From Acidobacteriota bacterium (GTDB lineage: Bacteria; Acidobacteriota; Holophagae; Holophagales; Holophagaceae): a DNA stretch of 64,000 bases. Below the pieces are notes generated by a model. That model saw only the letters and a program-made list of their open reading frames with translations, was not told the DNA's origin and searched no databases. The position numbers and the translations under genes are program-made. Shown here one piece after another: positions 1 through 64,000 of the stretch (position 1 is its first letter; every line of letters starts with the position of its first letter). The DNA lies in contig JAJZQW010000001.1 of the NCBI GenBank assembly GCA_021802985.1, forward strand, positions 1 to 64,000, read 5' to 3'.

Positions 1-27
1 CTCGCCGGGACCCCGGCGAGGGGTTTT
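1..27 (+). terminator. Intrinsic terminator-like hairpin at window edge
   Basis: CTCGCCGG-GACC-CCGGCGAG stem followed by GGGGTTTT. Confidence 0.55.
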
Positions 28-29
28 GG

Positions 30-101
30 TGGGCGTACCAGGATTCGAACCTGGGACTTCTACCGTGTGAAGGTAGCACTCTACCGCTGAGTTATACGCC
101 C
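30..101 (-). tRNA. tRNA-Val (anticodon CAC)
   Basis: Reverse complement GGGCGTATAACTCAGCGGTAGAGTGCTACCTTCACACGGTAGAAGTCCCAGGTTCGAATCCTGGTACGCCCA folds as a cloverleaf: acceptor GGGCGTA/TACGCCC, anticodon loop TTCACAC, T-loop TTCGAAT. Confidence 0.93.
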
Positions 102-156
102 GCGGTTTTTCAGGTTACCTCAAGCGGGCGTTGATTCCAAGGGCGAACGCTTCGCC

Positions 157-1371
157 TCAGCGCACCCGCGCCTTGCCCAGCGCCTGGGCGAACCGCGGGG
201 CGTCCGCGACGCGCAGCCCGCAGAGGCCCACCCGCAGCCCCCAGGCCATGGGGACGCTGAACACACCTTCGGCCTTCATGCGCTCGCAGACGCCGAAGGG
301 ATCCGACACACCCAGGGTCACGAAGAAGCCGCCTTGCCACGGGGCGCCCTCCAGCCCCTCGGCCCGCAGGGCCGCGTCGAGGGCCAGGGCGCGGGCGTCC
401 AGCACCTCGGACCAGTGCCGATGCTCGGCGGCGAGATGCGCCTGGGCCTTGCCGTCCCGCATCAACCGGACGAGCAGGGATTGAGGCGCCTTGGGGCAGT
501 TGGACCAGAGCCCGCGACAGGCCGTGCTCAGGGCGGCCTGCAGCGCCCCGTCCCGGGACCAGGGAAAGGCCAGGGCGCCGGAGCGGGCCCCGTAGAGCGT
601 CAGGGCCTTCGAAAGCGACAGCGAGGCCCCCACCAGCACGGTCCCGGCGGCCCCCAGGGCCGCGTAGTCGGCCAGGGCCGCGGCCACCTCGGCGGGTTCC
701 CGGGTGTAGTCCTGGTAGGCGAGATCGAGCAGCAGGGTCAAGGGCCCTCGGGCCGCCAGCTCCGTCAACAGCGCCGCCAGGCCCGCCCGGTCGAGGGCTG
801 AGAGGCTGCGGCCCGTGGGGTTGTGGCAGGGATCGTTGAGCCAGACCAGGAGACGGCCCTGGGCGGCCAGCAACCCCTCGGCCTCCCGACGCCAGGCCGC
901 CAGATCCAGGGGATGGCCAGCCTCCGGCCAGGGCACCGTGACCAGGCGCATCCCGGCCTCCGCGGCCAGGGTGCCGTAGGGCCCCCAGAAGGGCGCCGCC
1001 GTGAGCAGCGCCTGGCCCGGCTCCAGGAAGGTCCGCAGGGACACGGCCAGGGCGCCGCTGCCTCCGGGCGTCGCGCAGGCGGATCCGGCCGTCGCGAGGT
1101 TCGGCCAGTGGCGCTGCACCAGGCCCCGCAGGTAGGCGGGATCCCCGGCGATGGGAGCATAGGGCGCCACCTCCAGGGCCGTCAGTTCCCGCCAGAGGTC
1201 CATGACCGCCTCCAGCACCACCAGCTGGCCGCTGTCGTCGAGGAGTGCGCCCACGGTGGCGTCCACCACGGAGTCCCCCGCCGCCTTCCGGGCCTGGGCC
1301 TCCCCGTGGAGCGCGAAGATCGGATCGTCGGAGGACAGGCCGCGGCGGGAGGGAATGAGATGGGCGGGCAT
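157..1371 (-). CDS. PLP-dependent aminotransferase class I/II (aromatic aminotransferase-like)
   Basis: ORF with SLSKALTLYGARSG (PLP-lysine region) and NDPCHNPTG motif. Confidence 0.85.
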   Translation of the reverse strand: MPAHLIPSRRGLSSDDPIFALHGEAQARKAAGDSVVDATVGALLDDSGQLVVLEAVMDLWRELTALEVAPYAPIAGDPAYLRGLVQRHWPNLATAGSACATPGGSGALAVSLRTFLEPGQALLTAAPFWGPYGTLAAEAGMRLVTVPWPEAGHPLDLAAWRREAEGLLAAQGRLLVWLNDPCHNPTGRSLSALDRAGLAALLTELAARGPLTLLLDLAYQDYTREPAEVAAALADYAALGAAGTVLVGASLSLSKALTLYGARSGALAFPWSRDGALQAALSTACRGLWSNCPKAPQSLLVRLMRDGKAQAHLAAEHRHWSEVLDARALALDAALRAEGLEGAPWQGGFFVTLGVSDPFGVCERMKAEGVFSVPMAWGLRVGLCGLRVADAPRFAQALGKARVR

Positions 1372-1387
1372 GACCCAGGGTACCGCG

Positions 1388-2320
1388 CTAATGCCGGGGC
1401 GCGGACGCCAGCCGGGGCGGATGGGCCAGGGCGTGGCGCAGGAAGGCCCCGCCGGCCTGCCCGGGCGTGCCTCCGCCCGCCTGCACCCAGGAGAAGGTCC
1501 GGGGGATGGTGAGATCCGGGAGGGGGATCACCTCCAGGGTCCCCCGCGCCACCTCCCGCTGGATGCTCCACTGGGACAGGAAGCCGATGCCCAGCCCCAG
1601 CAGGACGCAGGACTTGATGGATTCCGTGTCTCCCACCACCAGATCCGAATCGCCCGGCGCCCGGATCCTCCGCAGGGCCCGCTCTACCACGGCACGGGTG
1701 CCGGAACCGGGCTCACGCCAGATGAGGGGAACCCCGGACAGGTCCGCGGAGGTCCGCACCGCCGCCAGGGGTTCCGGCGCCCGGACGGCCCGCACCGGCA
1801 CCAGCTCGTCCTTCAGGTAGGGTTCCAGGGAAAGGCCCGGGGCCCGGGTGAGTCCCTCCACCAGGGCCAGGGGCGTCCGCCCTGCCCGCACCCAGAGCAG
1901 CACCTCCTCGGTGTTGCCCACCTCCAGCACCAGCGGGGCCGGCCGATGGTCCACCAGGAAGGTGCGGAACACCGGCGGCAGGATGTAGGCCGCCGCGGTG
2001 GTGCTGGCGCCCAGGCGCAGCTCGCCGCCCACCCGGCCCTCCCCCAGGATCCGCTCGCCGGCCTCCTCCAGGAGGCCGCGGATCCGCCGGGCGTAGTCCA
2101 GCAACAGGCGGCCCGTCTCCGTGAGCTCCACGCCCGTGACATGGCGGGTGAAGAGGGGCCGCCCCACCTCCGCCTCCAGCTGACGGATCTGGGCCGTCAC
2201 CGCCGGCTGGGAGAGGTTCAGGCGCCGGGCCGCGCCGGAGACCTGCCCGGCCTGGGCCACCACCCGGAATGTCTCCAGCCGGCGGGGATCCAGTTCGGGG
2301 AGGGGGGGGAGGCTTGTCAT
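1388..2320 (-). CDS. LysR-family transcriptional regulator (YeiE/CysB-like)
   Basis: N-terminal HTH LETFRVVAQAGQVSGAARRLNLSQPAVTAQIRQLEAEVG; divergent from a YeiH-like transporter; ATG at 2320. Confidence 0.9.
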   Translation of the reverse strand: MTSLPPLPELDPRRLETFRVVAQAGQVSGAARRLNLSQPAVTAQIRQLEAEVGRPLFTRHVTGVELTETGRLLLDYARRIRGLLEEAGERILGEGRVGGELRLGASTTAAAYILPPVFRTFLVDHRPAPLVLEVGNTEEVLLWVRAGRTPLALVEGLTRAPGLSLEPYLKDELVPVRAVRAPEPLAAVRTSADLSGVPLIWREPGSGTRAVVERALRRIRAPGDSDLVVGDTESIKSCVLLGLGIGFLSQWSIQREVARGTLEVIPLPDLTIPRTFSWVQAGGGTPGQAGGAFLRHALAHPPRLASAPRH

Positions 2321-2332
2321 CAATTTTGATGA
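2317..2332. promoter_or_regulatory. Palindrome TCATCAA-TT-TTGATGA, candidate LysR operator
   Basis: Perfect 7-bp inverted repeat over the regulator start codon in an AT-rich divergent intergenic region. Confidence 0.45.
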
Positions 2333-2471
2333 TCTTATATTGCCAAAAACAATTCAACAAACTGATGAAACAGACGAAATGATGGAGGCACGCACCGCGC
2401 CGCGGTTGTCCCGCCGCCGCCTCCCGCCGCTCTCTTCTCCCACGCAACGAACGCCTCCAGGTCAGGATTCC

Positions 2472-3482
2472 ATGAGCGAAGCCGCCGTCCTCCCCCGCCC
2501 CGCCTCCACCATCGCCACGCCCCTCCTGATCCTGGGCGCGGTCCTGGCCCTGGCCCCCTTCACCTCCGCGGCCATGGCCCTGGTGGGGGGCGCGGCCATC
2601 GCCCTGATCTTCGGCAACCCCGTGCATGCGCACACCCATACCTGGACGCACCGCCTCCTGCCGCTCGCCGTGGTGGGGCTCGGCGCGGAGATGAACCTGG
2701 GCACGGTCGCCCGGGTCGGGCTGCACGGCCTGGGTTACACGGCCATCAGCCTGACCCTGGTCATGAGCCTGGGCCTGCTGCTGGGCAGGTATCTCAAGGT
2801 GGATCGTGATGCCGGCCTGCTGATCAGCATCGGCACCGCGATCTGCGGCGGCAGCGCCATCGCGGCAGCGGCTCCCGTCCTCCGGGCGCGCCCCCATCAG
2901 GTATCGGTGGCCATGGCGACCGTGTTCCTGTTGAATGCCGTCGCCCTGATGGTCTTCCCGCCCATCGGACACCATTTCAACCTGAGCCAGGAAGCCTTCG
3001 GCCTCTGGTCGGCCCTGGCCATCCATGACACCAGTTCGGTGGTCGGCGCGGGGCTGGCCTACGGCCCCCGGGCCCTCGAGGTGGCCACCACGGTGAAGCT
3101 GGCCCGGGCCCTGTGGATCGTGCCCATGACCCTGGGGATCGGCTACATGGTGGCAAGCCGGCGCCGGAAGTCTGCATCTGCAGAAGCGGGCATCGAAGCC
3201 GAGGACGCCCTGCCCGTGAAGAAGCCCTGGTTCATCGGCGGGTTCCTCCTGGTGGCCGCCCTGGTGACCTGGGTCCCGGGCCTGCACACGGCCGGCCACT
3301 TCGTCGCCATGATCGCCCACCACCTGCTGGTGCTCACCCTCTTCCTCATCGGCGCCGGCCTGAGCCGGGAGGCCATCCGCACCGTGGGCGTCCGCCCCTT
3401 CCTCCAGGGCCTCCTGCTCTGGCTGATCGTGGCGTCCCTGGGCCTCGCGGTGGTGAAGGCGGGGCTGCTCTCGGTAGGGTAG
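2472..3482 (+). CDS. YeiH-family putative sulfate/sulfite exporter (UPF0324)
   Basis: Multi-TM protein with LLISIGTAICGGSAIAAAAPVL and LPLAVVGLGAEMNLG typical of YeiH. Confidence 0.88.
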   Translation: MSEAAVLPRPASTIATPLLILGAVLALAPFTSAAMALVGGAAIALIFGNPVHAHTHTWTHRLLPLAVVGLGAEMNLGTVARVGLHGLGYTAISLTLVMSLGLLLGRYLKVDRDAGLLISIGTAICGGSAIAAAAPVLRARPHQVSVAMATVFLLNAVALMVFPPIGHHFNLSQEAFGLWSALAIHDTSSVVGAGLAYGPRALEVATTVKLARALWIVPMTLGIGYMVASRRRKSASAEAGIEAEDALPVKKPWFIGGFLLVAALVTWVPGLHTAGHFVAMIAHHLLVLTLFLIGAGLSREAIRTVGVRPFLQGLLLWLIVASLGLAVVKAGLLSVG

Positions 3483-3504
3483 ACTCTCCGGTCTGGAGCG
3501 CGCC

Positions 3505-4086
3505 ATGATCCGTCCCTTCCAAGGCATGGTCCCGCGGCTGGGCGCCCGGGTCTTCGTCCCCGACAGCGCCCTGATCCTGGGCGACGTCAGCCTCGGCGAC
3601 GATGTCAGCATCTGGTTCAACTGTGTGATCCGGGGCGACGTGAACGGGGTGCGCATCGGCGCCCGCACGAACATCCAGGACGCCTGCTGCCTCCACGTCA
3701 CCAATGCGAAGTGGCCCCTGCTCATCGAGGAAGAGGTGAGCCTCGCCCACAACGTGATGCTGCACGGCTGCACCCTGCGGCGGGGCGTCCTGGTGGGCAT
3801 GAGCACCACCATCATGGACGGGGCCGAGATCGGCGAGGGCTGCCTCGTGGCCGCCGGCAGCCTGGTGCGCGAGGGCTTCCAGGCCCCGCCCCACACCCTG
3901 GTGGCCGGCTGGCCCGCCACCGTGAAGCGTGACCTGACGCCGGAGCAGCGGGCCCTCACGGAAAGCGTATGGCGGCGGTATGTGCGCTACAAGGAGGCCT
4001 ACTTCCAGGATGGCTGGCCCGTGGCCGAGCCCCCGATCCATCCCGATCCGCAGCCAGGGTTCGCGGTGGGGAATCCGTACCCCTGA
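3505..4086 (+). CDS. Gamma carbonic anhydrase-like (YrdA family) hexapeptide protein
   Basis: Left-handed beta-helix repeats; DVSIWFNCVIRGDVNGVRIGARTNIQDACCLHVT; HNVMLHGCTL. Confidence 0.92.
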   Translation: MIRPFQGMVPRLGARVFVPDSALILGDVSLGDDVSIWFNCVIRGDVNGVRIGARTNIQDACCLHVTNAKWPLLIEEEVSLAHNVMLHGCTLRRGVLVGMSTTIMDGAEIGEGCLVAAGSLVREGFQAPPHTLVAGWPATVKRDLTPEQRALTESVWRRYVRYKEAYFQDGWPVAEPPIHPDPQPGFAVGNPYP

Positions 4087-4141
4087 CGCACGGCATCATC
4101 CCCTCCCCACCGTTGACACGCCCCGCTACACTCTCCCGATC

Positions 4142-5215
4142 ATGTCCCCCCTGCTGATCCTCCGCGTTCACGCCGATTTGCGACTCGGACTGGGCCATGT
4201 GGCGCGCGCCCTGGCCCTGCAGGACGCGTGGCGGGCCCTGGGTGGCCAGGCCTGCATCGCGGTCTCCGGCGACGAGCGGGCCCGCCGGGTGGGCGGAGGC
4301 AGCCACCCCTTCCTGGACCAGCCCCTGCCCTGCGAGGCCGTGGATCTCGGCGAGGACCCGCACGCGCCGCTCCCCGCGGACCTGAAGGCCCGGGGCGCCG
4401 TGGCGCTGGTGGACCAGTGGGACACCAGTCCAGCCTTCCTCCAGGCGCTGCACCCCCTGAAGGTGGCCGTCATGGAGGACGACACCGACGCCCACGAGGC
4501 GGCGGATCTGCTGTTCCAGCCCTACCTTGAGGGCGTGACGTGGCCGGACCACCCGGTGAAGGTCGTGGATGGGCACAAGGTCCGCCCCTTCGAGACGCGC
4601 CACGGCGGCTGCCGGGTGGTGCGCGGCTCGGCCTTCATCGTGGTGGACAAGACCGCCCTGGAACTGCGGCCCAAGCGCATGCCCCAGCAGGCCCTGGCCG
4701 TCCACCGGCTGCTGGTCACCTTCGGGGGCAGCGACGGCCCCAACCTCGCCCAGCGCGCCTTCGACCTGCTGGCCCGGCTGGTGGCCGAGGACCGCTGGCG
4801 CGGTCACTGCACCCTGCTGGCCCCCAACGGCATCCAGGGCAAGCCCTTCCCCGGCTGCACGGTGGCGCGGAGCCTGCCGAACCTCACCCGGCGCCTCCAG
4901 GAATTTGATGCCCTCTGGTGCGCCGCCGGCATCACGCTGGCCGAAGCCCTCTGTCTGGGCATCCCGGCTTCGGTCTGGGGCCAGAATGAGCGCCAGCATG
5001 CCATCCTGGCGGACCTGGCCCTGGCGAACGGCTGCTTCGATCTGGGCGTGGGGACCGAAGCCGATCCGCTCATCACCGCCGAGGCGCTCAGCGGGTGGCT
5101 GGGGCCCGAAGGCCAGGACAGCCGCCAGGAACAGGCCCGGGACGGCATGGCCCTGGTGGATGGGCTGGGCGCCTCCCGCGTGGCCCAGGAATTGTGGAAG
5201 CTGGCGCAGGGCTGA
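4142..5215 (+). CDS. PseG-like UDP-sugar hydrolase / glycosyltransferase-fold protein
   Basis: LGLGHVARALALQDAWRALGG N-terminus, LLVTFGGSDGPNL, and C-terminal WCAAGITLAEALCLGIPA. Confidence 0.7.
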   Translation: MSPLLILRVHADLRLGLGHVARALALQDAWRALGGQACIAVSGDERARRVGGGSHPFLDQPLPCEAVDLGEDPHAPLPADLKARGAVALVDQWDTSPAFLQALHPLKVAVMEDDTDAHEAADLLFQPYLEGVTWPDHPVKVVDGHKVRPFETRHGGCRVVRGSAFIVVDKTALELRPKRMPQQALAVHRLLVTFGGSDGPNLAQRAFDLLARLVAEDRWRGHCTLLAPNGIQGKPFPGCTVARSLPNLTRRLQEFDALWCAAGITLAEALCLGIPASVWGQNERQHAILADLALANGCFDLGVGTEADPLITAEALSGWLGPEGQDSRQEQARDGMALVDGLGASRVAQELWKLAQG

Positions 5216-5239
5216 ACGGATGGGCCGGGAAATCCATCC

Positions 5240-5268
5240 TTGACCCTCCGGGGCGCCAGCGATAAGCT
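5240..5268 (+). promoter_or_regulatory. Candidate sigma70-type promoter for rplM-rpsI
   Basis: TTGACC - 17 nt - TAAGCT upstream of the rplM leader. Confidence 0.4.
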
Positions 5269-5337
5269 CTTCCTTCTGCGGACTCACCGCCCTGCGAGTG
5301 GTGTCCCCGCGGCCCGATCAAGATTCCGGAGCAGGCC

Positions 5338-5772
5338 ATGAGCACTTACTTCCCGAAAGCCAACGATCTGAAGCGCCAGTGGTTCCTGGTGGATGCCAGC
5401 GGCATCCCCGTGGGCCGCCTGAGCAGCGCCGTCGCCGAGGTCCTGTCCGGCAAGAACAAGCCCACCTGGACCCCCTTCCTCGACACCGGCGACCACGTCA
5501 TCGTCATCAACGCCGAGAAGGCGGTGCTGACCGGGAAGAAGGGCGTGCAGAAGATCTACCGCCGCACCACCACCCAGCCCGGCTCCATGAAGGAAGTCCG
5601 CGCCGAGGTGATGCAGATCACCTATCCCACCCGGATCATCGAGAGCGCCGTCAAGGGCATGCTGCCCAAGGGCCCCCTGGGCCGGGCGATGTACCGGAAG
5701 CTGAAGGTCTATGCGGGCTCCGACCACGAGCACTCCGCCCAGCAGCCCCAGATCCTGACCATCCAGAAGTAG
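5338..5772 (+). CDS. rplM: 50S ribosomal protein L13
   Basis: [27 protein letters not shown]; adjacent to rpsI. Confidence 0.98.
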
Positions 5773-5785
5773 AGCAGAGGATTCC

Positions 5786-6178
5786 ATGGCCATGACCCAG
5801 AACTACGGAACCGGACGTCGCAAGAGCGCTGCGGCTCGCGCCTTCCTGCGCCCCGGCAGCGGCAAGATCACTGTCAACGGCCGCACGCTGGAGAGCTACT
5901 TCCCCAACGCCGTGCTGCGCATGATGGTGCATCAGCCCCTGGTCCTGGCCGACCTTGATGGCAAGTTCGACATGATCATCACCGTGGCCGGTGGCGGCCC
6001 CGCCGGTCAGGCCTCGGCCATCCGGATGGGCATCTCCCGCGCCCTGCTGGGCTACAACGAGCAGCTCCGCTCCCTCCTGCGTGGCGCCGGTCTCCTGACC
6101 CGCGACCCCCGCATGAAGGAACGCAAGAAGCCCGGTCAGAAGGCCGCCCGCCGTCGGTTCCAGTTCAGCAAGCGCTAG
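5786..6178 (+). CDS. rpsI: 30S ribosomal protein S9
   Basis: [26 protein letters not shown] ... [17 protein letters not shown]. Confidence 0.98.
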
Positions 6179-6188
6179 TCCGTTCCAG

Positions 6189-6215
6189 GAAGGGGGATCC
6201 ACTGGATCCCCCTTC
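6189..6215 (+). terminator. Hairpin after rpsI
   Basis: GAAGGGGGATCC-ACT-GGATCCCCCTTC perfect 12-bp stem followed by TCGTTT. Confidence 0.6.
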
Positions 6216-6344
6216 TCGTTTCACCGGTCCGCACCCGAGCTGTTCTGGGGCGGACGAATCGGGCGGAGGGATCCAACCTCCCGCCTTCCATCCCACCCGC
6301 GGCGTCCTTCACTCGTATTGCGCCGCTTGACCAGGGAGGCCAGC

Positions 6345-7097
6345 ATGGCTGCCATCCAGATGAAGGAACTCCTCGAGGCCGGTGCCCATTTCGGCCACCA
6401 GACCAAGCGCTGGAATCCCAAGATGAAGAAGTACATCTTCGGGGCCCGCAACAGCATCTACATCATCGATCTGCAGAAGACCCTGCGCCTGTGGAACCTG
6501 GCCGCGAACTTCCTGACCCGGGCCGCTGGCGAGGGCAAGAGCTTCCTCTTCGTCGCCACCAAGCCCCAGGCCCAGGAGCTGATCGCCGAGCAGGCCGCCC
6601 GCTGCGGCGCCTTCTACGTGAACAACCGCTGGCTGGGCGGCATGCTCACCAACTTCTCCACCATCAAGAAGAGCCTGGAGAAGTTCCGGGACATCGAGGC
6701 CACCCTGGCCGACCCCGCCCGCACCGCCCTGCTCTCCAAGAAGGAACTGCTCACCCTCAACCGCACGCGGCTGAAGCTTGAGGCCTCCTTCCACGGCATC
6801 CGTGACATGCGCGCCGTGCCCGACATCCTCTTCGTCATCGATCCCCACCGCGAGGACATCGCCGTGACCGAGGCCAAGAAGCTCGGCATCAAGGTGGTGG
6901 GCATCGTGGACACCAACTGCGATCCCGACATGGTGGACTACGTCATTCCCGCCAACGACGACGCGATCCGCTCCATCCTGATCTTCTCGGAGCGCGTGGC
7001 CGATTCCATCCTCGAGGGCCGCCAGTCCTTCCGGGACAAGGGCGACAACGACGAGATGAAGAAGATGATGGCCGAAAAAATGGAAGTCGAGGGCTAG
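6345..7097 (+). CDS. rpsB: 30S ribosomal protein S2
   Basis: MKELLEAGAHFGHQTKRWNPKMKKYIFGARN. Confidence 0.98.
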   Translation: MAAIQMKELLEAGAHFGHQTKRWNPKMKKYIFGARNSIYIIDLQKTLRLWNLAANFLTRAAGEGKSFLFVATKPQAQELIAEQAARCGAFYVNNRWLGGMLTNFSTIKKSLEKFRDIEATLADPARTALLSKKELLTLNRTRLKLEASFHGIRDMRAVPDILFVIDPHREDIAVTEAKKLGIKVVGIVDTNCDPDMVDYVIPANDDAIRSILIFSERVADSILEGRQSFRDKGDNDEMKKMMAEKMEVEG

Positions 7098-7133
7098 TCG
7101 CGAGACGCCCAGACCAGCCGCCCTTCCCTATTT

Positions 7134-7168
7134 CAGCCATCGGCGGCCTGCTGCTGATGGCTGTTTTT
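7134..7168 (+). terminator. rpsB-tsf intergenic terminator/attenuator
   Basis: CAGCCATC ... GATGGCTG stem followed by TTTTT. Confidence 0.65.
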
Positions 7169-7200
7169 CTGAATTCCCAAACCGAACCAGGAGAGATCAC

Positions 7201-7851
7201 ATGGCATTCACCGCCCAGGACGTGAAGGCACTGCGCGAGAAGACCGGCCTCGGCATGATGGACTGCAAGAAGGCCCTCGAAGAGAACAATGGCGACATGG
7301 AGCAGGCCATCGAATGGCTCCGCAAGAAGGGCCTGGCCGCCTCCGCCAAGAAGGCCGACCGCATCGCCGCCGAAGGCATCGTGGAAGCCTACATCCACCC
7401 CGGTGGCCGGGTGGGCGTGCTCGTCGAGGTGAACTCCGAGACGGACTTCGTGGCCCGCAACGAGGCCTTCCAGCGCATGGTGAAGGAAATCGCCATGCAC
7501 ATCGCCGCCGCGGATCCGGCGCCCCGCTTCGTCACCAAGGAAGAGGTCACCCAGGATTTCCTGGAGACCGAGAAGCGCATCGCCATGGAGCAGGCGCTGG
7601 CCACGGGCAAGCCCGCCAACATCGTCGAGCGGATCGTCGAGGGCAAAATGAACAGCATCTTCAAGGAGGTCTGCCTCCTCGAACAGCCGTTCATCATGAA
7701 CCCCGACCTCACCGTGCAGCAGTACCTCAGCCAGAAGACCGCCGAGATCGGCGAGAAGTTGAGCATCCGCCGCTTCGAGAAGTACATCATGGGCGAGGGC
7801 CTGGAGAAGCGCAGCGAGAACTTCGCCGCCGAAGTCGCCGCCGCCAAGTAG
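7201..7851 (+). CDS. tsf: Elongation factor Ts
   Basis: [35 protein letters not shown]. Confidence 0.98.
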
Positions 7852-8652
<801 letters not shown>

Positions 8653-8662
8653 ACCTGCAGCC

Positions 8663-10783
8663 TCAGCCGGCGCCACCCTGCACGGGGAAGTAGACCCGGA
8701 AGGTCGTGCCCTGCCCCGGCTCGCTGAGGATCCTCACCCCGCCGCCGTGGCCACGCACGATGCCCTGCATGGCCGCCAGGCCCAATCCGCGCCCCGTGAA
8801 CTTGGTCGTGAAGAAGGGATCGAAGATCCGGGCCAGCGTCTCCGCGTCCATGCCCGCCCCCGTGTCCTCCACCTCCAGATAGACGAAGCGGCCGGGTTTC
8901 AGGGTCTCCGATACCCGCAGCGCCGCGGCCTCCAGCGCATCCAGATCGCCTGCGCCGGTGCGCAGGGTGATAGCCCCTGGGGCCTCGCCGATGGCCTCGG
9001 CCGCATTCGTCACCAGGTTCATCACCACATGCTGGAGCTGGGCCATGTCGGCCTCGATGGTGGGCAGCGCCGGTGACAGCTCGTACCGCAGCTCCACCGC
9101 CTTGGGGATGGAGACCGCCAGGAGCTGGGTGATCTCCTGCACCACCTGGTTGAGGTTCGCGGACTGCACATCGAGGCGGCCCCGGCCCGAGTAGGCGAGC
9201 ATCTGCCGCACCAGGTCGGAGGCGCGCCGGCAGGTTTCCTCGATGTTCCGCAGGCACGTCGCGGCGGTCTCGGGCTCGTCCTCCAGGTCCCGGAGCATGC
9301 CCGCGTTTCCCTGGATCACCGTCAGCAGGTTGTTGAAGTCATGCGCCACGCCCCCGGCCAGCAGGCCAAGGCTCTCGAGCTTCTGCGCCTCCAGCAGCTT
9401 CCGCTCCATCTGCAGGTTGGCCTCATGGGCCTCCACCCGATCCGTCACGTCGAAGGCCGTGCCCAGCCCCACCGCACGATCCCCCAACGACATGGCTCCC
9501 GCCGCGAAATCGATCCAGCGGGTCTCGCCCTGCTTCGTCAGCAGCCGGAACTCGTAGCGCGCCGGCACCGCCTCTCCCCGGAGCCTCGCCGCCGCGCGGT
9601 CCCTGATCAGGGCCTGGTCCAGCGGATGGATCAGCTTCCACAGGGGCTGCCCCAGGATCTCCGCCATGGCATACCCGGACATCCGCTCGCCTGCGGCGTT
9701 CATGTATTCCATGGTGTCGGAGTAGATGAAGATGGCGCAGGAGGCCGTCTCGGCCACGGTGCGGAACCGCGCCTCGCTCTCCTGGAGCCGGTGGGCCAGG
9801 GCCTCGGAGCGCCGCCGGGCCTGGGCGAGGGAGAGCGTCAGGGCGAAGGCCAGCAGGCTGGCCAGCACGCCCCCCAGCGCCACCAGGCCAGGGCGGCCCT
9901 CCCGCGACGCCCTCCCCTCGGGGATGAAGCCGACGACCAGCTCCCAGCGCTGCCCACCCACGGGCAGCGGGATGCGCCGGGCCGAGGGCCGGAGCGCCAT
10001 GGACACGCCGTTCCTGGCCAGGCAAAGGTCGCGATCATAGAGAAGGTCCGCCTCCCGGCACGACGGATCGCCGTAGATCTCCACATCCAGGCCCGCGATG
10101 GGGCTGGCACCGAACAGGGGCCGGAAGGCCTCCGCGGGATCCACCAGGGCGACCACCACCCCCTGCAGGTCGATGCGGCGAGCCGCCACATTCTCCGGCA
10201 CCGAGAATCCCCGGAAGACCGGCAGGAGGAAGGCCACCACTGGCGCGCCCTCGCCGAACACCGTCAGCCGTCCGGTGGCCGCGAACGCTCCCTGGTCCCA
10301 GGCGCGGGTCAGGGCCTCCCGGAAGGCCCCATCGCGAAGCAGCCGTTCCCCCCGGGCACCCAGGGGGTGGGCCGCCGCCTCCGGCTCCAGCAGCGGAGGC
10401 GGGCCGGCTGCGGTCTCGATGGCCGCCCTGGGCAGGTACCCCAGCACGCGGGTGCCCGGGGAGAAGCGCCCCAGCTCCAGGCTGGCCACAAAGGCCCGCC
10501 AGTCCTCTGCCGCCAGGTGGGGGCGGCCCACGGCGAGGCCCTGGGCCCCCAGCAGCAGCCGGGTCTGCTCCTCAATGCGGTGCTTCACCCCTTCCCGGGT
10601 CTGGGCCAGGGCGGCTTCCAATCGGCTCGCCTGGTAGGCGTCCTCCTGGCCCACGAGCGCCCGCCAGGCCCAGGCCGTCCCCGCCAGCCCAAGGGCCAGC
10701 ACGATCCAGGGCACCGCCGAGCCCAGCAGGGGGCCCAGGCGCCTCCGGCGCCCCGGGACCAAGGCTTGTCCTGTCGGGAACAT
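8663..10783 (-). CDS. CHASE-PAS sensor histidine kinase
   Basis: N-terminal TM plus CHASE-like region (RIEEQTRLLLGAQGLAV...GTRVLGYLPR), PAS, GLLAGGVAHDFNNLLTVIQGN (HisKA) and VMNLVTNAAEA/GRGLGLAAMQGIV (HATPase). Confidence 0.92.
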   Translation of the reverse strand: MFPTGQALVPGRRRRLGPLLGSAVPWIVLALGLAGTAWAWRALVGQEDAYQASRLEAALAQTREGVKHRIEEQTRLLLGAQGLAVGRPHLAAEDWRAFVASLELGRFSPGTRVLGYLPRAAIETAAGPPPLLEPEAAAHPLGARGERLLRDGAFREALTRAWDQGAFAATGRLTVFGEGAPVVAFLLPVFRGFSVPENVAARRIDLQGVVVALVDPAEAFRPLFGASPIAGLDVEIYGDPSCREADLLYDRDLCLARNGVSMALRPSARRIPLPVGGQRWELVVGFIPEGRASREGRPGLVALGGVLASLLAFALTLSLAQARRRSEALAHRLQESEARFRTVAETASCAIFIYSDTMEYMNAAGERMSGYAMAEILGQPLWKLIHPLDQALIRDRAAARLRGEAVPARYEFRLLTKQGETRWIDFAAGAMSLGDRAVGLGTAFDVTDRVEAHEANLQMERKLLEAQKLESLGLLAGGVAHDFNNLLTVIQGNAGMLRDLEDEPETAATCLRNIEETCRRASDLVRQMLAYSGRGRLDVQSANLNQVVQEITQLLAVSIPKAVELRYELSPALPTIEADMAQLQHVVMNLVTNAAEAIGEAPGAITLRTGAGDLDALEAAALRVSETLKPGRFVYLEVEDTGAGMDAETLARIFDPFFTTKFTGRGLGLAAMQGIVRGHGGGVRILSEPGQGTTFRVYFPVQGGAG

Positions 10784-10843
10784 GGGCCCCAGGGTAACCG
10801 CTCGGACGAAAATCCATCACACTGGTCGACTGGAGCCCCGACC

Positions 10844-12181
10844 ATGGACGCCCTGCTGCGCCTGCCTGAAGCCACGATCCTCACCGACCCTGACGCTTTG
10901 GCCCCCTTCCAGCGCGATGAATCCCATGTGGTGGGGCCGGCCCCCCTGGCCGTGGTCCGCCCCCACGGACCCGCCGCCCTCCGGGAGCTGGTGCGGCTGG
11001 CCCGGGCCGAGGGCTTCGGCCTCGTCCCCCGCGGGGCCGGTACCGGCAAGGCCGGGGGCTGCGTGCCCACCCAGCGCACCGTGGTGGTCGACTTGTCGGC
11101 ATGGCCGGGAATGATCCAGGTCTCGCCCCAGGACCTGAGCCTCACGGCGCCCGTCAGCGCGCTCCTGCGCGACGTGAAAGCCACCGCCGGCGAGGCGGGG
11201 TTGTTCTATCCGCCCGATCCCAATTCCTGGGAGAGCTGCGCCCTGGGTGGCACGCTGGCCACCAATGCCGGCGGACCCAACGCCTGCAAGTACGGCATGA
11301 CCCGCCACTGGGTGCTGGGCCTCGACGCCCTGCTGGCCGATGGCGAGATCCACCGCTTCGGCATCCCCAGCGTGAAGGCCAACACGGGGCCCAGCCTCGC
11401 GCAGCTCCTCGTGGGCAGCGAGGGCATCTTCGGCCTCATCGTCGGCGCCACCCTGCGCCTCACGCCCCAGCCCCGCGAGTACGCCACCCTGCTCCTCCCC
11501 GTGAAGCGGTGGATGGACCTGCTGGACCTGCCCGGCCGCCTCTCCGCGGCGGGCTTCCTGCCAAGCGCCTTCGAGTTCTTCGATCCCGCCGTGCTGGCGG
11601 AGCTCCGCGCCCATGGCCCCGACGAGGCGCGCCGCCTGCCCGGCGAGGCCCTGGCCATCCTGGAGTTCGACGAACGGGGCTGCACCTCCGATGATTTCCT
11701 CGAATCCCTGGCGGACCTGCTGGGCCCCGTGGCCGATGGGTTGGAGATCGCCTCCGACAGCCGCCAGCGAAACGCCATCTGGGCCGTGCGCCGCATGACC
11801 AGCGCCTTCCTCAAGGAGCGGCACCCGAAGAAGGTGAGCGAGGACATCGTCGTGCCCCGCAGCCGCCTGCGCGAGTTCTTCGAGCGGCTGGAGCGCTCGG
11901 GCATCCCCTCCGTCAGCTACGGCCACCTGGGCGACGGCAACCTGCACGTGAACCTGCTGGCCGCCGGCGACACCCCGCACGATGAGCTGGAGGCCCAGCT
12001 CATGACGCTCTTCCGGCTGGCCATCGAGCTGGGCGGCACCCTCAGCGGCGAGCACGGCATCGGCCTGGCCAAACGCGAAGCCTTCCTGGCCCTCACCGAT
12101 CCCGGCCACATCGCCGCCCTCCGTGCGATGAAACGGGCCCTCGACCCGGATGGAATCTTCAACCCTGGCAAAGTGATCTGA
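10844..12181 (+). CDS. FAD-linked oxidase, GlcD-like (glycolate/D-lactate dehydrogenase)
   Basis: PRGAGTGKAGGCVP FAD-binding loop, GGTLATNAGGPNACKYG, GHLGDGNLHVN, SGEHGIGLAKR. Confidence 0.92.
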   Translation: MDALLRLPEATILTDPDALAPFQRDESHVVGPAPLAVVRPHGPAALRELVRLARAEGFGLVPRGAGTGKAGGCVPTQRTVVVDLSAWPGMIQVSPQDLSLTAPVSALLRDVKATAGEAGLFYPPDPNSWESCALGGTLATNAGGPNACKYGMTRHWVLGLDALLADGEIHRFGIPSVKANTGPSLAQLLVGSEGIFGLIVGATLRLTPQPREYATLLLPVKRWMDLLDLPGRLSAAGFLPSAFEFFDPAVLAELRAHGPDEARRLPGEALAILEFDERGCTSDDFLESLADLLGPVADGLEIASDSRQRNAIWAVRRMTSAFLKERHPKKVSEDIVVPRSRLREFFERLERSGIPSVSYGHLGDGNLHVNLLAAGDTPHDELEAQLMTLFRLAIELGGTLSGEHGIGLAKREAFLALTDPGHIAALRAMKRALDPDGIFNPGKVI

Positions 12182-12195
12182 AGCGGAGCCCCGCC

Positions 12196-12852
12196 ATGTC
12201 CAAGCGTCCCTTGATCCTCGGCCACCGGGGCCATTCCTCGAAGCACCTGGAGAACTCCATGGAGGCCTTCCGCGCGGCGCTGGCGGCGGGCATGGATGGC
12301 TTCGAGCTGGATGTGCAGCCCACCCGCGATGGCGTCTGCATGGTGCTTCACGATGACGACCTGGGCCGCACGGCCAACGGCTCGGGGATCCTGCGCCAGA
12401 TGAAGGCCGCCGAGCTGCCCCCCCTGAAGAACGGCGAGCGACTGCCCCGCCTGACGGACGTGCTGGAGCTGCCCGCGAAGCTCATCAACGTCGAGCTGAA
12501 GGGCGAGCCCGGCTGGCAGCAGGCCCTGGCGGCCGTGGAGGGGGCCGAGGCCCTGGACCGTGTGCTCTTCAGCAGCTTCGAGCCCAGCGAGGTGCTGCAG
12601 CTCTGGGCCGCCTGCGAGAGCGCCCGCTGCGGCTTCCTCTGGGAAACCAGCGAGGCCCTGGATCTCACCGCGGAGGAACTGGCCGACCTGCCCGAGGCCC
12701 TCTGGCTCCATCCGCCCCTCAAGGCGGTGCAGGCGAACCCCGACCTGTGGGCCCCCTACGCGGACCGCCTGGCGCTCTGGGGCATGAAAACCCCGGCCGA
12801 GGCGAAGGAGCTGCCCTTCGTCCCCGCCGTGCTCATCGCGGACGGGATCTGA
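12196..12852 (+). CDS. Glycerophosphodiester phosphodiesterase
   Basis: LGHRGHSSKHLENSMEAFRAALAAGMDGFELDVQPTRDG. Confidence 0.93.
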   Translation: MSKRPLILGHRGHSSKHLENSMEAFRAALAAGMDGFELDVQPTRDGVCMVLHDDDLGRTANGSGILRQMKAAELPPLKNGERLPRLTDVLELPAKLINVELKGEPGWQQALAAVEGAEALDRVLFSSFEPSEVLQLWAACESARCGFLWETSEALDLTAEELADLPEALWLHPPLKAVQANPDLWAPYADRLALWGMKTPAEAKELPFVPAVLIADGI

Positions 12853-12871
12853 GCCGCTTCCGGAGGAAACA

Positions 12872-12920
12872 GGCTGGTCGCGGAAGGCGCGGAAGAAAGC
12901 CGGAAGACACCGAAGAAGAA
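12872..12920. repeat. Copy 1 (left arm only) of the CTGGTCGCGGAAG repeat family
   Basis: AGGCTGGTCGCGGAAGGCGCGGAAGAAAGCCGGAAGACACCGAAG; shares AGGCTGGTCGCGGAAG with the copy at 34483. Confidence 0.6.
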
Positions 12921-13005
12921 TGGCCGGGTGCTCTGGTCATCCGACGCCGGAAAGCCGAGGCGGTCACGGCCAGGCTGGTTCCATGTCTTCCTTGAAATTT
13001 CGTAC

Positions 13006-13371
13006 TTACCTGGGCTTCAGCTTGAAGTCCGGGTGGCACTCCAGGCACTTCACCACCGCGGGCCTGTGCTGCTTGTGGCACTCGGGGCAGGCGAAGGGGC
13101 CGGGGTGGGGCGCCTTCGGCGGCGCGTGGGGATTCACCGGCAGCTGCTTGGTGAGGTCGGCCATGGCCGGGTAGTCCCCGTGGCAGATCATGCAGGAGTC
13201 GTCGGCGACCGCGGCGGTGGTCGGCTTCTCCTTCTGGTGGCAGTCGTGGCAGGTGACCCCCGCCTTGGCGTGCCACGGCGGCAGGGGACGCTTCGCGTCG
13301 CCCTCGCGGGCCCAGGCGGTGGCCCCCAGACTCCCCGCGAGACAGAAGGCGACGACGGTCTTCAGCTTCAT
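13006..13371 (-). CDS. Cytochrome c3-like tetraheme c-type cytochrome
   Basis: Signal peptide plus four CXXCH motifs (CHDCH, CMICH, CPECH, CLECH). Confidence 0.88.
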   Translation of the reverse strand: MKLKTVVAFCLAGSLGATAWAREGDAKRPLPPWHAKAGVTCHDCHQKEKPTTAAVADDSCMICHGDYPAMADLTKQLPVNPHAPPKAPHPGPFACPECHKQHRPAVVKCLECHPDFKLKPR

Positions 13372-13748
13372 GAAATCCTCGACGGGTCGGTGAACTTGAA
13401 GGTGGGGTGGCACTCCAGACACTTCACCACCGGAGGCTTGTGCTGTCGATGGCACTCCGGGCAGGCGAAGGGACCAGGATGGGGGGCCGCCGGCGGGGCG
13501 TGGGGATTCACGGCGTGCTGCTTCGTGAGCACGGCCATGGCCTTGAGATCCCCGTGACAGGCCATGCAGGATTCGTCGGGAACCGCGGCGGTGACCGGCT
13601 TCTCCTTCAGATGGCAATCGTGGCAGATGAGGCCCGCCTTGGCGTGTGGGGCGGGCAGCGGGTGTTTCGGATCCTGCGCCGCGGCCCGGCCAGGCAGCGC
13701 CCCCATGCCCAGCAGGAGGCAAAGCGCCATGAGGTGCTCACGTTTCAT
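13368..13748 (-). CDS. Cytochrome c3-like tetraheme c-type cytochrome (paralog)
   Basis: Signal peptide plus four CXXCH motifs (CHDCH, CMACH, CPECH, CLECH); 4-nt overlap with the downstream paralog. Confidence 0.88.
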   Translation of the reverse strand: MKREHLMALCLLLGMGALPGRAAAQDPKHPLPAPHAKAGLICHDCHLKEKPVTAAVPDESCMACHGDLKAMAVLTKQHAVNPHAPPAAPHPGPFACPECHRQHKPPVVKCLECHPTFKFTDPSRIS

Positions 13749-13987
13749 GCGGTCCTCCCCTCGGGATCGGGTGGTCGGGGGCCATCGCCCCCAGCATCGT
13801 AACCTCTTCTTGAACCAAAGTGGATACTCTGGTCCAATTTGATGTCGAGGGTCACAACGGCCCTTACCGTAAGGGTTTCACGCCACAAACTGAGTTCATT
13901 CGGAGCCAGAGGGTCAGCCCGGTCCGCCTCTCCCCTTGGCCACGCTCCTTGATTCGCCCCGAGAGGCCACTGTTCTGGAGGACGCCC

Positions 13988-14986
13988 ATGCAAAGAGCTG
14001 TTTACCGCGGGGTCATGATTCTGTGCCTGGTGGCGGGAATCCCTTTCATGAACCGGCTTGATGCGCAGAGCTACCAGGTGCGGGCCCAGGTCTCCACGAA
14101 CCTGCCCCACTACCAGCCCGCGGCCAGCATCAAGGGCCAGGTGGACATCCCCTGCACGGACACCCTCCCCGAAGTGGGAGATGAGTGGACCCGGGGCTTC
14201 CGCAAGTACCACCCCGAATCGAACCTCATCTTCCGCTACAAGCCCAGCGGGGACGCCGCGAAGCAGCTGCTGGACGGGAGCGCCCCCCTGGTCATCATGG
14301 CCCGGGAGCTGTCGTCGGCGGAAATGAAGGCCTTCCGCGACAAGTACGGCTACATGCCCATGCGCATGCCTGTGGGCATGGACGCCAACATCGTGTTCGT
14401 CAACAAGGCCAATCCCATCAACTCCATCACCATGGAGCAGCTGGACGCCATCTATTCGAAGACCCGCAAGGGCGGCGCCAAGGAACCTGCCGTCGTGTGG
14501 GGGGATCTCGGCGTCCGGGGCGAATTGGCCAAGCGGCGCATCGATGCCTTTTCCCGGCCGCAGGGTTCGGCCGTCCGCGCCTCCTTCGGCGACCTCGCGC
14601 TTCTGCAGGGCGAATTCCGGGATGGCCTCCAGGAACGCGATGACTACCCCGCCCTCGCCGAAGCCGTCACCACCGATGCCGCCAGCATCGGCTACGGCCC
14701 GCTGATCTGCTGGTACTCCACGAACAAGATCCTGCCGGTCGTGCCCTACGATGGCAACGAGGCCCGGTACCCCACCCAGGAGATGGTGACCACCAGCCGG
14801 TATCCCATGACCCGGCTGTTCTACGCCTACCTGAACCGGGCTCCGGGCGATGCCGTTCCCAAGCCCATCAATGAAGTGCTGCACCTGATCCTGAGCCAGG
14901 AAGGCCAGAACGAGGTGGCGGACGGGGGCCTGCTCCCGGCGCCGGTGGAGTACCTGACCATCGCCCTGAAGCGCCTGAGCCGTTGA
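13988..14986 (+). CDS. PstS-like periplasmic substrate-binding protein (orphan)
   Basis: Signal peptide; DEWTRGFRKYHPESNLIFRYKPSG...APLVIMARELSSAEMKAFRDKYGYMP; VNKANPINSITMEQLDAIYS. Confidence 0.75.
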   Translation: MQRAVYRGVMILCLVAGIPFMNRLDAQSYQVRAQVSTNLPHYQPAASIKGQVDIPCTDTLPEVGDEWTRGFRKYHPESNLIFRYKPSGDAAKQLLDGSAPLVIMARELSSAEMKAFRDKYGYMPMRMPVGMDANIVFVNKANPINSITMEQLDAIYSKTRKGGAKEPAVVWGDLGVRGELAKRRIDAFSRPQGSAVRASFGDLALLQGEFRDGLQERDDYPALAEAVTTDAASIGYGPLICWYSTNKILPVVPYDGNEARYPTQEMVTTSRYPMTRLFYAYLNRAPGDAVPKPINEVLHLILSQEGQNEVADGGLLPAPVEYLTIALKRLSR

Positions 14987-15091
14987 CGCACCTCTGACAA
15001 TTCGTCAACCCATCGACCCGATCCTGCGCATGTCCTTGTGGCCCTTCCCGCCCGGGGGGTACCCTTTGTCAGTCACATTCGGGAGGCATCC

Positions 15092-16084
15092 ATGGCCGTC
15101 AACCTCAAGGGTCGCAGTTTTCTCACCCTGATGGACTTCACGCCGCTGGAGGTCCGGTATCTCCTGGACCTGTCGCGGGATCTGAAGGCCAAGCGGCGCA
15201 TGGGCATCTATAACGACCTTCTGAAGGGCAAGAACATCGTGCTGCTCTTCGAGAAGGCCAGCACGCGCACCCGCTGTGCTTTCGAGGTGGGCGCGCTGGA
15301 AGAGGGGGCCCACGTCACCTTCCTGGATTCCGCCAGTTCCCAGGTCGGCAAGAAGGAGTCCATCGAGGACAGCGCCAAGGTGCTGGGCCGCTTCTACGAC
15401 GGCATCGAGTACCGCGGCTACAAGCAGGAGGTGGTCGAGGCCCTGGCCAAGCACAGCGGCGTGCCCGTCTGGAACGGCCTCACGGACACCGATCACCCCA
15501 CCCAGATCCTGGCGGACTTCCTCACCATCGAGGAGCACTGCGCCAAGCCCCTCGCCAAGGTGAAGCTGGTCTTCTGCGGCGACATCCGCAACAACATGAG
15601 CTACGCCCTGATGTACGGCGCCGCCAAGACCGGCATGCACATGGTGGCCCTGGGGCCCAAGGACCTGGCCCCCGATCCCAAGGTGCTGGCCGCCGCCCGC
15701 GAGGCCGCGAAGGAGACGGGCGCCACCATCGAGGTGACGGACAACGTGGACCAGGCCGTGCAGGGCGCCGATGTGCTCTACACCGACGTCTGGGCCAGCA
15801 TGGGTGAGGAGGACCAGATCCCCGCCCGCGTGAAGCTGCTGACCCCCTACAAGGTCACCCTGGACATGCTCCAGAAGACCGGCAACCCGGATGTGCTGTT
15901 CCTCCACTGCCTGCCCGCCTTCCACGATTTCGAGACCAAGCTCGCCAAGGAACAGAAGGCGCTGGGCCTCGACATCCGCGAGGTGACGGACGAGGTCTTC
16001 CGCAGCCGCCACAGTGTGGTCTTCGACGAGGCCGAGAACCGCATGCACACCATCAAGGCGGTGATGGTGGCCACCCTCGGCTGA
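15092..16084 (+). CDS. argF: Ornithine carbamoyltransferase
   Basis: [26 protein letters not shown] motifs. Confidence 0.94.
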
Positions 16085-16101
16085 CCGCCCCCCGCTGGTG
16101 A

Positions 16102-16129
16102 AGAAATGGCCCCGGACGGGGCCATTTCT
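16102..16129 (+). terminator. Hairpin downstream of argF
   Basis: AGAAATGGCCCC-GGAC-GGGGCCATTTCT 12-bp stem. Confidence 0.65.
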
Positions 16130-16177
16130 GCGTGAGGCGATGCTATGGTGGTTCCACCCATCCCGAACGGAGCTTCC

Positions 16178-16675
16178 ATGCGACTGGCCACGTCCCTCGT
16201 CCTTCCGGCCCTCGTGGCCCTGTCCCTCTCTGCCCAGGAACCCGGCCTCAACGGCCTCTGGCACCAGGCCCGGGTGGACAACATCCAGGCGGCCATCCAG
16301 GCCTGCACCGCCGACATGAACTTCATCACGCGCCCCATCGCCCGGCACAAGCTGGCCAACGTCAACCCGGCCTACCAGAAGGTCACGCTGTCCATCACGC
16401 CCCAGCAGGTGTCGGTGAAGCTCGATGACCGGAACCCCATCCTCATGCCCGGCAATGGCCAGGAAGCGCCCTGGACCCGCGAGGACGGCGACAAGTTCCA
16501 GGTGGCCGCCCACGTCGCGCCGGGCCAGCTCACCCAGACCTTCCGGAACGATGAAGGAGCCCGCACCAACGTCTTCCGCCTCAGCCCCGATGGCCGGACC
16601 CTCACGCTGTTCGTGACCGTGACCAGCCCCCGGATCCCCAAGCCACTGACCTACACCATGACCTTCGGGCGCTGA
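16178..16675 (+). CDS. Secreted protein of unknown function
   Basis: Signal peptide MRLATSLVLPALVALSLSAQ; coherent ORF to stop. Confidence 0.6.
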   Translation: MRLATSLVLPALVALSLSAQEPGLNGLWHQARVDNIQAAIQACTADMNFITRPIARHKLANVNPAYQKVTLSITPQQVSVKLDDRNPILMPGNGQEAPWTREDGDKFQVAAHVAPGQLTQTFRNDEGARTNVFRLSPDGRTLTLFVTVTSPRIPKPLTYTMTFGR

Positions 16676-16682
16676 ACACGCC

Positions 16683-16871
16683 TCACTTTGTCAGCGTGAT
16701 GGCATCCAGTTCGCGCCCCTTGGCATCGAGCTGGCGCAGATGCAGGGTGCGGCCCTCCACCTCCACCTCCGTGAAGGAATTCCGGTCGGAGACGAAGGCG
16801 CGGGTCCAGGGCTGCCAGGAGGCCCGGTCCGCGTGGCAGGGCCGAGGCCGCGCAGCGCGCGCATGGCCCAT
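16683..16871 (-). pseudogene. Possible C-terminal remnant of a longer secreted enzyme (metallophosphoesterase-like tail?)
   Basis: Short ORF; FVSDRNSFTEVEVEGRTLHLRQLDAKGRELDAITLTK looks like a domain C-terminus with no N-terminal body upstream. Confidence 0.35.
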
Positions 16872-16893
16872 TCTAATTCGACCCCGGGCCTCC

Positions 16894-16908
16894 TAAGCTC
16901 GACCCATG
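16894..16908 (+). promoter_or_regulatory. TAAGCT-N6-ATG (leaderless-type -10)
   Basis: taagct cgaccc ATG. Confidence 0.4.
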
Positions 16909-17904
16909 AAACGATCCTCTACGCCGCTTCCCGGTGGCCCCCGGCGTGCGATGGGCTACCACCTCGGGAAGGCCCTGCTTGTCGGCCTGGGCCTGGGGGG
17001 GGGGATGACGGCGGTATTCCGGGATCCAGCGCATGTCTGGAACTACCTGTTCGTGTCCTGCCTCTGTTCCGTGGTGATCGGCCTGGGGTTCCACGCGCTC
17101 CCCCCTGGCTTCCTGGAGCCCACCCAGGGCCGGAGTCCGCGGATGGCCGTATGGCGGATGCAAGTGAAGTGGCTTGGCATCTGTCTCCTGCTGGTGGCCT
17201 CCTGCCTGGGGCTTCTGCAGCTGATCTTCGGGCGCCGCCTCGATGGAGCCACCCTTACCGTGGTGCCCCTGGTGGCGCTTCTCATCACGAGCCTGGTCGT
17301 GGGTCAGCACACGGCCACCGCCCTGGTGGCCCGCACCCGTTCCCTTGAGCAGACCCGGGCCCATGCGGGATTCCTGGCCCTCCAGGCCCAGATCCAGCCC
17401 CATACCCTTTTCAATGCCCTGAACACCATCCTGGCCCTGGTCCGGACCCATCCGGAGCAGGCCGAGGCTGCCACTCGACATCTGTCCCGTCTGCTCCGCC
17501 GCACCACGGCAGCACTGGACCAGGAGGCGTGGCCCCTGGCGGACGAATTCCAGCTCCTGGAGGCGCTGCTGGAACTGGAGCGTCTGCGGTTCGGCGACCG
17601 GCTCTCCTACACCTTGACGCTCGCGGAGGATCTCCGCGATCGGCGGGTGCCGCCCCTACTCCTGGTTCCTCTGGTGGAGAACAGCCTCAAGCACGGCTTC
17701 CGCGCCAAGGTGGGTCCCTGCACCCTGACCGTCGTGGCCGAGGGACGCACCCTCCGCGTGGCGGACGACGGGCTCGGCCGTCCCGTGCCCGTGGCCGAAG
17801 GCGTGGGCTTGCGCACTGTGCGCGAGCGCCTGGAGGCCCTGGGAGGCCGCATGAGCTGGCCGGAGACATCCACCGGGTGCGTCGTGGAACTGGAGTTGCC
17901 ATGA
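16906..17904 (+). CDS. LytS/YehU-type sensor histidine kinase
   Basis: Multi-TM N-terminus; LQAQIQPHTLFNALNTILALVRTHPEQAEAATRHLSRLLR; VPLVENSLKHGF. Confidence 0.92.
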   Translation: MKRSSTPLPGGPRRAMGYHLGKALLVGLGLGGGMTAVFRDPAHVWNYLFVSCLCSVVIGLGFHALPPGFLEPTQGRSPRMAVWRMQVKWLGICLLLVASCLGLLQLIFGRRLDGATLTVVPLVALLITSLVVGQHTATALVARTRSLEQTRAHAGFLALQAQIQPHTLFNALNTILALVRTHPEQAEAATRHLSRLLRRTTAALDQEAWPLADEFQLLEALLELERLRFGDRLSYTLTLAEDLRDRRVPPLLLVPLVENSLKHGFRAKVGPCTLTVVAEGRTLRVADDGLGRPVPVAEGVGLRTVRERLEALGGRMSWPETSTGCVVELELP

Positions 17905-18653
17905 ACCTCCGCTATGTGCTCGTCGAGGACGAGCCTCCGGCCCGCGAACTGCTCAACCAGATGGTGCAGCGGCTCCGCCCCGGGTCCCGATGCATTGGCG
18001 AAGCCGCCGATGGCCTTCAGGGTCTGGAACTCCTGCGGGTTCTCGCGCCCAACCTGCTCTTCCTGGACATCGAGTTCCCGCCGGAGGGAGCCTTCGGGCT
18101 GCTCCGCCGCACCCGGGAAGCGGGCCTCCAACTGCCGCCGATCGTCTTTGTCACGGCCTACGACCGCTATGCCGTGGAAGCCTTCCGCTGGTCCGCGTGC
18201 GACTACCTGCTCAAGCCCCTCGAACCGGCGCAGCTCCAGGAGGCCCTCGACCGGGTGCCCCGTCAGCCCGCCTTGGATGTGGCGGGCCTGCTGGCCACGC
18301 TCCAGGCCCTCCGGGAACCGCGGCTTCCCGAGCGGTTCACGGTGCAGGCGAAGGGGCGCTGGCGGGTGCTGGCCTGGAAGGACGTGAGCCACCTGCGCAC
18401 GGAGAACCGCCTGTTGTTCGTGCACACGGGCGAGGGCCGCTTTGTGCTGGACCGCCACCTCGACGAGTTGGAGCCCCTGCTGGCGCCCGAGTTCATCCGC
18501 CCCCACCGGAGCGCCCTGGTGGCCCTGCGCGCAGTCACGGAACTGGAGGCTCCGCCCGGGGAACCTGGGGAACTGCGCCTCCGGGACGGCAGCCGCATTC
18601 CCGTGAGCCGCGAGCGCCTGGCGGAGGTCAAGCGGAAGCTCGGGGTGGGCTGA
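17901..18653 (+). CDS. LytTR-family response regulator
   Basis: REC domain (VEDEPPARELL, LFLDIEFP, FVTAYDRYAVEAF) and C-terminal LytTR domain; ATGA overlap with the kinase. Confidence 0.94.
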   Translation: MNLRYVLVEDEPPARELLNQMVQRLRPGSRCIGEAADGLQGLELLRVLAPNLLFLDIEFPPEGAFGLLRRTREAGLQLPPIVFVTAYDRYAVEAFRWSACDYLLKPLEPAQLQEALDRVPRQPALDVAGLLATLQALREPRLPERFTVQAKGRWRVLAWKDVSHLRTENRLLFVHTGEGRFVLDRHLDELEPLLAPEFIRPHRSALVALRAVTELEAPPGEPGELRLRDGSRIPVSRERLAEVKRKLGVG

Positions 18654-18793
18654 GGGCTCGCGTCCCGGATCGCCTGGCGTTCGTTTCGGAGCGCCCTGGG
18701 GCGGATCCGGCCGGTTACCGGCCGGGTTCGGACCTTTCTTCCGGGCGACCGCCTACGCCAGGTCAAGCATGAAGGCTGTTCCCAGGAGCCCCC

Positions 18794-19510
18794 ATGCGCC
18801 GCGTCCTTCCGATCCTCCTCCCCGCCCTCGCCCTGCCGCTGGCGGCTGCGAAGCCCCTTCCCTTGGCCCAGCGCCTCCAGCAGGTCCTCCGTCTCCCGGA
18901 GGCCGACCTGGCCAGGCTCCAGGCGGACCTGGCCACCGCTCCGGATCGGCCGGCCAGGGCCTACTGGCAGGCCCTGGTGGCCTACGCCCGGCTGGGGCAA
19001 GCCCGGGATCCCGCGCAGGGTGCCGCCTTCCTCGCGGAGGGTCTGGCGCGCCTGGAGGGCCGCACCGACGCGGAGAGCCTCGCCCTGGAGGGCTCCCTCT
19101 GCGGCATGGCCATCGGCCTCCACCCGGAACAGGCCATGGAGCTGGCCCCCCGGGCCCTGGACTGCATCCGGCGGGCGCGCCAGGCGGACCCCGGGAACCC
19201 GCGCGTCCGCTTCTTCGAGGCCGTCCACCAGTTCCATACGCCGGAGGCCTTCGGTGGCGGCCCGGGTGTGGCCCTGCCCCTGCTGGCCGCCGCGCTCCAG
19301 CGGGCGGATCGCGAGGCGCCCCCGGCGGATCCCTGGCGCCCCGCCTGGGGGAAGGTGGAGTGCCTGGCTTGGCTGGCCCTGGCGGAAGCGAAGACGGGCG
19401 ATCGGGATTCCGCCCGGAAGCATCTGGTCCGCTGCCTGAGCCTGGATCCGGGGTACGGGTTCGCCCACCAGTTTGTGGAACCGCTCCTGAATGCAGGTGG
19501 GAAACCATGA
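18794..19510 (+). CDS. Secreted repeat-like (TPR-like) protein, paralog A
   Basis: Signal peptide; helical repeat composition; homologous to the next ORF (YWQALV, GNPRV.F motifs). Confidence 0.7.
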   Translation: MRRVLPILLPALALPLAAAKPLPLAQRLQQVLRLPEADLARLQADLATAPDRPARAYWQALVAYARLGQARDPAQGAAFLAEGLARLEGRTDAESLALEGSLCGMAIGLHPEQAMELAPRALDCIRRARQADPGNPRVRFFEAVHQFHTPEAFGGGPGVALPLLAAALQRADREAPPADPWRPAWGKVECLAWLALAEAKTGDRDSARKHLVRCLSLDPGYGFAHQFVEPLLNAGGKP

Positions 19511-20187
19511 AGCGCCTGCTGATCTGTCTCCTTCTCGCCCTGCCGCTCACCGCCCAGGATGAGCTGGCCGCGCGCCTGCAGGGCGCTCCGCGGTTGCCTC
19601 GAGCGGCCCTGGAGGTCCTGCGCTCGGACCTTGCGCGCGGCCCGGAATCCCCCCGCAAGGCCTATTGGCAGGCCCTGGTGGACTACCACCTGGTCTGGAA
19701 GCTGCGCGGCGGGGATCCCGACGGGGCCAGGGCCCTGCTGGAGGGCACCATCACCTGTTTGGAGCCCAGCCAGGATCCGGATGGGAAGGCCCTGCTCGGC
19801 GCCTGCCTCGATCTGATGATCGGCTTCAATCGCGCCAGGGCTGTCTTTCTCGCCCCGCGCGCGGCCCGGCTGATTCAGGAAGCTCTGCGGGCCGCGCCCC
19901 GTAATCCCCGTGTGAAAGTCTTCTGGGGCATCCATTGCGTTTTCATCCCGGCCCTCTTCGGCGGCGGCTCTAGTCGCGCCGTGGCCGTGCTGACCGAGGC
20001 CGTCCAGGAGGCTGAAGCCGAAGCGGATCCCGGCGACCCGCTGACGCCCCGCTGGGGCCGCATCGAAGCCATGGCCTGGCTGGCGGACGACGGGCGCAAA
20101 GCCGAGGCCCGGAACATGGTGGACCGGGCCGTCGCCCTGGACCCGCAGTACCCCTTCGCCCGGGCCCTTCAGAAGGAGCTGCGATGA
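19507..20187 (+). CDS. Secreted repeat-like (TPR-like) protein, paralog B
   Basis: Signal peptide; shares KAYWQALVDY, RNPRVKVFWGIHCVF, ALDPQYPFA with paralog A; ATGA overlap. Confidence 0.7.
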   Translation: MKRLLICLLLALPLTAQDELAARLQGAPRLPRAALEVLRSDLARGPESPRKAYWQALVDYHLVWKLRGGDPDGARALLEGTITCLEPSQDPDGKALLGACLDLMIGFNRARAVFLAPRAARLIQEALRAAPRNPRVKVFWGIHCVFIPALFGGGSSRAVAVLTEAVQEAEAEADPGDPLTPRWGRIEAMAWLADDGRKAEARNMVDRAVALDPQYPFARALQKELR

Positions 20188-21182
20188 GGACCTGGGCGCT
20201 GGTGGGGATGCTCTCCGTCGCCCTCGCCGCCCAGGTTTCAGGTCGGAGGCTAGAACCTTTGATCCTGCCGAGCCGAGGCCTGTCTGGTCCCCTGCGCGCC
20301 GAGATCCACCTCCCGGCGGGCTACGTCGCCCACCCGGGGCGCCGCTACCCCGTATGCCTGCTGCTGCACGGTGGTGGTGGCAGTGCTTCGGAGCTGCGGG
20401 AGCTGGGGCTGGCCGACCTGGCCACGCGCCATGGCGTCATCATCGTCGCGCCTGATGCCGGAGAGGCCCTGTTCGAGGACGCGGAGGCTGGCGCTGGGCC
20501 GCGCCTGGCCTCCGCCCTGGTCGAGACGCTGCTTCCCGCCGTGGATCGCCGCTACCGCACCCTGGGATCCCGGCAGGGGCGCCTGCTCGTGGGGCTCAGC
20601 CTCGGCGGCTACAGCGCCCTGCACCTGGGGATCACCCACCCAGAGGCCTTCGGCTTCATCGCCTCCCTCAGCGGCGTGGTGGGCATCGCCGGATGGACCT
20701 CCCAGGACGAGGGATTTCTCCCGGCGCGCCTGCGCACCCAGCTCCACCGGGCCCTGGGGGAACCGGGCTCCCCCGGCCGCCAGGCCAGGGATCTCGCCAC
20801 CCTCCTGGATTCCCTGCCTCCCGCCGCGATCCGCGGACTGCCTTTCCTGCGCATGGATTGCGGCAGAGAGGATTGGTTCTTCGAGGCCAATCGCTGCCTC
20901 TCCAGGCGCATGACCGCGCGGGGCATCCCCCATGCCTTCCATGCCCCGCCCGGCCGCCATGACGAGGCCTTCTGGCGTCGGCAGCTCGAAGAAGTGCTTC
21001 GGGATTGGGTGAACGCGGCCCCTTCTGGACCCACCTGCGAACCGGTCGAAGGTCGTCGCGGCCAACTGCGGAACGAGTCCTCCGCTTTGGGGCGGGAGAA
21101 GCCGAAGACCGAGTGGTGGCGGGCCTCGCCAGGCTGTATCAGGCTCGGGTCGCCCAGCACCCGCTCCGCCTCCAGCGCATGA
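20184..21182 (+). CDS. Secreted alpha/beta-hydrolase esterase (esterase D/PF00756-like)
   Basis: Signal peptide; HGGGGS oxyanion region; GLSLGG nucleophile elbow; GRHDEAFW His; ATGA overlap with upstream gene. Confidence 0.85.
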   Translation: MRTWALVGMLSVALAAQVSGRRLEPLILPSRGLSGPLRAEIHLPAGYVAHPGRRYPVCLLLHGGGGSASELRELGLADLATRHGVIIVAPDAGEALFEDAEAGAGPRLASALVETLLPAVDRRYRTLGSRQGRLLVGLSLGGYSALHLGITHPEAFGFIASLSGVVGIAGWTSQDEGFLPARLRTQLHRALGEPGSPGRQARDLATLLDSLPPAAIRGLPFLRMDCGREDWFFEANRCLSRRMTARGIPHAFHAPPGRHDEAFWRRQLEEVLRDWVNAAPSGPTCEPVEGRRGQLRNESSALGREKPKTEWWRASPGCIRLGSPSTRSASSA

Positions 21183-21230
21183 GACGCTTGCGTGCCTCGA
21201 GCGGGGTCTTCCAATGATTTGGATAGGCTC

Positions 21231-22601
21231 CTAGTGCGCGCCCACCGTGGACAGCAGCCGCGAACCCGTCGCATAGCAGGTCTTGTGGGTGATGTGATGC
21301 TCGAACTCGTGGCGGAACTTCTGCAGCGCCGAGTCCATGGGGCCGCAGGCGGCGTCGCCCAGGGGGCAGAGGGTGCGCAGGGCGATGCGGGGCGTGAGGC
21401 TGGTGAGCAGATCCAGATCCGCCATCCGGCCCTCGCCGTGCTCGATGCGGTAGAGGATCATCTCCATCCAGTTGCAGCCCTCGCGGCAGGGGGTGCACTG
21501 GCCGCAGCTTTCGTGGGCGTAGAACTTGATAAGGCGCAAGGTCGCCTGGACCATGCAGGTGTCCTCGTCCATGACGATGAGGCCACCCGATCCGGCCATG
21601 GAGCCTCGGGCCTTCACGGTATCGAAGTCCAGGGGGCAGTCGAAGTCCTTCTCGTCGAACATGGGGGCGCTCGCGCCGCCGGGGATGATGGCCTTGATCT
21701 TGCGGCCGGTGCTGGAGCCGCCCGCCAATTCGTTCACCACGAAGTCCATGGGCGTGCCCAGGGGCAGCTCGAAGAGGCCGGGACGCTTGACGTGGCCGCT
21801 GACACCGAAGATGCGGGTACCCGTGTTCTTGGGGGTGCCCAGCTTGCTGTATTCGGCGCCACCCATGCGGAGGATGGGGGGTACGGCCGCCAGGGTCTCC
21901 ACATTGTTCACGGTGGTGGGCTGGCCGAAGGCGCCCTTGGCCGCCGGGAAGGGCGGCTTCACGCGGGGCTCGCCGCGGCGGCCCTCCAGCGAATTGAGGA
22001 GGGCGGTCTCCTCGCCGCAGATGTAGGCTCCCGCGCCCCGGTAGACCAGCAGGTCATAGTCCCAGCCGGTGCCCAGGATGTTCTTCCCCAGGTAGCCGGC
22101 ATCACGGGCCTGCTGGATGGCGGCTTCGAGCTTCTCGATGAGCCAGAGGAACTCGCCCCGGATGTAGATGTAACCCATGGCGCACTGCATGGCCCAGCCA
22201 CCGATGATCATGCCCTCGATGAGCTGGTGCGGGTTGTATTCCAGGATCGCCCGGTCCTTGAACGTGCCGGGCTCGCCTTCGTCGCCGTTGCACACCAGGT
22301 AGCGGGTGAACTTCCGCTCGGGGGTGTCCTTGGGCATGAAGGACCACTTGAGCCCGGCCGGAAAGCCGGCGCCACCGCGGCCACGGATGCCGGAGGTCTT
22401 CATCTCCTCCACCACGGCCACGGGCTCCATCTTCAGAGCCTGCTTCATGGCCACATAGCCTTCATGCTTCTGCTCATAGACCTTGAGGGGCCAGTTGTCC
22501 AGATCACCCGCGCCCCGGAGCATCAGGTTCGGGTACTTGTCCGAGCCGAAGCCAGGAAAGGTGTAGAGCTGGGGGTCGTGCTTGGTTCGAATGGCGGCCA
22601 T
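21231..22601 (-). CDS. nuoF: NADH-quinone oxidoreductase subunit F
   Basis: GIRGRGGAGFPAGLKWSFMP, YICGEETALLNSLEG, ESCGQCTPCREG. Confidence 0.97.
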   Translation of the reverse strand: MAAIRTKHDPQLYTFPGFGSDKYPNLMLRGAGDLDNWPLKVYEQKHEGYVAMKQALKMEPVAVVEEMKTSGIRGRGGAGFPAGLKWSFMPKDTPERKFTRYLVCNGDEGEPGTFKDRAILEYNPHQLIEGMIIGGWAMQCAMGYIYIRGEFLWLIEKLEAAIQQARDAGYLGKNILGTGWDYDLLVYRGAGAYICGEETALLNSLEGRRGEPRVKPPFPAAKGAFGQPTTVNNVETLAAVPPILRMGGAEYSKLGTPKNTGTRIFGVSGHVKRPGLFELPLGTPMDFVVNELAGGSSTGRKIKAIIPGGASAPMFDEKDFDCPLDFDTVKARGSMAGSGGLIVMDEDTCMVQATLRLIKFYAHESCGQCTPCREGCNWMEMILYRIEHGEGRMADLDLLTSLTPRIALRTLCPLGDAACGPMDSALQKFRHEFEHHITHKTCYATGSRLLSTVGAH

Positions 22602-22611
22602 GTCCTACCCC

Positions 22612-23187
22612 TCACTTCGCCCAGGGGCGGTATTCGCCCCGCTTGCAGGCTTCCATGACTTCGATCAGCTTCTTCTCGTCCACCAGCTCGTCGTAGACAT
22701 CCTGGTTCACCTGGACGCAGGGGCCGACACCACAGCCGGCGAGGCACTCCACCTCTTCCACGCTCCACAGGCCGTCCGGGCTGGGTCCGTGACCCGGCTT
22801 GACGCCGGTCTTCTCGCAGACCTTCTCCAGCAACTGGGCGGCGCCGCGCAGGGCGCAGCTGATGTTGGTACAGACCTGCAGATGGAACTGACCGACGGGC
22901 GCCTTCTGGTACATCGTGTAGAACGTGGCCACGCCGAAGACATGGCCCTCGGGGATGCCGATGGCGCGGGCCACCGCCTTCATGGCGGAGAGGCTCACGA
23001 AGCCAAACTCGCGCTGGGCGATGTACAACGCGGGCAGCGTGGCGGCCAGCTTGTCCGGGAACTTGGCCATGATGGCCTGGATCTCCACCAGGGCCTCGGG
23101 GCTGAATTCCTTGCGCTCGCTCTCTGGCAGGCGCTGGCCCGGGGCCAGGGGCTCGTTCGAGGTCTCAGGGGGCTGGGGATGATTCAT
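22612..23187 (-). CDS. nuoE: NADH-quinone oxidoreductase subunit E
   Basis: Thioredoxin-like 2Fe-2S motif CTNISCALRGA...; ECLAGCGVGPCVQVN; adjacent to nuoF. Confidence 0.96.
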   Translation of the reverse strand: MNHPQPPETSNEPLAPGQRLPESERKEFSPEALVEIQAIMAKFPDKLAATLPALYIAQREFGFVSLSAMKAVARAIGIPEGHVFGVATFYTMYQKAPVGQFHLQVCTNISCALRGAAQLLEKVCEKTGVKPGHGPSPDGLWSVEEVECLAGCGVGPCVQVNQDVYDELVDEKKLIEVMEACKRGEYRPWAK

Positions 23188-23296
23188 GGGCGCGCTCGCA
23201 TGAAGGGCCAGTTTAGCCAGAAAGACAGAGGGGGGGCCCGGGTAAACCCCGTGCCCCCCATCACGATCCTGGACGCTTCAGGCCGCTGGGCCGAGG

Positions 23297-23539
23297 TCAG
23301 AGGTCGCAGTGGCTCCCGTCGCAGAACGGGGCCGTCTTGGTGTGCTTGCACTGGCAAAGGGCCTTCTTGCCGGCTTCGGTGATTTCCACCTTCATGGGAC
23401 GGAGGTCACAGACCTTGTGGGAGCCGTCGCAGAAGGGCTGTTTGGAACTCAGCCCGCACGAACACCACCAGTAGGTGCCCGGTTCCAGGTCCAGCACGGC
23501 CGGAACCTTGGCTGCCACTTTCGGATAGCCCTCGCTCAT
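23297..23539 (-). CDS. Double CDGSH iron-sulfur domain protein
   Basis: CSCGLSSKQPFCDGSH and CQCKHTKTAPFCDGSH. Confidence 0.95.
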   Translation of the reverse strand: MSEGYPKVAAKVPAVLDLEPGTYWWCSCGLSSKQPFCDGSHKVCDLRPMKVEITEAGKKALCQCKHTKTAPFCDGSHCDL

Positions 23540-23551
23540 CACGGCCTCCTG

Positions 23552-24130
23552 TTACTTGGAAACCTTGTCCGCTTCGACATTCAGGGTGATGGCCACATCA
23601 TCCCCCAGCATGCCGGGGTAGGCCTTGATTTCGTAGTCGTTGCGATTGATCGTCAACGCGCCATCCACGAAGCCGGCCACCACACTGCCGGCCTGCATGC
23701 CCGGGCCCGTCCCCGCGTTGGTGATGGGGAAGGTGATCTGCTTCTTCACCCCGTGCAGGGTGAAGTCGCCGGTGACCTCCAGCTTGCCCTTGGCCACTTC
23801 CTTCACCGCGGTGCTCTTGAAGGTGATCGTGGGGTACTTCGCCACATCGAAGAACTTGGGGCTGCGCAGGTCGTTGTCCCGCATGGTGCTGTCCGTGTTG
23901 ATGCTCGCGGTCTCGATGGTGACCTCCACCGAGGACTTGGTGATGTCCTTGTTGTTGATCTGGATCTCGCCCCCGAACTTCGTGAAGCGCCCGCTGGTCT
24001 TGGCCAGGAGGTGCCGGATGCTGAAGCCGATCTCGCTGTGGACCGGATCGATGCGGTAGGTGTCCTGGGCGGCGGCGGGCAGGGCGGCCAGCGCGAGGGC
24101 GGTCAAAAGGATGCGAAAGGGGTGGCGCAT
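23552..24130 (-). CDS. YceI-family periplasmic protein
   Basis: Signal peptide; YRIDPVHSEIGFSIRHLLAKTSGRFTKFGGEI; LRSPKFFDVAKYPTITFKST. Confidence 0.95.
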   Translation of the reverse strand: MRHPFRILLTALALAALPAAAQDTYRIDPVHSEIGFSIRHLLAKTSGRFTKFGGEIQINNKDITKSSVEVTIETASINTDSTMRDNDLRSPKFFDVAKYPTITFKSTAVKEVAKGKLEVTGDFTLHGVKKQITFPITNAGTGPGMQAGSVVAGFVDGALTINRNDYEIKAYPGMLGDDVAITLNVEADKVSK

Positions 24131-24147
24131 GGAACCTCCAGGGAATA

Positions 24148-24200
24148 GGTGTTTCACCATGCAATACAGTCTAGGTCGACTTTAAGAAGTTGCAACACCT
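24148..24200. promoter_or_regulatory. Candidate operator region for MarR/YceI divergon
   Basis: Inverted pair AGGTGTT (24148) / AACACCT (24194) and GTTGCAAC palindrome (24189-24196). Confidence 0.35.
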
Positions 24201-24243
24201 TTTTCAGAAGAATCTGTCATCCTGGATTCACGGAGCCGGTGCC

Positions 24244-24732
24244 ATGCATCTTCGCGAGGAACTGCAGATCGTCAAGCCTTTCGAGCCGGGCCAGGAGGTG
24301 GCCCTGGCCCTGCTGCTGGGGCGGGAGTATTTGACCCGGTTGTTCGACAAGGGCCTGTTCGAGCCCGAAGGCATCTCGGACCAGCAGTTCAACGTGCTGC
24401 GCATCCTCAAGGGCGGCCCCAAGGAGGGGTACCTGGTGAAAGACCTGCGCTGCCGCATGATCTTCAAGTTCGCCGACGCGCCCCGCCTGGTGAACCGGCT
24501 CGAGGCCCGGGGCCTGGTCAAGCGCTGCGAGAACCCCGCCGACCGCCGCGGCAGCCGGGTTCAGATCACTGCCAAGGGCCTGGCCCTGGAGGCCCGCCTG
24601 CGAACGCGCCACCAGGCCCTGGGCGCCCGGGTGGACCGGGTCCTCTCCTCCGAAGAGCGGAATCAGCTGCTCGACCTCCTCGAACGCCTGCGGAATGATC
24701 ACCGCGCCCAGCTGACGGAGCTGGAGGGCTGA
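24244..24732 (+). CDS. MarR-family transcriptional regulator
   Basis: ISDQQFNVLRILKGG, LVNRLEARGLVKRCENPADRRGSRVQITAKG. Confidence 0.9.
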   Translation: MHLREELQIVKPFEPGQEVALALLLGREYLTRLFDKGLFEPEGISDQQFNVLRILKGGPKEGYLVKDLRCRMIFKFADAPRLVNRLEARGLVKRCENPADRRGSRVQITAKGLALEARLRTRHQALGARVDRVLSSEERNQLLDLLERLRNDHRAQLTELEG

Positions 24733-24733
24733 G

Positions 24734-25073
24734 GGCGCCTTAGCGGTCCAGCTCACCCGCAATGATCCTGACGCCGCACATCCTATGCGGCGCCCTTCGG
24801 GCTTCGCCTTCGGCAAAGTCGCGCTCCGCTCCTGCTTCGCCCTCATGGCACCGGCCCGGCCGCGGGCTTCGCCCGCTCGCCGTCCTCGGCGCCTCAGCGA
24901 TCCAGCTCACCCGCAATGATGCTCACTCGGCGCTTCGCGCCTCGCCCTCCGGGCGGTGCCTCCGGCACCGTGGGACTCGCTCCGCTCGTCCTCATGGCAC
25001 CGGCCCGGCACCGGGCTTCGCCCGCTGCGGTGCTTGGCGCCTTAGCGATCCAGCTCGCCCGCAATGATGTTCA
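24734..25073. repeat. Three copies of the nuoD 3' end separated by ~150-bp hairpin-rich units
   Basis: GGCGCCTTAGCGGTCCAGCTCACCCGCAATGAT at 24734, GGCGCCTCAGCGATCCAGCTCACCCGCAATGAT at 24888, native at 25036; shared CTCATGGCACCGGCCCGGC in both units. Confidence 0.85.
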
Positions 25074-26247
25074 TGGCGCCAAGCACCGCGACGGCGTCGG
25101 CGATCAGGCAGCCCTTCACCTGGGTGTCGAAGCTGCTGAAGATGGGCAGGCAGGGGGGACGGACCCGGATGCGGTAGGGGTTCTTGCCGCCGTCGCTGAC
25201 GATGTAGAAGCCCAGCTCGCCATTGGCGGCCTCGGTGGCGCTGTAGACCTCGCCCACGGGCATCTCCATGCCGTGCATGATGAGCTTGAAGTGGTGGATG
25301 AGGCTCTCCATCCGGGTGTAGACCTTCTCCTTGGGCGGCAGGGCCACCTTGGGATCGTCCACGATGATGGGGCCCGGTTCCAGGCGGTCGAGCACCTGGC
25401 GGATGATGCGCAGGCTCTGGCGCATCTCTTCCACGCGGACTAGGTAGCGGTCGAACACGTCGCCCGTGGTGCCCACGGGTACGTCGAACTCGTAGGTCTC
25501 GTAGCCCAGGTAGGGCTGCGCCTTCCGCAGGTCCTGGGGGACGCCGGCGGCGCGCAGGCAGGGGCCCGTGTAGCCCCAGTTGATGGCCTCCTCGGCCGTG
25601 ATGGCGCCCACGCCCTTGGTGCGGTCATGCCAGATGGGGTTGTGGGTGAGCAGGCGCTCCAGCTCGTCGATGGCGGCTTCGCATTCCACGAGGAACCGCT
25701 CGGCGAGGGGCACGAAGCCCTCGGGAATGTCCCGGAAGAGCCCGCCGATGCGGGTGAAGCTGGTATGGAGCCGCTGCCCGGCCGCCATTTCGAACAGGTC
25801 GTAGATGGTCTCGCGCTGTTTGAAGAGGTAGAGGAAGGCGGTGAAGGCCCCGATGTCCACCGCGTTGATGCCCACGCAGATGATGTGGTCGCCGATGCGC
25901 GCCAGCTCGGACACCATGACGCGGATGAGCTCCGCCCGTCGGGGGATCTTCACATCCATGAGCTTCTCCACCGCCACGGTGTAGCCCACATTGTTCAGGA
26001 TGCTGGAGGTGTAGTTCAGCCGGTCCGTGAGGGGGATGAACTGCTGGTAGCTGAGGCTCTCGCCCAGCTTCTCGACGCCGCGGTGCAGGTAGCCGATCTC
26101 CGGGGTGGCCTTGGTGATGGTTTCGCCTTCGAGCTCGAGGACGATGCGCAGCGTGCCGTGCGTGGTGGGGTGCGACGGCCCCATGTTGACGATCATCTTG
26201 TCGCCGTCGAGCGCCTGCCGGGTCATGGCGATGGAATCCATGGTCAT
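25042..26247 (-). CDS. nuoD: NADH-quinone oxidoreductase subunit D
   Basis: NMGPSHPTTHGTLRIVLELEGE; EIGYLHRGVEKL; C-terminal NIIAGELDR. Confidence 0.97.
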   Translation of the reverse strand: MTMDSIAMTRQALDGDKMIVNMGPSHPTTHGTLRIVLELEGETITKATPEIGYLHRGVEKLGESLSYQQFIPLTDRLNYTSSILNNVGYTVAVEKLMDVKIPRRAELIRVMVSELARIGDHIICVGINAVDIGAFTAFLYLFKQRETIYDLFEMAAGQRLHTSFTRIGGLFRDIPEGFVPLAERFLVECEAAIDELERLLTHNPIWHDRTKGVGAITAEEAINWGYTGPCLRAAGVPQDLRKAQPYLGYETYEFDVPVGTTGDVFDRYLVRVEEMRQSLRIIRQVLDRLEPGPIIVDDPKVALPPKEKVYTRMESLIHHFKLIMHGMEMPVGEVYSATEAANGELGFYIVSDGGKNPYRIRVRPPCLPIFSSFDTQVKGCLIADAVAVLGAMNIIAGELDR

Positions 26248-26250
26248 GTC

Positions 26251-26754
26251 CTAACCCCTCGAGCCGTTGTTGTAGGGAGAGGTGCAGCCTTCCATGCAGA
26301 AGGGATCCCCGCCATCCAGGGGGAAGTCCTTGCGCAGCGCGTGGCCCGGGAAATCGTCCCAGAGGAGGAGGCGCCGAAGATCGGGGTGGCCCTCGAAGGG
26401 GATGCCGAAGAGGTCGAAGACCTCGCGCTCGAACCAGTCCGCGGTCTTGAACCGGCTCACCAGGCTGGGCATGGCCTCGCCATCGGCCACGGCCACCTTG
26501 AGGCGCAGCCGCTCCTGGCTCGCCAGGTTGAGCCAGTGGTAGACCACGTCGAAGCGGACGGGCTTGCCGTCGACTTCCCGTTCGGGCCAGTCCACGGCGG
26601 TGATATCGACGAGGAACTGGAAGCCTTCGCGATGCAGGAGGTCCACCACGGCCAGGAACTCGGCCTTGGGCACCACGATGGTCTGGTCGCCGCGGAAGGC
26701 GTGGCGGTCCGCGATCACGCCCGGCATCTGTGCGTCAATCTGCTCGATCACCAT
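26251..26754 (-). CDS. nuoC: NADH-quinone oxidoreductase subunit C
   Basis: DWFEREVFDLFGIPFEGHPDLRRLLLWDDFPGHALRKDFPL. Confidence 0.96.
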   Translation of the reverse strand: MVIEQIDAQMPGVIADRHAFRGDQTIVVPKAEFLAVVDLLHREGFQFLVDITAVDWPEREVDGKPVRFDVVYHWLNLASQERLRLKVAVADGEAMPSLVSRFKTADWFEREVFDLFGIPFEGHPDLRRLLLWDDFPGHALRKDFPLDGGDPFCMEGCTSPYNNGSRG

Positions 26755-26768
26755 GTCCCTGCCCCCGC

Positions 26769-27377
26769 CTAGAAGATCGTGCCCGCGCCGCGTTCAGCCG
26801 CGTCCAGCAGCATCTCGCGGATGGCCTGCTGGCCCGTGAGCCCCTTCTCCGCCTGCCAGGCCTCCTGGCGGGCCAGGCTCTCGTAGAACCGGGCGATGTG
26901 GTCCTTGCGCATGGAGAGCGATTCCTTCTCGATCTTCTCCTGCAGCTTCATCACGCCATAGAGCATGCTCTCGGGCCGCGGCGGACAGCCCGGCACGTAG
27001 ACATCCACGGGAACCACCCGGTCCACGCCCTGGAGCGTCGCGTAGGTGCGGTACATGCCGCCCGAGCTGGCGCAGACGCCCACGCTGACCACCCACTTGG
27101 GTTCGGCCATCTGGGCATAGATCGTGCGGAGCACCGGCGCCATCTTGTTGGTGACGGTGCCGAGAATCAGCATCATGTCGCTCTGCCGGGGGCTGAAGCG
27201 CATGGCTTCCGCGCCGAAGCGGGCGAGGTCGTACTTGGATGCCGCCATGCTCATGAACTCGATGGCGCAGCAGGCGGTGCCGAAGGGCATGGGCCACAGG
27301 CTGTTCTTGCGGGCCCAGTTCACCACCGCGTCCAGGCGGGTGGTCATCACCGCATCGTTGACATTCATCTCGGACAT
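26769..27377 (-). CDS. nuoB: NADH-quinone oxidoreductase subunit B
   Basis: [58 protein letters not shown]. Confidence 0.97.
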
Positions 27378-27378
27378 G

Positions 27379-27759
27379 TCAGCGCTCCCACTCGAAGGCG
27401 CCCTTGCCCCAGGCGTAGATGAAGCCAACCAGCAGCGTGGCCATGAAGCTGAGCATCGCCCCGAAGGTCCAGAGGGCGTGCTTGTAATTCACGGCCCACG
27501 GCAGCAGGAAGGCGGCTTCCACGTCGAACAGGATGAAGAGCATGGCCGTGAGGTAGAATTTCACGGAGTACTTGTGCCGCGCCCCGGTCTGGAGCGGCGC
27601 CACGCCGCACTCATAGGGGGTGAGCTTCGCGGCCTGGGGGTTGTTCGGCTTCCACAGGGGCAGCACCTTGCCCGATAGGATCAGGATGGCCACCGCCGTC
27701 ACGGCGGCGACCAGGAAGAGGATCAGGACCGACAGGAAGGGCGATGCGGGGTTGGCCAT
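27379..27759 (-). CDS. nuoA: NADH-quinone oxidoreductase subunit A
   Basis: [44 protein letters not shown]. Confidence 0.96.
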
Positions 27760-27933
27760 GGCGCACTCGAGCGGAGGAATCCGCGAGGGATCAGCTTAGC
27801 GTCCTTTGGCTTTTGGAGGGCCGTGTCAAGATCACAAGCTCCAGCCACCGCCCGCTTCCGGATAGAATCGCCTGCCGACGCATGCATCGGCTAGGATCTA
27901 GGGTGAGCCTTCCACCTTCCTGCCGGGAACCCC

Positions 27934-28191
27934 ATGACCGATCTGAAACAGCGCGTCAAAGAGATGATCATTGACCGTCTCAAGCTGGAGGGGATGACCC
28001 CGGACCAGATCGAGGACCAGGCGCCCCTCTTCGGGGAGGGCCTGGGCCTGGATTCCATCGATGCCCTGGAGCTGGTGCTGGGCATTGAGCAGGTCTTCGG
28101 CGTGAAGATCGAGGACGAGGCCTCCGGCACCCAGGCCTTCCGCTCCGTCGAAGCCCTCACGGCCTTCATCGCCGAGCACCGCAAGGCCTGA
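27934..28191 (+). CDS. Acyl carrier protein
   Basis: GLGLDSIDALELVLGIEQVFGVKIED (phosphopantetheine Ser). Confidence 0.94.
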   Translation: MTDLKQRVKEMIIDRLKLEGMTPDQIEDQAPLFGEGLGLDSIDALELVLGIEQVFGVKIEDEASGTQAFRSVEALTAFIAEHRKA

Positions 28192-28197
28192 TCCGCC

Positions 28198-28605
28198 ATG
28201 ACGGACATCGCCGGCCACCTGCCCCACCGCTATCCCTTCCTGCTGGTGGACCGGATCCTCGAGCGGGAACCCGGCGTCCGCGTGGTGGCAGAGAAGCTGG
28301 TGACCGCGGGGGAACCCCATCTGCAGGGCCATTTCCCGGACCGCCCCCTGGTGCCCGGCGTCCTGCTGCTGGAGATGCTGGCCCAGGCCGCGGGTTTCCT
28401 GGAGGCGGACTCCCTGCATGGCCGGGCGGTCTTCCTGGCCGCCATCCAGGACGCCAGATTCAAGGCTCCGGCCCTGCCCGGCGACCGGCTGCGCCTGGAG
28501 GTGGCGCTGGAGGGGACCTTCGGCGGGCTGATGAAGGTCCGGGGCACCGCCACCTGCGAAGGGCGGGAGGTCTGCACCGCCAGCCTGATGGTCAAACGGT
28601 CGTGA
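28198..28605 (+). CDS. FabZ/ApeP-like 3-hydroxyacyl-ACP dehydratase
   Basis: LPHRYPFLLVDRILE; LQGHFPDRPLVPGVLLLEMLAQAAG hot-dog signature. Confidence 0.93.
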   Translation: MTDIAGHLPHRYPFLLVDRILEREPGVRVVAEKLVTAGEPHLQGHFPDRPLVPGVLLLEMLAQAAGFLEADSLHGRAVFLAAIQDARFKAPALPGDRLRLEVALEGTFGGLMKVRGTATCEGREVCTASLMVKRS

Positions 28606-29813
28606 CGGAAGCCGCCGCTCCCCGGATCCGCGTGGTCATCACGGGCCTCGGCATGGTGTCCTCCCTGGCCCCGGACCGCGAGGGCACCTGGTCGGCCATG
28701 CTCGCAGGCCGGGACGGCCTGGGCCCCCTCACCCGCCTGGACCTTCCGCTCGAACCCGCCCGCATCGCCGGTGAGGTGCCCATCGCCCACGGGCGCCATC
28801 AGACCCACTGCGAGGCCATGGCCCTGCGGGCGCTGGGGGAGGCGCTCGACCAGGCCCTCGGCGGCCTGGATCCCGGCTGCGACCCCCGCCGCGTCGGCGT
28901 CTTCCAGGGGGCGGGCACCTCGGGCCTGCCGGTGGCCGAGGCCTACCTGGCCGACCTGCTCCAGGGCCGCCACCGCCCCGCCGCAGCGGTGGTCCAGCAG
29001 AGTGCCTGCACCGTCACCGATGCCCTGGCCCATCGTCTGGGCGCCCTGGGCCCCCGGGGCACGGTGATGAACGCCTGCTCCTCCAGCCTGCTGGCCCTGG
29101 GCCAGGCCTGGGAGCGCATCGCTGCGGGCGAGCTGGATCTGGCCGTGGCCGGCGGTGCCGAGGGGCTCTCCATCACCACCTTCGCCGGCTTCTCCTGCCT
29201 GCGGGCCGTGGACCCGGCCAAGTGCCGCCCCTTCAGCCGCGACCGGGCGGGCCTCAACCTGGGCGAGGGCGCCGCGCAGTTCCTGCTGGAGCCCCTCGAC
29301 CGGGCCCGGGCCCGGGGCGCCGCCATCCTCGGGGAGGTGCTGGGCTACGGCGCCAGCATGGACGCCCACCACCCCACGGCGCCCCACCCCGAGGGCGAGG
29401 GGGCCGCCCGGGCCCTGGTCATGGCCCTGCGCACGGGCCGCCTGGCCGCGGAAGAAGTGGATCTGGTCAGCGCCCACGGCACCGCCACCCCCGCCAACGA
29501 CGGGGCCGAATGCCGGGCCATCCGGCGGGCCCTGGGCCCCGCGGCGGACCAGGTCTCCGTCACCAGTTCCAAGAGTCAGTTCGGCCACACCCTGGGCGCC
29601 TCCGGGGCCTTCGCCACCGCCACGGCCCTGTTGGCCCTGCGGGATCAGGTGGTGAGCCCCACCCTCCGCCTGGAGGATCCCGACCCCGCCTGCGACCTGG
29701 ACTGCACACCACTGGTCCCCAGGGAGCGGCTGCTCCGGGCCGCCCTCGTCAACGCCTTCGCCTTCGGCGGCAACAACGTCAGCCTCGCGCTTCGTCGATG
29801 GGAGGGACGATGA
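28602..29813 (+). CDS. Beta-ketoacyl-ACP synthase (FabF-like, catalytic)
   Basis: MNACSSSLLALGQA, SAHGTATPANDGAE, SSKSQFGHTLGASGA (Cys-His-His triad). Confidence 0.94.
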   Translation: MTEAAAPRIRVVITGLGMVSSLAPDREGTWSAMLAGRDGLGPLTRLDLPLEPARIAGEVPIAHGRHQTHCEAMALRALGEALDQALGGLDPGCDPRRVGVFQGAGTSGLPVAEAYLADLLQGRHRPAAAVVQQSACTVTDALAHRLGALGPRGTVMNACSSSLLALGQAWERIAAGELDLAVAGGAEGLSITTFAGFSCLRAVDPAKCRPFSRDRAGLNLGEGAAQFLLEPLDRARARGAAILGEVLGYGASMDAHHPTAPHPEGEGAARALVMALRTGRLAAEEVDLVSAHGTATPANDGAECRAIRRALGPAADQVSVTSSKSQFGHTLGASGAFATATALLALRDQVVSPTLRLEDPDPACDLDCTPLVPRERLLRAALVNAFAFGGNNVSLALRRWEGR

Positions 29814-30898
29814 CGCATCCCACCGACCTCGTCCTCACGGGCCTGGGCCTGGTGCTGCCCTGCGGGGACGGGATCGAGGCCGCCCGGGCGAGCCTGCGCG
29901 CGGGATTGCCCTGCTTTGCGGAGCTGGCGGAAACCCTGGGACGCGGCCGCGGCGCGGCCTGCACGGGCTTCAACCCCGCCGGGATCATCCCCCCCATGCA
30001 GTTGCGGCGGCTGGACCGGCCCTCCCGGTTCGCCTGGGCGGCCGCCCATCAGGCCTTCCAGGACGCGGGCCTGGACCCCAAGGCGCACCCGGAGTTGGGG
30101 GAAACCATCGCCGTGGTCGTGGGGACGATCACGGGCGGCAGCGAAGCCAGCGAGGCCTTCCTGCGCCCCTACCTCCAGCGCGGCCCCGAGGGGGCCTCGC
30201 CCATGGTCTTCCCCAACAGCGTGGCCAACGCGGCCAGCGGGCATCTGGCCGTGGCCTTCGGCCTCAAGGGCCCCAGCGCCACCTTCCTGGAGCGGGAGTG
30301 CGCCACCTTTGCCGCCCTGGAGCAGGGCGCCCGCTGGCTCCGGACCGGCCTGGCCGAGACCGCCCTGGTGCTCGGCACGGACGGCCTCTTCCCCCTCCTG
30401 CTGGAGGCCTGCCGCGATGCCCGGCTCCTGGCCCGGCACGGGGATCCCCGGATCGGATCCGGCGCCGGCTTCCTGCCCGGCGAGGGTGCCCAGGCCTTCC
30501 TGCTGGAGACCCGAGCCCACGCCGAAGGCCGGGGCGCCCGCATCCGGGCCACCCTGGCCGCGGTGGCCGCCGCGCCCGCCCGGGAGAACAGCCCCGCCGC
30601 CCGCACCGCCGCCCTGGCCGAGGCCACCGAGCGGGTCCTCGACGGCCACGCTCCGGATCGCTGGATCGGCGGCAGCAGCGGATCTCCGCGCCTGGATCCC
30701 TCCGAAATGGGGCTGCACGCGGCCCACCCCGCCTGGCCCCCACCGATTCACCCCAAGGCGCTCTGGGGCGAGTTCGCCGGAGCCGGAGGCCCGCTCCTGG
30801 CGGCGGCCCTGCTGGAACCCGGTGAACGGGTGCTGATCACCTGCCCCGGCAGCGGCGGGCCCCAGTACGCCGCCACGCTCGAAGGCGTTAGGCTGTGA
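29810..30898 (+). CDS. Degenerate beta-ketoacyl synthase (chain-length-factor-like)
   Basis: KS fold (VFPNSVANAASGHLAVAFGLKGPSATF) but no recognisable HGT or KxxxGH motif; ATGA overlap with upstream KS. Confidence 0.82.
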   Translation: MTHPTDLVLTGLGLVLPCGDGIEAARASLRAGLPCFAELAETLGRGRGAACTGFNPAGIIPPMQLRRLDRPSRFAWAAAHQAFQDAGLDPKAHPELGETIAVVVGTITGGSEASEAFLRPYLQRGPEGASPMVFPNSVANAASGHLAVAFGLKGPSATFLERECATFAALEQGARWLRTGLAETALVLGTDGLFPLLLEACRDARLLARHGDPRIGSGAGFLPGEGAQAFLLETRAHAEGRGARIRATLAAVAAAPARENSPAARTAALAEATERVLDGHAPDRWIGGSSGSPRLDPSEMGLHAAHPAWPPPIHPKALWGEFAGAGGPLLAAALLEPGERVLITCPGSGGPQYAATLEGVRL

Positions 30899-31431
30899 AC
30901 GCCATGAATTCGCGCGACCAGATCAGCATCGGCAGCCAGTCCATCCTCTGGGTGGCCGGCGTGGGCGTGGGCCTGCTCACCCTCGCCTTCGTGATGGGCG
31001 TCCAGGTGGGCAAGCAGAGCGCGGCCCTGCGCCGGCCCGCGGTCCGCAGCGGCGAGGAGGATCTCCGCGACCTGCCCGAACCCCTGGTGGACCAGCTGAA
31101 GATCTTCGAGGGTGACGGCCCCGACAAGCTGGTGCCCACCCCGCGCGTGGACGCCACCGCACCCACGCCGGAGCCGAAGCCCGCAGCCACCCCGGCCGCG
31201 GCCGGGGGTGACCGCTGGACCCTCCAGCTGGTGGCCACCCCCGACGCGGCCGAGGCCCGCAGGGTGGCCGACCGCGCCAAGGCCGCCGGCTTCGTCACCA
31301 CCACCGTCAAGGACAAGGGCCAGGTGAAGGTGCGCCTCGCCAAGTCCGCCAACCGCGCCACCATGGACAAGACCGCAGAGAAGCTGAAGAAGGGCGGCTT
31401 CAAGCCCTTCGCGGTGAAGGCGGGCGATTAG
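30895..31431 (+). CDS. SPOR-domain membrane protein
   Basis: Single N-terminal TM; WTLQLVATPDAAEARRVADRAKAAGFVTTTVKDKGQVKVRLAKSANRATMDKTAEKLKKGGFKPF. Confidence 0.85.
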   Translation: MNAMNSRDQISIGSQSILWVAGVGVGLLTLAFVMGVQVGKQSAALRRPAVRSGEEDLRDLPEPLVDQLKIFEGDGPDKLVPTPRVDATAPTPEPKPAATPAAAGGDRWTLQLVATPDAAEARRVADRAKAAGFVTTTVKDKGQVKVRLAKSANRATMDKTAEKLKKGGFKPFAVKAGD

Positions 31432-32882
31432 GGTTTGGGATAGACGCGGATCGCCGTCCACTTTTTCAGGATCACCTTGCCGGGGGCGAAGCCGCGGGGC
31501 TTGCTGATGTCGGCGATGCGGGCGAGGTGCACTTCGACCTTGCCACCATCCCGCGCCTTGCTGTGGTACGCGGCCAGTTCGGCGGCGCGCTCCAGGACGT
31601 GCCGGGGCAATTCGCTCAGCTTGTCGGGATTCCGGATCACCACATGGCTGCCGGGCAGGCTGGCCACGTGCAGCCAGAAGTCGGTGTTCTCGGCCACCTT
31701 GAAGGTGAGCTGGTCGTTCTCTGCGTCGCCCTTGCCGATGAGCACCTCGAAGCCATCCACGCCCACGCTGCGGAACGCCGCGCCCTTGCCATCCTTCCGC
31801 TTCGAGGCCTGATCGTTCATCCGCCGGGACTCCTTCTTCGTCCGTGCCACCGGACCCTTCGGTTGTCGCGCAGACGGGGTCTCCAGCGCAAGCGCGGCGC
31901 CCCCCTCCAGGGAGGCCTGGCGCCGGGCCCAGGCCTGCCGCTCCCGCTCCAGTTCGGCCTCCAGCTCGGCCACCCGGCGAAGCCCCCGCTCCGCCTTCTT
32001 CGCCACCACGAACCAGGATTGGGCCGCCTCCTCGGCGTTCAGCCCCTCGGGCAGGGCCACCCGCGTCCCATCCAGCAGCAGAACCTCCCGGGTGGCGCCC
32101 TTCAGGTGGTAGAGCTCGGCGGAGATTCGCTGAGCCTGGACCTTCAGGGGCAGCGAGGCCGCGTGGCGGCTCCGGTCCCGCGCCAGGGCCTCGCCGAGCC
32201 GCTCCATCCGGGCGGATTCCGCCTGGCATTTCCGCGCCACCGCGGCCCGGGCCGGCAGGAGCACCAGGGCCTCGGCCCGGGCCCGCGACCACGCCAGATG
32301 CCGGTCCAGCAGGCTGCCTTCCCCCTCCAGCACCTCGGCGATCTCGCCCCGCAGGGCCGCCTCCAGGTCCGCGCCCCACCGCTCGCGCCAGCGCAGAAGC
32401 GGCGGCGGATCCTCCGAAGGTTCCGGCGGCGCCGCCGGGAAGGGTGAGCCCAGCCCCAGGCGTGGCGGCTGGACGTCCAGTCCATCCACCCGGAGGCCGG
32501 CCCGGCCCGGAATGGCCTGGAAGGCCAGGTGCAGGGTCTCGAAGCGCCCGGTGATGGCCCGCCGCTGGAATACGAGTCCGAGCCAGCGTTCCCGGGGATC
32601 CCCTTCCACCGCCTTCAGCCGGGCGCCGCTGAACCAGGGACCCCAGAGCCGGGGACTATCCTTGGTGGCCTCGGCCTGGAGGCGCACCCAGGCCTCGTCC
32701 CCGGTGCCCAGCAGCCAGAGTTCGGGCCGGGGCTGGAGCAGGAGCACCCAGCCCTCCGACGCCCGGCGCCCCGCCCAGCGGATTCCCAGGGCCCGGCCCG
32801 AGGCCCAGACCGACTCCACCGGCAGGTCCGGGCGCCCCGCCAGCCAGGCCCGGCCCAGAGCGAGCAGCAGCGGCCCATCCAT
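31428..32882 (-). CDS. NFACT-family (Rqc2/RqcH-like) RNA-binding protein
   Basis: Coiled coil plus C-terminal NFACT-R: VDGFEVLIGKGDAENDQLTFKVAENTDFWLHVASLPGSHVVIRNP. Confidence 0.9.
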   Translation of the reverse strand: MDGPLLLALGRAWLAGRPDLPVESVWASGRALGIRWAGRRASEGWVLLLQPRPELWLLGTGDEAWVRLQAEATKDSPRLWGPWFSGARLKAVEGDPRERWLGLVFQRRAITGRFETLHLAFQAIPGRAGLRVDGLDVQPPRLGLGSPFPAAPPEPSEDPPPLLRWRERWGADLEAALRGEIAEVLEGEGSLLDRHLAWSRARAEALVLLPARAAVARKCQAESARMERLGEALARDRSRHAASLPLKVQAQRISAELYHLKGATREVLLLDGTRVALPEGLNAEEAAQSWFVVAKKAERGLRRVAELEAELERERQAWARRQASLEGGAALALETPSARQPKGPVARTKKESRRMNDQASKRKDGKGAAFRSVGVDGFEVLIGKGDAENDQLTFKVAENTDFWLHVASLPGSHVVIRNPDKLSELPRHVLERAAELAAYHSKARDGGKVEVHLARIADISKPRGFAPGKVILKKWTAIRVYPKP

Positions 32883-32993
32883 TACGAATCGCCAGGCTTC
32901 GAAAAATCCGTCATCATCAGGCGTCGCGCTCCCGCCCCAGGATCCCACGGGGCAGGCCTGAAAACTCAGGTCCCCGCCCAACTGCTTCGATAA

Positions 32994-34460
32994 ATGGATC
33001 CTATGACTGCCTCGCCCGCCGCCAATCCCCGCCCGCTCCAGGTCCTGCTGGTGGATGACAACCCCATCCAACTGAGCCTGCTGCGGCACCTGTTCCAGCG
33101 CCATGGGCACCACACCCTCGAGGCCCGGAACGGCGCCGAGGCCCTGCTGGTGCTGGCCACCGAGTTTCCCGATGTGGTCGTGAGCGACTGTGTCATGCCC
33201 CTGCTGGACGGCTACCAGCTCTGCCGCCTCCTGAAGGATGATCGGGCCACACGCCACCTGCCCGTCCTCCTCCTCACCGCCCAGGGCGGTGGCCTGGCGC
33301 GGTTCTGGGCCAAGACCTGCGGGGCCGACCGCTTCCTCGTGAAGGGCCGGGATCTGGACCATGTGGTCGAGGTGGCCGCCGCCCTGGCCGAGCAGACCGG
33401 GAAGCCCCGGCACGGCCACCAGGTGCCCCGCCTGGCCCAGGAGAACTTCGGGGTGGACGCCATCCAGCGCCGGCTGGCCCAGGCGCTGGAACAGCGGCTG
33501 GTGGAGACCGCCATGCGCGATTCCATCGGCCGGCTGTACACCGTGGAACACGACACCACCAAGCTCATCCAGGGCTTCATCGAGATCCTCCAGGAGCTGG
33601 TGCTGCCGGGCGCCCTGGTGGTGTCCTACCTGGGCGAGGACGGGGCCTGGTCCACCGGCGTCCACGGGGCCTCCACCAGCGAGCAGGATCGGCTCGCCCT
33701 TCAGGCGGAACTCTCCCAGCGCCTCGGCCTGCCGGCCCCCCTGGACTGCCACTGGCATCCCGCCAGCGATGGCGAGGAACGCCGTCGCAGCCTGCGGGAT
33801 CCCGTGCGCCTCGTGCTTTCCACCGGCGTGGCCGGGCAGCCCGCCGTGGGTGCCGTGGGCCTGTTGGCCGAGCGGCGGGCGACGGAGGAATACGAGCGTC
33901 TTTTCGAGATCGCCGCCGAGGAGCTGGGGCGCCTGCTCAGCCTGGAGGACTCGCGCCTTCGGCTCTACCACCAGGCCATCCGGGATCCGCTGACGGGCCT
34001 CTACAACCGGCGCCACATCCTCGACATGCTCGGCGTGGAACTGGACCAGTCCGCCCGCTTCGGGCAGCCCCTTTCCCTGATGGTCATCGACCTGGATCAC
34101 TTCAAGACCGTGAACGACCGCTTCGGCCATGCCACCGGCGATCAGGTGCTCAGCGTCGTGGCCCAGCGCATGGCCTTCGGACTGCGCAAGGTGGACCAGC
34201 TGGGCCGCGTGGGCGGCGAGGAGTTCCTGGCCTACTGCCCCCAGACGGATCTGGAGGGCACCCGGGCCCTGGCGGATCGGCTCCGGGAGCAGGTGGCGGA
34301 ATCGGCCATTCCGGGCCTGCCCGAATCCGGCCGGGTCACCCTCAGCATCGGCCTCGCCACCTGGAATGGCCCCGAGGACAGCACGGAGGCCCTGCTGGCC
34401 CGCGCCGACCGCAACCTCTACCAGGCCAAGGCCGAGGGACGGAACCGCGTCGTCGGCTGA
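32994..34460 (+). CDS. Response regulator with GGDEF diguanylate cyclase domain
   Basis: VLLVDDNPIQLSLLRHLFQ receiver; DPLTGLYNRRHILDML; GRVGGEEFLAYCP. Confidence 0.95.
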   Translation: MDPMTASPAANPRPLQVLLVDDNPIQLSLLRHLFQRHGHHTLEARNGAEALLVLATEFPDVVVSDCVMPLLDGYQLCRLLKDDRATRHLPVLLLTAQGGGLARFWAKTCGADRFLVKGRDLDHVVEVAAALAEQTGKPRHGHQVPRLAQENFGVDAIQRRLAQALEQRLVETAMRDSIGRLYTVEHDTTKLIQGFIEILQELVLPGALVVSYLGEDGAWSTGVHGASTSEQDRLALQAELSQRLGLPAPLDCHWHPASDGEERRRSLRDPVRLVLSTGVAGQPAVGAVGLLAERRATEEYERLFEIAAEELGRLLSLEDSRLRLYHQAIRDPLTGLYNRRHILDMLGVELDQSARFGQPLSLMVIDLDHFKTVNDRFGHATGDQVLSVVAQRMAFGLRKVDQLGRVGGEEFLAYCPQTDLEGTRALADRLREQVAESAIPGLPESGRVTLSIGLATWNGPEDSTEALLARADRNLYQAKAEGRNRVVG

Positions 34461-34482
34461 TCCTGCAGGAACCCTGGAAAGA

Positions 34483-34590
34483 GGCTGGTCGCGGAAGACA
34501 CGGAAAACAGCCGGAAGGCGCGGAACAGGACAGCCTCTTCCGTGCCCTCCGCGTGATTCTGCGCCTTCCGCGACCAGCAAAGCCTTGACA
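34483..34590. repeat. Copy 2 of the CTGGTCGCGGAAG inverted-repeat element
   Basis: CTGGTCGCGGAAG (34485-34497) / CTTCCGCGACCAG (34565-34577). Confidence 0.8.
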
Positions 34591-34615
34591 GTCTTGCGGC
34601 CAGGATCGCATGATG

Positions 34616-34633
34616 CCATACGCTTCCGTATGG
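34616..34633 (+). promoter_or_regulatory. Hairpin overlapping DUF2339 gene ribosome-binding region
   Basis: CCATACG-CTTC-CGTATGG directly before AGTTTCC-ATG; the 3' arm ends in the GG of GGAG. Confidence 0.45.
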
Positions 34634-34640
34634 AGTTTCC

Positions 34641-36356
34641 ATGGATCCCGAATCCCCGGTCCCCCAGGATCTGGCTGAGCGCGTGGCGCGCCTGGAGGCG
34701 CAGGTCGCCTGGCTCCTCCAGCAGGGCCAGCGTCCCCAGGCCGCCGCGCCCCGGCCCCGTCCAACCGCCCCAGCTCGTCCCCCTTCCCGGGAGATCTCGC
34801 CCGTGGTGTGGATCGCCGGCATCGGCGCCATCCTCTTCCTGCTTGGCGCCGTCTTCTTCTTCCGCTGGGCGGTCCAGCAGGGCTGGATGGGGCCCGAGTT
34901 CCGCTTCCTCCTCGGCCTCCTGGCGGGCGGCGCCCTCACGGCCTTCGCCGCGCGGCTGGTGCTGGGTGCGAATCGGCGGCTGGGCGTGGCCCTGCTGCTG
35001 GCGGGCCTGGGCACCCTGCAGTTCAGCTTCCGGGCCGGCGCCTTCAGCTTCCACTTCTTCACCCCGGCCCTGGGCTTGGCCGGGGTGGCGGCAGTCACGC
35101 TGGTGGCGGGCCTGCTGGCCGCCCGGGCCCGCAGCGGCGGGGCCCTGACCGTGGCCCTGGTTTCGGGCCTGGCGGCTCCCCTCGCCTTCAGCCAGGGCGG
35201 CCATCACGAGGTGGCCCTGGCCCTCTACCTGGCCGTGCTGATGGTCGCCGTGCTGGCCGTGCCCTACCTCGCCGGGACCGGCGGCCGCTGGCACGGGGCC
35301 CGCTGGACGGCCCTCCTCGGGACGTGGTTCCTGCTCCTCACCGCCTGCGCCGAGGTGATGCAGGCAGATGCGGCGATCCTCGGCCTCCTGCTGCTGCTCC
35401 ACCTGGTCTTGGCGGGCCTTTTGGCCTGGCTGCCGGGCACGGAGGAACGCCCCGCCACCCCCACGCTGCTGTGGCTGGTGGCCTCCATCCTCGCCACCGC
35501 CTACGGCTGGCTGGTCTGGAAGCGGCTGGCCTGGACGCCGGAACTCTACGCCGTGCCCGTGCTGGCCGCGGCCGCCTGGAACCTGGCCCTGGTGAAGCCC
35601 CTGCGGGCCCGCCTCGAGGGGCGCCAGGCGGACCTCGGCCTGCTGGCCCTGGCCGCGGGGCACCTGGCCCTGGCCGTGCCCGTGGCCCTGGCCTGGCGCT
35701 GGGTGGGCCCGTTCTGGGGCGTCTTCGCCCTGGGCCTGGCCGGGGCCGCCCACCGGACCGGAGCGGACGCGCCCGGCGAGGGGGCCTCCAGCCTCTCCTG
35801 GCTGGCCCTGGGCATGGCCCTGCTGGCCACGCTGCGCTGGGCCTTCCATGGCCTTGATGGCGCCTTCGATCCCGGGCACCCGGGATTGCCCTTCCTCCGC
35901 GCGGTCTTCGCCGAGGGCCTCCTGGCCGCGTGCGCCTGGTTCCTCCTCACCCGCCGAGGCGGTCGCCAGGGCATCTTCGCCTTCCTGGCCCTCCAGGTCA
36001 CGGCGAACATGACGCTGGCGGTGGAGGCGGCCCGCCTCGTCCAGTGGCTGCAGGCGCCGGATCCCCGCCTCGTCCCCTGGGGCGCCAGCCGGGCCGCGTC
36101 CATCACCCTCACGCTGGTCTGGGCCCTCTCCGGTGCCTGGCAGTGGATGCGCGGCCTCGGGCACGAGGGTGGGGCCCGCCGGGCCCTGCTCGCCGCAGGC
36201 TACGCCTGGATGGGCCTCGCCGCCCTGAAGCTCCTCGTCGTGGACCTGGCCTCCGCCGATACGCCCCTGCGGGCCCTGGCCTTCCTCGGCGTGGGCGCCA
36301 TTGGCATGACCGCGGCCATCCTCGCCCGACGACACCACCCGGACGCGCGGCCATGA
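34641..36356 (+). CDS. DUF2339 multi-TM membrane protein
   Basis: N-terminal coiled coil then PVVWIAGIGAILFLLGAVFFFRWAVQQGW and many TM helices. Confidence 0.85.
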   Translation: MDPESPVPQDLAERVARLEAQVAWLLQQGQRPQAAAPRPRPTAPARPPSREISPVVWIAGIGAILFLLGAVFFFRWAVQQGWMGPEFRFLLGLLAGGALTAFAARLVLGANRRLGVALLLAGLGTLQFSFRAGAFSFHFFTPALGLAGVAAVTLVAGLLAARARSGGALTVALVSGLAAPLAFSQGGHHEVALALYLAVLMVAVLAVPYLAGTGGRWHGARWTALLGTWFLLLTACAEVMQADAAILGLLLLLHLVLAGLLAWLPGTEERPATPTLLWLVASILATAYGWLVWKRLAWTPELYAVPVLAAAAWNLALVKPLRARLEGRQADLGLLALAAGHLALAVPVALAWRWVGPFWGVFALGLAGAAHRTGADAPGEGASSLSWLALGMALLATLRWAFHGLDGAFDPGHPGLPFLRAVFAEGLLAACAWFLLTRRGGRQGIFAFLALQVTANMTLAVEAARLVQWLQAPDPRLVPWGASRAASITLTLVWALSGAWQWMRGLGHEGGARRALLAAGYAWMGLAALKLLVVDLASADTPLRALAFLGVGAIGMTAAILARRHHPDARP

Positions 36357-37558
36357 AGTACGCTCGTCCTCTCCTCCTCGCCGGCCTCGCCCTGCTGGCC
36401 CTCGCCTGTGCGCAGGAGGACCGCTCCGGCCTGCGCCGGCGCACCATCCCGCCGCCGCCCACCAGCGGCTGGGCCCGGTTGCCGCTGGACGCCGCCGCCC
36501 AGCGGGTTGCCAAGAGCCTGTGGATCTCCGATGCCACCGGGCGCAGCGTCCCCTTCCTGGTGGCTCGCGAGGGCCTCTGGGCGCCCCAGCCCCTGACCCT
36601 GGACCACCCGCTGCTGGGCGTGGATCGGGCAGGTCGCCCGGCCGTCGACTTCGCCCTGAAGCTGCCGGAGGGATGGCAGGTGGGCGAGCGGGAACAGCTC
36701 CGCCTCGACTTCGATCTCGACGGGGCCGCGCCCTGGGTGGCCACCCTCTCCGCCGAGCGACAGCGCCAGGACGGCGGTTTCCTGGCCTACACCTTCCCCG
36801 CCCCGGCGCACCTCTATGACCTGTCCCCCTCCGGCCAGCGCACGAGCCTCACCCTGCCCTGGGATGGCGAGCGCTACCGGATCACCCTCCGCATGGACCA
36901 AGGTCGGGCTCCACGGATCAAGGGCCTGCGCGTCTTCGCCGAGACCCGGCCCGAGGCCCTGGAGGCCGAGCTGGCCCTGGACGCCACCCTGGTGCCGGAA
37001 CCGGGCCGACCCCGCGAATGGCGCCTCACCCTCCCCGAGGCAGCGCGCGTCGTGGGCCTGGACGTGAGTCTGGCGCCCCCGGCCGCGCCCCTGCGGGCGG
37101 AGGTGGCCTTCGGCGAAGACGGCGCCTTCACCCTCGTCGCCGACCCCCTCTGGAACCTGCCGGCGCTGAACTCCCACGCCACGCGGATCGCCCTGCCGCC
37201 AACCCTCGCACAGACCGTGCGCCTGCGGCTGCCGGAGGGCGCCACGCCCACCTCGGCCCGCATCCTCACCCGCCGCCAGACCCTGCTCTTCCCGGCGGAG
37301 GCCGGCCAGGCCTACACCCTCCACCTGGGCGGCGTGGCCCGCCCCGCCCCCGGCGACCTGGGCGCCCTGCCCTCCAGCCGCGCCGTCTTCGCCACCGCGC
37401 CTCTGGCCCTGGGGCCCGAGGCGCCGGATCCCGAAGGCCTGCCGCACCGGATCTCCTCCGGCGAGCGGGCCCGCCCCTGGATGCCCTGGGTGGCCGGCGC
37501 GGCGGTGCTGCTGCTGGGCCTGGCCGCGTGGCGGCTGCTGCGGGACGGACAGGCTTAG
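36353..37558 (+). CDS. DUF3999-like lipoprotein with C-terminal TM
   Basis: Lipobox-like LLALAC; beta-rich ectodomain; C-terminal TM; adjacent to and overlapping the DUF2339 gene. Confidence 0.65.
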   Translation: MKYARPLLLAGLALLALACAQEDRSGLRRRTIPPPPTSGWARLPLDAAAQRVAKSLWISDATGRSVPFLVAREGLWAPQPLTLDHPLLGVDRAGRPAVDFALKLPEGWQVGEREQLRLDFDLDGAAPWVATLSAERQRQDGGFLAYTFPAPAHLYDLSPSGQRTSLTLPWDGERYRITLRMDQGRAPRIKGLRVFAETRPEALEAELALDATLVPEPGRPREWRLTLPEAARVVGLDVSLAPPAAPLRAEVAFGEDGAFTLVADPLWNLPALNSHATRIALPPTLAQTVRLRLPEGATPTSARILTRRQTLLFPAEAGQAYTLHLGGVARPAPGDLGALPSSRAVFATAPLALGPEAPDPEGLPHRISSGERARPWMPWVAGAAVLLLGLAAWRLLRDGQA

Positions 37559-38112
37559 AGATCCGCCAGCACCTCATCCGTGGCCTTCACCGCCGCGAAC
37601 TGGCCCCGCAGTTCGGCCAGGGCCACGCGGTGGGCGGTCTCGGCGGGAATGCGGCCGCCCTCGCCGTCATCCAGGGAGAGGGCGGAGCTGGCATCGGACA
37701 CCACGGTCACGTCGAAGCCCAGGTTGGAACCCAGGCGGGCGGTGGTGGACACGCAGAGGTGGGTGGTGATGCCGGCGATGACGAGGCCGGTGATGCCGTG
37801 CATCCGCAGATGCTCCTCCAGGCCCGTGCCTAGGAAGGCCGCGTGGACGGATTTTGTGAAGATGGGCTCGCCCGGCAGGGGCTGGGCTTCAGGCTTGAAC
37901 GCATGACCGGGCTGGTCAGGGTGGAGCGGTGAGGCGGGGTTGGCGGAGGCGTGGCGCACATGCAGTACCGGGCGGCCGGAGGCGCGGAAGCCCGCCAGCA
38001 GCCGCGCCACGTTGGCCTCGGCCGCGGGCGTGCTGCGGACCCCCCAGGCGGGATCGTCCCAGGCCTTCTGGACATCGATGAGCAGCAGGGCGGTGGGGGT
38101 GGCAAGGGTCAT
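37555..38112 (-). CDS. Isochorismatase-family cysteine hydrolase
   Basis: ALLLIDVQKAWDDP; VIAGITTHLCVSTTARLGSNLGFDVTVVSDA. Confidence 0.93.
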   Translation of the reverse strand: MTLATPTALLLIDVQKAWDDPAWGVRSTPAAEANVARLLAGFRASGRPVLHVRHASANPASPLHPDQPGHAFKPEAQPLPGEPIFTKSVHAAFLGTGLEEHLRMHGITGLVIAGITTHLCVSTTARLGSNLGFDVTVVSDASSALSLDDGEGGRIPAETAHRVALAELRGQFAAVKATDEVLADL

Positions 38113-38525
38113 GGGGCCTCCGGAAGCACCTCGAGAAGGATCGGCTTCGACCGCAGCTGCACCAGGGCCACGGCAGCGAGAATGATGAGCATGCCCGCCA
38201 GGGCCCGCCAACCGAAGGGTTCCTTCAGGACCAGGGTGCCCAGGAGCACCGCCACCAGGGGATTCAGGTAGGCGTAGGTGCCCATTTTCGCGGGAGGCCA
38301 GGCCTTGGCCAGGTAGATGTAGGCCGAGAAGGCCAGCACCGAGCCGAAGAGGGCCAGGTAGCTCACGGCCAACACGGCTTTGGCATGGAGGGGGGCGCGC
38401 AGGTAGCCGCCCAGGAATGGCGCCAGCGCCCAGCCCATGAGCGCCGCCAGCACCGCGGTGACGCCCGAGGGCACGGTCAGTTCCGCCCAGGACACCAGGG
38501 CGTTGGGGCAGCCCAATGGCGTCAT
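38109..38525 (-). pseudogene. EamA/DMT-family transporter remnant with N-terminal and internal deletions
   Basis: Starts at NALVSWAELTVPSGVTAVLAALM then jumps to APFLGGYLRAPLHAKAVLAVSYLALFGSVLAFSAYIYL...MLIILAAV; only about half of a 10-TM protein. Confidence 0.65.
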
Positions 38526-39052
38526 CCCTTCTTCGCCTTCCGGGCCTGGGCATCCTGGGGGAAGGGGCTGGGGCCCGACTTCTCCCAGTGGGTCTCCAGG
38601 ACCATGGTCGTGCGCGTGGTGACCATGGGGCCCAGGGCGCGGATCCGGCGCAGGCGCTCGGCGATGCCCGCGGGCGTATCCGCCACGATCTTCAGCAGCA
38701 GCGCGTCCTCGCCGGCAATGGTGTGGGCCTCCAGGATGTCGGGATCCTGCTCCAGGGCCTTGATGAAGCGCTGTTCCAGGGCCTCGTTGTTGTCCTTGTA
38801 GCGCACGGCCACGAAGGCCACGGTGGGCTTGTTCACGGAGGCGGGGCTCACGCGGGCGGCGTAGCCCGCCAGCACGCCCTCGGCCTCCAGCCGCTTCACC
38901 CGGTCGATGATGGTGGGGCGGCTCACCCCCAGCCGCTCGGCCAGTTCCGCGTGGCTCATGCGGCCGTCCTGCTGCAGCAGCGCCACCAGGCGCCGGTTGA
39001 GGTCGTCGTCCATCAGGGGCTTGACCATGCCTGCCTCCGGGAAGAGCTTCAT
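38522..39052 (-). CDS. Lrp/AsnC-family transcriptional regulator
   Basis: DDLNRRLVALLQQDGRMSHAELAERLGVSRPTIIDRVKRLEAEGVLAGY. Confidence 0.94.
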   Translation of the reverse strand: MKLFPEAGMVKPLMDDDLNRRLVALLQQDGRMSHAELAERLGVSRPTIIDRVKRLEAEGVLAGYAARVSPASVNKPTVAFVAVRYKDNNEALEQRFIKALEQDPDILEAHTIAGEDALLLKIVADTPAGIAERLRRIRALGPMVTTRTTMVLETHWEKSGPSPFPQDAQARKAKKG

Positions 39053-39130
39053 TCAACACTGTGAAAGAGAATCATTCAATGGATGGGACAATCCGTAAAG
39101 CCGTGAACCCGGGGGCTCGGCCCCGAACCG

Positions 39131-40003
39131 ATGCGGAAGGCGGGTACGGGTAACATGGGCCTTGAGGTGTCCATGGACTTTGCCCGTCCCCATACGGACC
39201 AGAGCTTCTTCCTGATCGCGGGGCCCTGCGTCATCGAGAACCGCGACCATGCCCATTTCATGGCGGGGCAGCTGCGGGACCTGGCGGAGGCCCGGGGCAT
39301 CCCCTTCATCTACAAATCCAGCTTCGACAAGGCCAATCGCACCAGCGGGGGAAGCGCCCGGGGGCCGGGCATGGACGACGGGTTGGACATCCTGGCCGAA
39401 GTGCGGCGCCGCTACGGCGTGCCCGTCCTCACCGACGTGCACGAGAGCCAACAGTGCGCCCCGGCGGCGCAGGCGGTGGACGTGCTCCAGATCCCGGCCT
39501 TCCTGTGCCGGCAGACGGATCTCCTGGTGGCCGCCGCCGCCACCGGCTGCACGGTGAACCTGAAGAAGGGCCAGTTCCTCGCCCCCTGGGACCTGAAACA
39601 CGGCGTGGAGAAACTCCAGTCCGTGCCCGGCCACGGCCCCGTGTGGGTAACCGAGCGGGGCTCCAGCTTCGGCTACGGCAACCTGGTGGTGGATTTCCAG
39701 TCCTTCCCCCACCTCCGCAAAACGGGCTGCCCCGTGGTCTTCGATGCCACCCACAGCGTGCAGAAGCCGGGCGCCCTCGGCGACCGCACGGGGGGGGCGC
39801 GGGAGATGATCCCCACCCTGGCCCGGGCCGCGGCCACGGCCGTGGATGGCTTCTTCTTCGAGGTGCACGACTGCCCCGAGAAGGCCCTCAGCGATGGGCC
39901 CAACGCCATGCGCCTGGAGGCCTTCGGCGACCTCCTGGACCAGCTGCTGGTCCTCTGGAGGGCCGGGCGTGCGGCCGCGCAGCAGGATCCCGCGGGCCGC
40001 TGA
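39131..40003 (+). CDS. kdsA: 3-deoxy-8-phosphooctulonate synthase (start may be 39155 or 39173)
   Basis: FFLIAGPCVIEN, FIYKSSFDKANRTS, LKKGQFLAPWDLKH, VFDATHSVQKPG. Confidence 0.96.
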   Translation: MRKAGTGNMGLEVSMDFARPHTDQSFFLIAGPCVIENRDHAHFMAGQLRDLAEARGIPFIYKSSFDKANRTSGGSARGPGMDDGLDILAEVRRRYGVPVLTDVHESQQCAPAAQAVDVLQIPAFLCRQTDLLVAAAATGCTVNLKKGQFLAPWDLKHGVEKLQSVPGHGPVWVTERGSSFGYGNLVVDFQSFPHLRKTGCPVVFDATHSVQKPGALGDRTGGAREMIPTLARAAATAVDGFFFEVHDCPEKALSDGPNAMRLEAFGDLLDQLLVLWRAGRAAAQQDPAGR

Positions 40004-40554
40004 TGGAGGTCGTCCTGAAGGCCGGGCGAGCTTTGGAACTGCGCCCCCTGCGCCTGGCCGATGCGCGGGCCCTCTTCGCGCAGGTGGATGCCAACCGCGC
40101 CCGCCTGCGCCGCTGGCTGCCCTGGCCCGATGCCAATCTTTCTCCCACCGATTCGCGCGCCTACATTCTGCAGATGCGCACCCAGGCGAAGGCGGGCCTC
40201 GGGCAGACCTTCGGCCTCTGGTGGAAGGACCAATTGGTGGGCGTGGCGGGCTTCAACTGGATCGACGGCGCCAACCACAGCGCCGCCGTCGGCTACTGGC
40301 TGGCCGAGGAGGCGCAGGGCCGCGGCCTCATGACCGCCGCGGTGTCCGCCCTGCTCCGCCACGGGTTCCACGGCCTCGGACTGAACCGCATCGAGATCCG
40401 CGCGGGCCTCCGCAACCGCCGCAGCCGCGCCATCCCCGAACGCCTCGGTTTCCGCCGCGAGGGCACGCTCCGTCAGGCCGAGTGGGTCAGCGGCCGCTAC
40501 GTGGACCACGCCGTGTACGGGCTGCTGGCCGCGGCGTGGAAGGCCCGGCGATAA
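40003..40554 (+). CDS. RimJ/RimL-like GNAT acetyltransferase
   Basis: ELRPLRLADARALFAQVDANRARLRRWLPW; RAIPERLGFRREGTLRQAEWV. Confidence 0.92.
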   Translation: MEVVLKAGRALELRPLRLADARALFAQVDANRARLRRWLPWPDANLSPTDSRAYILQMRTQAKAGLGQTFGLWWKDQLVGVAGFNWIDGANHSAAVGYWLAEEAQGRGLMTAAVSALLRHGFHGLGLNRIEIRAGLRNRRSRAIPERLGFRREGTLRQAEWVSGRYVDHAVYGLLAAAWKARR

Positions 40555-40561
40555 TCAACTG

Positions 40562-41422
40562 CTATTCCACCCCGGCCGCGTAGGTCAGGTTCAGCAGGGC
40601 CATGGCGCGGGTCACCTTGCCCACGCTGTTCTTGGTGGTGTCGGTGTAGGGAATGCCCCGCCGTTCCAGGGCCTCGTAATCGAAGTTGCCGTCGCCGCTG
40701 AGATCGAAACAGAGGGCGCCGTCCTTGATCCAGTCGGTGCGGATCTGGTAGCCGGGCGCGGGCACGGCGCTCACGATCACGTCGGCCACGCGGATGAAGC
40801 CCTCCAGGTGATCCTTGTTTGTGTTCGCGTGGCAGAGGATGGGCGTAGCCTTGAGGTTGGCCACCATGGCGGTGAGGGGACGGCCGATGCGCAGGCTGTC
40901 GTTGATGACCAGCACCGTCTTCCCCGCCAGCCAGGCCTCCCCGAAGCCGCGCTTGAGGGTCTTCACGAGGGCCCGGGCCGTGCAGGGCGTCATGCAGCGG
41001 TGCTGGGAACCGTCGTCAAGCCGCTTCCGGTACTTGTTCAGGAAGCCGATGTTGATGGCGTGCAGGCCCTCGATGTCCTTGCCCGGATCCACCAGATCCA
41101 TCACCTCGTCGTCCTTGATCTCGGGGTAGCGCAGGGGATAGAAGATGAAGATCCCGTGCGTCTTGTCGTCCTGGTTGAGGCGGGCCAGCAGCTTCACCAG
41201 CTGCATGCCGTTCTGCACCCGCAGGTCCGCCGCGTTGATGCCCAGGTCCTCGCAGTCCTTCATCAGCCAGCGCTGGTAGGTGACGCTGCCGGGATCCTCG
41301 GTGCCCAGGATCACGCCCAGGCCGGGGGCAAAGCCCAGCTTCTGGACGTTGGACTTCACCAGCCGCAGGTAGTGCTGGGCGGTCTCCTGGCAATCGAGTT
41401 TCCCAGTGAGCGTGGAAGGCAT
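40562..41422 (-). CDS. Divergent FolD/Mtd1-like methylenetetrahydrofolate dehydrogenase
   Basis: DKDIEGLH-type GKDIEGLHAINIGFL, TPCTARALVKTL, VLVINDSLRIGRPLTAMVANLKATPILCH; canonical YVxxK replaced by YQRWL. Confidence 0.88.
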   Translation of the reverse strand: MPSTLTGKLDCQETAQHYLRLVKSNVQKLGFAPGLGVILGTEDPGSVTYQRWLMKDCEDLGINAADLRVQNGMQLVKLLARLNQDDKTHGIFIFYPLRYPEIKDDEVMDLVDPGKDIEGLHAINIGFLNKYRKRLDDGSQHRCMTPCTARALVKTLKRGFGEAWLAGKTVLVINDSLRIGRPLTAMVANLKATPILCHANTNKDHLEGFIRVADVIVSAVPAPGYQIRTDWIKDGALCFDLSGDGNFDYEALERRGIPYTDTTKNSVGKVTRAMALLNLTYAAGVE

Positions 41423-41480
41423 GGAACACCTCAGCTTCCATTCTACCGACTCCCCGCGCCAGAACCGGGCCGAGGCGTCC

Positions 41481-41495
41481 TATGCTGGCTCCATG
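41481..41495 (+). promoter_or_regulatory. TATGCT-N6-ATG (leaderless-type -10)
   Basis: tatgct ggctcc ATG. Confidence 0.4.
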
Positions 41496-43019
41496 CGCCC
41501 GCCAAAGTCCGCCCCTGCGTCCTCCATCCCCGAGCTGCAGCGCCGCCTCCGCGCTGCCTATCCCGATGCGAAGTGCGCCCTCGACCACATCGATCCCTTC
41601 CAGCTGGTGGTCGCCACCATCCTCAGCGCCCAGTGCACCGACGCCCGGGTGAACCTCACCACGCCGGCCCTCTTCGCCCGGTTCCCGGATGCCGCGAGCC
41701 TGGCGTCGGCCCGACAGGAGGAGGTCGAGGCCCTGATCAAATCCACGGGCTTCTTCCACAACAAGGCGAAGCACCTCATCGGACTCGGACAGGCCTTGAT
41801 GGCCCGCCACGGCGGCGCGGTGCCCGCCGATCCCACGGAACTGGGCGCCCTGCCCGGCGTGGGGCAGAAGACGGCGAATGTCGTTCTGGCCAATGCCTTT
41901 GGCGTGCCGGCCCTGGCCGTGGACACCCACATCTTCCGGGTCGCGCGTCGCCTGGGGCTCTCGAAAGCCACGACGCCCGAGAAGGTGGAGGCCGACCTCT
42001 GCCGCGCCTTCCCGCGGGAGGACTGGATCGAGCTGCACCACCAGCTCATTTTCCACGGCCGCCGGGTCTGCGACGCGCGCCGCCCCGACTGCACGGTGTG
42101 CCCGCTCCTCGACCTCTGTCCCACGGGCCTGGGGAAGGTCAAGGATCCGCACTCGGGTGTGCGGTTCACGCCTGCTCCAGAAGGCCTTCGTCCTTCTGGA
42201 GTGAGAGAAAGGGGTAGGTCAGAAATGGCTCCGTTCCAACTGCCTCCTGTCTCACCCGGGGGGCGCATGCGCCACCCAAGCCCCATCCCCAACCTCAAGG
42301 AGGGACCACCTCAGCGCGTCGTCAGCCTGGTGCCCTCGGTGACGGAGCTGCTCGTGCAGTGGGGGCTGGCGGCCCGGCTGGTGGGACGCACGCGCTACTG
42401 CATCGAGCCGAAATGGATCCGCAACACGGTGCCCATGGTGGGCGGCACCAAGGATCCGGATCTGGACCGCATCCGCGACCTGGCCCCGGACCTGGTGATC
42501 CTGGAGAAGGACGAGAACCCGAAATCCGCCGCCGAGGCCCTCACCGCCCTGGGCATTCCCTGGCTGGCCCTGGAGGTCCGCACCCTGAAGGACGTCGCCG
42601 CCGAGTTGCGGCACCTGGGCGCAGTCCTCGGCGTACCGGAGGCCGGCGAGGCCCGCGCCGCCGCCCTGGAAGCGCGCCTGAAGGGTCGCTGCAGGAAGGG
42701 GTCGCGCACCCTGGTCCTCATCTGGAAGGAGCCCTGGATGAGCGCGGGGCCCGATACCTACCTGGGCGACCTGCTCCGCTGCGCCGGCCTCACGCCCATC
42801 GGCCTCGAGGGGTACCCCACCCTCGCGGAGGACGACCTTCTCGCCCTGGCGCCCCGGGTCATCCTGCTTCCCACGGAACCCTACCGCTTCAACCGCCGTC
42901 ACGCCGCCGACCTCCAGCGCCGCTTCCCGGATGCCGCCGTGCACCTCGTCGATGGCCAGGCCCTCACCTGGTACCTCAGCCGCACGGAGGCGGGGCTGGA
43001 CCTGCTGGAGGCGCTCTAA
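41493..43019 (+). CDS. Endonuclease III fused in frame to a BtuF-like helical-backbone metal-receptor domain
   Basis: LPGVGQKTANVVLANAFGVPALAVDTHIFRV plus C-x6-C-x2-C-x5-C cluster, then RVVSLVPSVTELLVQWGLAARLVGRTRYC...DLVILEKDENP. Confidence 0.8.
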   Translation: MRPPKSAPASSIPELQRRLRAAYPDAKCALDHIDPFQLVVATILSAQCTDARVNLTTPALFARFPDAASLASARQEEVEALIKSTGFFHNKAKHLIGLGQALMARHGGAVPADPTELGALPGVGQKTANVVLANAFGVPALAVDTHIFRVARRLGLSKATTPEKVEADLCRAFPREDWIELHHQLIFHGRRVCDARRPDCTVCPLLDLCPTGLGKVKDPHSGVRFTPAPEGLRPSGVRERGRSEMAPFQLPPVSPGGRMRHPSPIPNLKEGPPQRVVSLVPSVTELLVQWGLAARLVGRTRYCIEPKWIRNTVPMVGGTKDPDLDRIRDLAPDLVILEKDENPKSAAEALTALGIPWLALEVRTLKDVAAELRHLGAVLGVPEAGEARAAALEARLKGRCRKGSRTLVLIWKEPWMSAGPDTYLGDLLRCAGLTPIGLEGYPTLAEDDLLALAPRVILLPTEPYRFNRRHAADLQRRFPDAAVHLVDGQALTWYLSRTEAGLDLLEAL

Positions 43020-43813
43020 CGGGTCCGGAGGGTGTAGCGGAAGGTCATATCGAACACCGCATTCACCTTGCGACCGCGGAAGATCCCCGTCCCGAACCGC
43101 CAGCGTTTCACCGCCCGCAGGGTCTCCGCGCGCAACATGGGAGGCCCTTCCAGCAGCTCGGTCCGGATGGGCACACCCTTCTCGTTGATCGTGACCCGCA
43201 CCACCACATCGCCCTGGATATGTCCCCATTCGGCGAGCATCGGGTAGACCGGGATCTCCTCGTGAACGGCCTCCAGGTCATTCAGGTTCAGGCCTTGATT
43301 CATGCCCGGGACGCCCCGAATGATGCCCCACCCGGACCCTTTGGGGGCCCCCTGGCCGTTTCCGGGCCCCTGTCCTGACGGGAGCCCGGTTCCCCCCACC
43401 GCTGCCGGGAGTCGAACATCCCCGACGGCCCTGACCTGCTGGGGAAGGGTGGTCGGGAGGTCCTGCACGTCCCGCGGCATCGCCTCCATGAGTGGGACTG
43501 GGTCCAGGGCCAGGATCTTAGGATCGATGGCTCCAGTGCCCTCCGCGGAGTCCAAGGGAGGCGCGGTGCCCTGGACGGGCACCGCCATGGCCGCAGGTTC
43601 CGGCGGCGGCACATCCTCGAACGTAAGGGTCACGACCTGCTGCGAGAGGATCTCTCTTCCCTTCGACGGGCCAGGCCGCCGGCGAGTCCAGGCCACCCCA
43701 ACCAGAGTCACCAGGACATAGACAATAAATGTCAAAAGAATGCTCAATTGCCGACTGTGGGCCGGTGCCGCCTTGAAAATGGCCCCGGGCTGAAGCGTGG
43801 GAGGAAGGTCCAC
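43016..43813 (-). CDS. TonB-family energy transducer (GTG start assumed)
   Basis: N-terminal TM, Pro-rich middle, C-terminal YPMLAEWGHIQGDVVVRVTINEKGVPIRTELLEGPPMLRAETLRAVKRWRF. Confidence 0.8.
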   Translation of the reverse strand: MDLPPTLQPGAIFKAAPAHSRQLSILLTFIVYVLVTLVGVAWTRRRPGPSKGREILSQQVVTLTFEDVPPPEPAAMAVPVQGTAPPLDSAEGTGAIDPKILALDPVPLMEAMPRDVQDLPTTLPQQVRAVGDVRLPAAVGGTGLPSGQGPGNGQGAPKGSGWGIIRGVPGMNQGLNLNDLEAVHEEIPVYPMLAEWGHIQGDVVVRVTINEKGVPIRTELLEGPPMLRAETLRAVKRWRFGTGIFRGRKVNAVFDMTFRYTLRTR

Positions 43814-44053
43814 CGGCCCGGGAGTGCCATTGGATCGCGTCGAGTAAAGCAGAGAGGGGGACACGAAGGCTCGAACAGAATGAGACCAGGCGAAGAGAAC
43901 AACCCGGCGCGAAAGGCCGATCCCAATTACCCTCCTGCGGGGAGCAGGAGACGTGGGCGGGTCGCGGGAAACAGATGGCGTGTGAGGAAAAGGATAGACC
44001 CTTGCCGGATCCTCTGGGTAGAGTTGCGACCATATCCACACAAGGAGTCCGCT

Positions 44054-44794
44054 ATGAAGCGCGTTCTGGAAGGGTGTGCGCTGGTTTCTCTCGCCTGTCT
44101 GACGGCCAACGCCCAGGGCGTCTTCATCAATGCGAACAAGCCCGACGCGGCCACCTGTCCTCGCGTGATGCAGGACAAGTCCTCCCTGGAATACAACAGC
44201 CAGTACGGCGCCAACACGGCCGATGCCTCCGCGAAGTTCTACCATCAGGAGGGCGTCCAGTTCTTTCCCCAGGGCCAGCGCAAGGACGTCTCCGCCTTCG
44301 CGGCCTACGATGAGAAGGCAAAGGGCACCTCCCTCAGCAGCCTGAAGGGGAAAGTCGTCCTGGTGGGGCTGTGGAGCGTCAACTGTGCGCCCTCCGCCAA
44401 GATGCTCATGGAGTTCGCCAGCCTCTACCCCAAGCGGGCCCAGTTCGGCTTCGAGATCCTGGCCGTCAATTTCGACGAGAACCAGCAAGAGGACAGCGGT
44501 ACCGAGGGCGGCTGGCGCGCCATCAACAAGTTCATGATCAAGAACCGCCAATTCTTCGAGACCAGCAAGATGCCCGTGTACACGCCGGGACTCGGCAAGG
44601 AGGGGGCCTCCAACTTCGCGGACATGGTCTGGTCCCTGCCGGTCCTTTATGTGGTGGATCGCGAAGGGAAGCTGGCCCAGGTCCACATCGGCTACAAGGA
44701 CGGCTTCGTCGGTCAGGCCCTCAGCATGGCCCTGCGGGAGAGGCCTTCCGTCGCCCCTGCCCCGGCCACCCCGCCCCCCGCACCGGCCCACTGA
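44054..44794 (+). CDS. Secreted thioredoxin-fold protein, single-Cys active site
   Basis: Signal peptide; LKGKVVLVGLWSVNCAPSAKMLMEFASLYPK; thioredoxin-fold continuation. Confidence 0.75.
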   Translation: MKRVLEGCALVSLACLTANAQGVFINANKPDAATCPRVMQDKSSLEYNSQYGANTADASAKFYHQEGVQFFPQGQRKDVSAFAAYDEKAKGTSLSSLKGKVVLVGLWSVNCAPSAKMLMEFASLYPKRAQFGFEILAVNFDENQQEDSGTEGGWRAINKFMIKNRQFFETSKMPVYTPGLGKEGASNFADMVWSLPVLYVVDREGKLAQVHIGYKDGFVGQALSMALRERPSVAPAPATPPPAPAH

Positions 44795-44859
44795 CTGGAT
44801 TCCCAGCCGACACGCATCGCTACCTTAGGTATGCTAAGGGGTCCTCCCGGAGCGATCCC

Positions 44860-45906
44860 ATGCCCCTCATCCTGCCTCTCATCCTCGCCCTGCCGGCGCT
44901 CCAGGCGCCGGCTCCGACGACGCCCACGGCAGATGCCCAGGCGATCCTCGACACGGCCCGGGCCAAGGCCAAGTCGGTGATGGCGGAACGCGCGGCGTTC
45001 ATCAAGGCTGGCGGCAACCGCAAGGACTTCAAGGGCGACTGCGCCAAGGAGTTGGTTGGTCTCGATGCGCGCCTGGGGGCGGAGACCCGGCCCGCGGTCC
45101 GGCAGGCCCTGCTGGTGAGCCGCCTGCTCTACCTGGAGCTGATGCACGCCAGGTTGGAGACCCCGTTCCTGGATCGGCTCCGCAAGGAGATACCCGCCAC
45201 CGCGCCAGCCTGGGGGCTGGACCCGAGCCTCATCGAGGCGCTCGCCGACGAGCAGGCCGCCGACGGCGGTCCCTACCTCGCCGAGGCTCGCGCCCACCAC
45301 CCCGATCCAGCCGTCCGACGCACGCTGCTCTTCGACTACTTCTGGGACCGCCTGGATGCCAAGGACGAGGCGGCCTGGAAACCCGCCTACGAAACCCTCC
45401 AGACGGAGTTCCCGGACAGCCGCGAGGCGAAGCAGGCCGCGGACATCCGGGCGAGCGACCTGAAGACCGGCATCGGCCACCCCGCTCCGGCGTTCAGCCT
45501 CCCGGCCCTGGACCATCCCGGGACGAGCTACACCCTGGCTTCCTTCAAGGGCAAGTATCTGCTCCTCGATTTCTGGGCCACCTGGTGCCCGCCCTGCCGC
45601 GCAGAAATGCCCAACCTGCACAAGGCCTGGGCCCACTTCCAGGGCCGGAACTTCGCGATCCTCTCCCTCTCCTTCGATGCCAAGCCGGAGTTCATCGCGC
45701 CCTTCCGGAAGCAGGCCGCGACGCCCATGCCCTGGGACCACGCATTCGTGGTGGGCGGCTTCACCTCCCCCGTGGCCGAGGCCTACGGTGTGAAGGGGAT
45801 TCCCAAACCCCTGCTGATCTCCCCTGAAGGCGTCATCGTCGCCTCCGGCGGCCAGCTCCGTGGTGAGGAACTGGAGAAGACCCTGGCGAAGTTCCTGGGG
45901 GAGTGA
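44860..45906 (+). CDS. Secreted TlpA/ResA-like thioredoxin
   Basis: Signal peptide; YLLLDFWATWCPPCRAEMPNLHKAW; GIPKPLLISPEG. Confidence 0.92.
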   Translation: MPLILPLILALPALQAPAPTTPTADAQAILDTARAKAKSVMAERAAFIKAGGNRKDFKGDCAKELVGLDARLGAETRPAVRQALLVSRLLYLELMHARLETPFLDRLRKEIPATAPAWGLDPSLIEALADEQAADGGPYLAEARAHHPDPAVRRTLLFDYFWDRLDAKDEAAWKPAYETLQTEFPDSREAKQAADIRASDLKTGIGHPAPAFSLPALDHPGTSYTLASFKGKYLLLDFWATWCPPCRAEMPNLHKAWAHFQGRNFAILSLSFDAKPEFIAPFRKQAATPMPWDHAFVVGGFTSPVAEAYGVKGIPKPLLISPEGVIVASGGQLRGEELEKTLAKFLGE

Positions 45907-45914
45907 ACCGCACG

Positions 45915-45964
45915 GCTGAATCCGCTGCGCGGATTCAGCTAGGGCCCGCAAACGCGGGCCCTAG
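45915..45964. terminator. Twin hairpins between convergent tlpA-like and dsbD genes
   Basis: GCTGAATCCGC-TGC-GCGGATTCAGC (45915-45939) and CTAGGGCCCGC-AAAC-GCGGGCCCTAG (45939-45964). Confidence 0.75.
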
Positions 45965-45965
45965 C

Positions 45966-47741
45966 TCATTTTCCTTCCAGCCAGGCCAGCATCGTTTCCG
46001 GTTTCTGGAACCCCAGGCTGCGGCGGACTTCGCGGCCATCGGCGTCCAGCAGCAGCACGGTGGGATAGCTCTGGATCTTCAGCTTCGCCGCAAGGTCGGG
46101 TCGCACCTTGTCGGTATCGATGCGCACGGCCACAGCATGGTCGCGGATCCAGGCCCGCACGGCGGGATCGGGCCAGGTCGTCTCGTCCAGCTCCTTGCAC
46201 TGGGCGCACCACTCGGCGTAGGTGTCCACCAGCACGAGCCTGTGCTCGGCCTTGGCCTTGGCGAGGGCGCCCTCGAAGTCGTTCTCCAGCCATTCGGAGT
46301 CTGCGGGTTTGACCTCGGCCACACGACTCGAGCCCATGAACAGCGGCACCCCCAGCAGAGATTCACTGGCCCGGATCCCATGCAGGATGCCGAGGACCAG
46401 CAGAAGGATGGCGAACCCCTTGCGGATCTGGGCCAGGAATCCATCTGCCGATTCGAACATCCCGAACACTGCGGCACCAATCAGCTGCACCCCCGCCATC
46501 AGGGCGAACAGCATCCATTCCGGCACGATCAGCCGCACGCTCCACACCGCGAAACCGAGCACCACGAGGCCCATGATCCGCTTGAATCGCGTAAGCCAGT
46601 CGCCGCTCTTGGGGAGCGAGGCACTGAAGGTCCCAACCAGCATGAAGAGCACCCCCATGCCGATGGAAAACACGAAGAGCTGGGAGGCCCCCAGCCACAC
46701 CTGCCCATGCTGGGCGATCCCCAGCAAAACGGCCCCGATGACCGGCCCCACGCAGGGGGCGGAAAGGGGCCCCAGCACCAGCCCCATGAGGAAGGCGCCG
46801 CCAAACCCCTTCCGGGAACCATCGCCCTGAAGCTTCGCCGCGAGGCTCGGGGGCAGCGCGATCTCGAACGCACCGAAGAGGGAGAGGGCGAAGACAGCGA
46901 AGATCAGCGCCACGGGAATCAGGAATCCCGGCTTCTGGGCAGCGGCACCGAAGGCTGCGCCCGTCTTGGCAGCAAGGACGCCGAGGGTGGTGTAGGTCAC
47001 GGCCATGCCGAGCACGAGTACGGCCGACAGCGCGAATCCCCGCGCCTTGCCGACATGCTTGGTTCCGATGATGGCCATGGTGATCGGAATCATGGGGAAC
47101 ACGCAGGGCGTCAGCGAGGCCCCGAGCCCCGCCAGGAACATCAGGAGGAAGGACCAGAGCAAGCCGGTCTCCGGCGTAGACGGGGGCGGAACGGGCGTCG
47201 GGGCGGCTGCGGCGGGCGGATTCACGGGTGCCGATTCGGCCTTCGGTTCCGGCTTCATGTCAGTCGCGGCCGTGGCACCGGCCTTAGCCTTGTCTATCGG
47301 AGAAACCGGCGCGCTCTTCGCCGGTTTCTCCGCCGGGATCTCCGCGGCTTTCACCGAGAGCGTCCGCGTGGTGGGCGGGTAGCAGACGCCACCCTCGCCC
47401 TCGGTGCAGGGCTGGTAAGTCACGGCCAGATTCACGGTGCCGGAGAGCCCCTCGCCCGTGATGGGCACGCGAACCGTGCCGTGCCAGACGGGATCGCCCA
47501 GCTCGTCCTTCCCGTCGCCGGGGGGCAGCTTGCCCATCTTCACGGCACCAGGCCCGCCCTTCTTCTCCACGGACATGAAGGCGACCTTGAGATGGGCGCC
47601 GGGGGGTACCGTCGCCACCACGGCCCCCTTGTCGAAGGCCAGGGTCACGTCCTTCACTGGATCGAAGCCGACGATCGCCCGCTGGCCCCAGGCTCCGGTC
47701 GCCACCAGCAGGCTGAGAAGGAAGGTGGTCAAGATCCGCAT
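45966..47741 (-). CDS. dsbD: Thiol:disulfide interchange protein DsbD
   Basis: N-terminal periplasmic domain; LTPCVFPMIPITMAIIG; VGPVIGAVLLGIAQHGQ; C-terminal thioredoxin domain DTYAEWCAQCKELDE. Confidence 0.94.
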   Translation of the reverse strand: MRILTTFLLSLLVATGAWGQRAIVGFDPVKDVTLAFDKGAVVATVPPGAHLKVAFMSVEKKGGPGAVKMGKLPPGDGKDELGDPVWHGTVRVPITGEGLSGTVNLAVTYQPCTEGEGGVCYPPTTRTLSVKAAEIPAEKPAKSAPVSPIDKAKAGATAATDMKPEPKAESAPVNPPAAAAPTPVPPPSTPETGLLWSFLLMFLAGLGASLTPCVFPMIPITMAIIGTKHVGKARGFALSAVLVLGMAVTYTTLGVLAAKTGAAFGAAAQKPGFLIPVALIFAVFALSLFGAFEIALPPSLAAKLQGDGSRKGFGGAFLMGLVLGPLSAPCVGPVIGAVLLGIAQHGQVWLGASQLFVFSIGMGVLFMLVGTFSASLPKSGDWLTRFKRIMGLVVLGFAVWSVRLIVPEWMLFALMAGVQLIGAAVFGMFESADGFLAQIRKGFAILLLVLGILHGIRASESLLGVPLFMGSSRVAEVKPADSEWLENDFEGALAKAKAEHRLVLVDTYAEWCAQCKELDETTWPDPAVRAWIRDHAVAVRIDTDKVRPDLAAKLKIQSYPTVLLLDADGREVRRSLGFQKPETMLAWLEGK

Positions 47742-47831
47742 GGGTCCCCCGGGGAGGATCAGGATACGGCATCGGGTGCGCCCCCCAGGGCCGCTTTGCG
47801 CCGAGAACCGCTTATCTCCTAGTGTGGAAGG

Positions 47832-48500
47832 ATGCTGACGTCCTTCTCCCGCCCCTGGCTCCCCTTGCTGATGGACCGCCTCCGGGCCCACCTGGCGGCG
47901 GAGCCCTTCCCCCGGGACGCGGCCCACGACCTAGGCCACATCCTGCGCGTGGCGCGGCTGGCGGCGCGGATCGCGGCGGAGGAGGGCGCGGACGCCGAGG
48001 TCTGCGTGGCCGGGGCCCTTCTGCACGATCTGGTCTACCGTCCCAAGAATCACCCGGAGTCGCCGCTCACGGCGAGCCTGGCCGCGGCGCTGGTGCCCCA
48101 GTGGTGCCGGGAGACGCCGGGCCTGGAGACCAGGGCCGAAGCCGTGGCCGGGGCCGTGGCCAGCCACAGCTGGAGCGGGGGCGGGGAACCCGCGAGCCTG
48201 GAGGCGGAGGTGGTGCAGGATGCGGACCGCCTGGAGGCCATCGGCGCCATCGGCATCGCCCGGGTCTTCGCCACCGGCGCCAGCTTCGGCGCCGGGCTCT
48301 GGCACCCGGAGGATCCCTGGGGCGACCACCGGGAGCTGGACGACAAGGCCTGGAGCCTGGACCACTTCGAGCGGAAGCTCCTGAAACTCGCCGCCGGCAT
48401 GCGAACCGCATCGGGCCGCCGCCTGGCCCACGCGCGCCAGGCCACCCTGCTCGCCTACCTCGACGCCCTCCGCGCCGAACTCGCGCCCGATCGCCGATAG
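47832..48500 (+). CDS. HD-domain phosphohydrolase
   Basis: AHDLGHILRVARLA, ALLHDLVY, VQDADRLEAIGAIGIAR. Confidence 0.93.
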   Translation: MLTSFSRPWLPLLMDRLRAHLAAEPFPRDAAHDLGHILRVARLAARIAAEEGADAEVCVAGALLHDLVYRPKNHPESPLTASLAAALVPQWCRETPGLETRAEAVAGAVASHSWSGGGEPASLEAEVVQDADRLEAIGAIGIARVFATGASFGAGLWHPEDPWGDHRELDDKAWSLDHFERKLLKLAAGMRTASGRRLAHARQATLLAYLDALRAELAPDRR

Positions 48501-48515
48501 CCCTCCCCCGATCGC

Positions 48516-48529
48516 TATACTCAGCCATG
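48516..48529 (+). promoter_or_regulatory. TATACT-N5-ATG (leaderless-type -10)
   Basis: tatact cagcc ATG. Confidence 0.4.
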
Positions 48530-48877
48530 GCCTTCACCCTCGCCCTCCACCGCCGCTTCGTGGCCGACCACTTCCACGACCTGCCGGGTTTCGTCGAGGC
48601 CCGCCACGGGCACAACTGGGAGCTGGAGGCCACGGCGGTCCTGGCCACGGAGGCCGGGGAACCGGCCTTTGCCGCAGCCCTGGATGCCTGGGTGCAGGGT
48701 GTGGACTACCGCCTGCTGAACGAGCAGGCACCCCTGGCCGGGCGCAATCCCACCGCCGAGCTGCTGGCCCAGTGGGCCCTGGTGCATCTGCGCGACCGGG
48801 GCCTCGAGGTGCGCTCCGTGAAGGTGCGGGAGAAGGCCAACTACTGGGCCCTGTGTCGCGCCGGGAACGCGCGGTGA
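48527..48877 (+). CDS. 6-pyruvoyl-tetrahydropterin synthase/QueD family protein
   Basis: FVADHFHD, ARHGHNWELEATAV, NPTAELLAQWALVHL. Confidence 0.88.
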   Translation: MAFTLALHRRFVADHFHDLPGFVEARHGHNWELEATAVLATEAGEPAFAAALDAWVQGVDYRLLNEQAPLAGRNPTAELLAQWALVHLRDRGLEVRSVKVREKANYWALCRAGNAR

Positions 48878-50280
48878 GGGGCCGGGGCACCCTCGCCGCT
48901 GCTGTTCTGCTGGCCCTCCTGGGGGGCTGCGGGCGGAAGGATGCGTCCGAACAGGCCACCGTTCCCGCGCCGACCGCCGCGGCGGACGTTCCCATAACGA
49001 TGCCCTGGACCTGGCATCCCCTGGGCGATCTGGCCGTCATCGAAGGTGAGGTGGCCGAACCCACGGACCTCGTCCTGGAGGGGCATTCCATCCGCGCCAC
49101 GCGCTATGCGGAGGCCGGTCCCGTGCGCTGGGAGCTCTACCGGCCGCCCGAGGGCGAGGTGGCCGTGCTGCGGACCGCCTCGGGGCGCATTCTGGCGCGG
49201 TTCGACTTCAGCACCACTCGGAAACCGGCACCGGTCAAAGCGCCGGCTGCGCGCCGCCCCACGGCCCAGCCCCGCCCTGTGCCGCCGCCGGCCCCGCCGC
49301 AGCCCCGCCTTGCCCCACCCCGCCCCTTGCCCGTTCCAATCCCACCGGTGCCTTCGGCCAAGGCGCGGGTGAAGCCCGCTCCAGCCCCTCCGACCCTGCC
49401 CCATCGCCCCAGGACGCCCCTGCTGGCCCCGATCGAGGCCACGCCCGCCGTACCGGAGACCCTGCCCGTCTGGCCGGGGACCTTCCCGTCCCCCCTCGGC
49501 CCGGCACCCCGCTGGCCCGGCATGGGCGAGGCCCTCAACCTCACCCGGGGCCCCGGTGGCCACAAGCAGCTGCTGCTGAGCTTCGACGGCGGCTCCAGCG
49601 ATGAGGTCGCCGCCGAGATCCTGGACATCCTGAAGGCCCGCGGGGTGCACACCACCTTCTTCCTCACCGGCACCTTCATCCGCCACTACCCGGATATCGT
49701 GCGGCGCATGGCCGCCGAGGGCCACGAGATCGGCAACCACACCATGGACCACCCCCACTTCGCCCCGGGCATGCGGCGCGATCCGGCCTGGACCAAGGCC
49801 CGGGTGCAGAAGGAGCTGCTGGACGCGGATGCGGAGCTGGTGCGCGTCCTGGGCCGTCCCATGGATCCCTACTGGCGCGCCCCCTACGGCGAGCAGACCC
49901 CGGAGATCCGCCGCTGGGCCGAGGAACTGGGCTACCGCCACGTGGGCTGGAGCGAGGGGGCCGACACCCTGGACTGGGCCACGACCAAGGAGCGGCGTCT
50001 CTATCGAAGCGGCACGGCCATCCTCAAGCGCCTGCACCAGCGGATGGAGCACGACGGGGATGGGCTCATCGTCCTCATGCACCTCGGTTCGGAGCGCACC
50101 GAGCAGGACCGGCCGACGGTCGGCCTCGGGGCCTTCATGGACCAAGCCCGGGCCGAGGGCTGGCACTTCGTCAACGCCGGCACCTTCCTGCACGAGCTGG
50201 GCAAGCCCGCCTGGGATCCCCATCAGCGCCTGGCCCTTCTGCCCTCCCCACCCTCGCAGGCCGCAGCCGGGACCCGCTGA
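48874..50280 (+). CDS. Polysaccharide deacetylase (NodB-like) lipoprotein with Pro-rich linker
   Basis: Lipobox LLGGC; PRP-rich linker; LLLSFDGGSSDEVAAEILDILKARGVHTTFFLTGTFIRHYPDIVRRMAAEGHEIGNHTMDHP. Confidence 0.9.
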   Translation: MRGRGTLAAAVLLALLGGCGRKDASEQATVPAPTAAADVPITMPWTWHPLGDLAVIEGEVAEPTDLVLEGHSIRATRYAEAGPVRWELYRPPEGEVAVLRTASGRILARFDFSTTRKPAPVKAPAARRPTAQPRPVPPPAPPQPRLAPPRPLPVPIPPVPSAKARVKPAPAPPTLPHRPRTPLLAPIEATPAVPETLPVWPGTFPSPLGPAPRWPGMGEALNLTRGPGGHKQLLLSFDGGSSDEVAAEILDILKARGVHTTFFLTGTFIRHYPDIVRRMAAEGHEIGNHTMDHPHFAPGMRRDPAWTKARVQKELLDADAELVRVLGRPMDPYWRAPYGEQTPEIRRWAEELGYRHVGWSEGADTLDWATTKERRLYRSGTAILKRLHQRMEHDGDGLIVLMHLGSERTEQDRPTVGLGAFMDQARAEGWHFVNAGTFLHELGKPAWDPHQRLALLPSPPSQAAAGTR

Positions 50281-50310
50281 GCTACACTGATCCCAGTTCA
50301 TCGCGGAGGC

Positions 50311-52863
50311 GTGTTGGAGGGAGTGGGCCGTTGGGTGCTTCGGGCGCTGGGGGCCTTTGTGGCCCTGGTGCTCATCCTCTCCCTCGCCAGCTACTACCCG
50401 CTGGATCCCCACCCGTTCATGCAGGGCGGTGCGGTGGATCCCGTGCACAACCTCTGCGGCACCATTGGCGCCCTGCTGGCCGGCCTGCTCCAGACCCTCG
50501 CGGGCGCGGGCGCCTGGGTGGTCCCCCCCTACCTGCTCTGGGAGGCCTGGCCCCGGGAGGGCCGGCGCTGGCCGGGGCGCCTGGCCTGGCTGGGCCTGTC
50601 CCTGGGCCTGTGGACCGCCCTGGGCGGGTTCAACGCGCGGGTGTGGCAGGACGGGGCCGGCGGCACGCTCCAGCTGCGCTGGGGCGGCTGGCTGGGCAGC
50701 ATGCTCTGGCCCGTGCATCGCCGCATCCTCGGGCCCGTGGGGCTGCCCCTGGCGCTCGCCCTGCTCTTCCTCATCTGCGCCCTGGTGCTCGCACCGGCCC
50801 TCACCCGCGCCCTGGGCGCCCTCCTGGCCCGGTGGCTGGGCGAGAAGGCCTGGCCCTGGTTCCGCCCCATGCCGACCAAGGGGGTCCAGGGATTCCTCTC
50901 CATGGTGAAGCGCCCCTTCCTGCGCTGGCGGAACCCCGACCAGCCCGAGATCGATGCCAGCGATGCCCTCGCTCTCCAGGCCCTGGCGGTCCGCCAGCAG
51001 AGCCTGGAGGACCAGCGGGAATCCCTGCTCCGGGCCGAGCTGGAAACCGCGGAAATGCGCAAGAAGAAGCCCGTCATCCGCACCGAGGACCTCCTTCCGC
51101 CCATTACCTCCATCAACCTGGATGCGCCCTCGGTGGTTGAGGGCCGTGCCCCCGATCGGCCCCTTCCGGTCCACCCGGATGGGGCCGGCTTCCGCTCCAA
51201 GCTGCTGGCCCAGGCCCCACTCCCGGCGCCGCCCAAGCCCACCGTGGCGAAGGCCCAGGTGGCCCGGGACCGCTTCGGCCGCGAGACCGTCCAGCCGCCC
51301 CTGCCCCTCACGGAACCCACGCCCTCCCAGCCCCTGCCCCCCCTGCCGGAACCGCCTCCCCAGATGAAGGCCCCGGCACCCGTGGAGCGGGAGACGCTGC
51401 CCCCGCGGCGGCTCTTCGACCCCCCGGGCAAGCACACGCGGGTGGATCCGGCCCTGCTGGCCGACATCCGTGAGCGGATTGGACAGAAACTGTCGGAATT
51501 CAAAATCAAGGGCGCGGTGACCGGCATGCAGCCCGGCCCCGTGGTCACCGTCTTCGAGTTCCAGCCGGACGCGGGCATCCCGCTCTCCCGCATCCTGGGC
51601 ATGGAAGAGGACCTCGCCCTGGCCCTCCAGGCCGAGGCCGTCCGCATGGACCGCATCCCCGGGAAGAACCTGGTGGGCATCGAGGTGCCCAATCCGGTGC
51701 GGGAGATCATCACCTTCCGCGAGGTCATCGACAGCCCCGCGTTCCGGGACGCTCCGGGCCTCCTCTCCATGGCCCTCGGCAAGGACATCGCCGGGAATCC
51801 GGTGGTGGCGGACCTGAACAAGATGCCCCACCTCCTCATCGGCGGCAGCACGGGGAGCGGCAAGAGCGTGGGCGTGAACGCCATGATCTGCTCGATCCTC
51901 GTGCGCGCCATGCCCGACGAAGTGAAGCTCATCCTGGTGGATCCCAAGATGGTGGAGCTGGGCGTCTACGAGGACATTCCCCACCTGTGGGCCCCGGTGG
52001 TGACGGACATGAAGGAGGCGGGCCGCGTCCTCAAATGGGTGGTGGCCCAGATGGAGGACCGCTACCGGCGGCTGGCCCTGCTCTCCGTGCGCGATCTTCG
52101 CAGCTTCAACGCGAAGGTGGCCGAGGCCGGGGGCTCCCTTGACATCTCCGAGCGCACCCCCAACCCGCGCTGGCCGGAACGACCCGCCGTGCTCGACCCG
52201 CTGCCCCATGTGCTCGTGGTCATCGATGAGCTGGCGGACCTGATGATGGTCGCCCGCAGCGAAGTGGAGGACAGCATCGCCCGCATCGCCCAGAAGGCCC
52301 GGGCCGTGGGCATCCACCTCATCCTGGCCACCCAGCGGCCCAGCGTGGACGTGGTGACGGGCGTGATCAAGGCCAACCTGTCCAGCCGGCTCAGCTACCG
52401 CGTGCGCACCAAGATCGACAGCCGGACCATCCTCGATGCCAGCGGCGGGGAGCAGCTGCTGGGCGCCGGCGACGCGCTGTTCCTGCCCAATGGCGCCAGC
52501 CATCCCCGGCGCATCCACGCCCCCTTCCTCACCGAGGAGGAGACCCTGCGCCTCGTCACCTGGCTGCGCGAGCGGGGACGGCCGGACTACAACCAGGCCC
52601 TCATCAGCGCCATGGAAACCGAGGAGGAGACCCTCCTGCTCGACGAGGAGGGTGGCGGGACCGGTGCCGGCGATGACATCTATGTTCGCGCCCTGGCCGT
52701 GGTGAAACGGGAACGGAAGGCCAGCACCAGCCTCCTTCAACGGAAATTGAACCTCGGCTACGGCCGGGCGGCTCGCCTGATCGATCGCATGGAAGAGGAA
52801 GGCATCGTGGGCCCCGATCGGGGCGCGGGCAAGCCGCGGGAAGTGCTGGCCGACGGCGAGTGA
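50311..52863 (+). CDS. ftsK: DNA translocase FtsK/SpoIIIE
   Basis: TM N-terminus; MPHLLIGGSTGSGKSVGVNAMICSIL; ATQRPSVDVVTGVIKANLSSRLSYRV; C-terminal gamma winged helix STSLLQRKLNLGYGRAARLIDRMEEEGIVGP. Confidence 0.97.
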   Translation: MLEGVGRWVLRALGAFVALVLILSLASYYPLDPHPFMQGGAVDPVHNLCGTIGALLAGLLQTLAGAGAWVVPPYLLWEAWPREGRRWPGRLAWLGLSLGLWTALGGFNARVWQDGAGGTLQLRWGGWLGSMLWPVHRRILGPVGLPLALALLFLICALVLAPALTRALGALLARWLGEKAWPWFRPMPTKGVQGFLSMVKRPFLRWRNPDQPEIDASDALALQALAVRQQSLEDQRESLLRAELETAEMRKKKPVIRTEDLLPPITSINLDAPSVVEGRAPDRPLPVHPDGAGFRSKLLAQAPLPAPPKPTVAKAQVARDRFGRETVQPPLPLTEPTPSQPLPPLPEPPPQMKAPAPVERETLPPRRLFDPPGKHTRVDPALLADIRERIGQKLSEFKIKGAVTGMQPGPVVTVFEFQPDAGIPLSRILGMEEDLALALQAEAVRMDRIPGKNLVGIEVPNPVREIITFREVIDSPAFRDAPGLLSMALGKDIAGNPVVADLNKMPHLLIGGSTGSGKSVGVNAMICSILVRAMPDEVKLILVDPKMVELGVYEDIPHLWAPVVTDMKEAGRVLKWVVAQMEDRYRRLALLSVRDLRSFNAKVAEAGGSLDISERTPNPRWPERPAVLDPLPHVLVVIDELADLMMVARSEVEDSIARIAQKARAVGIHLILATQRPSVDVVTGVIKANLSSRLSYRVRTKIDSRTILDASGGEQLLGAGDALFLPNGASHPRRIHAPFLTEEETLRLVTWLRERGRPDYNQALISAMETEEETLLLDEEGGGTGAGDDIYVRALAVVKRERKASTSLLQRKLNLGYGRAARLIDRMEEEGIVGPDRGAGKPREVLADGE

Positions 52864-52878
52864 ACGTCGCCCCGTGAC

Positions 52879-53850
52879 CTACTTCGCGCCGCCTGCGGGC
52901 AGGGCCGGCGCGGCCTCGACCTTGGGCCTGCGCAGCGCCTTCCACCGGCTGCGTTTTGCGGGATCGGCAAGACCACCGGCATGACAGGCCAGGCAAGTCT
53001 CCAGGTGCGCGTCGGGGCTTCGCCAATAGGCGCGGGACGCTCCGCCGGTCTCGTTCCGCCGGTCGACCGGCACCCGTGGCCAGTAGAAGGTGAGCCGGGG
53101 TTTGCCGTCCTTCATCTCCAGGGCGTAGAGGGGACCGGGGTCCGGCCCCGGGCGGCCCCAGCGATCCTCCACGCTGCTCATGACCACCATCGCGTTGGGG
53201 GGAAGGGGCCCCCCGGCCCGGTAGGCCTCCGCGGCGGCATCGTCCACCCACACGCGGACCCAGCGCCCGCCGTGGGCGGGTGACTTCACGGGTTCCGACT
53301 GCACGGGCTGGAGGGCCGCGTAGTCCAGGGCCCGCAGGGGGGCTTGGGCCTCGGGGTCCACCGCGATCGGAGCCTTCACCGGCACGGCGATGAGTGCGGA
53401 CGCCACCACCGGCACCGGACGCAGCAACGCCTGGCCGGTTCGCCCGGCGAAGAACAGGGTGGTCGCCCAGAGGAGCCCCAGGAACAGGGCAAGGAACCCC
53501 AGCCCCTGGTATTCCTTCCGCCGGCGATGCATGGCCACGAGGGCGAGCAGCCCCAGCGGCAGGCTGGCCGCGGCCCACAGGGCATGGTGCTGCAGGCCCG
53601 CGGCGTCACCGGTCCAGGGGAACAGACGGCCCGGCGGAAGGAGCCCCAGGGTGTGGGCCCGAGCCCAGCCGCTCACCAGGGAGCCCAGAAGCCCCAGCAG
53701 GCCGGCCCAGCCCAGGTACCGGCAGGCCGTCCACCAGGGCCGGATGCCCCGGCCCGGGCGCTGGGCTGCGAGGAGCGCCAGGGGCAGCAGGAGGCCCACT
53801 GCCACGGGCAGATGGGCGAGTAGGGCGTGTTTGGCAGCGATCCAGTCCAT
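52879..53850 (-). CDS. Membrane protein (DUF2231-like) fused to a cytochrome P460-like monoheme domain
   Basis: Several TM helices; [24 protein letters not shown]...; [20 protein letters not shown] (CXXCH). Confidence 0.65.
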
Positions 53851-53940
53851 GGCGACAGGGCCTCGTTTGGGGCAGGGATACCCGCAGTCTGCCATCCTCC
53901 CGCGGGCCTGTGGGCTGGAAATCCTGTCACAATCCCAGCC

Positions 53941-54504
53941 ATGAAACAGACCCTTCTCCAGCAGGTCCAGGCCTCGGTCGAGCTCAAACAGGCCTTCTTC
54001 TCCGCCGAGTTGGACCACGTCCTGCGCCAGGCGGAGGACATGGCCGAGCGGCTGCGCCGGGGCTGCAAGCTCCTCGTCTGCGGCAATGGTGGCAGCGCCG
54101 CGGATGCCCAGCACTTCGCCGCCGAGCTGAGCGGACGCTACCTCAAGGAGCGCCGGGCCCTCGCCGGAATCGCCCTCACCACCGATACCTCCGCCCTGAC
54201 GGCCATCGGCAATGACTACGGCTTCGACCAGGTCTTCTCCCGCCAGGTGGAGGCCCTGGGCCGCCCGGGCGACCTGCTCATCGGGATCTCCACTTCCGGC
54301 AACAGCCCCAACGTCCTCCTGGCTGTGGAGGCCGCCAAGGGCCTCGGCATGCGGACCCTGGGCCTGCTGGGCCGGGACGGCGGCAAGCTGGCGGGCCTGG
54401 TGGACGACGCGCTGGTGGTGCCCTCCTCGGTCACCGCCCGCATCCAGGAGGTGCACCAGATGGTCTACCACTTCTGGTGCGAGGCCCTCGATGCCCAGTT
54501 CTGA
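53941..54504 (+). CDS. gmhA: Phosphoheptose isomerase
   Basis: [54 protein letters not shown]. Confidence 0.97.
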
Positions 54505-54513
54505 GGCCCGGCC

Positions 54514-55242
54514 GTGACCCTGGCCGCTGGCCTGTTCGCCCTGGCCCTGCTGGTGCAGCCGAATCAGGTGTACCACTGGCGGGATGCCCAGGGACAGCCC
54601 CACGTCACGAATACGCCCCCGCCGCCGGGCGCGGAGATGGTGGAGGCCCCACCGCCGCCGGCCGTGGAGCCGGGTCACCCGGAACCACCCTTCCGCTCGC
54701 TGGCCAGCCGCGCGGACCGGCGCAAGGGCATACTGAGCGCCGCCCAGAAGGCGGCCTGGACTGCCCTGGAGGCGCACCTGGCGAAGGCGCGATCCCAGAA
54801 CGATCGGCAGACCCTTGAGGCCGTGACCGATTCCCTCATCGACGATTCCCTCTGGGGCGGCGGCCTCTGGGCCATCACCCTGCTCCCGGCCTTTTCCCTG
54901 GCCCTCCTGGGCCTCCTCGGATGGTGGCTGGCCCTGGGGCTGAAGCCCGGCGCCCAGGTGCCCCTGGTGGGCGGATTCCTCTTGCTGGGGCTCGCCTTCG
55001 GCCAGGTGCTGCTGGCCTCCTTCCTCTACCATCCCCAGGCCACGCGGCTGCGGGAGAACATGGAACTGCTGGAACTGCACACGGGAAGTGGAAAGGAGCT
55101 GCGGCCCGAGAACCAGGCCCGACTCCAGCGCCGCTATCAGGCGTTGGAGAACGCCGCGGATCCCCTCCAGCCGCCCTGGCGGTTCCCGGCCCAGGTGTCG
55201 GCCCTCCGCCGGGACATGAAGCAGGTGCTGGTTGATCCCTGA
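54514..55242 (+). CDS. DUF4124-like membrane protein
   Basis: VYHWRDAQGQPHVTNTPPPPGAEM at the N-terminus; two TM helices. Confidence 0.72.
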   Translation: MTLAAGLFALALLVQPNQVYHWRDAQGQPHVTNTPPPPGAEMVEAPPPPAVEPGHPEPPFRSLASRADRRKGILSAAQKAAWTALEAHLAKARSQNDRQTLEAVTDSLIDDSLWGGGLWAITLLPAFSLALLGLLGWWLALGLKPGAQVPLVGGFLLLGLAFGQVLLASFLYHPQATRLRENMELLELHTGSGKELRPENQARLQRRYQALENAADPLQPPWRFPAQVSALRRDMKQVLVDP

Positions 55243-56422
55243 CCCAGCCAACGCCCTGGGGAACCACCTGCCCGCCCTGCGGGACGCCGCCCACCGGGAG
55301 GCCCTCGGTCTCTACCTGCACATCCCCTTCTGTCTGGATCGCTGCACCTACTGCTCCTTCACCACCACCCGGGACCGGGACCTGCAGCCGGCCGCCGTGG
55401 CGCGGCTGCTCCGGGAGATCCCCGCTTGGGGCGAGGCCCTGGGACGACCCGCCGTGGACACCCTGTATCTGGGCGGCGGCACGCCCTCGCTCCTCTCAGC
55501 CACGGAGCTGACGGACCTCACCGCGGCCCTTCATGGGGCCTTTGACCTCGGGCCGCTCGGCGAGGCCACCCTGGAGGCCAACCCCGGCACCGTGGACCTG
55601 GACTGGCTCACGCGGGCCCGTGACCTGGGCTGGGACCGGATCAGCCTCGGCGTGCAGGCCCTGGACGACGGCCTGCTGGCCCGGCTCGGCCGCATCCACG
55701 GCGCCGCCCAGGCCCTGGAGGCCCTGGCCCTCGCCGAGCGGGCCGGTTTCCAGCGGCGCAGCGCCGATCTCATGGTGGGCATTCCTGGACAGTCGCTGTC
55801 CAGAGTGGTCGAGGATGCCCGCACCCTCGCCGCCACGGGCATCGAGCATCTGAGCATCTACCTCCTGGACCTGGACAAGGCCTGCCCCCTGAAGGCGGAG
55901 GTGCAAGCAGGGCGCCTCGCCCTGCCCACGGAAGACGAGGTGGCGGATGTGTTCGAGGCCCTCCAGGCGGAGCTGCCCCGCCTGGGCCTGGCCCCCTACG
56001 AGATCAGCAACTATGCGCGGACCGGCGCCGAGAGCCGTCACAACAGCCGCTACTGGGAGCGCCGCCCCTACCTGGGCCTGGGCCCCAGCGCCGCCTCGCA
56101 GATGGGCGCCTTCCGCTGGACGGAATCGGCGGTCATCCCGGCCTGGATCGACGACCGTGGCGCCCTGGACCTCCAGACGCTGGATCCGGCGGAGGCCTTG
56201 GCCGAGATTCCACTGCTTGGCCTGCGCCTGCACCGGGGTGTGGACTGGGGGGCCCTTCGCCGCCAGGCCATCGAGGCGAACCTGGCCCCCCTCGCCGAGG
56301 CGTGGGAGGCCCGTCTGCGCGCCCTCGCCAAGGAAGGCCTCGTCCACTGGGAGGGCGACTGGGTGGGCCTCACTCCCCGCGGCATGCTGGTCAGCAACGG
56401 CATCTTCGAGATGTTCGTGTAG
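55232..56422 (+). CDS. hemW: HemW-like radical SAM protein (coproporphyrinogen III oxidase-like)
   Basis: LYLHIPFCLDRCTYCSF (CxxxCxxC); TLYLGGGTPSLLS; YEISNYAR. Confidence 0.95.
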   Translation: MIPDPANALGNHLPALRDAAHREALGLYLHIPFCLDRCTYCSFTTTRDRDLQPAAVARLLREIPAWGEALGRPAVDTLYLGGGTPSLLSATELTDLTAALHGAFDLGPLGEATLEANPGTVDLDWLTRARDLGWDRISLGVQALDDGLLARLGRIHGAAQALEALALAERAGFQRRSADLMVGIPGQSLSRVVEDARTLAATGIEHLSIYLLDLDKACPLKAEVQAGRLALPTEDEVADVFEALQAELPRLGLAPYEISNYARTGAESRHNSRYWERRPYLGLGPSAASQMGAFRWTESAVIPAWIDDRGALDLQTLDPAEALAEIPLLGLRLHRGVDWGALRRQAIEANLAPLAEAWEARLRALAKEGLVHWEGDWVGLTPRGMLVSNGIFEMFV

Positions 56423-56434
56423 CCTCGTAAGAAG

Positions 56435-57343
56435 ATGGCTATTCCGGAGCCCCGCATGCCCTACGCCGGCGAAAGCGCCGCCCTTCTCACCTCCGCCTGC
56501 TGGGCCCTGAACTCGGTGTGCTTCACCCTGGCGGGTCGGCGGGTGGGCTCGGCCTCCGTGAACCTGGTGCGCCTGCTCATGGCCTGGGCCCTGCTGGCGG
56601 GCCTGCATCTCGTCCTCTTCGGCAGCGTCTTTCCTGTGCATGCCGGGGCCACGCGGATCGGCTGGCTGGGCGTATCCGGGCTCATCGGTTTCGCCCTGGG
56701 CGACGCGGTGCTCTTCGAGGCCTTCCTGCTCATCGGGGCGCGGCTGTCCATGCTGCTGATGACGCTGTCCCCGATCTTCAGCGCCCTGCTGGCCTGGATC
56801 TGGCTGAAACAGGACCTGGGGCCCCTCAAGCTGCTGGCCATGGCCGTGACCCTGGCGGGCATCGCCTGGGTGGTGTGGGGCGATGGTGGCGCCGAAACCC
56901 ACCCCCACCTCTGGCGGGGTGTGATCCTCGGCATCGGGGGGGCCCTGGGCCAATCGGTGGGCCTGCTCTTCAGCCTGTACGGCCTGGCGGGCGGCTACTC
57001 GCCCATCTCCGCCAACTTCATTCGCGTGAGCGCCGGCCTGCTGGGCCTGCTGGTCTACTTCACCCTTCGCGGCCGCATGGGGCCGACCCTTGGCGGCCTG
57101 CGGGACCGCCACGCCGCGGGTCTCATCGCCCTGGGCGCCGCCACCGGCCCCGTGCTGGGCGTGATCTTCTCGCTCGTCGCCATCGCCAGGGCCCCCATGG
57201 GCGTGGCGGCCACGCTCATGTCGCTCTCCCCGGTGCTTCTCCTGCCCGTGTCGCACTACGGCTTCAAGGAGAAGGTGGGCGTCCATGCCATCCTGGGCAC
57301 CGCGCTGGCCCTGGCCGGGGCGGCCGCATTGTTCTTCGTCTAG
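56435..57343 (+). CDS. EamA-family DMT transporter
   Basis: Ten-TM pattern, two EamA repeats (SACWALNSVCFTLAGRRVG...; APMGVAATLMSLSPVLLLPVSH). Confidence 0.9.
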   Translation: MAIPEPRMPYAGESAALLTSACWALNSVCFTLAGRRVGSASVNLVRLLMAWALLAGLHLVLFGSVFPVHAGATRIGWLGVSGLIGFALGDAVLFEAFLLIGARLSMLLMTLSPIFSALLAWIWLKQDLGPLKLLAMAVTLAGIAWVVWGDGGAETHPHLWRGVILGIGGALGQSVGLLFSLYGLAGGYSPISANFIRVSAGLLGLLVYFTLRGRMGPTLGGLRDRHAAGLIALGAATGPVLGVIFSLVAIARAPMGVAATLMSLSPVLLLPVSHYGFKEKVGVHAILGTALALAGAAALFFV

Positions 57344-57351
57344 GAGACGCC

Positions 57352-58314
57352 ATGTCCCTCCGCAAGGATCCCGTCAGCTGGCTCTATGCACCGATCGAGC
57401 CCTACAAGATCCACCACCTGAAGGTGTCGGACCTGCATGAACTGCATGTCGAGGAGAGCGGCAATCCAAACGGCAAGCCCGTCCTCTTCCTGCACGGCGG
57501 ACCCGGCGGGGGCACCAGCCCCAAGCACCGCCGGTACTTCGATCCGGCGAAGTACCGCATCATCCTCTTCGACCAGCGGGGCTGCGGCCTGAGCACGCCC
57601 TATGCCGAGGTCCGCGAGAACACCACCTGGGACCTGGTGGCCGACATGGAGCGCATCCGGGAGCGCCTGGGCATCGACCGCTGGATGGTCTTCGGCGGCT
57701 CCTGGGGCGCCACCCTGGGCCTCGCCTACGCCGAGACCCATCCCCAGCGCGTGACCGAGCTGATCCTGCGGGGCATCTTCCTCCTGCGGCAGCGCGAGGT
57801 GGACTGGCTGTACCAGGAAGGCGCCAGCCGCGTCTTTCCTGATGCCTGGGAGCCCTACCGCGACGCCATCCCCGAAACCGAGCGCGGCGACTTCCTGAAG
57901 GCCTACGCCCAGCGGCTGCTGAGCGAGGATCCGGCCGTGAACCTGCCCGCTGCCAAGGCCTGGAGCATCTGGGAGGGCGCCACCAGCAAGCTCCTCCCCG
58001 ACCCCGACTTCATCGCATCCTACGGCGACGAGGCCACCACCCTCGCCTTCGCCCGCATCGAGTGCCACTACTTCCTGAACAAGGGTTGGCTGGACGAGGC
58101 CCAGCTCCTGCGGGACGCGCCGAAGCTGAACGGCCTTCCCGGCGCCATCATCCAGGGCCGCTACGACATGGTCTGCCCCATCGAAAGCGCCTGGGCCCTG
58201 TCCCAGGCCTGGCCCGAAGCCGACCTCGTCATCGTCCCCGACGCCGGCCACAGCGCCTATGAACCCGGCATCTCGCGGGCCCTGGTGGCCGCCACGGATC
58301 GCTTCGCGAACTAA
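57352..58314 (+). CDS. pip: Proline iminopeptidase
   Basis: LFLHGGPGGGTSPKHRRYFDPAKYRIILFDQRGCGLSTPYAE; FGGSWGATLGLAYAETHP. Confidence 0.94.
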   Translation: MSLRKDPVSWLYAPIEPYKIHHLKVSDLHELHVEESGNPNGKPVLFLHGGPGGGTSPKHRRYFDPAKYRIILFDQRGCGLSTPYAEVRENTTWDLVADMERIRERLGIDRWMVFGGSWGATLGLAYAETHPQRVTELILRGIFLLRQREVDWLYQEGASRVFPDAWEPYRDAIPETERGDFLKAYAQRLLSEDPAVNLPAAKAWSIWEGATSKLLPDPDFIASYGDEATTLAFARIECHYFLNKGWLDEAQLLRDAPKLNGLPGAIIQGRYDMVCPIESAWALSQAWPEADLVIVPDAGHSAYEPGISRALVAATDRFAN

Positions 58315-58320
58315 AAATGC

Positions 58321-58432
58321 AGGACAGGATTAACAGGATGAAAAGCTGGATTAACCGAATTAAAGCCTGGCGATCATTCGCTTGAATCCTGTTAATCGGT
58401 TTTCAAATCCTGTTCATCCTGTCTCCGTTTTT
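58321..58432. repeat. Imperfect long inverted repeat, CAGGATTAACAGGAT type
   Basis: ACAGGATTAACAGGATGAAAAG...GGATTAACCGAATTAAAG versus reverse complement of CTTGAATCCTGTTAATCGGTTTTCAAATCCTGTTCATCCTGT. Confidence 0.8.
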
Positions 58433-59089
58433 TCAGCTCTTTGCGCGGTTCCGAAAGTGGTCGTACACGAACCACGCGATGCCTGCGAGGAGCAGCGCGC
58501 CGATGACGGCGTCGAGCTTGTGGAAGTAGGCGCCGAGGGTGTTCCACTTCTCGCCCAGCTTGTAGCCGATCCAGGCGAGGCCCAGGCACCAGGGCAGGCT
58601 GCCGGCGAAGGTGTAGAGGTGGAAGCGGGTGCGGTCCATCTTCGCGATGCCGGCGGGCAGGGCGATGAAGGTGCGGACCACGGGCAGCAGGCGGCCGAGG
58701 ATGATGGCCTCGGAACCAAAGCGCTCGAAGAAGCGGTGGGCCTGATCCAGGTGGCCCGTGTGCAGCCAGATGTACTTGCCGTACTTCTCCACGGCCCGGC
58801 GGCCGCCCCAGGCGCCCACCTCGTAGGCGGGAATGCTGCCCAGGTTGCAGCCCAGGGCCCCGAAGATCCCGGCGATCCAGATCTGGGCCACGGGATGTCC
58901 GGCCCCAAGGCCGAGGAAGGTCATCTGGCCCTTGAAGGCCAAGTAGCCGGCGAAGGGCATGATCACTTCGCTGGGCAGGGGGATGCAGGCGCTCTCGATG
59001 CCCATGAGCAGCATCACGCCCAGGGGCCCCATGGCGACCATGAGGACCGTCATCCAGGCGATGATGGGGGCAAGGATTTTCTGCAGCAT
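58433..59089 (-). CDS. DedA-family membrane protein
   Basis: IPLPSEVIMPFAGYLAFKG; FGSEAIILGRLLPVVRTFIALPAGIAKM. Confidence 0.94.
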   Translation of the reverse strand: MLQKILAPIIAWMTVLMVAMGPLGVMLLMGIESACIPLPSEVIMPFAGYLAFKGQMTFLGLGAGHPVAQIWIAGIFGALGCNLGSIPAYEVGAWGGRRAVEKYGKYIWLHTGHLDQAHRFFERFGSEAIILGRLLPVVRTFIALPAGIAKMDRTRFHLYTFAGSLPWCLGLAWIGYKLGEKWNTLGAYFHKLDAVIGALLLAGIAWFVYDHFRNRAKS

Positions 59090-59124
59090 CGGGCCATCCC
59101 AAAGGCTCCAGTCTACCGGGGAGC

Positions 59125-59139
59125 TACACTGGTCCCATG
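59125..59139 (+). promoter_or_regulatory. TACACT-N6-ATG (leaderless-type -10)
   Basis: tacact ggtccc ATG. Confidence 0.4.
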
Positions 59140-59592
59140 TCCGAGGATCTCGTCCGCAACCGCAAAGCCTTCCACGATTACCATGTCCTCGAAACCTGGG
59201 AGGCGGGGATCGCCCTGCAGGGCACCGAAGTGAAGGCCCTCCGGGCGGGTCTGGGGCAGCTGCAGGACGCCTATGTGGATACGGCGGGTGGCGAGCTTTG
59301 GCTCAAGCAGGCCCACATCTCGCCCTACGAACACGGCACCTATGCCAACCACGACCCCCTGCGTCCCCGCAAGCTGCTGCTCCACAAGGCCGAGATCACC
59401 AAGATGACCGCCAAGGTCGTGCGCAAGGGCCTGACCATCATCCCGCTGGCGATCTACCTGAACGAGAAGGGGCTGATCAAGGTGAAGGTGGCCCTCGCCG
59501 AAGGCAAGGCCCACGCCGACAAGCGCGAGGCCCTGAAGCAGCGCGAGCAGAAGCGCGAGATGGACCGCATCAGGAAGGGTGCCCGGGAGTAG
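59137..59592 (+). CDS. smpB: SsrA-binding protein
   Basis: NRKAFHDYHVLETWEAGIALQGTEVKALRAG; HISPYEHGTYANHDPLRPRKLLLHK. Confidence 0.97.
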   Translation: MSEDLVRNRKAFHDYHVLETWEAGIALQGTEVKALRAGLGQLQDAYVDTAGGELWLKQAHISPYEHGTYANHDPLRPRKLLLHKAEITKMTAKVVRKGLTIIPLAIYLNEKGLIKVKVALAEGKAHADKREALKQREQKREMDRIRKGARE

Positions 59593-59627
59593 GTGGGGCC
59601 ATTTGGGCTTTCCGGTGGCAAGGATTG

Positions 59628-59764
59628 CTGGTCACGGAAGGCGCGGAAGTTCACGGAAGACGCTGAAGAGGCGAGGGCGCCCATTGCGCGGGCCCATCCA
59701 AGACAGGCACATCTCCTTCCCTTTTCCGTGTTTTCCGGCCGTTTTCCGTGTCTTCCGCGACCAG
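59628..59764. repeat. Copy 3 of the CTGGTCGCGGAAG inverted-repeat element
   Basis: CTGGTCACGGAAG (59628-59640) ... CTTCCGCGACCAG (59752-59764). Confidence 0.8.
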
Positions 59765-59796
59765 CGCCTTTCCAGAAGCCAAAGAAGCGTCAAGGG

Positions 59797-60432
59797 TCAG
59801 CTCTTCCACCCACCCTGGGCGAAGCGGGCCAGTTTCTCGTCACTGCTGCGCAGGGCCAAGGCCCGGGCCACGTAGCGGCCGATGGGATCGGCTTCCAGGT
59901 TGACGGGATCGCCGGGGCGCATCCCCGCCAGGGCCGTGCGCTTCACGGTCTCGGGGATGAGGGCCACGGTGAACCAGTCGGTGCCACAGTCCACCACGGT
60001 GAGGGAGATGCCATCCACGGCCACGGAGCCCTTGGGGGCCGTCATGGGCGCCAGTTCCGGGGGCATGGCGAACCGCCAGAGGCCTTCGTCCTTGGGACGC
60101 GACAGCAACTGTCCCACGGCATCCACATGCCCCGCCACCAGGTGGCCATCCAGGGGATCCCCGACCCGCAGCGCGGGCTCGAGGTGGAGCGGGGCCCCCA
60201 GCGCGAGACGTCCGAGGGTGGTCCGCTGGAGGGTCTCCTCGCTCAGGTCCGCTTCCCAGGCCCGCCCATCCACGGCCACGCTGGTGAGGCAGGCGCCGTT
60301 CACAGCGATGCTGGCGCCGGTGCCGGCCCGCTCCAGCAGGTCGGCCGGCGCCGCGATGCGGAGCCGGGCCCCGCCGGGCCGCGGGGAACGGGATTCGAGG
60401 GTGCCGAGGTGGCGGATCAGTCCGGTGAACAT
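59797..60432 (-). CDS. ribE: Riboflavin synthase alpha subunit
   Basis: MFTGLIRHLGTLES; VNGACLTSVAVDG; GHLVAGHVDAVG; DGISLTVVDCGTDWF. Confidence 0.95.
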   Translation of the reverse strand: MFTGLIRHLGTLESRSPRPGGARLRIAAPADLLERAGTGASIAVNGACLTSVAVDGRAWEADLSEETLQRTTLGRLALGAPLHLEPALRVGDPLDGHLVAGHVDAVGQLLSRPKDEGLWRFAMPPELAPMTAPKGSVAVDGISLTVVDCGTDWFTVALIPETVKRTALAGMRPGDPVNLEADPIGRYVARALALRSSDEKLARFAQGGWKS

Positions 60433-60451
60433 GGGCAGACCTCCCCTCCCA

Positions 60452-62029
60452 TCATGGCGCCGGATCGGCCGCCGCGAGCCGGCTCTTGCGGGAGCCGTAG
60501 AGGAAGTAGATCACCAGTCCGATGCCCAGCCAGATGAAGAACCGGTACCAGGTGAGGGCCGGCAGCCCCCGGGCGATCCAGATGCAGCCGAGGATGCCCA
60601 GGGGCGCCACCACCCAGGCGAAGGGCATGGTGAACTTGCGCGGGGCCTCCGGCCGGCGGTGGCGCAGGATGAGCACCGCGGCGCAGACGATGACGAAGGC
60701 GAAGAGGGTCCCAATGTTGGCCAGCTCCACGACTTCGTCGATGTTCAGCAGGGCGGCGGGGATCGCCACCAGGAAGCCCGTGAGCATCGTGGCGTTGGAG
60801 GGGGTCTTGAACTTGTTGTGGACCTTCCCGAACCAGGGGGCCAGCAGGCCGTCCCGGCTCATGCTCATGAAGATGCGGGGCTGGCCCACCTGGTACACGA
60901 GCAGCGCGGCCGTGGTGGCGATGACGGCCCCGAAGCTGATGACGGCGGCGATGCTGGTCATCTTGTGCTGAGTAAAGATGTAGGCCAGGGGATCCGCAAT
61001 GCCCCCCAGCTTCGTGTAGTGCAGCATGCCGGTGACCACCAGGGCCACGGCCGCGTAGATGACGGTGCAGATGCCCAGGGACCACAGGATGCCGCGGGGC
61101 AGGTCCCGGCCCGGGTCGCGGCATTCCTCCGCCGTGGTGCTCACGGCATCGAAGCCGATGAAGGCGAAGAAGATGATGGCCGCCCCGGCCTGGATGCCGC
61201 GCCAGCCGTGGGGCACGAAGGGATGCCAGTTCCCGGGATTGATGAAGCGGACGCCGAGGCCCACCACCGCCAGCAGGATCATCACCTTGACGACCACCAT
61301 GACGCTGTTGACCCGGGCGCTCTCCTTGATGCCGATGTAGCAGAGCCAGGTGATGAGCGCCGTGATGATCACGGCCAGCAGGTTGATGGTAACGGGCAGC
61401 CCCGCCACCGTGGGGGCGGAACGCACCACGTCCCAGTTCGCGAACAGCGAGGCTCCGTTGAGGAGCCCGGCCTTGGCCTGGGCCAGGGCGTGCAGCTTCG
61501 CGGAGAGTCCCATGGCGGGCACGCCCTCCACCAGCTTCATGGCCGACCGCGGATCCATCCCCAGCCAGCCCGGGATGTCCACGTGGAAGACCGAGGAGAG
61601 GAAGCTGCGGGCGTAGTCGCCCCAGGAGATGGCCACGGCCACATTGGAGATGGCGTATTCCAGCAACAGGTCCCAGCCGATGATCCAGGCCATCAGCTCC
61701 CCGAGAGTGGCGTAGGCGTAGGTGTAGGCGCTGCCCGACACGGGAATCATGGAGGCCAGCTCGGCGTAGGCCAGGGCCGTGAAGCCGCAGATGAGGGCCA
61801 CAATGAGGATGCTGAGGACCAGGCCCGGCCCGGCGGGCAGGCGCCCATCCGCCATGTTGCCGGCGGCCGCCGTGCCGATGCTGGAGAAGATGCCGGCCCC
61901 GATGATGGCCCCGATGCCGAACATGGTGAGCTCGAAGGCTCCCAGGTTCTTCTTGAGCTGGTGTTCCGGTTCCTCGGCGCTGGCGCGCAGCTGTTCCAGG
62001 GACTTGGTGCGGAAGAGGCGGTCGAACAT
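60452..62029 (-). CDS. APC-family amino acid permease (CAT-like)
   Basis: FGIGAIIGAGIFSSIG; FFAFIGFDAVSTTAEECRDPGRDLPRGI; ~12 TM helices. Confidence 0.95.
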   Translation of the reverse strand: MFDRLFRTKSLEQLRASAEEPEHQLKKNLGAFELTMFGIGAIIGAGIFSSIGTAAAGNMADGRLPAGPGLVLSILIVALICGFTALAYAELASMIPVSGSAYTYAYATLGELMAWIIGWDLLLEYAISNVAVAISWGDYARSFLSSVFHVDIPGWLGMDPRSAMKLVEGVPAMGLSAKLHALAQAKAGLLNGASLFANWDVVRSAPTVAGLPVTINLLAVIITALITWLCYIGIKESARVNSVMVVVKVMILLAVVGLGVRFINPGNWHPFVPHGWRGIQAGAAIIFFAFIGFDAVSTTAEECRDPGRDLPRGILWSLGICTVIYAAVALVVTGMLHYTKLGGIADPLAYIFTQHKMTSIAAVISFGAVIATTAALLVYQVGQPRIFMSMSRDGLLAPWFGKVHNKFKTPSNATMLTGFLVAIPAALLNIDEVVELANIGTLFAFVIVCAAVLILRHRRPEAPRKFTMPFAWVVAPLGILGCIWIARGLPALTWYRFFIWLGIGLVIYFLYGSRKSRLAAADPAP

Positions 62030-62096
62030 GGGATCCTTGGGGGAAGGGACCATGCTAGCAGTGGCCCCTGGGTGGTGGGCCATTGGCTGTGGGCGG

Positions 62097-62111
62097 TAGG
62101 CTGGGGGCATG
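62097..62111 (+). promoter_or_regulatory. TAGGCT-N6-ATG (leaderless-type -10)
   Basis: taggct gggggc ATG. Confidence 0.35.
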
Positions 62112-63053
62112 AGGCTCTGGAACGACCGCCGCCTGCGCCTGTCCCTCACTGGGCTGGGGGCCCAGTACCTGCTGGCCCTCCTGGCCGTGGGTGCCTTCTC
62201 GGTGAACACCGGGAACAACCTCCTGTACCTGGTGTTCTCCCTCATGCTGGGGCTGTTCCTGGTGTCCGGCATCCTGAGCCGTCGGGCCCTGCGGGACCTG
62301 CGCATCCTAGGCGTCGACGAGGGGAACCTGTTCGCCCGGGTCCGTGGGGGTCTCCGGCTCCGCCTGGAGGATGGCGCCCACGGCCGCGTCCGGGGGCTGG
62401 AACTGCACCTCTCGTTGGATCGGGGACGCGTCGAACCGGGCTTCCTGGGGACCGCCCCGCGCCAGGGGGAGGCCACCGTCGTGCTCCACGCCCGGGCGGA
62501 ACAGCGGGGCTGGACCCGGCTGGGAACCCTGGAACTGCGCACCCAGTTCCCCTTCGGGCTCCTGGAGAAGTCCCGCTTCCTCCAGCTGGACCAGCCGATC
62601 CTGGTGCTGCCGCACCCCCGCACCCCCCCAGCCCAGCCCGCCGGGTGGCGGGGCGAGGGCCACCGCACCCAGCCCCAGCCCGGCAGCAGCAGCCCCGAGG
62701 GCGCTCGCCCGCTGCGCCTGGGCGATCCGCCCGCGCGCATGCACTGGAAACGCACCGCCCAGCGTCGCGAACCCTGGGTGCGCACCTTCGAGGAGGAGCG
62801 GCCCCTGGGCCTCCACCTGCGCCTGAATCAGGACGCCTGGGCCCCCGGGCGCCCCTTCGAGCGCGAACTGGAGCGCCTTTCCGGCGCCATCCTCCAGGCC
62901 CGGCTCCAGAAGCGGGAGGTGAGCCTGGAACTCCACGGCACCGGCGGCGCCCGGGAGATCCGGGGGCACACGCCCTGCTGGCGGGCCCTGGCTTTGGCGG
63001 AGGCCACGGGCCGGGGGACGGATCAGGAGGCCTCGCGTTCAGAGGTGCACTAA
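62109..63053 (+). CDS. DUF58-like domain protein
   Basis: Two N-terminal TM helices (FSVNTGNNLLYLVFSLMLGLFLVSGILS); RLGDPPARMHWKRTAQRREPWVRTFEEE. Confidence 0.8.
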   Translation: MRLWNDRRLRLSLTGLGAQYLLALLAVGAFSVNTGNNLLYLVFSLMLGLFLVSGILSRRALRDLRILGVDEGNLFARVRGGLRLRLEDGAHGRVRGLELHLSLDRGRVEPGFLGTAPRQGEATVVLHARAEQRGWTRLGTLELRTQFPFGLLEKSRFLQLDQPILVLPHPRTPPAQPAGWRGEGHRTQPQPGSSSPEGARPLRLGDPPARMHWKRTAQRREPWVRTFEEERPLGLHLRLNQDAWAPGRPFERELERLSGAILQARLQKREVSLELHGTGGAREIRGHTPCWRALALAEATGRGTDQEASRSEVH

Positions 63054-63095
63054 GCTAGGGACGGCCCCACCCCGGGGTGTCGTCGGAGGTTCACG

Positions 63096-63533
63096 GTGTT
63101 TGACGATCCCCAGTCCCCGGCCTGGAAGCCCTTGCTGGACGCCGCCTGGGCGGCCCGGGACCGGGCCCATGCGCCCTATTCCCACTTCCAGGTGGGCGCC
63201 GCCCTGCTGACGGCCTCCGGCCAGGTGGTGGCCGGCTGCAACGTGGAGAACGCCGCCTACCCCGTGGGCCTCTGCGCCGAGCGGGGCGCCGTCAGCACCG
63301 CCGTGGCCCTGGGCCTGCAACCAGGGGGCCTGGTGGCCGCCGTGGTGGTCACCGACGCGGAACCCCTGACGCCCCCCTGCGGGGCCTGTCGTCAGGTCCT
63401 GGTGGAATTTGCCGATGACGTCCCCATCCTGCTGGCCAACCGGCGGACCCAGCAGCTCCACCGTCTGGCGGATCTCCTGCCCCACAGCTTCAGCGGGCGG
63501 CATTTCCAGTCCCCGGCCCAGGACCCGCGCTAG
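63096..63533 (+). CDS. cdd: Cytidine deaminase
   Basis: APYSHFQVGAALLTASGQVVAGCNVENAAYPVGLCAERGA; PPCGACRQVLVEF. Confidence 0.96.
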   Translation: MFDDPQSPAWKPLLDAAWAARDRAHAPYSHFQVGAALLTASGQVVAGCNVENAAYPVGLCAERGAVSTAVALGLQPGGLVAAVVVTDAEPLTPPCGACRQVLVEFADDVPILLANRRTQQLHRLADLLPHSFSGRHFQSPAQDPR

Positions 63534-63571
63534 ACTTTCCGGACCCCAGGGACGCACCGCCGAGGCAGCGA

Positions 63572-64000
63572 ATGGCCATTGATCGCATCAAAGTCAAAAA
63601 GGAAGCGGACAAGTACCTGGCGGCCGGCAAGGTGGACCGGGCCATCGACGAGCTGCGCAAGATCCTGGATGACAACCCCAAGGATCTGAACACCATGAAT
63701 GCCATCGGGGATCTGTACTTGCAGATCAAGCGGATCCCCGAGGCCGTGGAGGTCTTCCGCCGGCTGGCCATCGCCTACGAGCGGGACGGCTTCGCCCCCA
63801 AGGCCACGGCCATCCTGCAGAAGACCGTACGGGCCGCGCCCGATGACATCGACATCGCCCAGCGCCTGGCGGATCTCTACCGGCAGACCAACAAGATCAA
63901 GGAAGCGGTGCAGGTCCACCTCCAGGTGGCGGAGCACTTCCAGAAGAAGGGGCTCATCAAGCGGGCCCTGGAGGAGTTCGCCAAGCTGGTGGACCTGGAT
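63572..64000 (+). CDS. TPR-repeat protein, truncated by window end
   Basis: MAIDRIKVKKEADKYLAAGKVDRAIDELRKILDDNPKDLNTMNAIGDLYLQIKRIPEAVEVFRRL...; open to position 64000. Confidence 0.85.
   Translation, partial: MAIDRIKVKKEADKYLAAGKVDRAIDELRKILDDNPKDLNTMNAIGDLYLQIKRIPEAVEVFRRLAIAYERDGFAPKATAILQKTVRAAPDDIDIAQRLADLYRQTNKIKEAVQVHLQVAEHFQKKGLIKRALEEFAKLVDLD

Follow-up and report, generated by a model that had tools for sequence, protein, structure and literature searches.

A conserved minimal KS–CLF-like gene module in the Holophagaceae

Introduction

Ketosynthase–chain-length factor (KS–CLF) pairs are usually part of large pigment or antibiotic clusters with a patchy distribution. Gln at the position of the former catalytic Cys is a feature of actinorhodin-type CLFs that is not universal among CLFs; ApeC-type CLFs lack the Cys, yet have no fixed Gln. 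In aryl polyene (APE) synthesis, deletion of apeE abolished the pigment, and ApeE was proposed to be the preferred starter carrier (PMC8253772). ApeO–ApeC made a fully elongated polyene in vitro without ApeR, and ApeC of A. baumannii has one thiolase fold (PMC8358021). The coronafacic acid (CFA) cassette consists of an acyl carrier protein (ACP), a dehydratase, a ketosynthase (KS) and a KS-like protein (PMC10698177). A 2023 catalogue of type II PKS clusters included CLFs from Acidobacteria, with neither Geothrix nor Holophagae in its main text (PMC10132072), and the open literature that we searched held no description of the minimal KS–CLF-like module reported here.

This module was found in a 64-kb stretch of DNA (the window) from a 72%-complete MAG of a Geothrix-like member of the Holophagaceae. 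It is a real, conserved and ancient unit, a compact four-gene set in Geothrix and related bacteria.

Gene content and organization

The genes for an ACP, a FabZ-like dehydratase and two KS proteins, KS1 and KS2, were located on the forward strand, divergent from nuoA–D (Table 1). A sequence-only reading of this DNA had described five tightly packed genes, including a downstream SPOR gene, with 4-nt overlaps at the last three junctions. The five open reading frames and the overlaps at FabZ-like/KS1 and KS1/KS2 (GTGA, ATGA) were recovered. The KS2/SPOR overlap is doubtful, since it needs a GTG start at position 30895, whereas the SPOR start conserved in the family alignment is ATG 30904 (M1 invariant, followed by RD), with which 5 nt separate the two genes.

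Table 1. Features of the locus and positions of the repeat core in the window
Feature	Position	Strand	Details
Acyl carrier protein, ApeE type, 85 aa	27934..28191	+	Phosphopantetheine Ser41 in GLGLDSIDALEL at 28054-28056
FabZ-like 3-hydroxyacyl-ACP dehydratase, 135 aa	28198..28605	+	PF07977, NF000582; His45 and Glu59
KS1, active ketosynthase, KS-alpha-like	28602..29813	+	GTG start; PF00109 and PF02801; Cys159 (29076-29078), His292, Lys324, His329
KS2, catalytically dead KS-like protein, KS-beta/CLF-like, 362 aa	29810..30898	+	PF00109, N-half only; Glu163 (30296-30298), Gly288, Lys316, Glu321
SPOR-domain membrane protein, neighbour outside the module	30904..31431	+	PF05036
Matches to the repeat core GGTCACGGAAGACACGGAA	12876-12894, 34487-34505, 59630-59667, 59744-59762		

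The ACP matched PF00550 (39.6 bits) and exceeded the cut-off of 70 for NF006617/PRK09184 with 75.6 bits, a family in which E. coli ApeE scores 89.5. It was 48% identical to ApeE, and its identity across 37 loci was 79–96%. The FabZ-like protein passed the NF000582 FabZ cut-off (142.6 bits, cut-off 113) but not that of TIGR01750 (138.6 bits, cut-off 155.15). The 14-residue spacing of its His45 and Glu59 matches that of the pair His54/Glu68 in E. coli FabZ. Only in G. fermentans and one MAG (L006:5425-5799 and L016:5467-5841) was the loop with the catalytic His deleted, with the Glu kept, which suggests that the dehydration step is shared or dispensable.

Comparison with described systems

With the APE core, the locus shared an ACP of the ApeE family and an active KS with a dead KS partner, and ApeO fell in the KS1 clade. 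It differed from APE systems in that KS1 (268 bits) scored under the ApeO cut-off of 407 and KS2, whose model spans both thiolase halves, is longer than E. coli ApeC (362 vs 240 aa). With E. coli APE proteins as tblastn queries, the 64-kb window contained no ketoreductase (KR), ligase, acyltransferase or exporter, which bears out the earlier statement that the first three are not encoded nearby. ApeH, ApeQ, ApeR, ApeD and MMPL were absent by the same search; the matches to ApeR were KS1 and KS2 themselves. Thus, of the kinship with type II PKS and APE systems that had been proposed, the relationship of the ACP to ApeE stood, and the assignment to an APE system failed on the ApeO family, the size of ApeC and the lack of ApeH, ApeQ and ApeR.

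The highly reducing type II PKS for ishigamide (Iga11–Iga12, PDB 6kxd) likewise combines a KS–CLF pair with an ACP and a dehydratase. Chain 6kxd_A was matched by KS1 and KS2 in sequence and by KS2 in fold, but FabF chains and 9s5h_B outscored 6kxd by sequence, and the cassette lacks a KR. The KS–cyclisation factor systems for cispentacin and CFA (AmcF–AmcG; Cfa3–Cfa4) also share an ACP, a FabZ-like protein, a KS and a dead KS partner; the cassette failed every equivalog cut-off and has no AmcH ligase. Since ligase, acyltransferase, ketoreductase and exporter were absent from the window, the cassette is not a complete APE, cispentacin-type or fatty acid synthase (FAS) system.

ACP–KS–CLF clusters of other Acidobacteriota (L053-L056, L066) showed the same ACP–KS1–KS2 adjacency, and their CLF sites were as in KS2 (Glu at Cys, Gly at the first His, Lys kept, Glu at the second His), although their KS proteins were only ~31–43% identical to those of the cassette. 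Several acidobacterial clusters carry a KR, GT2, MMPL, lipid-A-type acyltransferase, methyltransferase or AMP-ligase, whereas the cassette has none of these.

Separately, APE clusters, some of them near complete, were observed in several Holophagaceae (L074, L075, L076, L080, L077, L078, L072/L073, L081), and some of these organisms, including some Geothrix, also carry the cassette. Replacement of the cassette by APE clusters was rejected, because some Geothrix hold both and because in one genome (G235), which lacks the cassette, FabF is the only KS. In cassette-less Holophagaceae, ACP–KS–CLF triples were located at L072:9027-10860, inside an APE region, and at L079:4143-6585.

Active sites and phylogeny of KS1 and KS2

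KS1 has an intact Cys-His-Lys-His site, invariant in 25 aligned sequences, and the Cys-His-His motifs quoted in the sequence-only reading were correct. KS1 scored below the cut-offs of the FabF model (319.4 bits, cut-off 493.75), the ApeO family PRK09185 (268.4 bits, cut-off 407; E. coli ApeO 556) and AmcF (198 of 325 bits). The HMM classification proposed for both proteins found KS domains in each, in KS2 the N-terminal half (PF00109) only, and left KS1 under the ApeO, FabF and AmcF cut-offs. The housekeeping FabF is encoded elsewhere (G000:C84), adjoining AcpP.

In the family alignment of KS2, the catalytic Cys was replaced by Glu163 and the first and second His by Gly288 and Glu321, respectively, and Lys316 was kept; all four residues were invariant in 33 aligned sequences. 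The lack of HGT and GH motifs (KALWGEFAGAGG) had been read correctly, and Glu163 at the nucleophile position and the retained Lys316 are additions to that reading. An apparent Cys164 was rejected as a kept nucleophile: it arose from a gapped alignment, and position 164 is variable (Cys/Asn/Ser/Gly/Val) next to the fixed Glu163. The former Cys position held Glu in 33/33 sequences and Gln in none. The Pfam match of KS2 covered the N-terminal KS domain, with no C-terminal KS domain. Its AF2 model had a KS fold (pLDDT 78.9, pTM 0.84), with weak parts at residues 37–68, and Foldseek matched the model to KS-II structures over both thiolase halves. Identity across loci was lower for KS2 than for KS1, and KS2 was under purifying selection (dN/dS 0.15–0.38).

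In a maximum-likelihood tree, KS2 was placed in a 19-row clade (support 99/97) of dead-site CLF-type partners, apart from FabF; the clade included CLF-type proteins encoded by other Acidobacteriota and in APE-like regions of Holophagaceae. The only characterised CLF in the tree, the half-size E. coli ApeC, fell outside this clade on a long branch. KS1 was placed in a 25-row clade with ApeO and the active KS partners of those CLFs. A KSα/KSβ pair accounts best for this placement of KS2 among CLF-type proteins and of KS1 among the active KSs that partner them; the arrangement proposed earlier is thus supported by the tree and by the fixed replacements in KS2. These replacements were conserved in the Holophagaceae orthologues and partly common to acidobacterial KS–CLF partners: Glu or Asp at the Cys and Glu at the second His recurred in acidobacterial CLF-type proteins adjoining an active KS, at loci of which most have an ACP and some a KR, MMPL, acyltransferase or AMP-ligase. 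At one locus (L060:7620-8342), the CLF frame stopped early and the C-terminus was unlike a KS, possibly due to a frameshift or an assembly error.

Distribution, inheritance and selection

A KS2 scan of genome contigs yielded 39 syntenic Holophagaceae loci. KS1 adjoined KS2 in all 39, mostly with a 4-nt overlap, and the ACP and FabZ genes followed the same order at every locus with enough contig. Two findings that would have spoken against the sequence-only reading, an intact KS2 triad and an unconserved cluster, were thus absent, and the synteny across relatives that it named as a check was found. KS2 relatives came from Geothrix, Holophagaceae and Acidobacteria. Counting ACP matches at E below 1e-46, the cassette-type ACP was present in 55 of 77 family genomes and in 44 of the 47 from the genus of the window. 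Among 199 phylum genomes, full-strength KS2 matches (>500 bits) all lay within the family, the next best scoring 157 bits. Outside the Acidobacteriota, plasmids were searched for relatives; no match covered 80% of KS2, and all were <60% identical.

KS1 distances were correlated with KS2 distances (r 0.934), and both with those of the host Nuo proteins (r 0.865 and 0.896, respectively; permutation maxima 0.43 and 0.60), and dN/dS was 0.0–0.38 across all five genes. The four genes are one vertically inherited cassette, for which four or more losses are probable. Repeated independent gain was rejected by parsimony on the Nuo tree (8 gains vs 4 losses), in which some nodes are weak and one loss depends on a node with support 0.52.

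Proposed function and alternative explanations

In three complete Geothrix genomes (G027, G053, G087), FabF was the only other strong KS and the AcpP beside it the only other ACP; the remaining weak KS matches resembled thiolases. A housekeeping FabZ, separate from the cassette copy, was encoded in 11/11 genomes checked, and short-chain reductases were plentiful elsewhere in the genome. From the few other KS and ACP genes and the many short-chain reductases, we infer that both ketoreduction and malonyl loading must depend on borrowed enzymes.

The explanation that we favour, and hold to be somewhat probable, is a stripped, vertically inherited KS–CLF elongation module that borrows FabD and FabG from fatty acid synthesis and makes a probably unsaturated acyl chain. 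Its observed basis is the gene content, the conservation, the intact site of KS1 and the dead site of KS2, the CLF-like phylogeny and the independence from the SPOR gene. KS1 and KS2 would probably pair as a heterodimer, in which KS2 would act as CLFs do, shaping the pocket for the chain and the docking of the ACP. A starter carried on the ApeE-type ACP would be extended with malonyl units by KS1–KS2; FabD (malonyl loading) and FabG (ketoreduction) would probably be supplied by fatty acid synthesis, and dehydration would fall to the cassette FabZ-like protein or, where this is impaired, to the housekeeping FabZ. The resulting acyl chain would probably be unsaturated and possibly a polyene; an enzyme encoded elsewhere may move it from the ACP to a cell-envelope acceptor, giving it a probable envelope role. 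An unsaturated product is preferred because ApeE is needed in APE synthesis (PMC8253772) and ApeO–ApeC gives a polyene without ApeR (PMC8358021). Several observations count against this explanation: the cassette is not accompanied by genes for a ligase, transferase, thioesterase or exporter, the dead-site residues of KS2 differ from the canonical CLF Gln, two species, G. fermentans among them, have lost the catalytic His of the dehydratase by deletion, and the enoyl-ACP reductase that any FAS should contain could turn the enoyl chain into a saturated product. Open papers on Geothrix fatty acids or colony colour gave no hint of the product.

Auxiliary fatty acid synthesis is possible, though we think it unlikely. 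KS1 and the FabZ-like protein would then be an anaerobic FabA/FabB-like (FabN/FabO-like) pair for unsaturated or chain-length-altered membrane fatty acids, with KS2 as an inactive regulatory subunit. The higher score of KS1 with FabF than with ApeO (319 vs 268 bits) agrees with this, as do the passing of a FabZ family cut-off and the lack of a further KS beside FabF, with only one other FabZ, in the three complete Geothrix genomes. Membrane fatty acids, however, need neither a dedicated ApeE-type ACP nor a strictly co-inherited dead KS, the cassette was apparently lost in four lineages, and the G. fermentans dehydratase has no catalytic His. Synthesis of a cyclopentenone carboxylic acid by a cispentacin- or CFA-like system (AmcB/E/F/G; Cfa1-4) is very unlikely: the same four parts make up the CFA cassette and sub-threshold matches to the AmcB, AmcE and AmcF models were obtained, but all four equivalog cut-offs were failed (AmcB 43.7/80, AmcE 63.8/140, AmcF 198/325, AmcG 13.5/80 bits), AmcH is missing from the operon, and KS2 has 362 aa compared to the 157 positions of the AmcG model. 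That KS2 is a decaying, functionless pseudoenzyme in an ordinary set of FabF paralogues would fit its lost catalytic residues, its missing Pfam C-terminal KS domain and its lower identity across loci. This has already been largely refuted by conservation, and we give it hardly any credence, given invariant replacement residues in 33 sequences, dN/dS of 0.15–0.38, the position beside KS1 in 39/39 loci and the retained KS fold (AF2 model, Foldseek).

Less conventionally, the invariant Glu163, Lys316 and Glu321 of KS2 could serve a new role rather than that of a passive CLF, in making a Holophagaceae-specific lipid unseen in other bacteria. We consider this a distinctly long shot; such roles may be, for example, decarboxylative priming of malonyl-ACP or acid–base control of the growing chain. 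In any case, the fixed Glu/Gly/Glu pattern provides a specific hypothesis on CLF function that can be addressed by mutation. As a stripped four-gene KS–CLF set that is vertical across the family, including Geothrix, with apparently few losses, the cassette suggests a conserved, so far undescribed lipid or pigment, and, being small, it lends itself to testing how a CLF and a dedicated ACP operate with borrowed fatty acid enzymes.

The SPOR gene and the nuoA site

The SPOR gene, which encodes a peptidoglycan-binding domain, had been regarded as an unexpected partner, which was not supported. In cassette-less Holophagaceae (genera g2 and g120 and part of g122), SPOR was directly beside nuoA, with roughly 90 bp between them. 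SPOR is therefore an older resident of the locus, and these genomes rule it out as a pathway partner. In two cassette-bearing loci (L039/L063), other DNA was present between nuoA and the ACP gene and also between KS2 and SPOR. From the arrangements across genera, the locus can be described as nuoA-[site]-SPOR, with the cassette occupying the site. In genus g5, which has small genomes, a gene that reads as TonB-dependent-receptor-like fills this site (L093:4700-7087, L094:4344-6467).

Nine loci (L007, L008, L009, L015, L017, L018, L023, L025, L044) had repeat-like inserts of ~130–430 bp at the KS1 stop/KS2 start. An extra small gene at this position was rejected, as the inserts were repeat-like DNA with no conserved open reading frame. 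In L025, and probably also in L007, the 3′ end of KS1 occurred a second time after the insert. The core of this junction repeat, GGTCACGGAAGACACGGAA, had five matches in the window (≤3 mismatches), compared to 0.01 expected.
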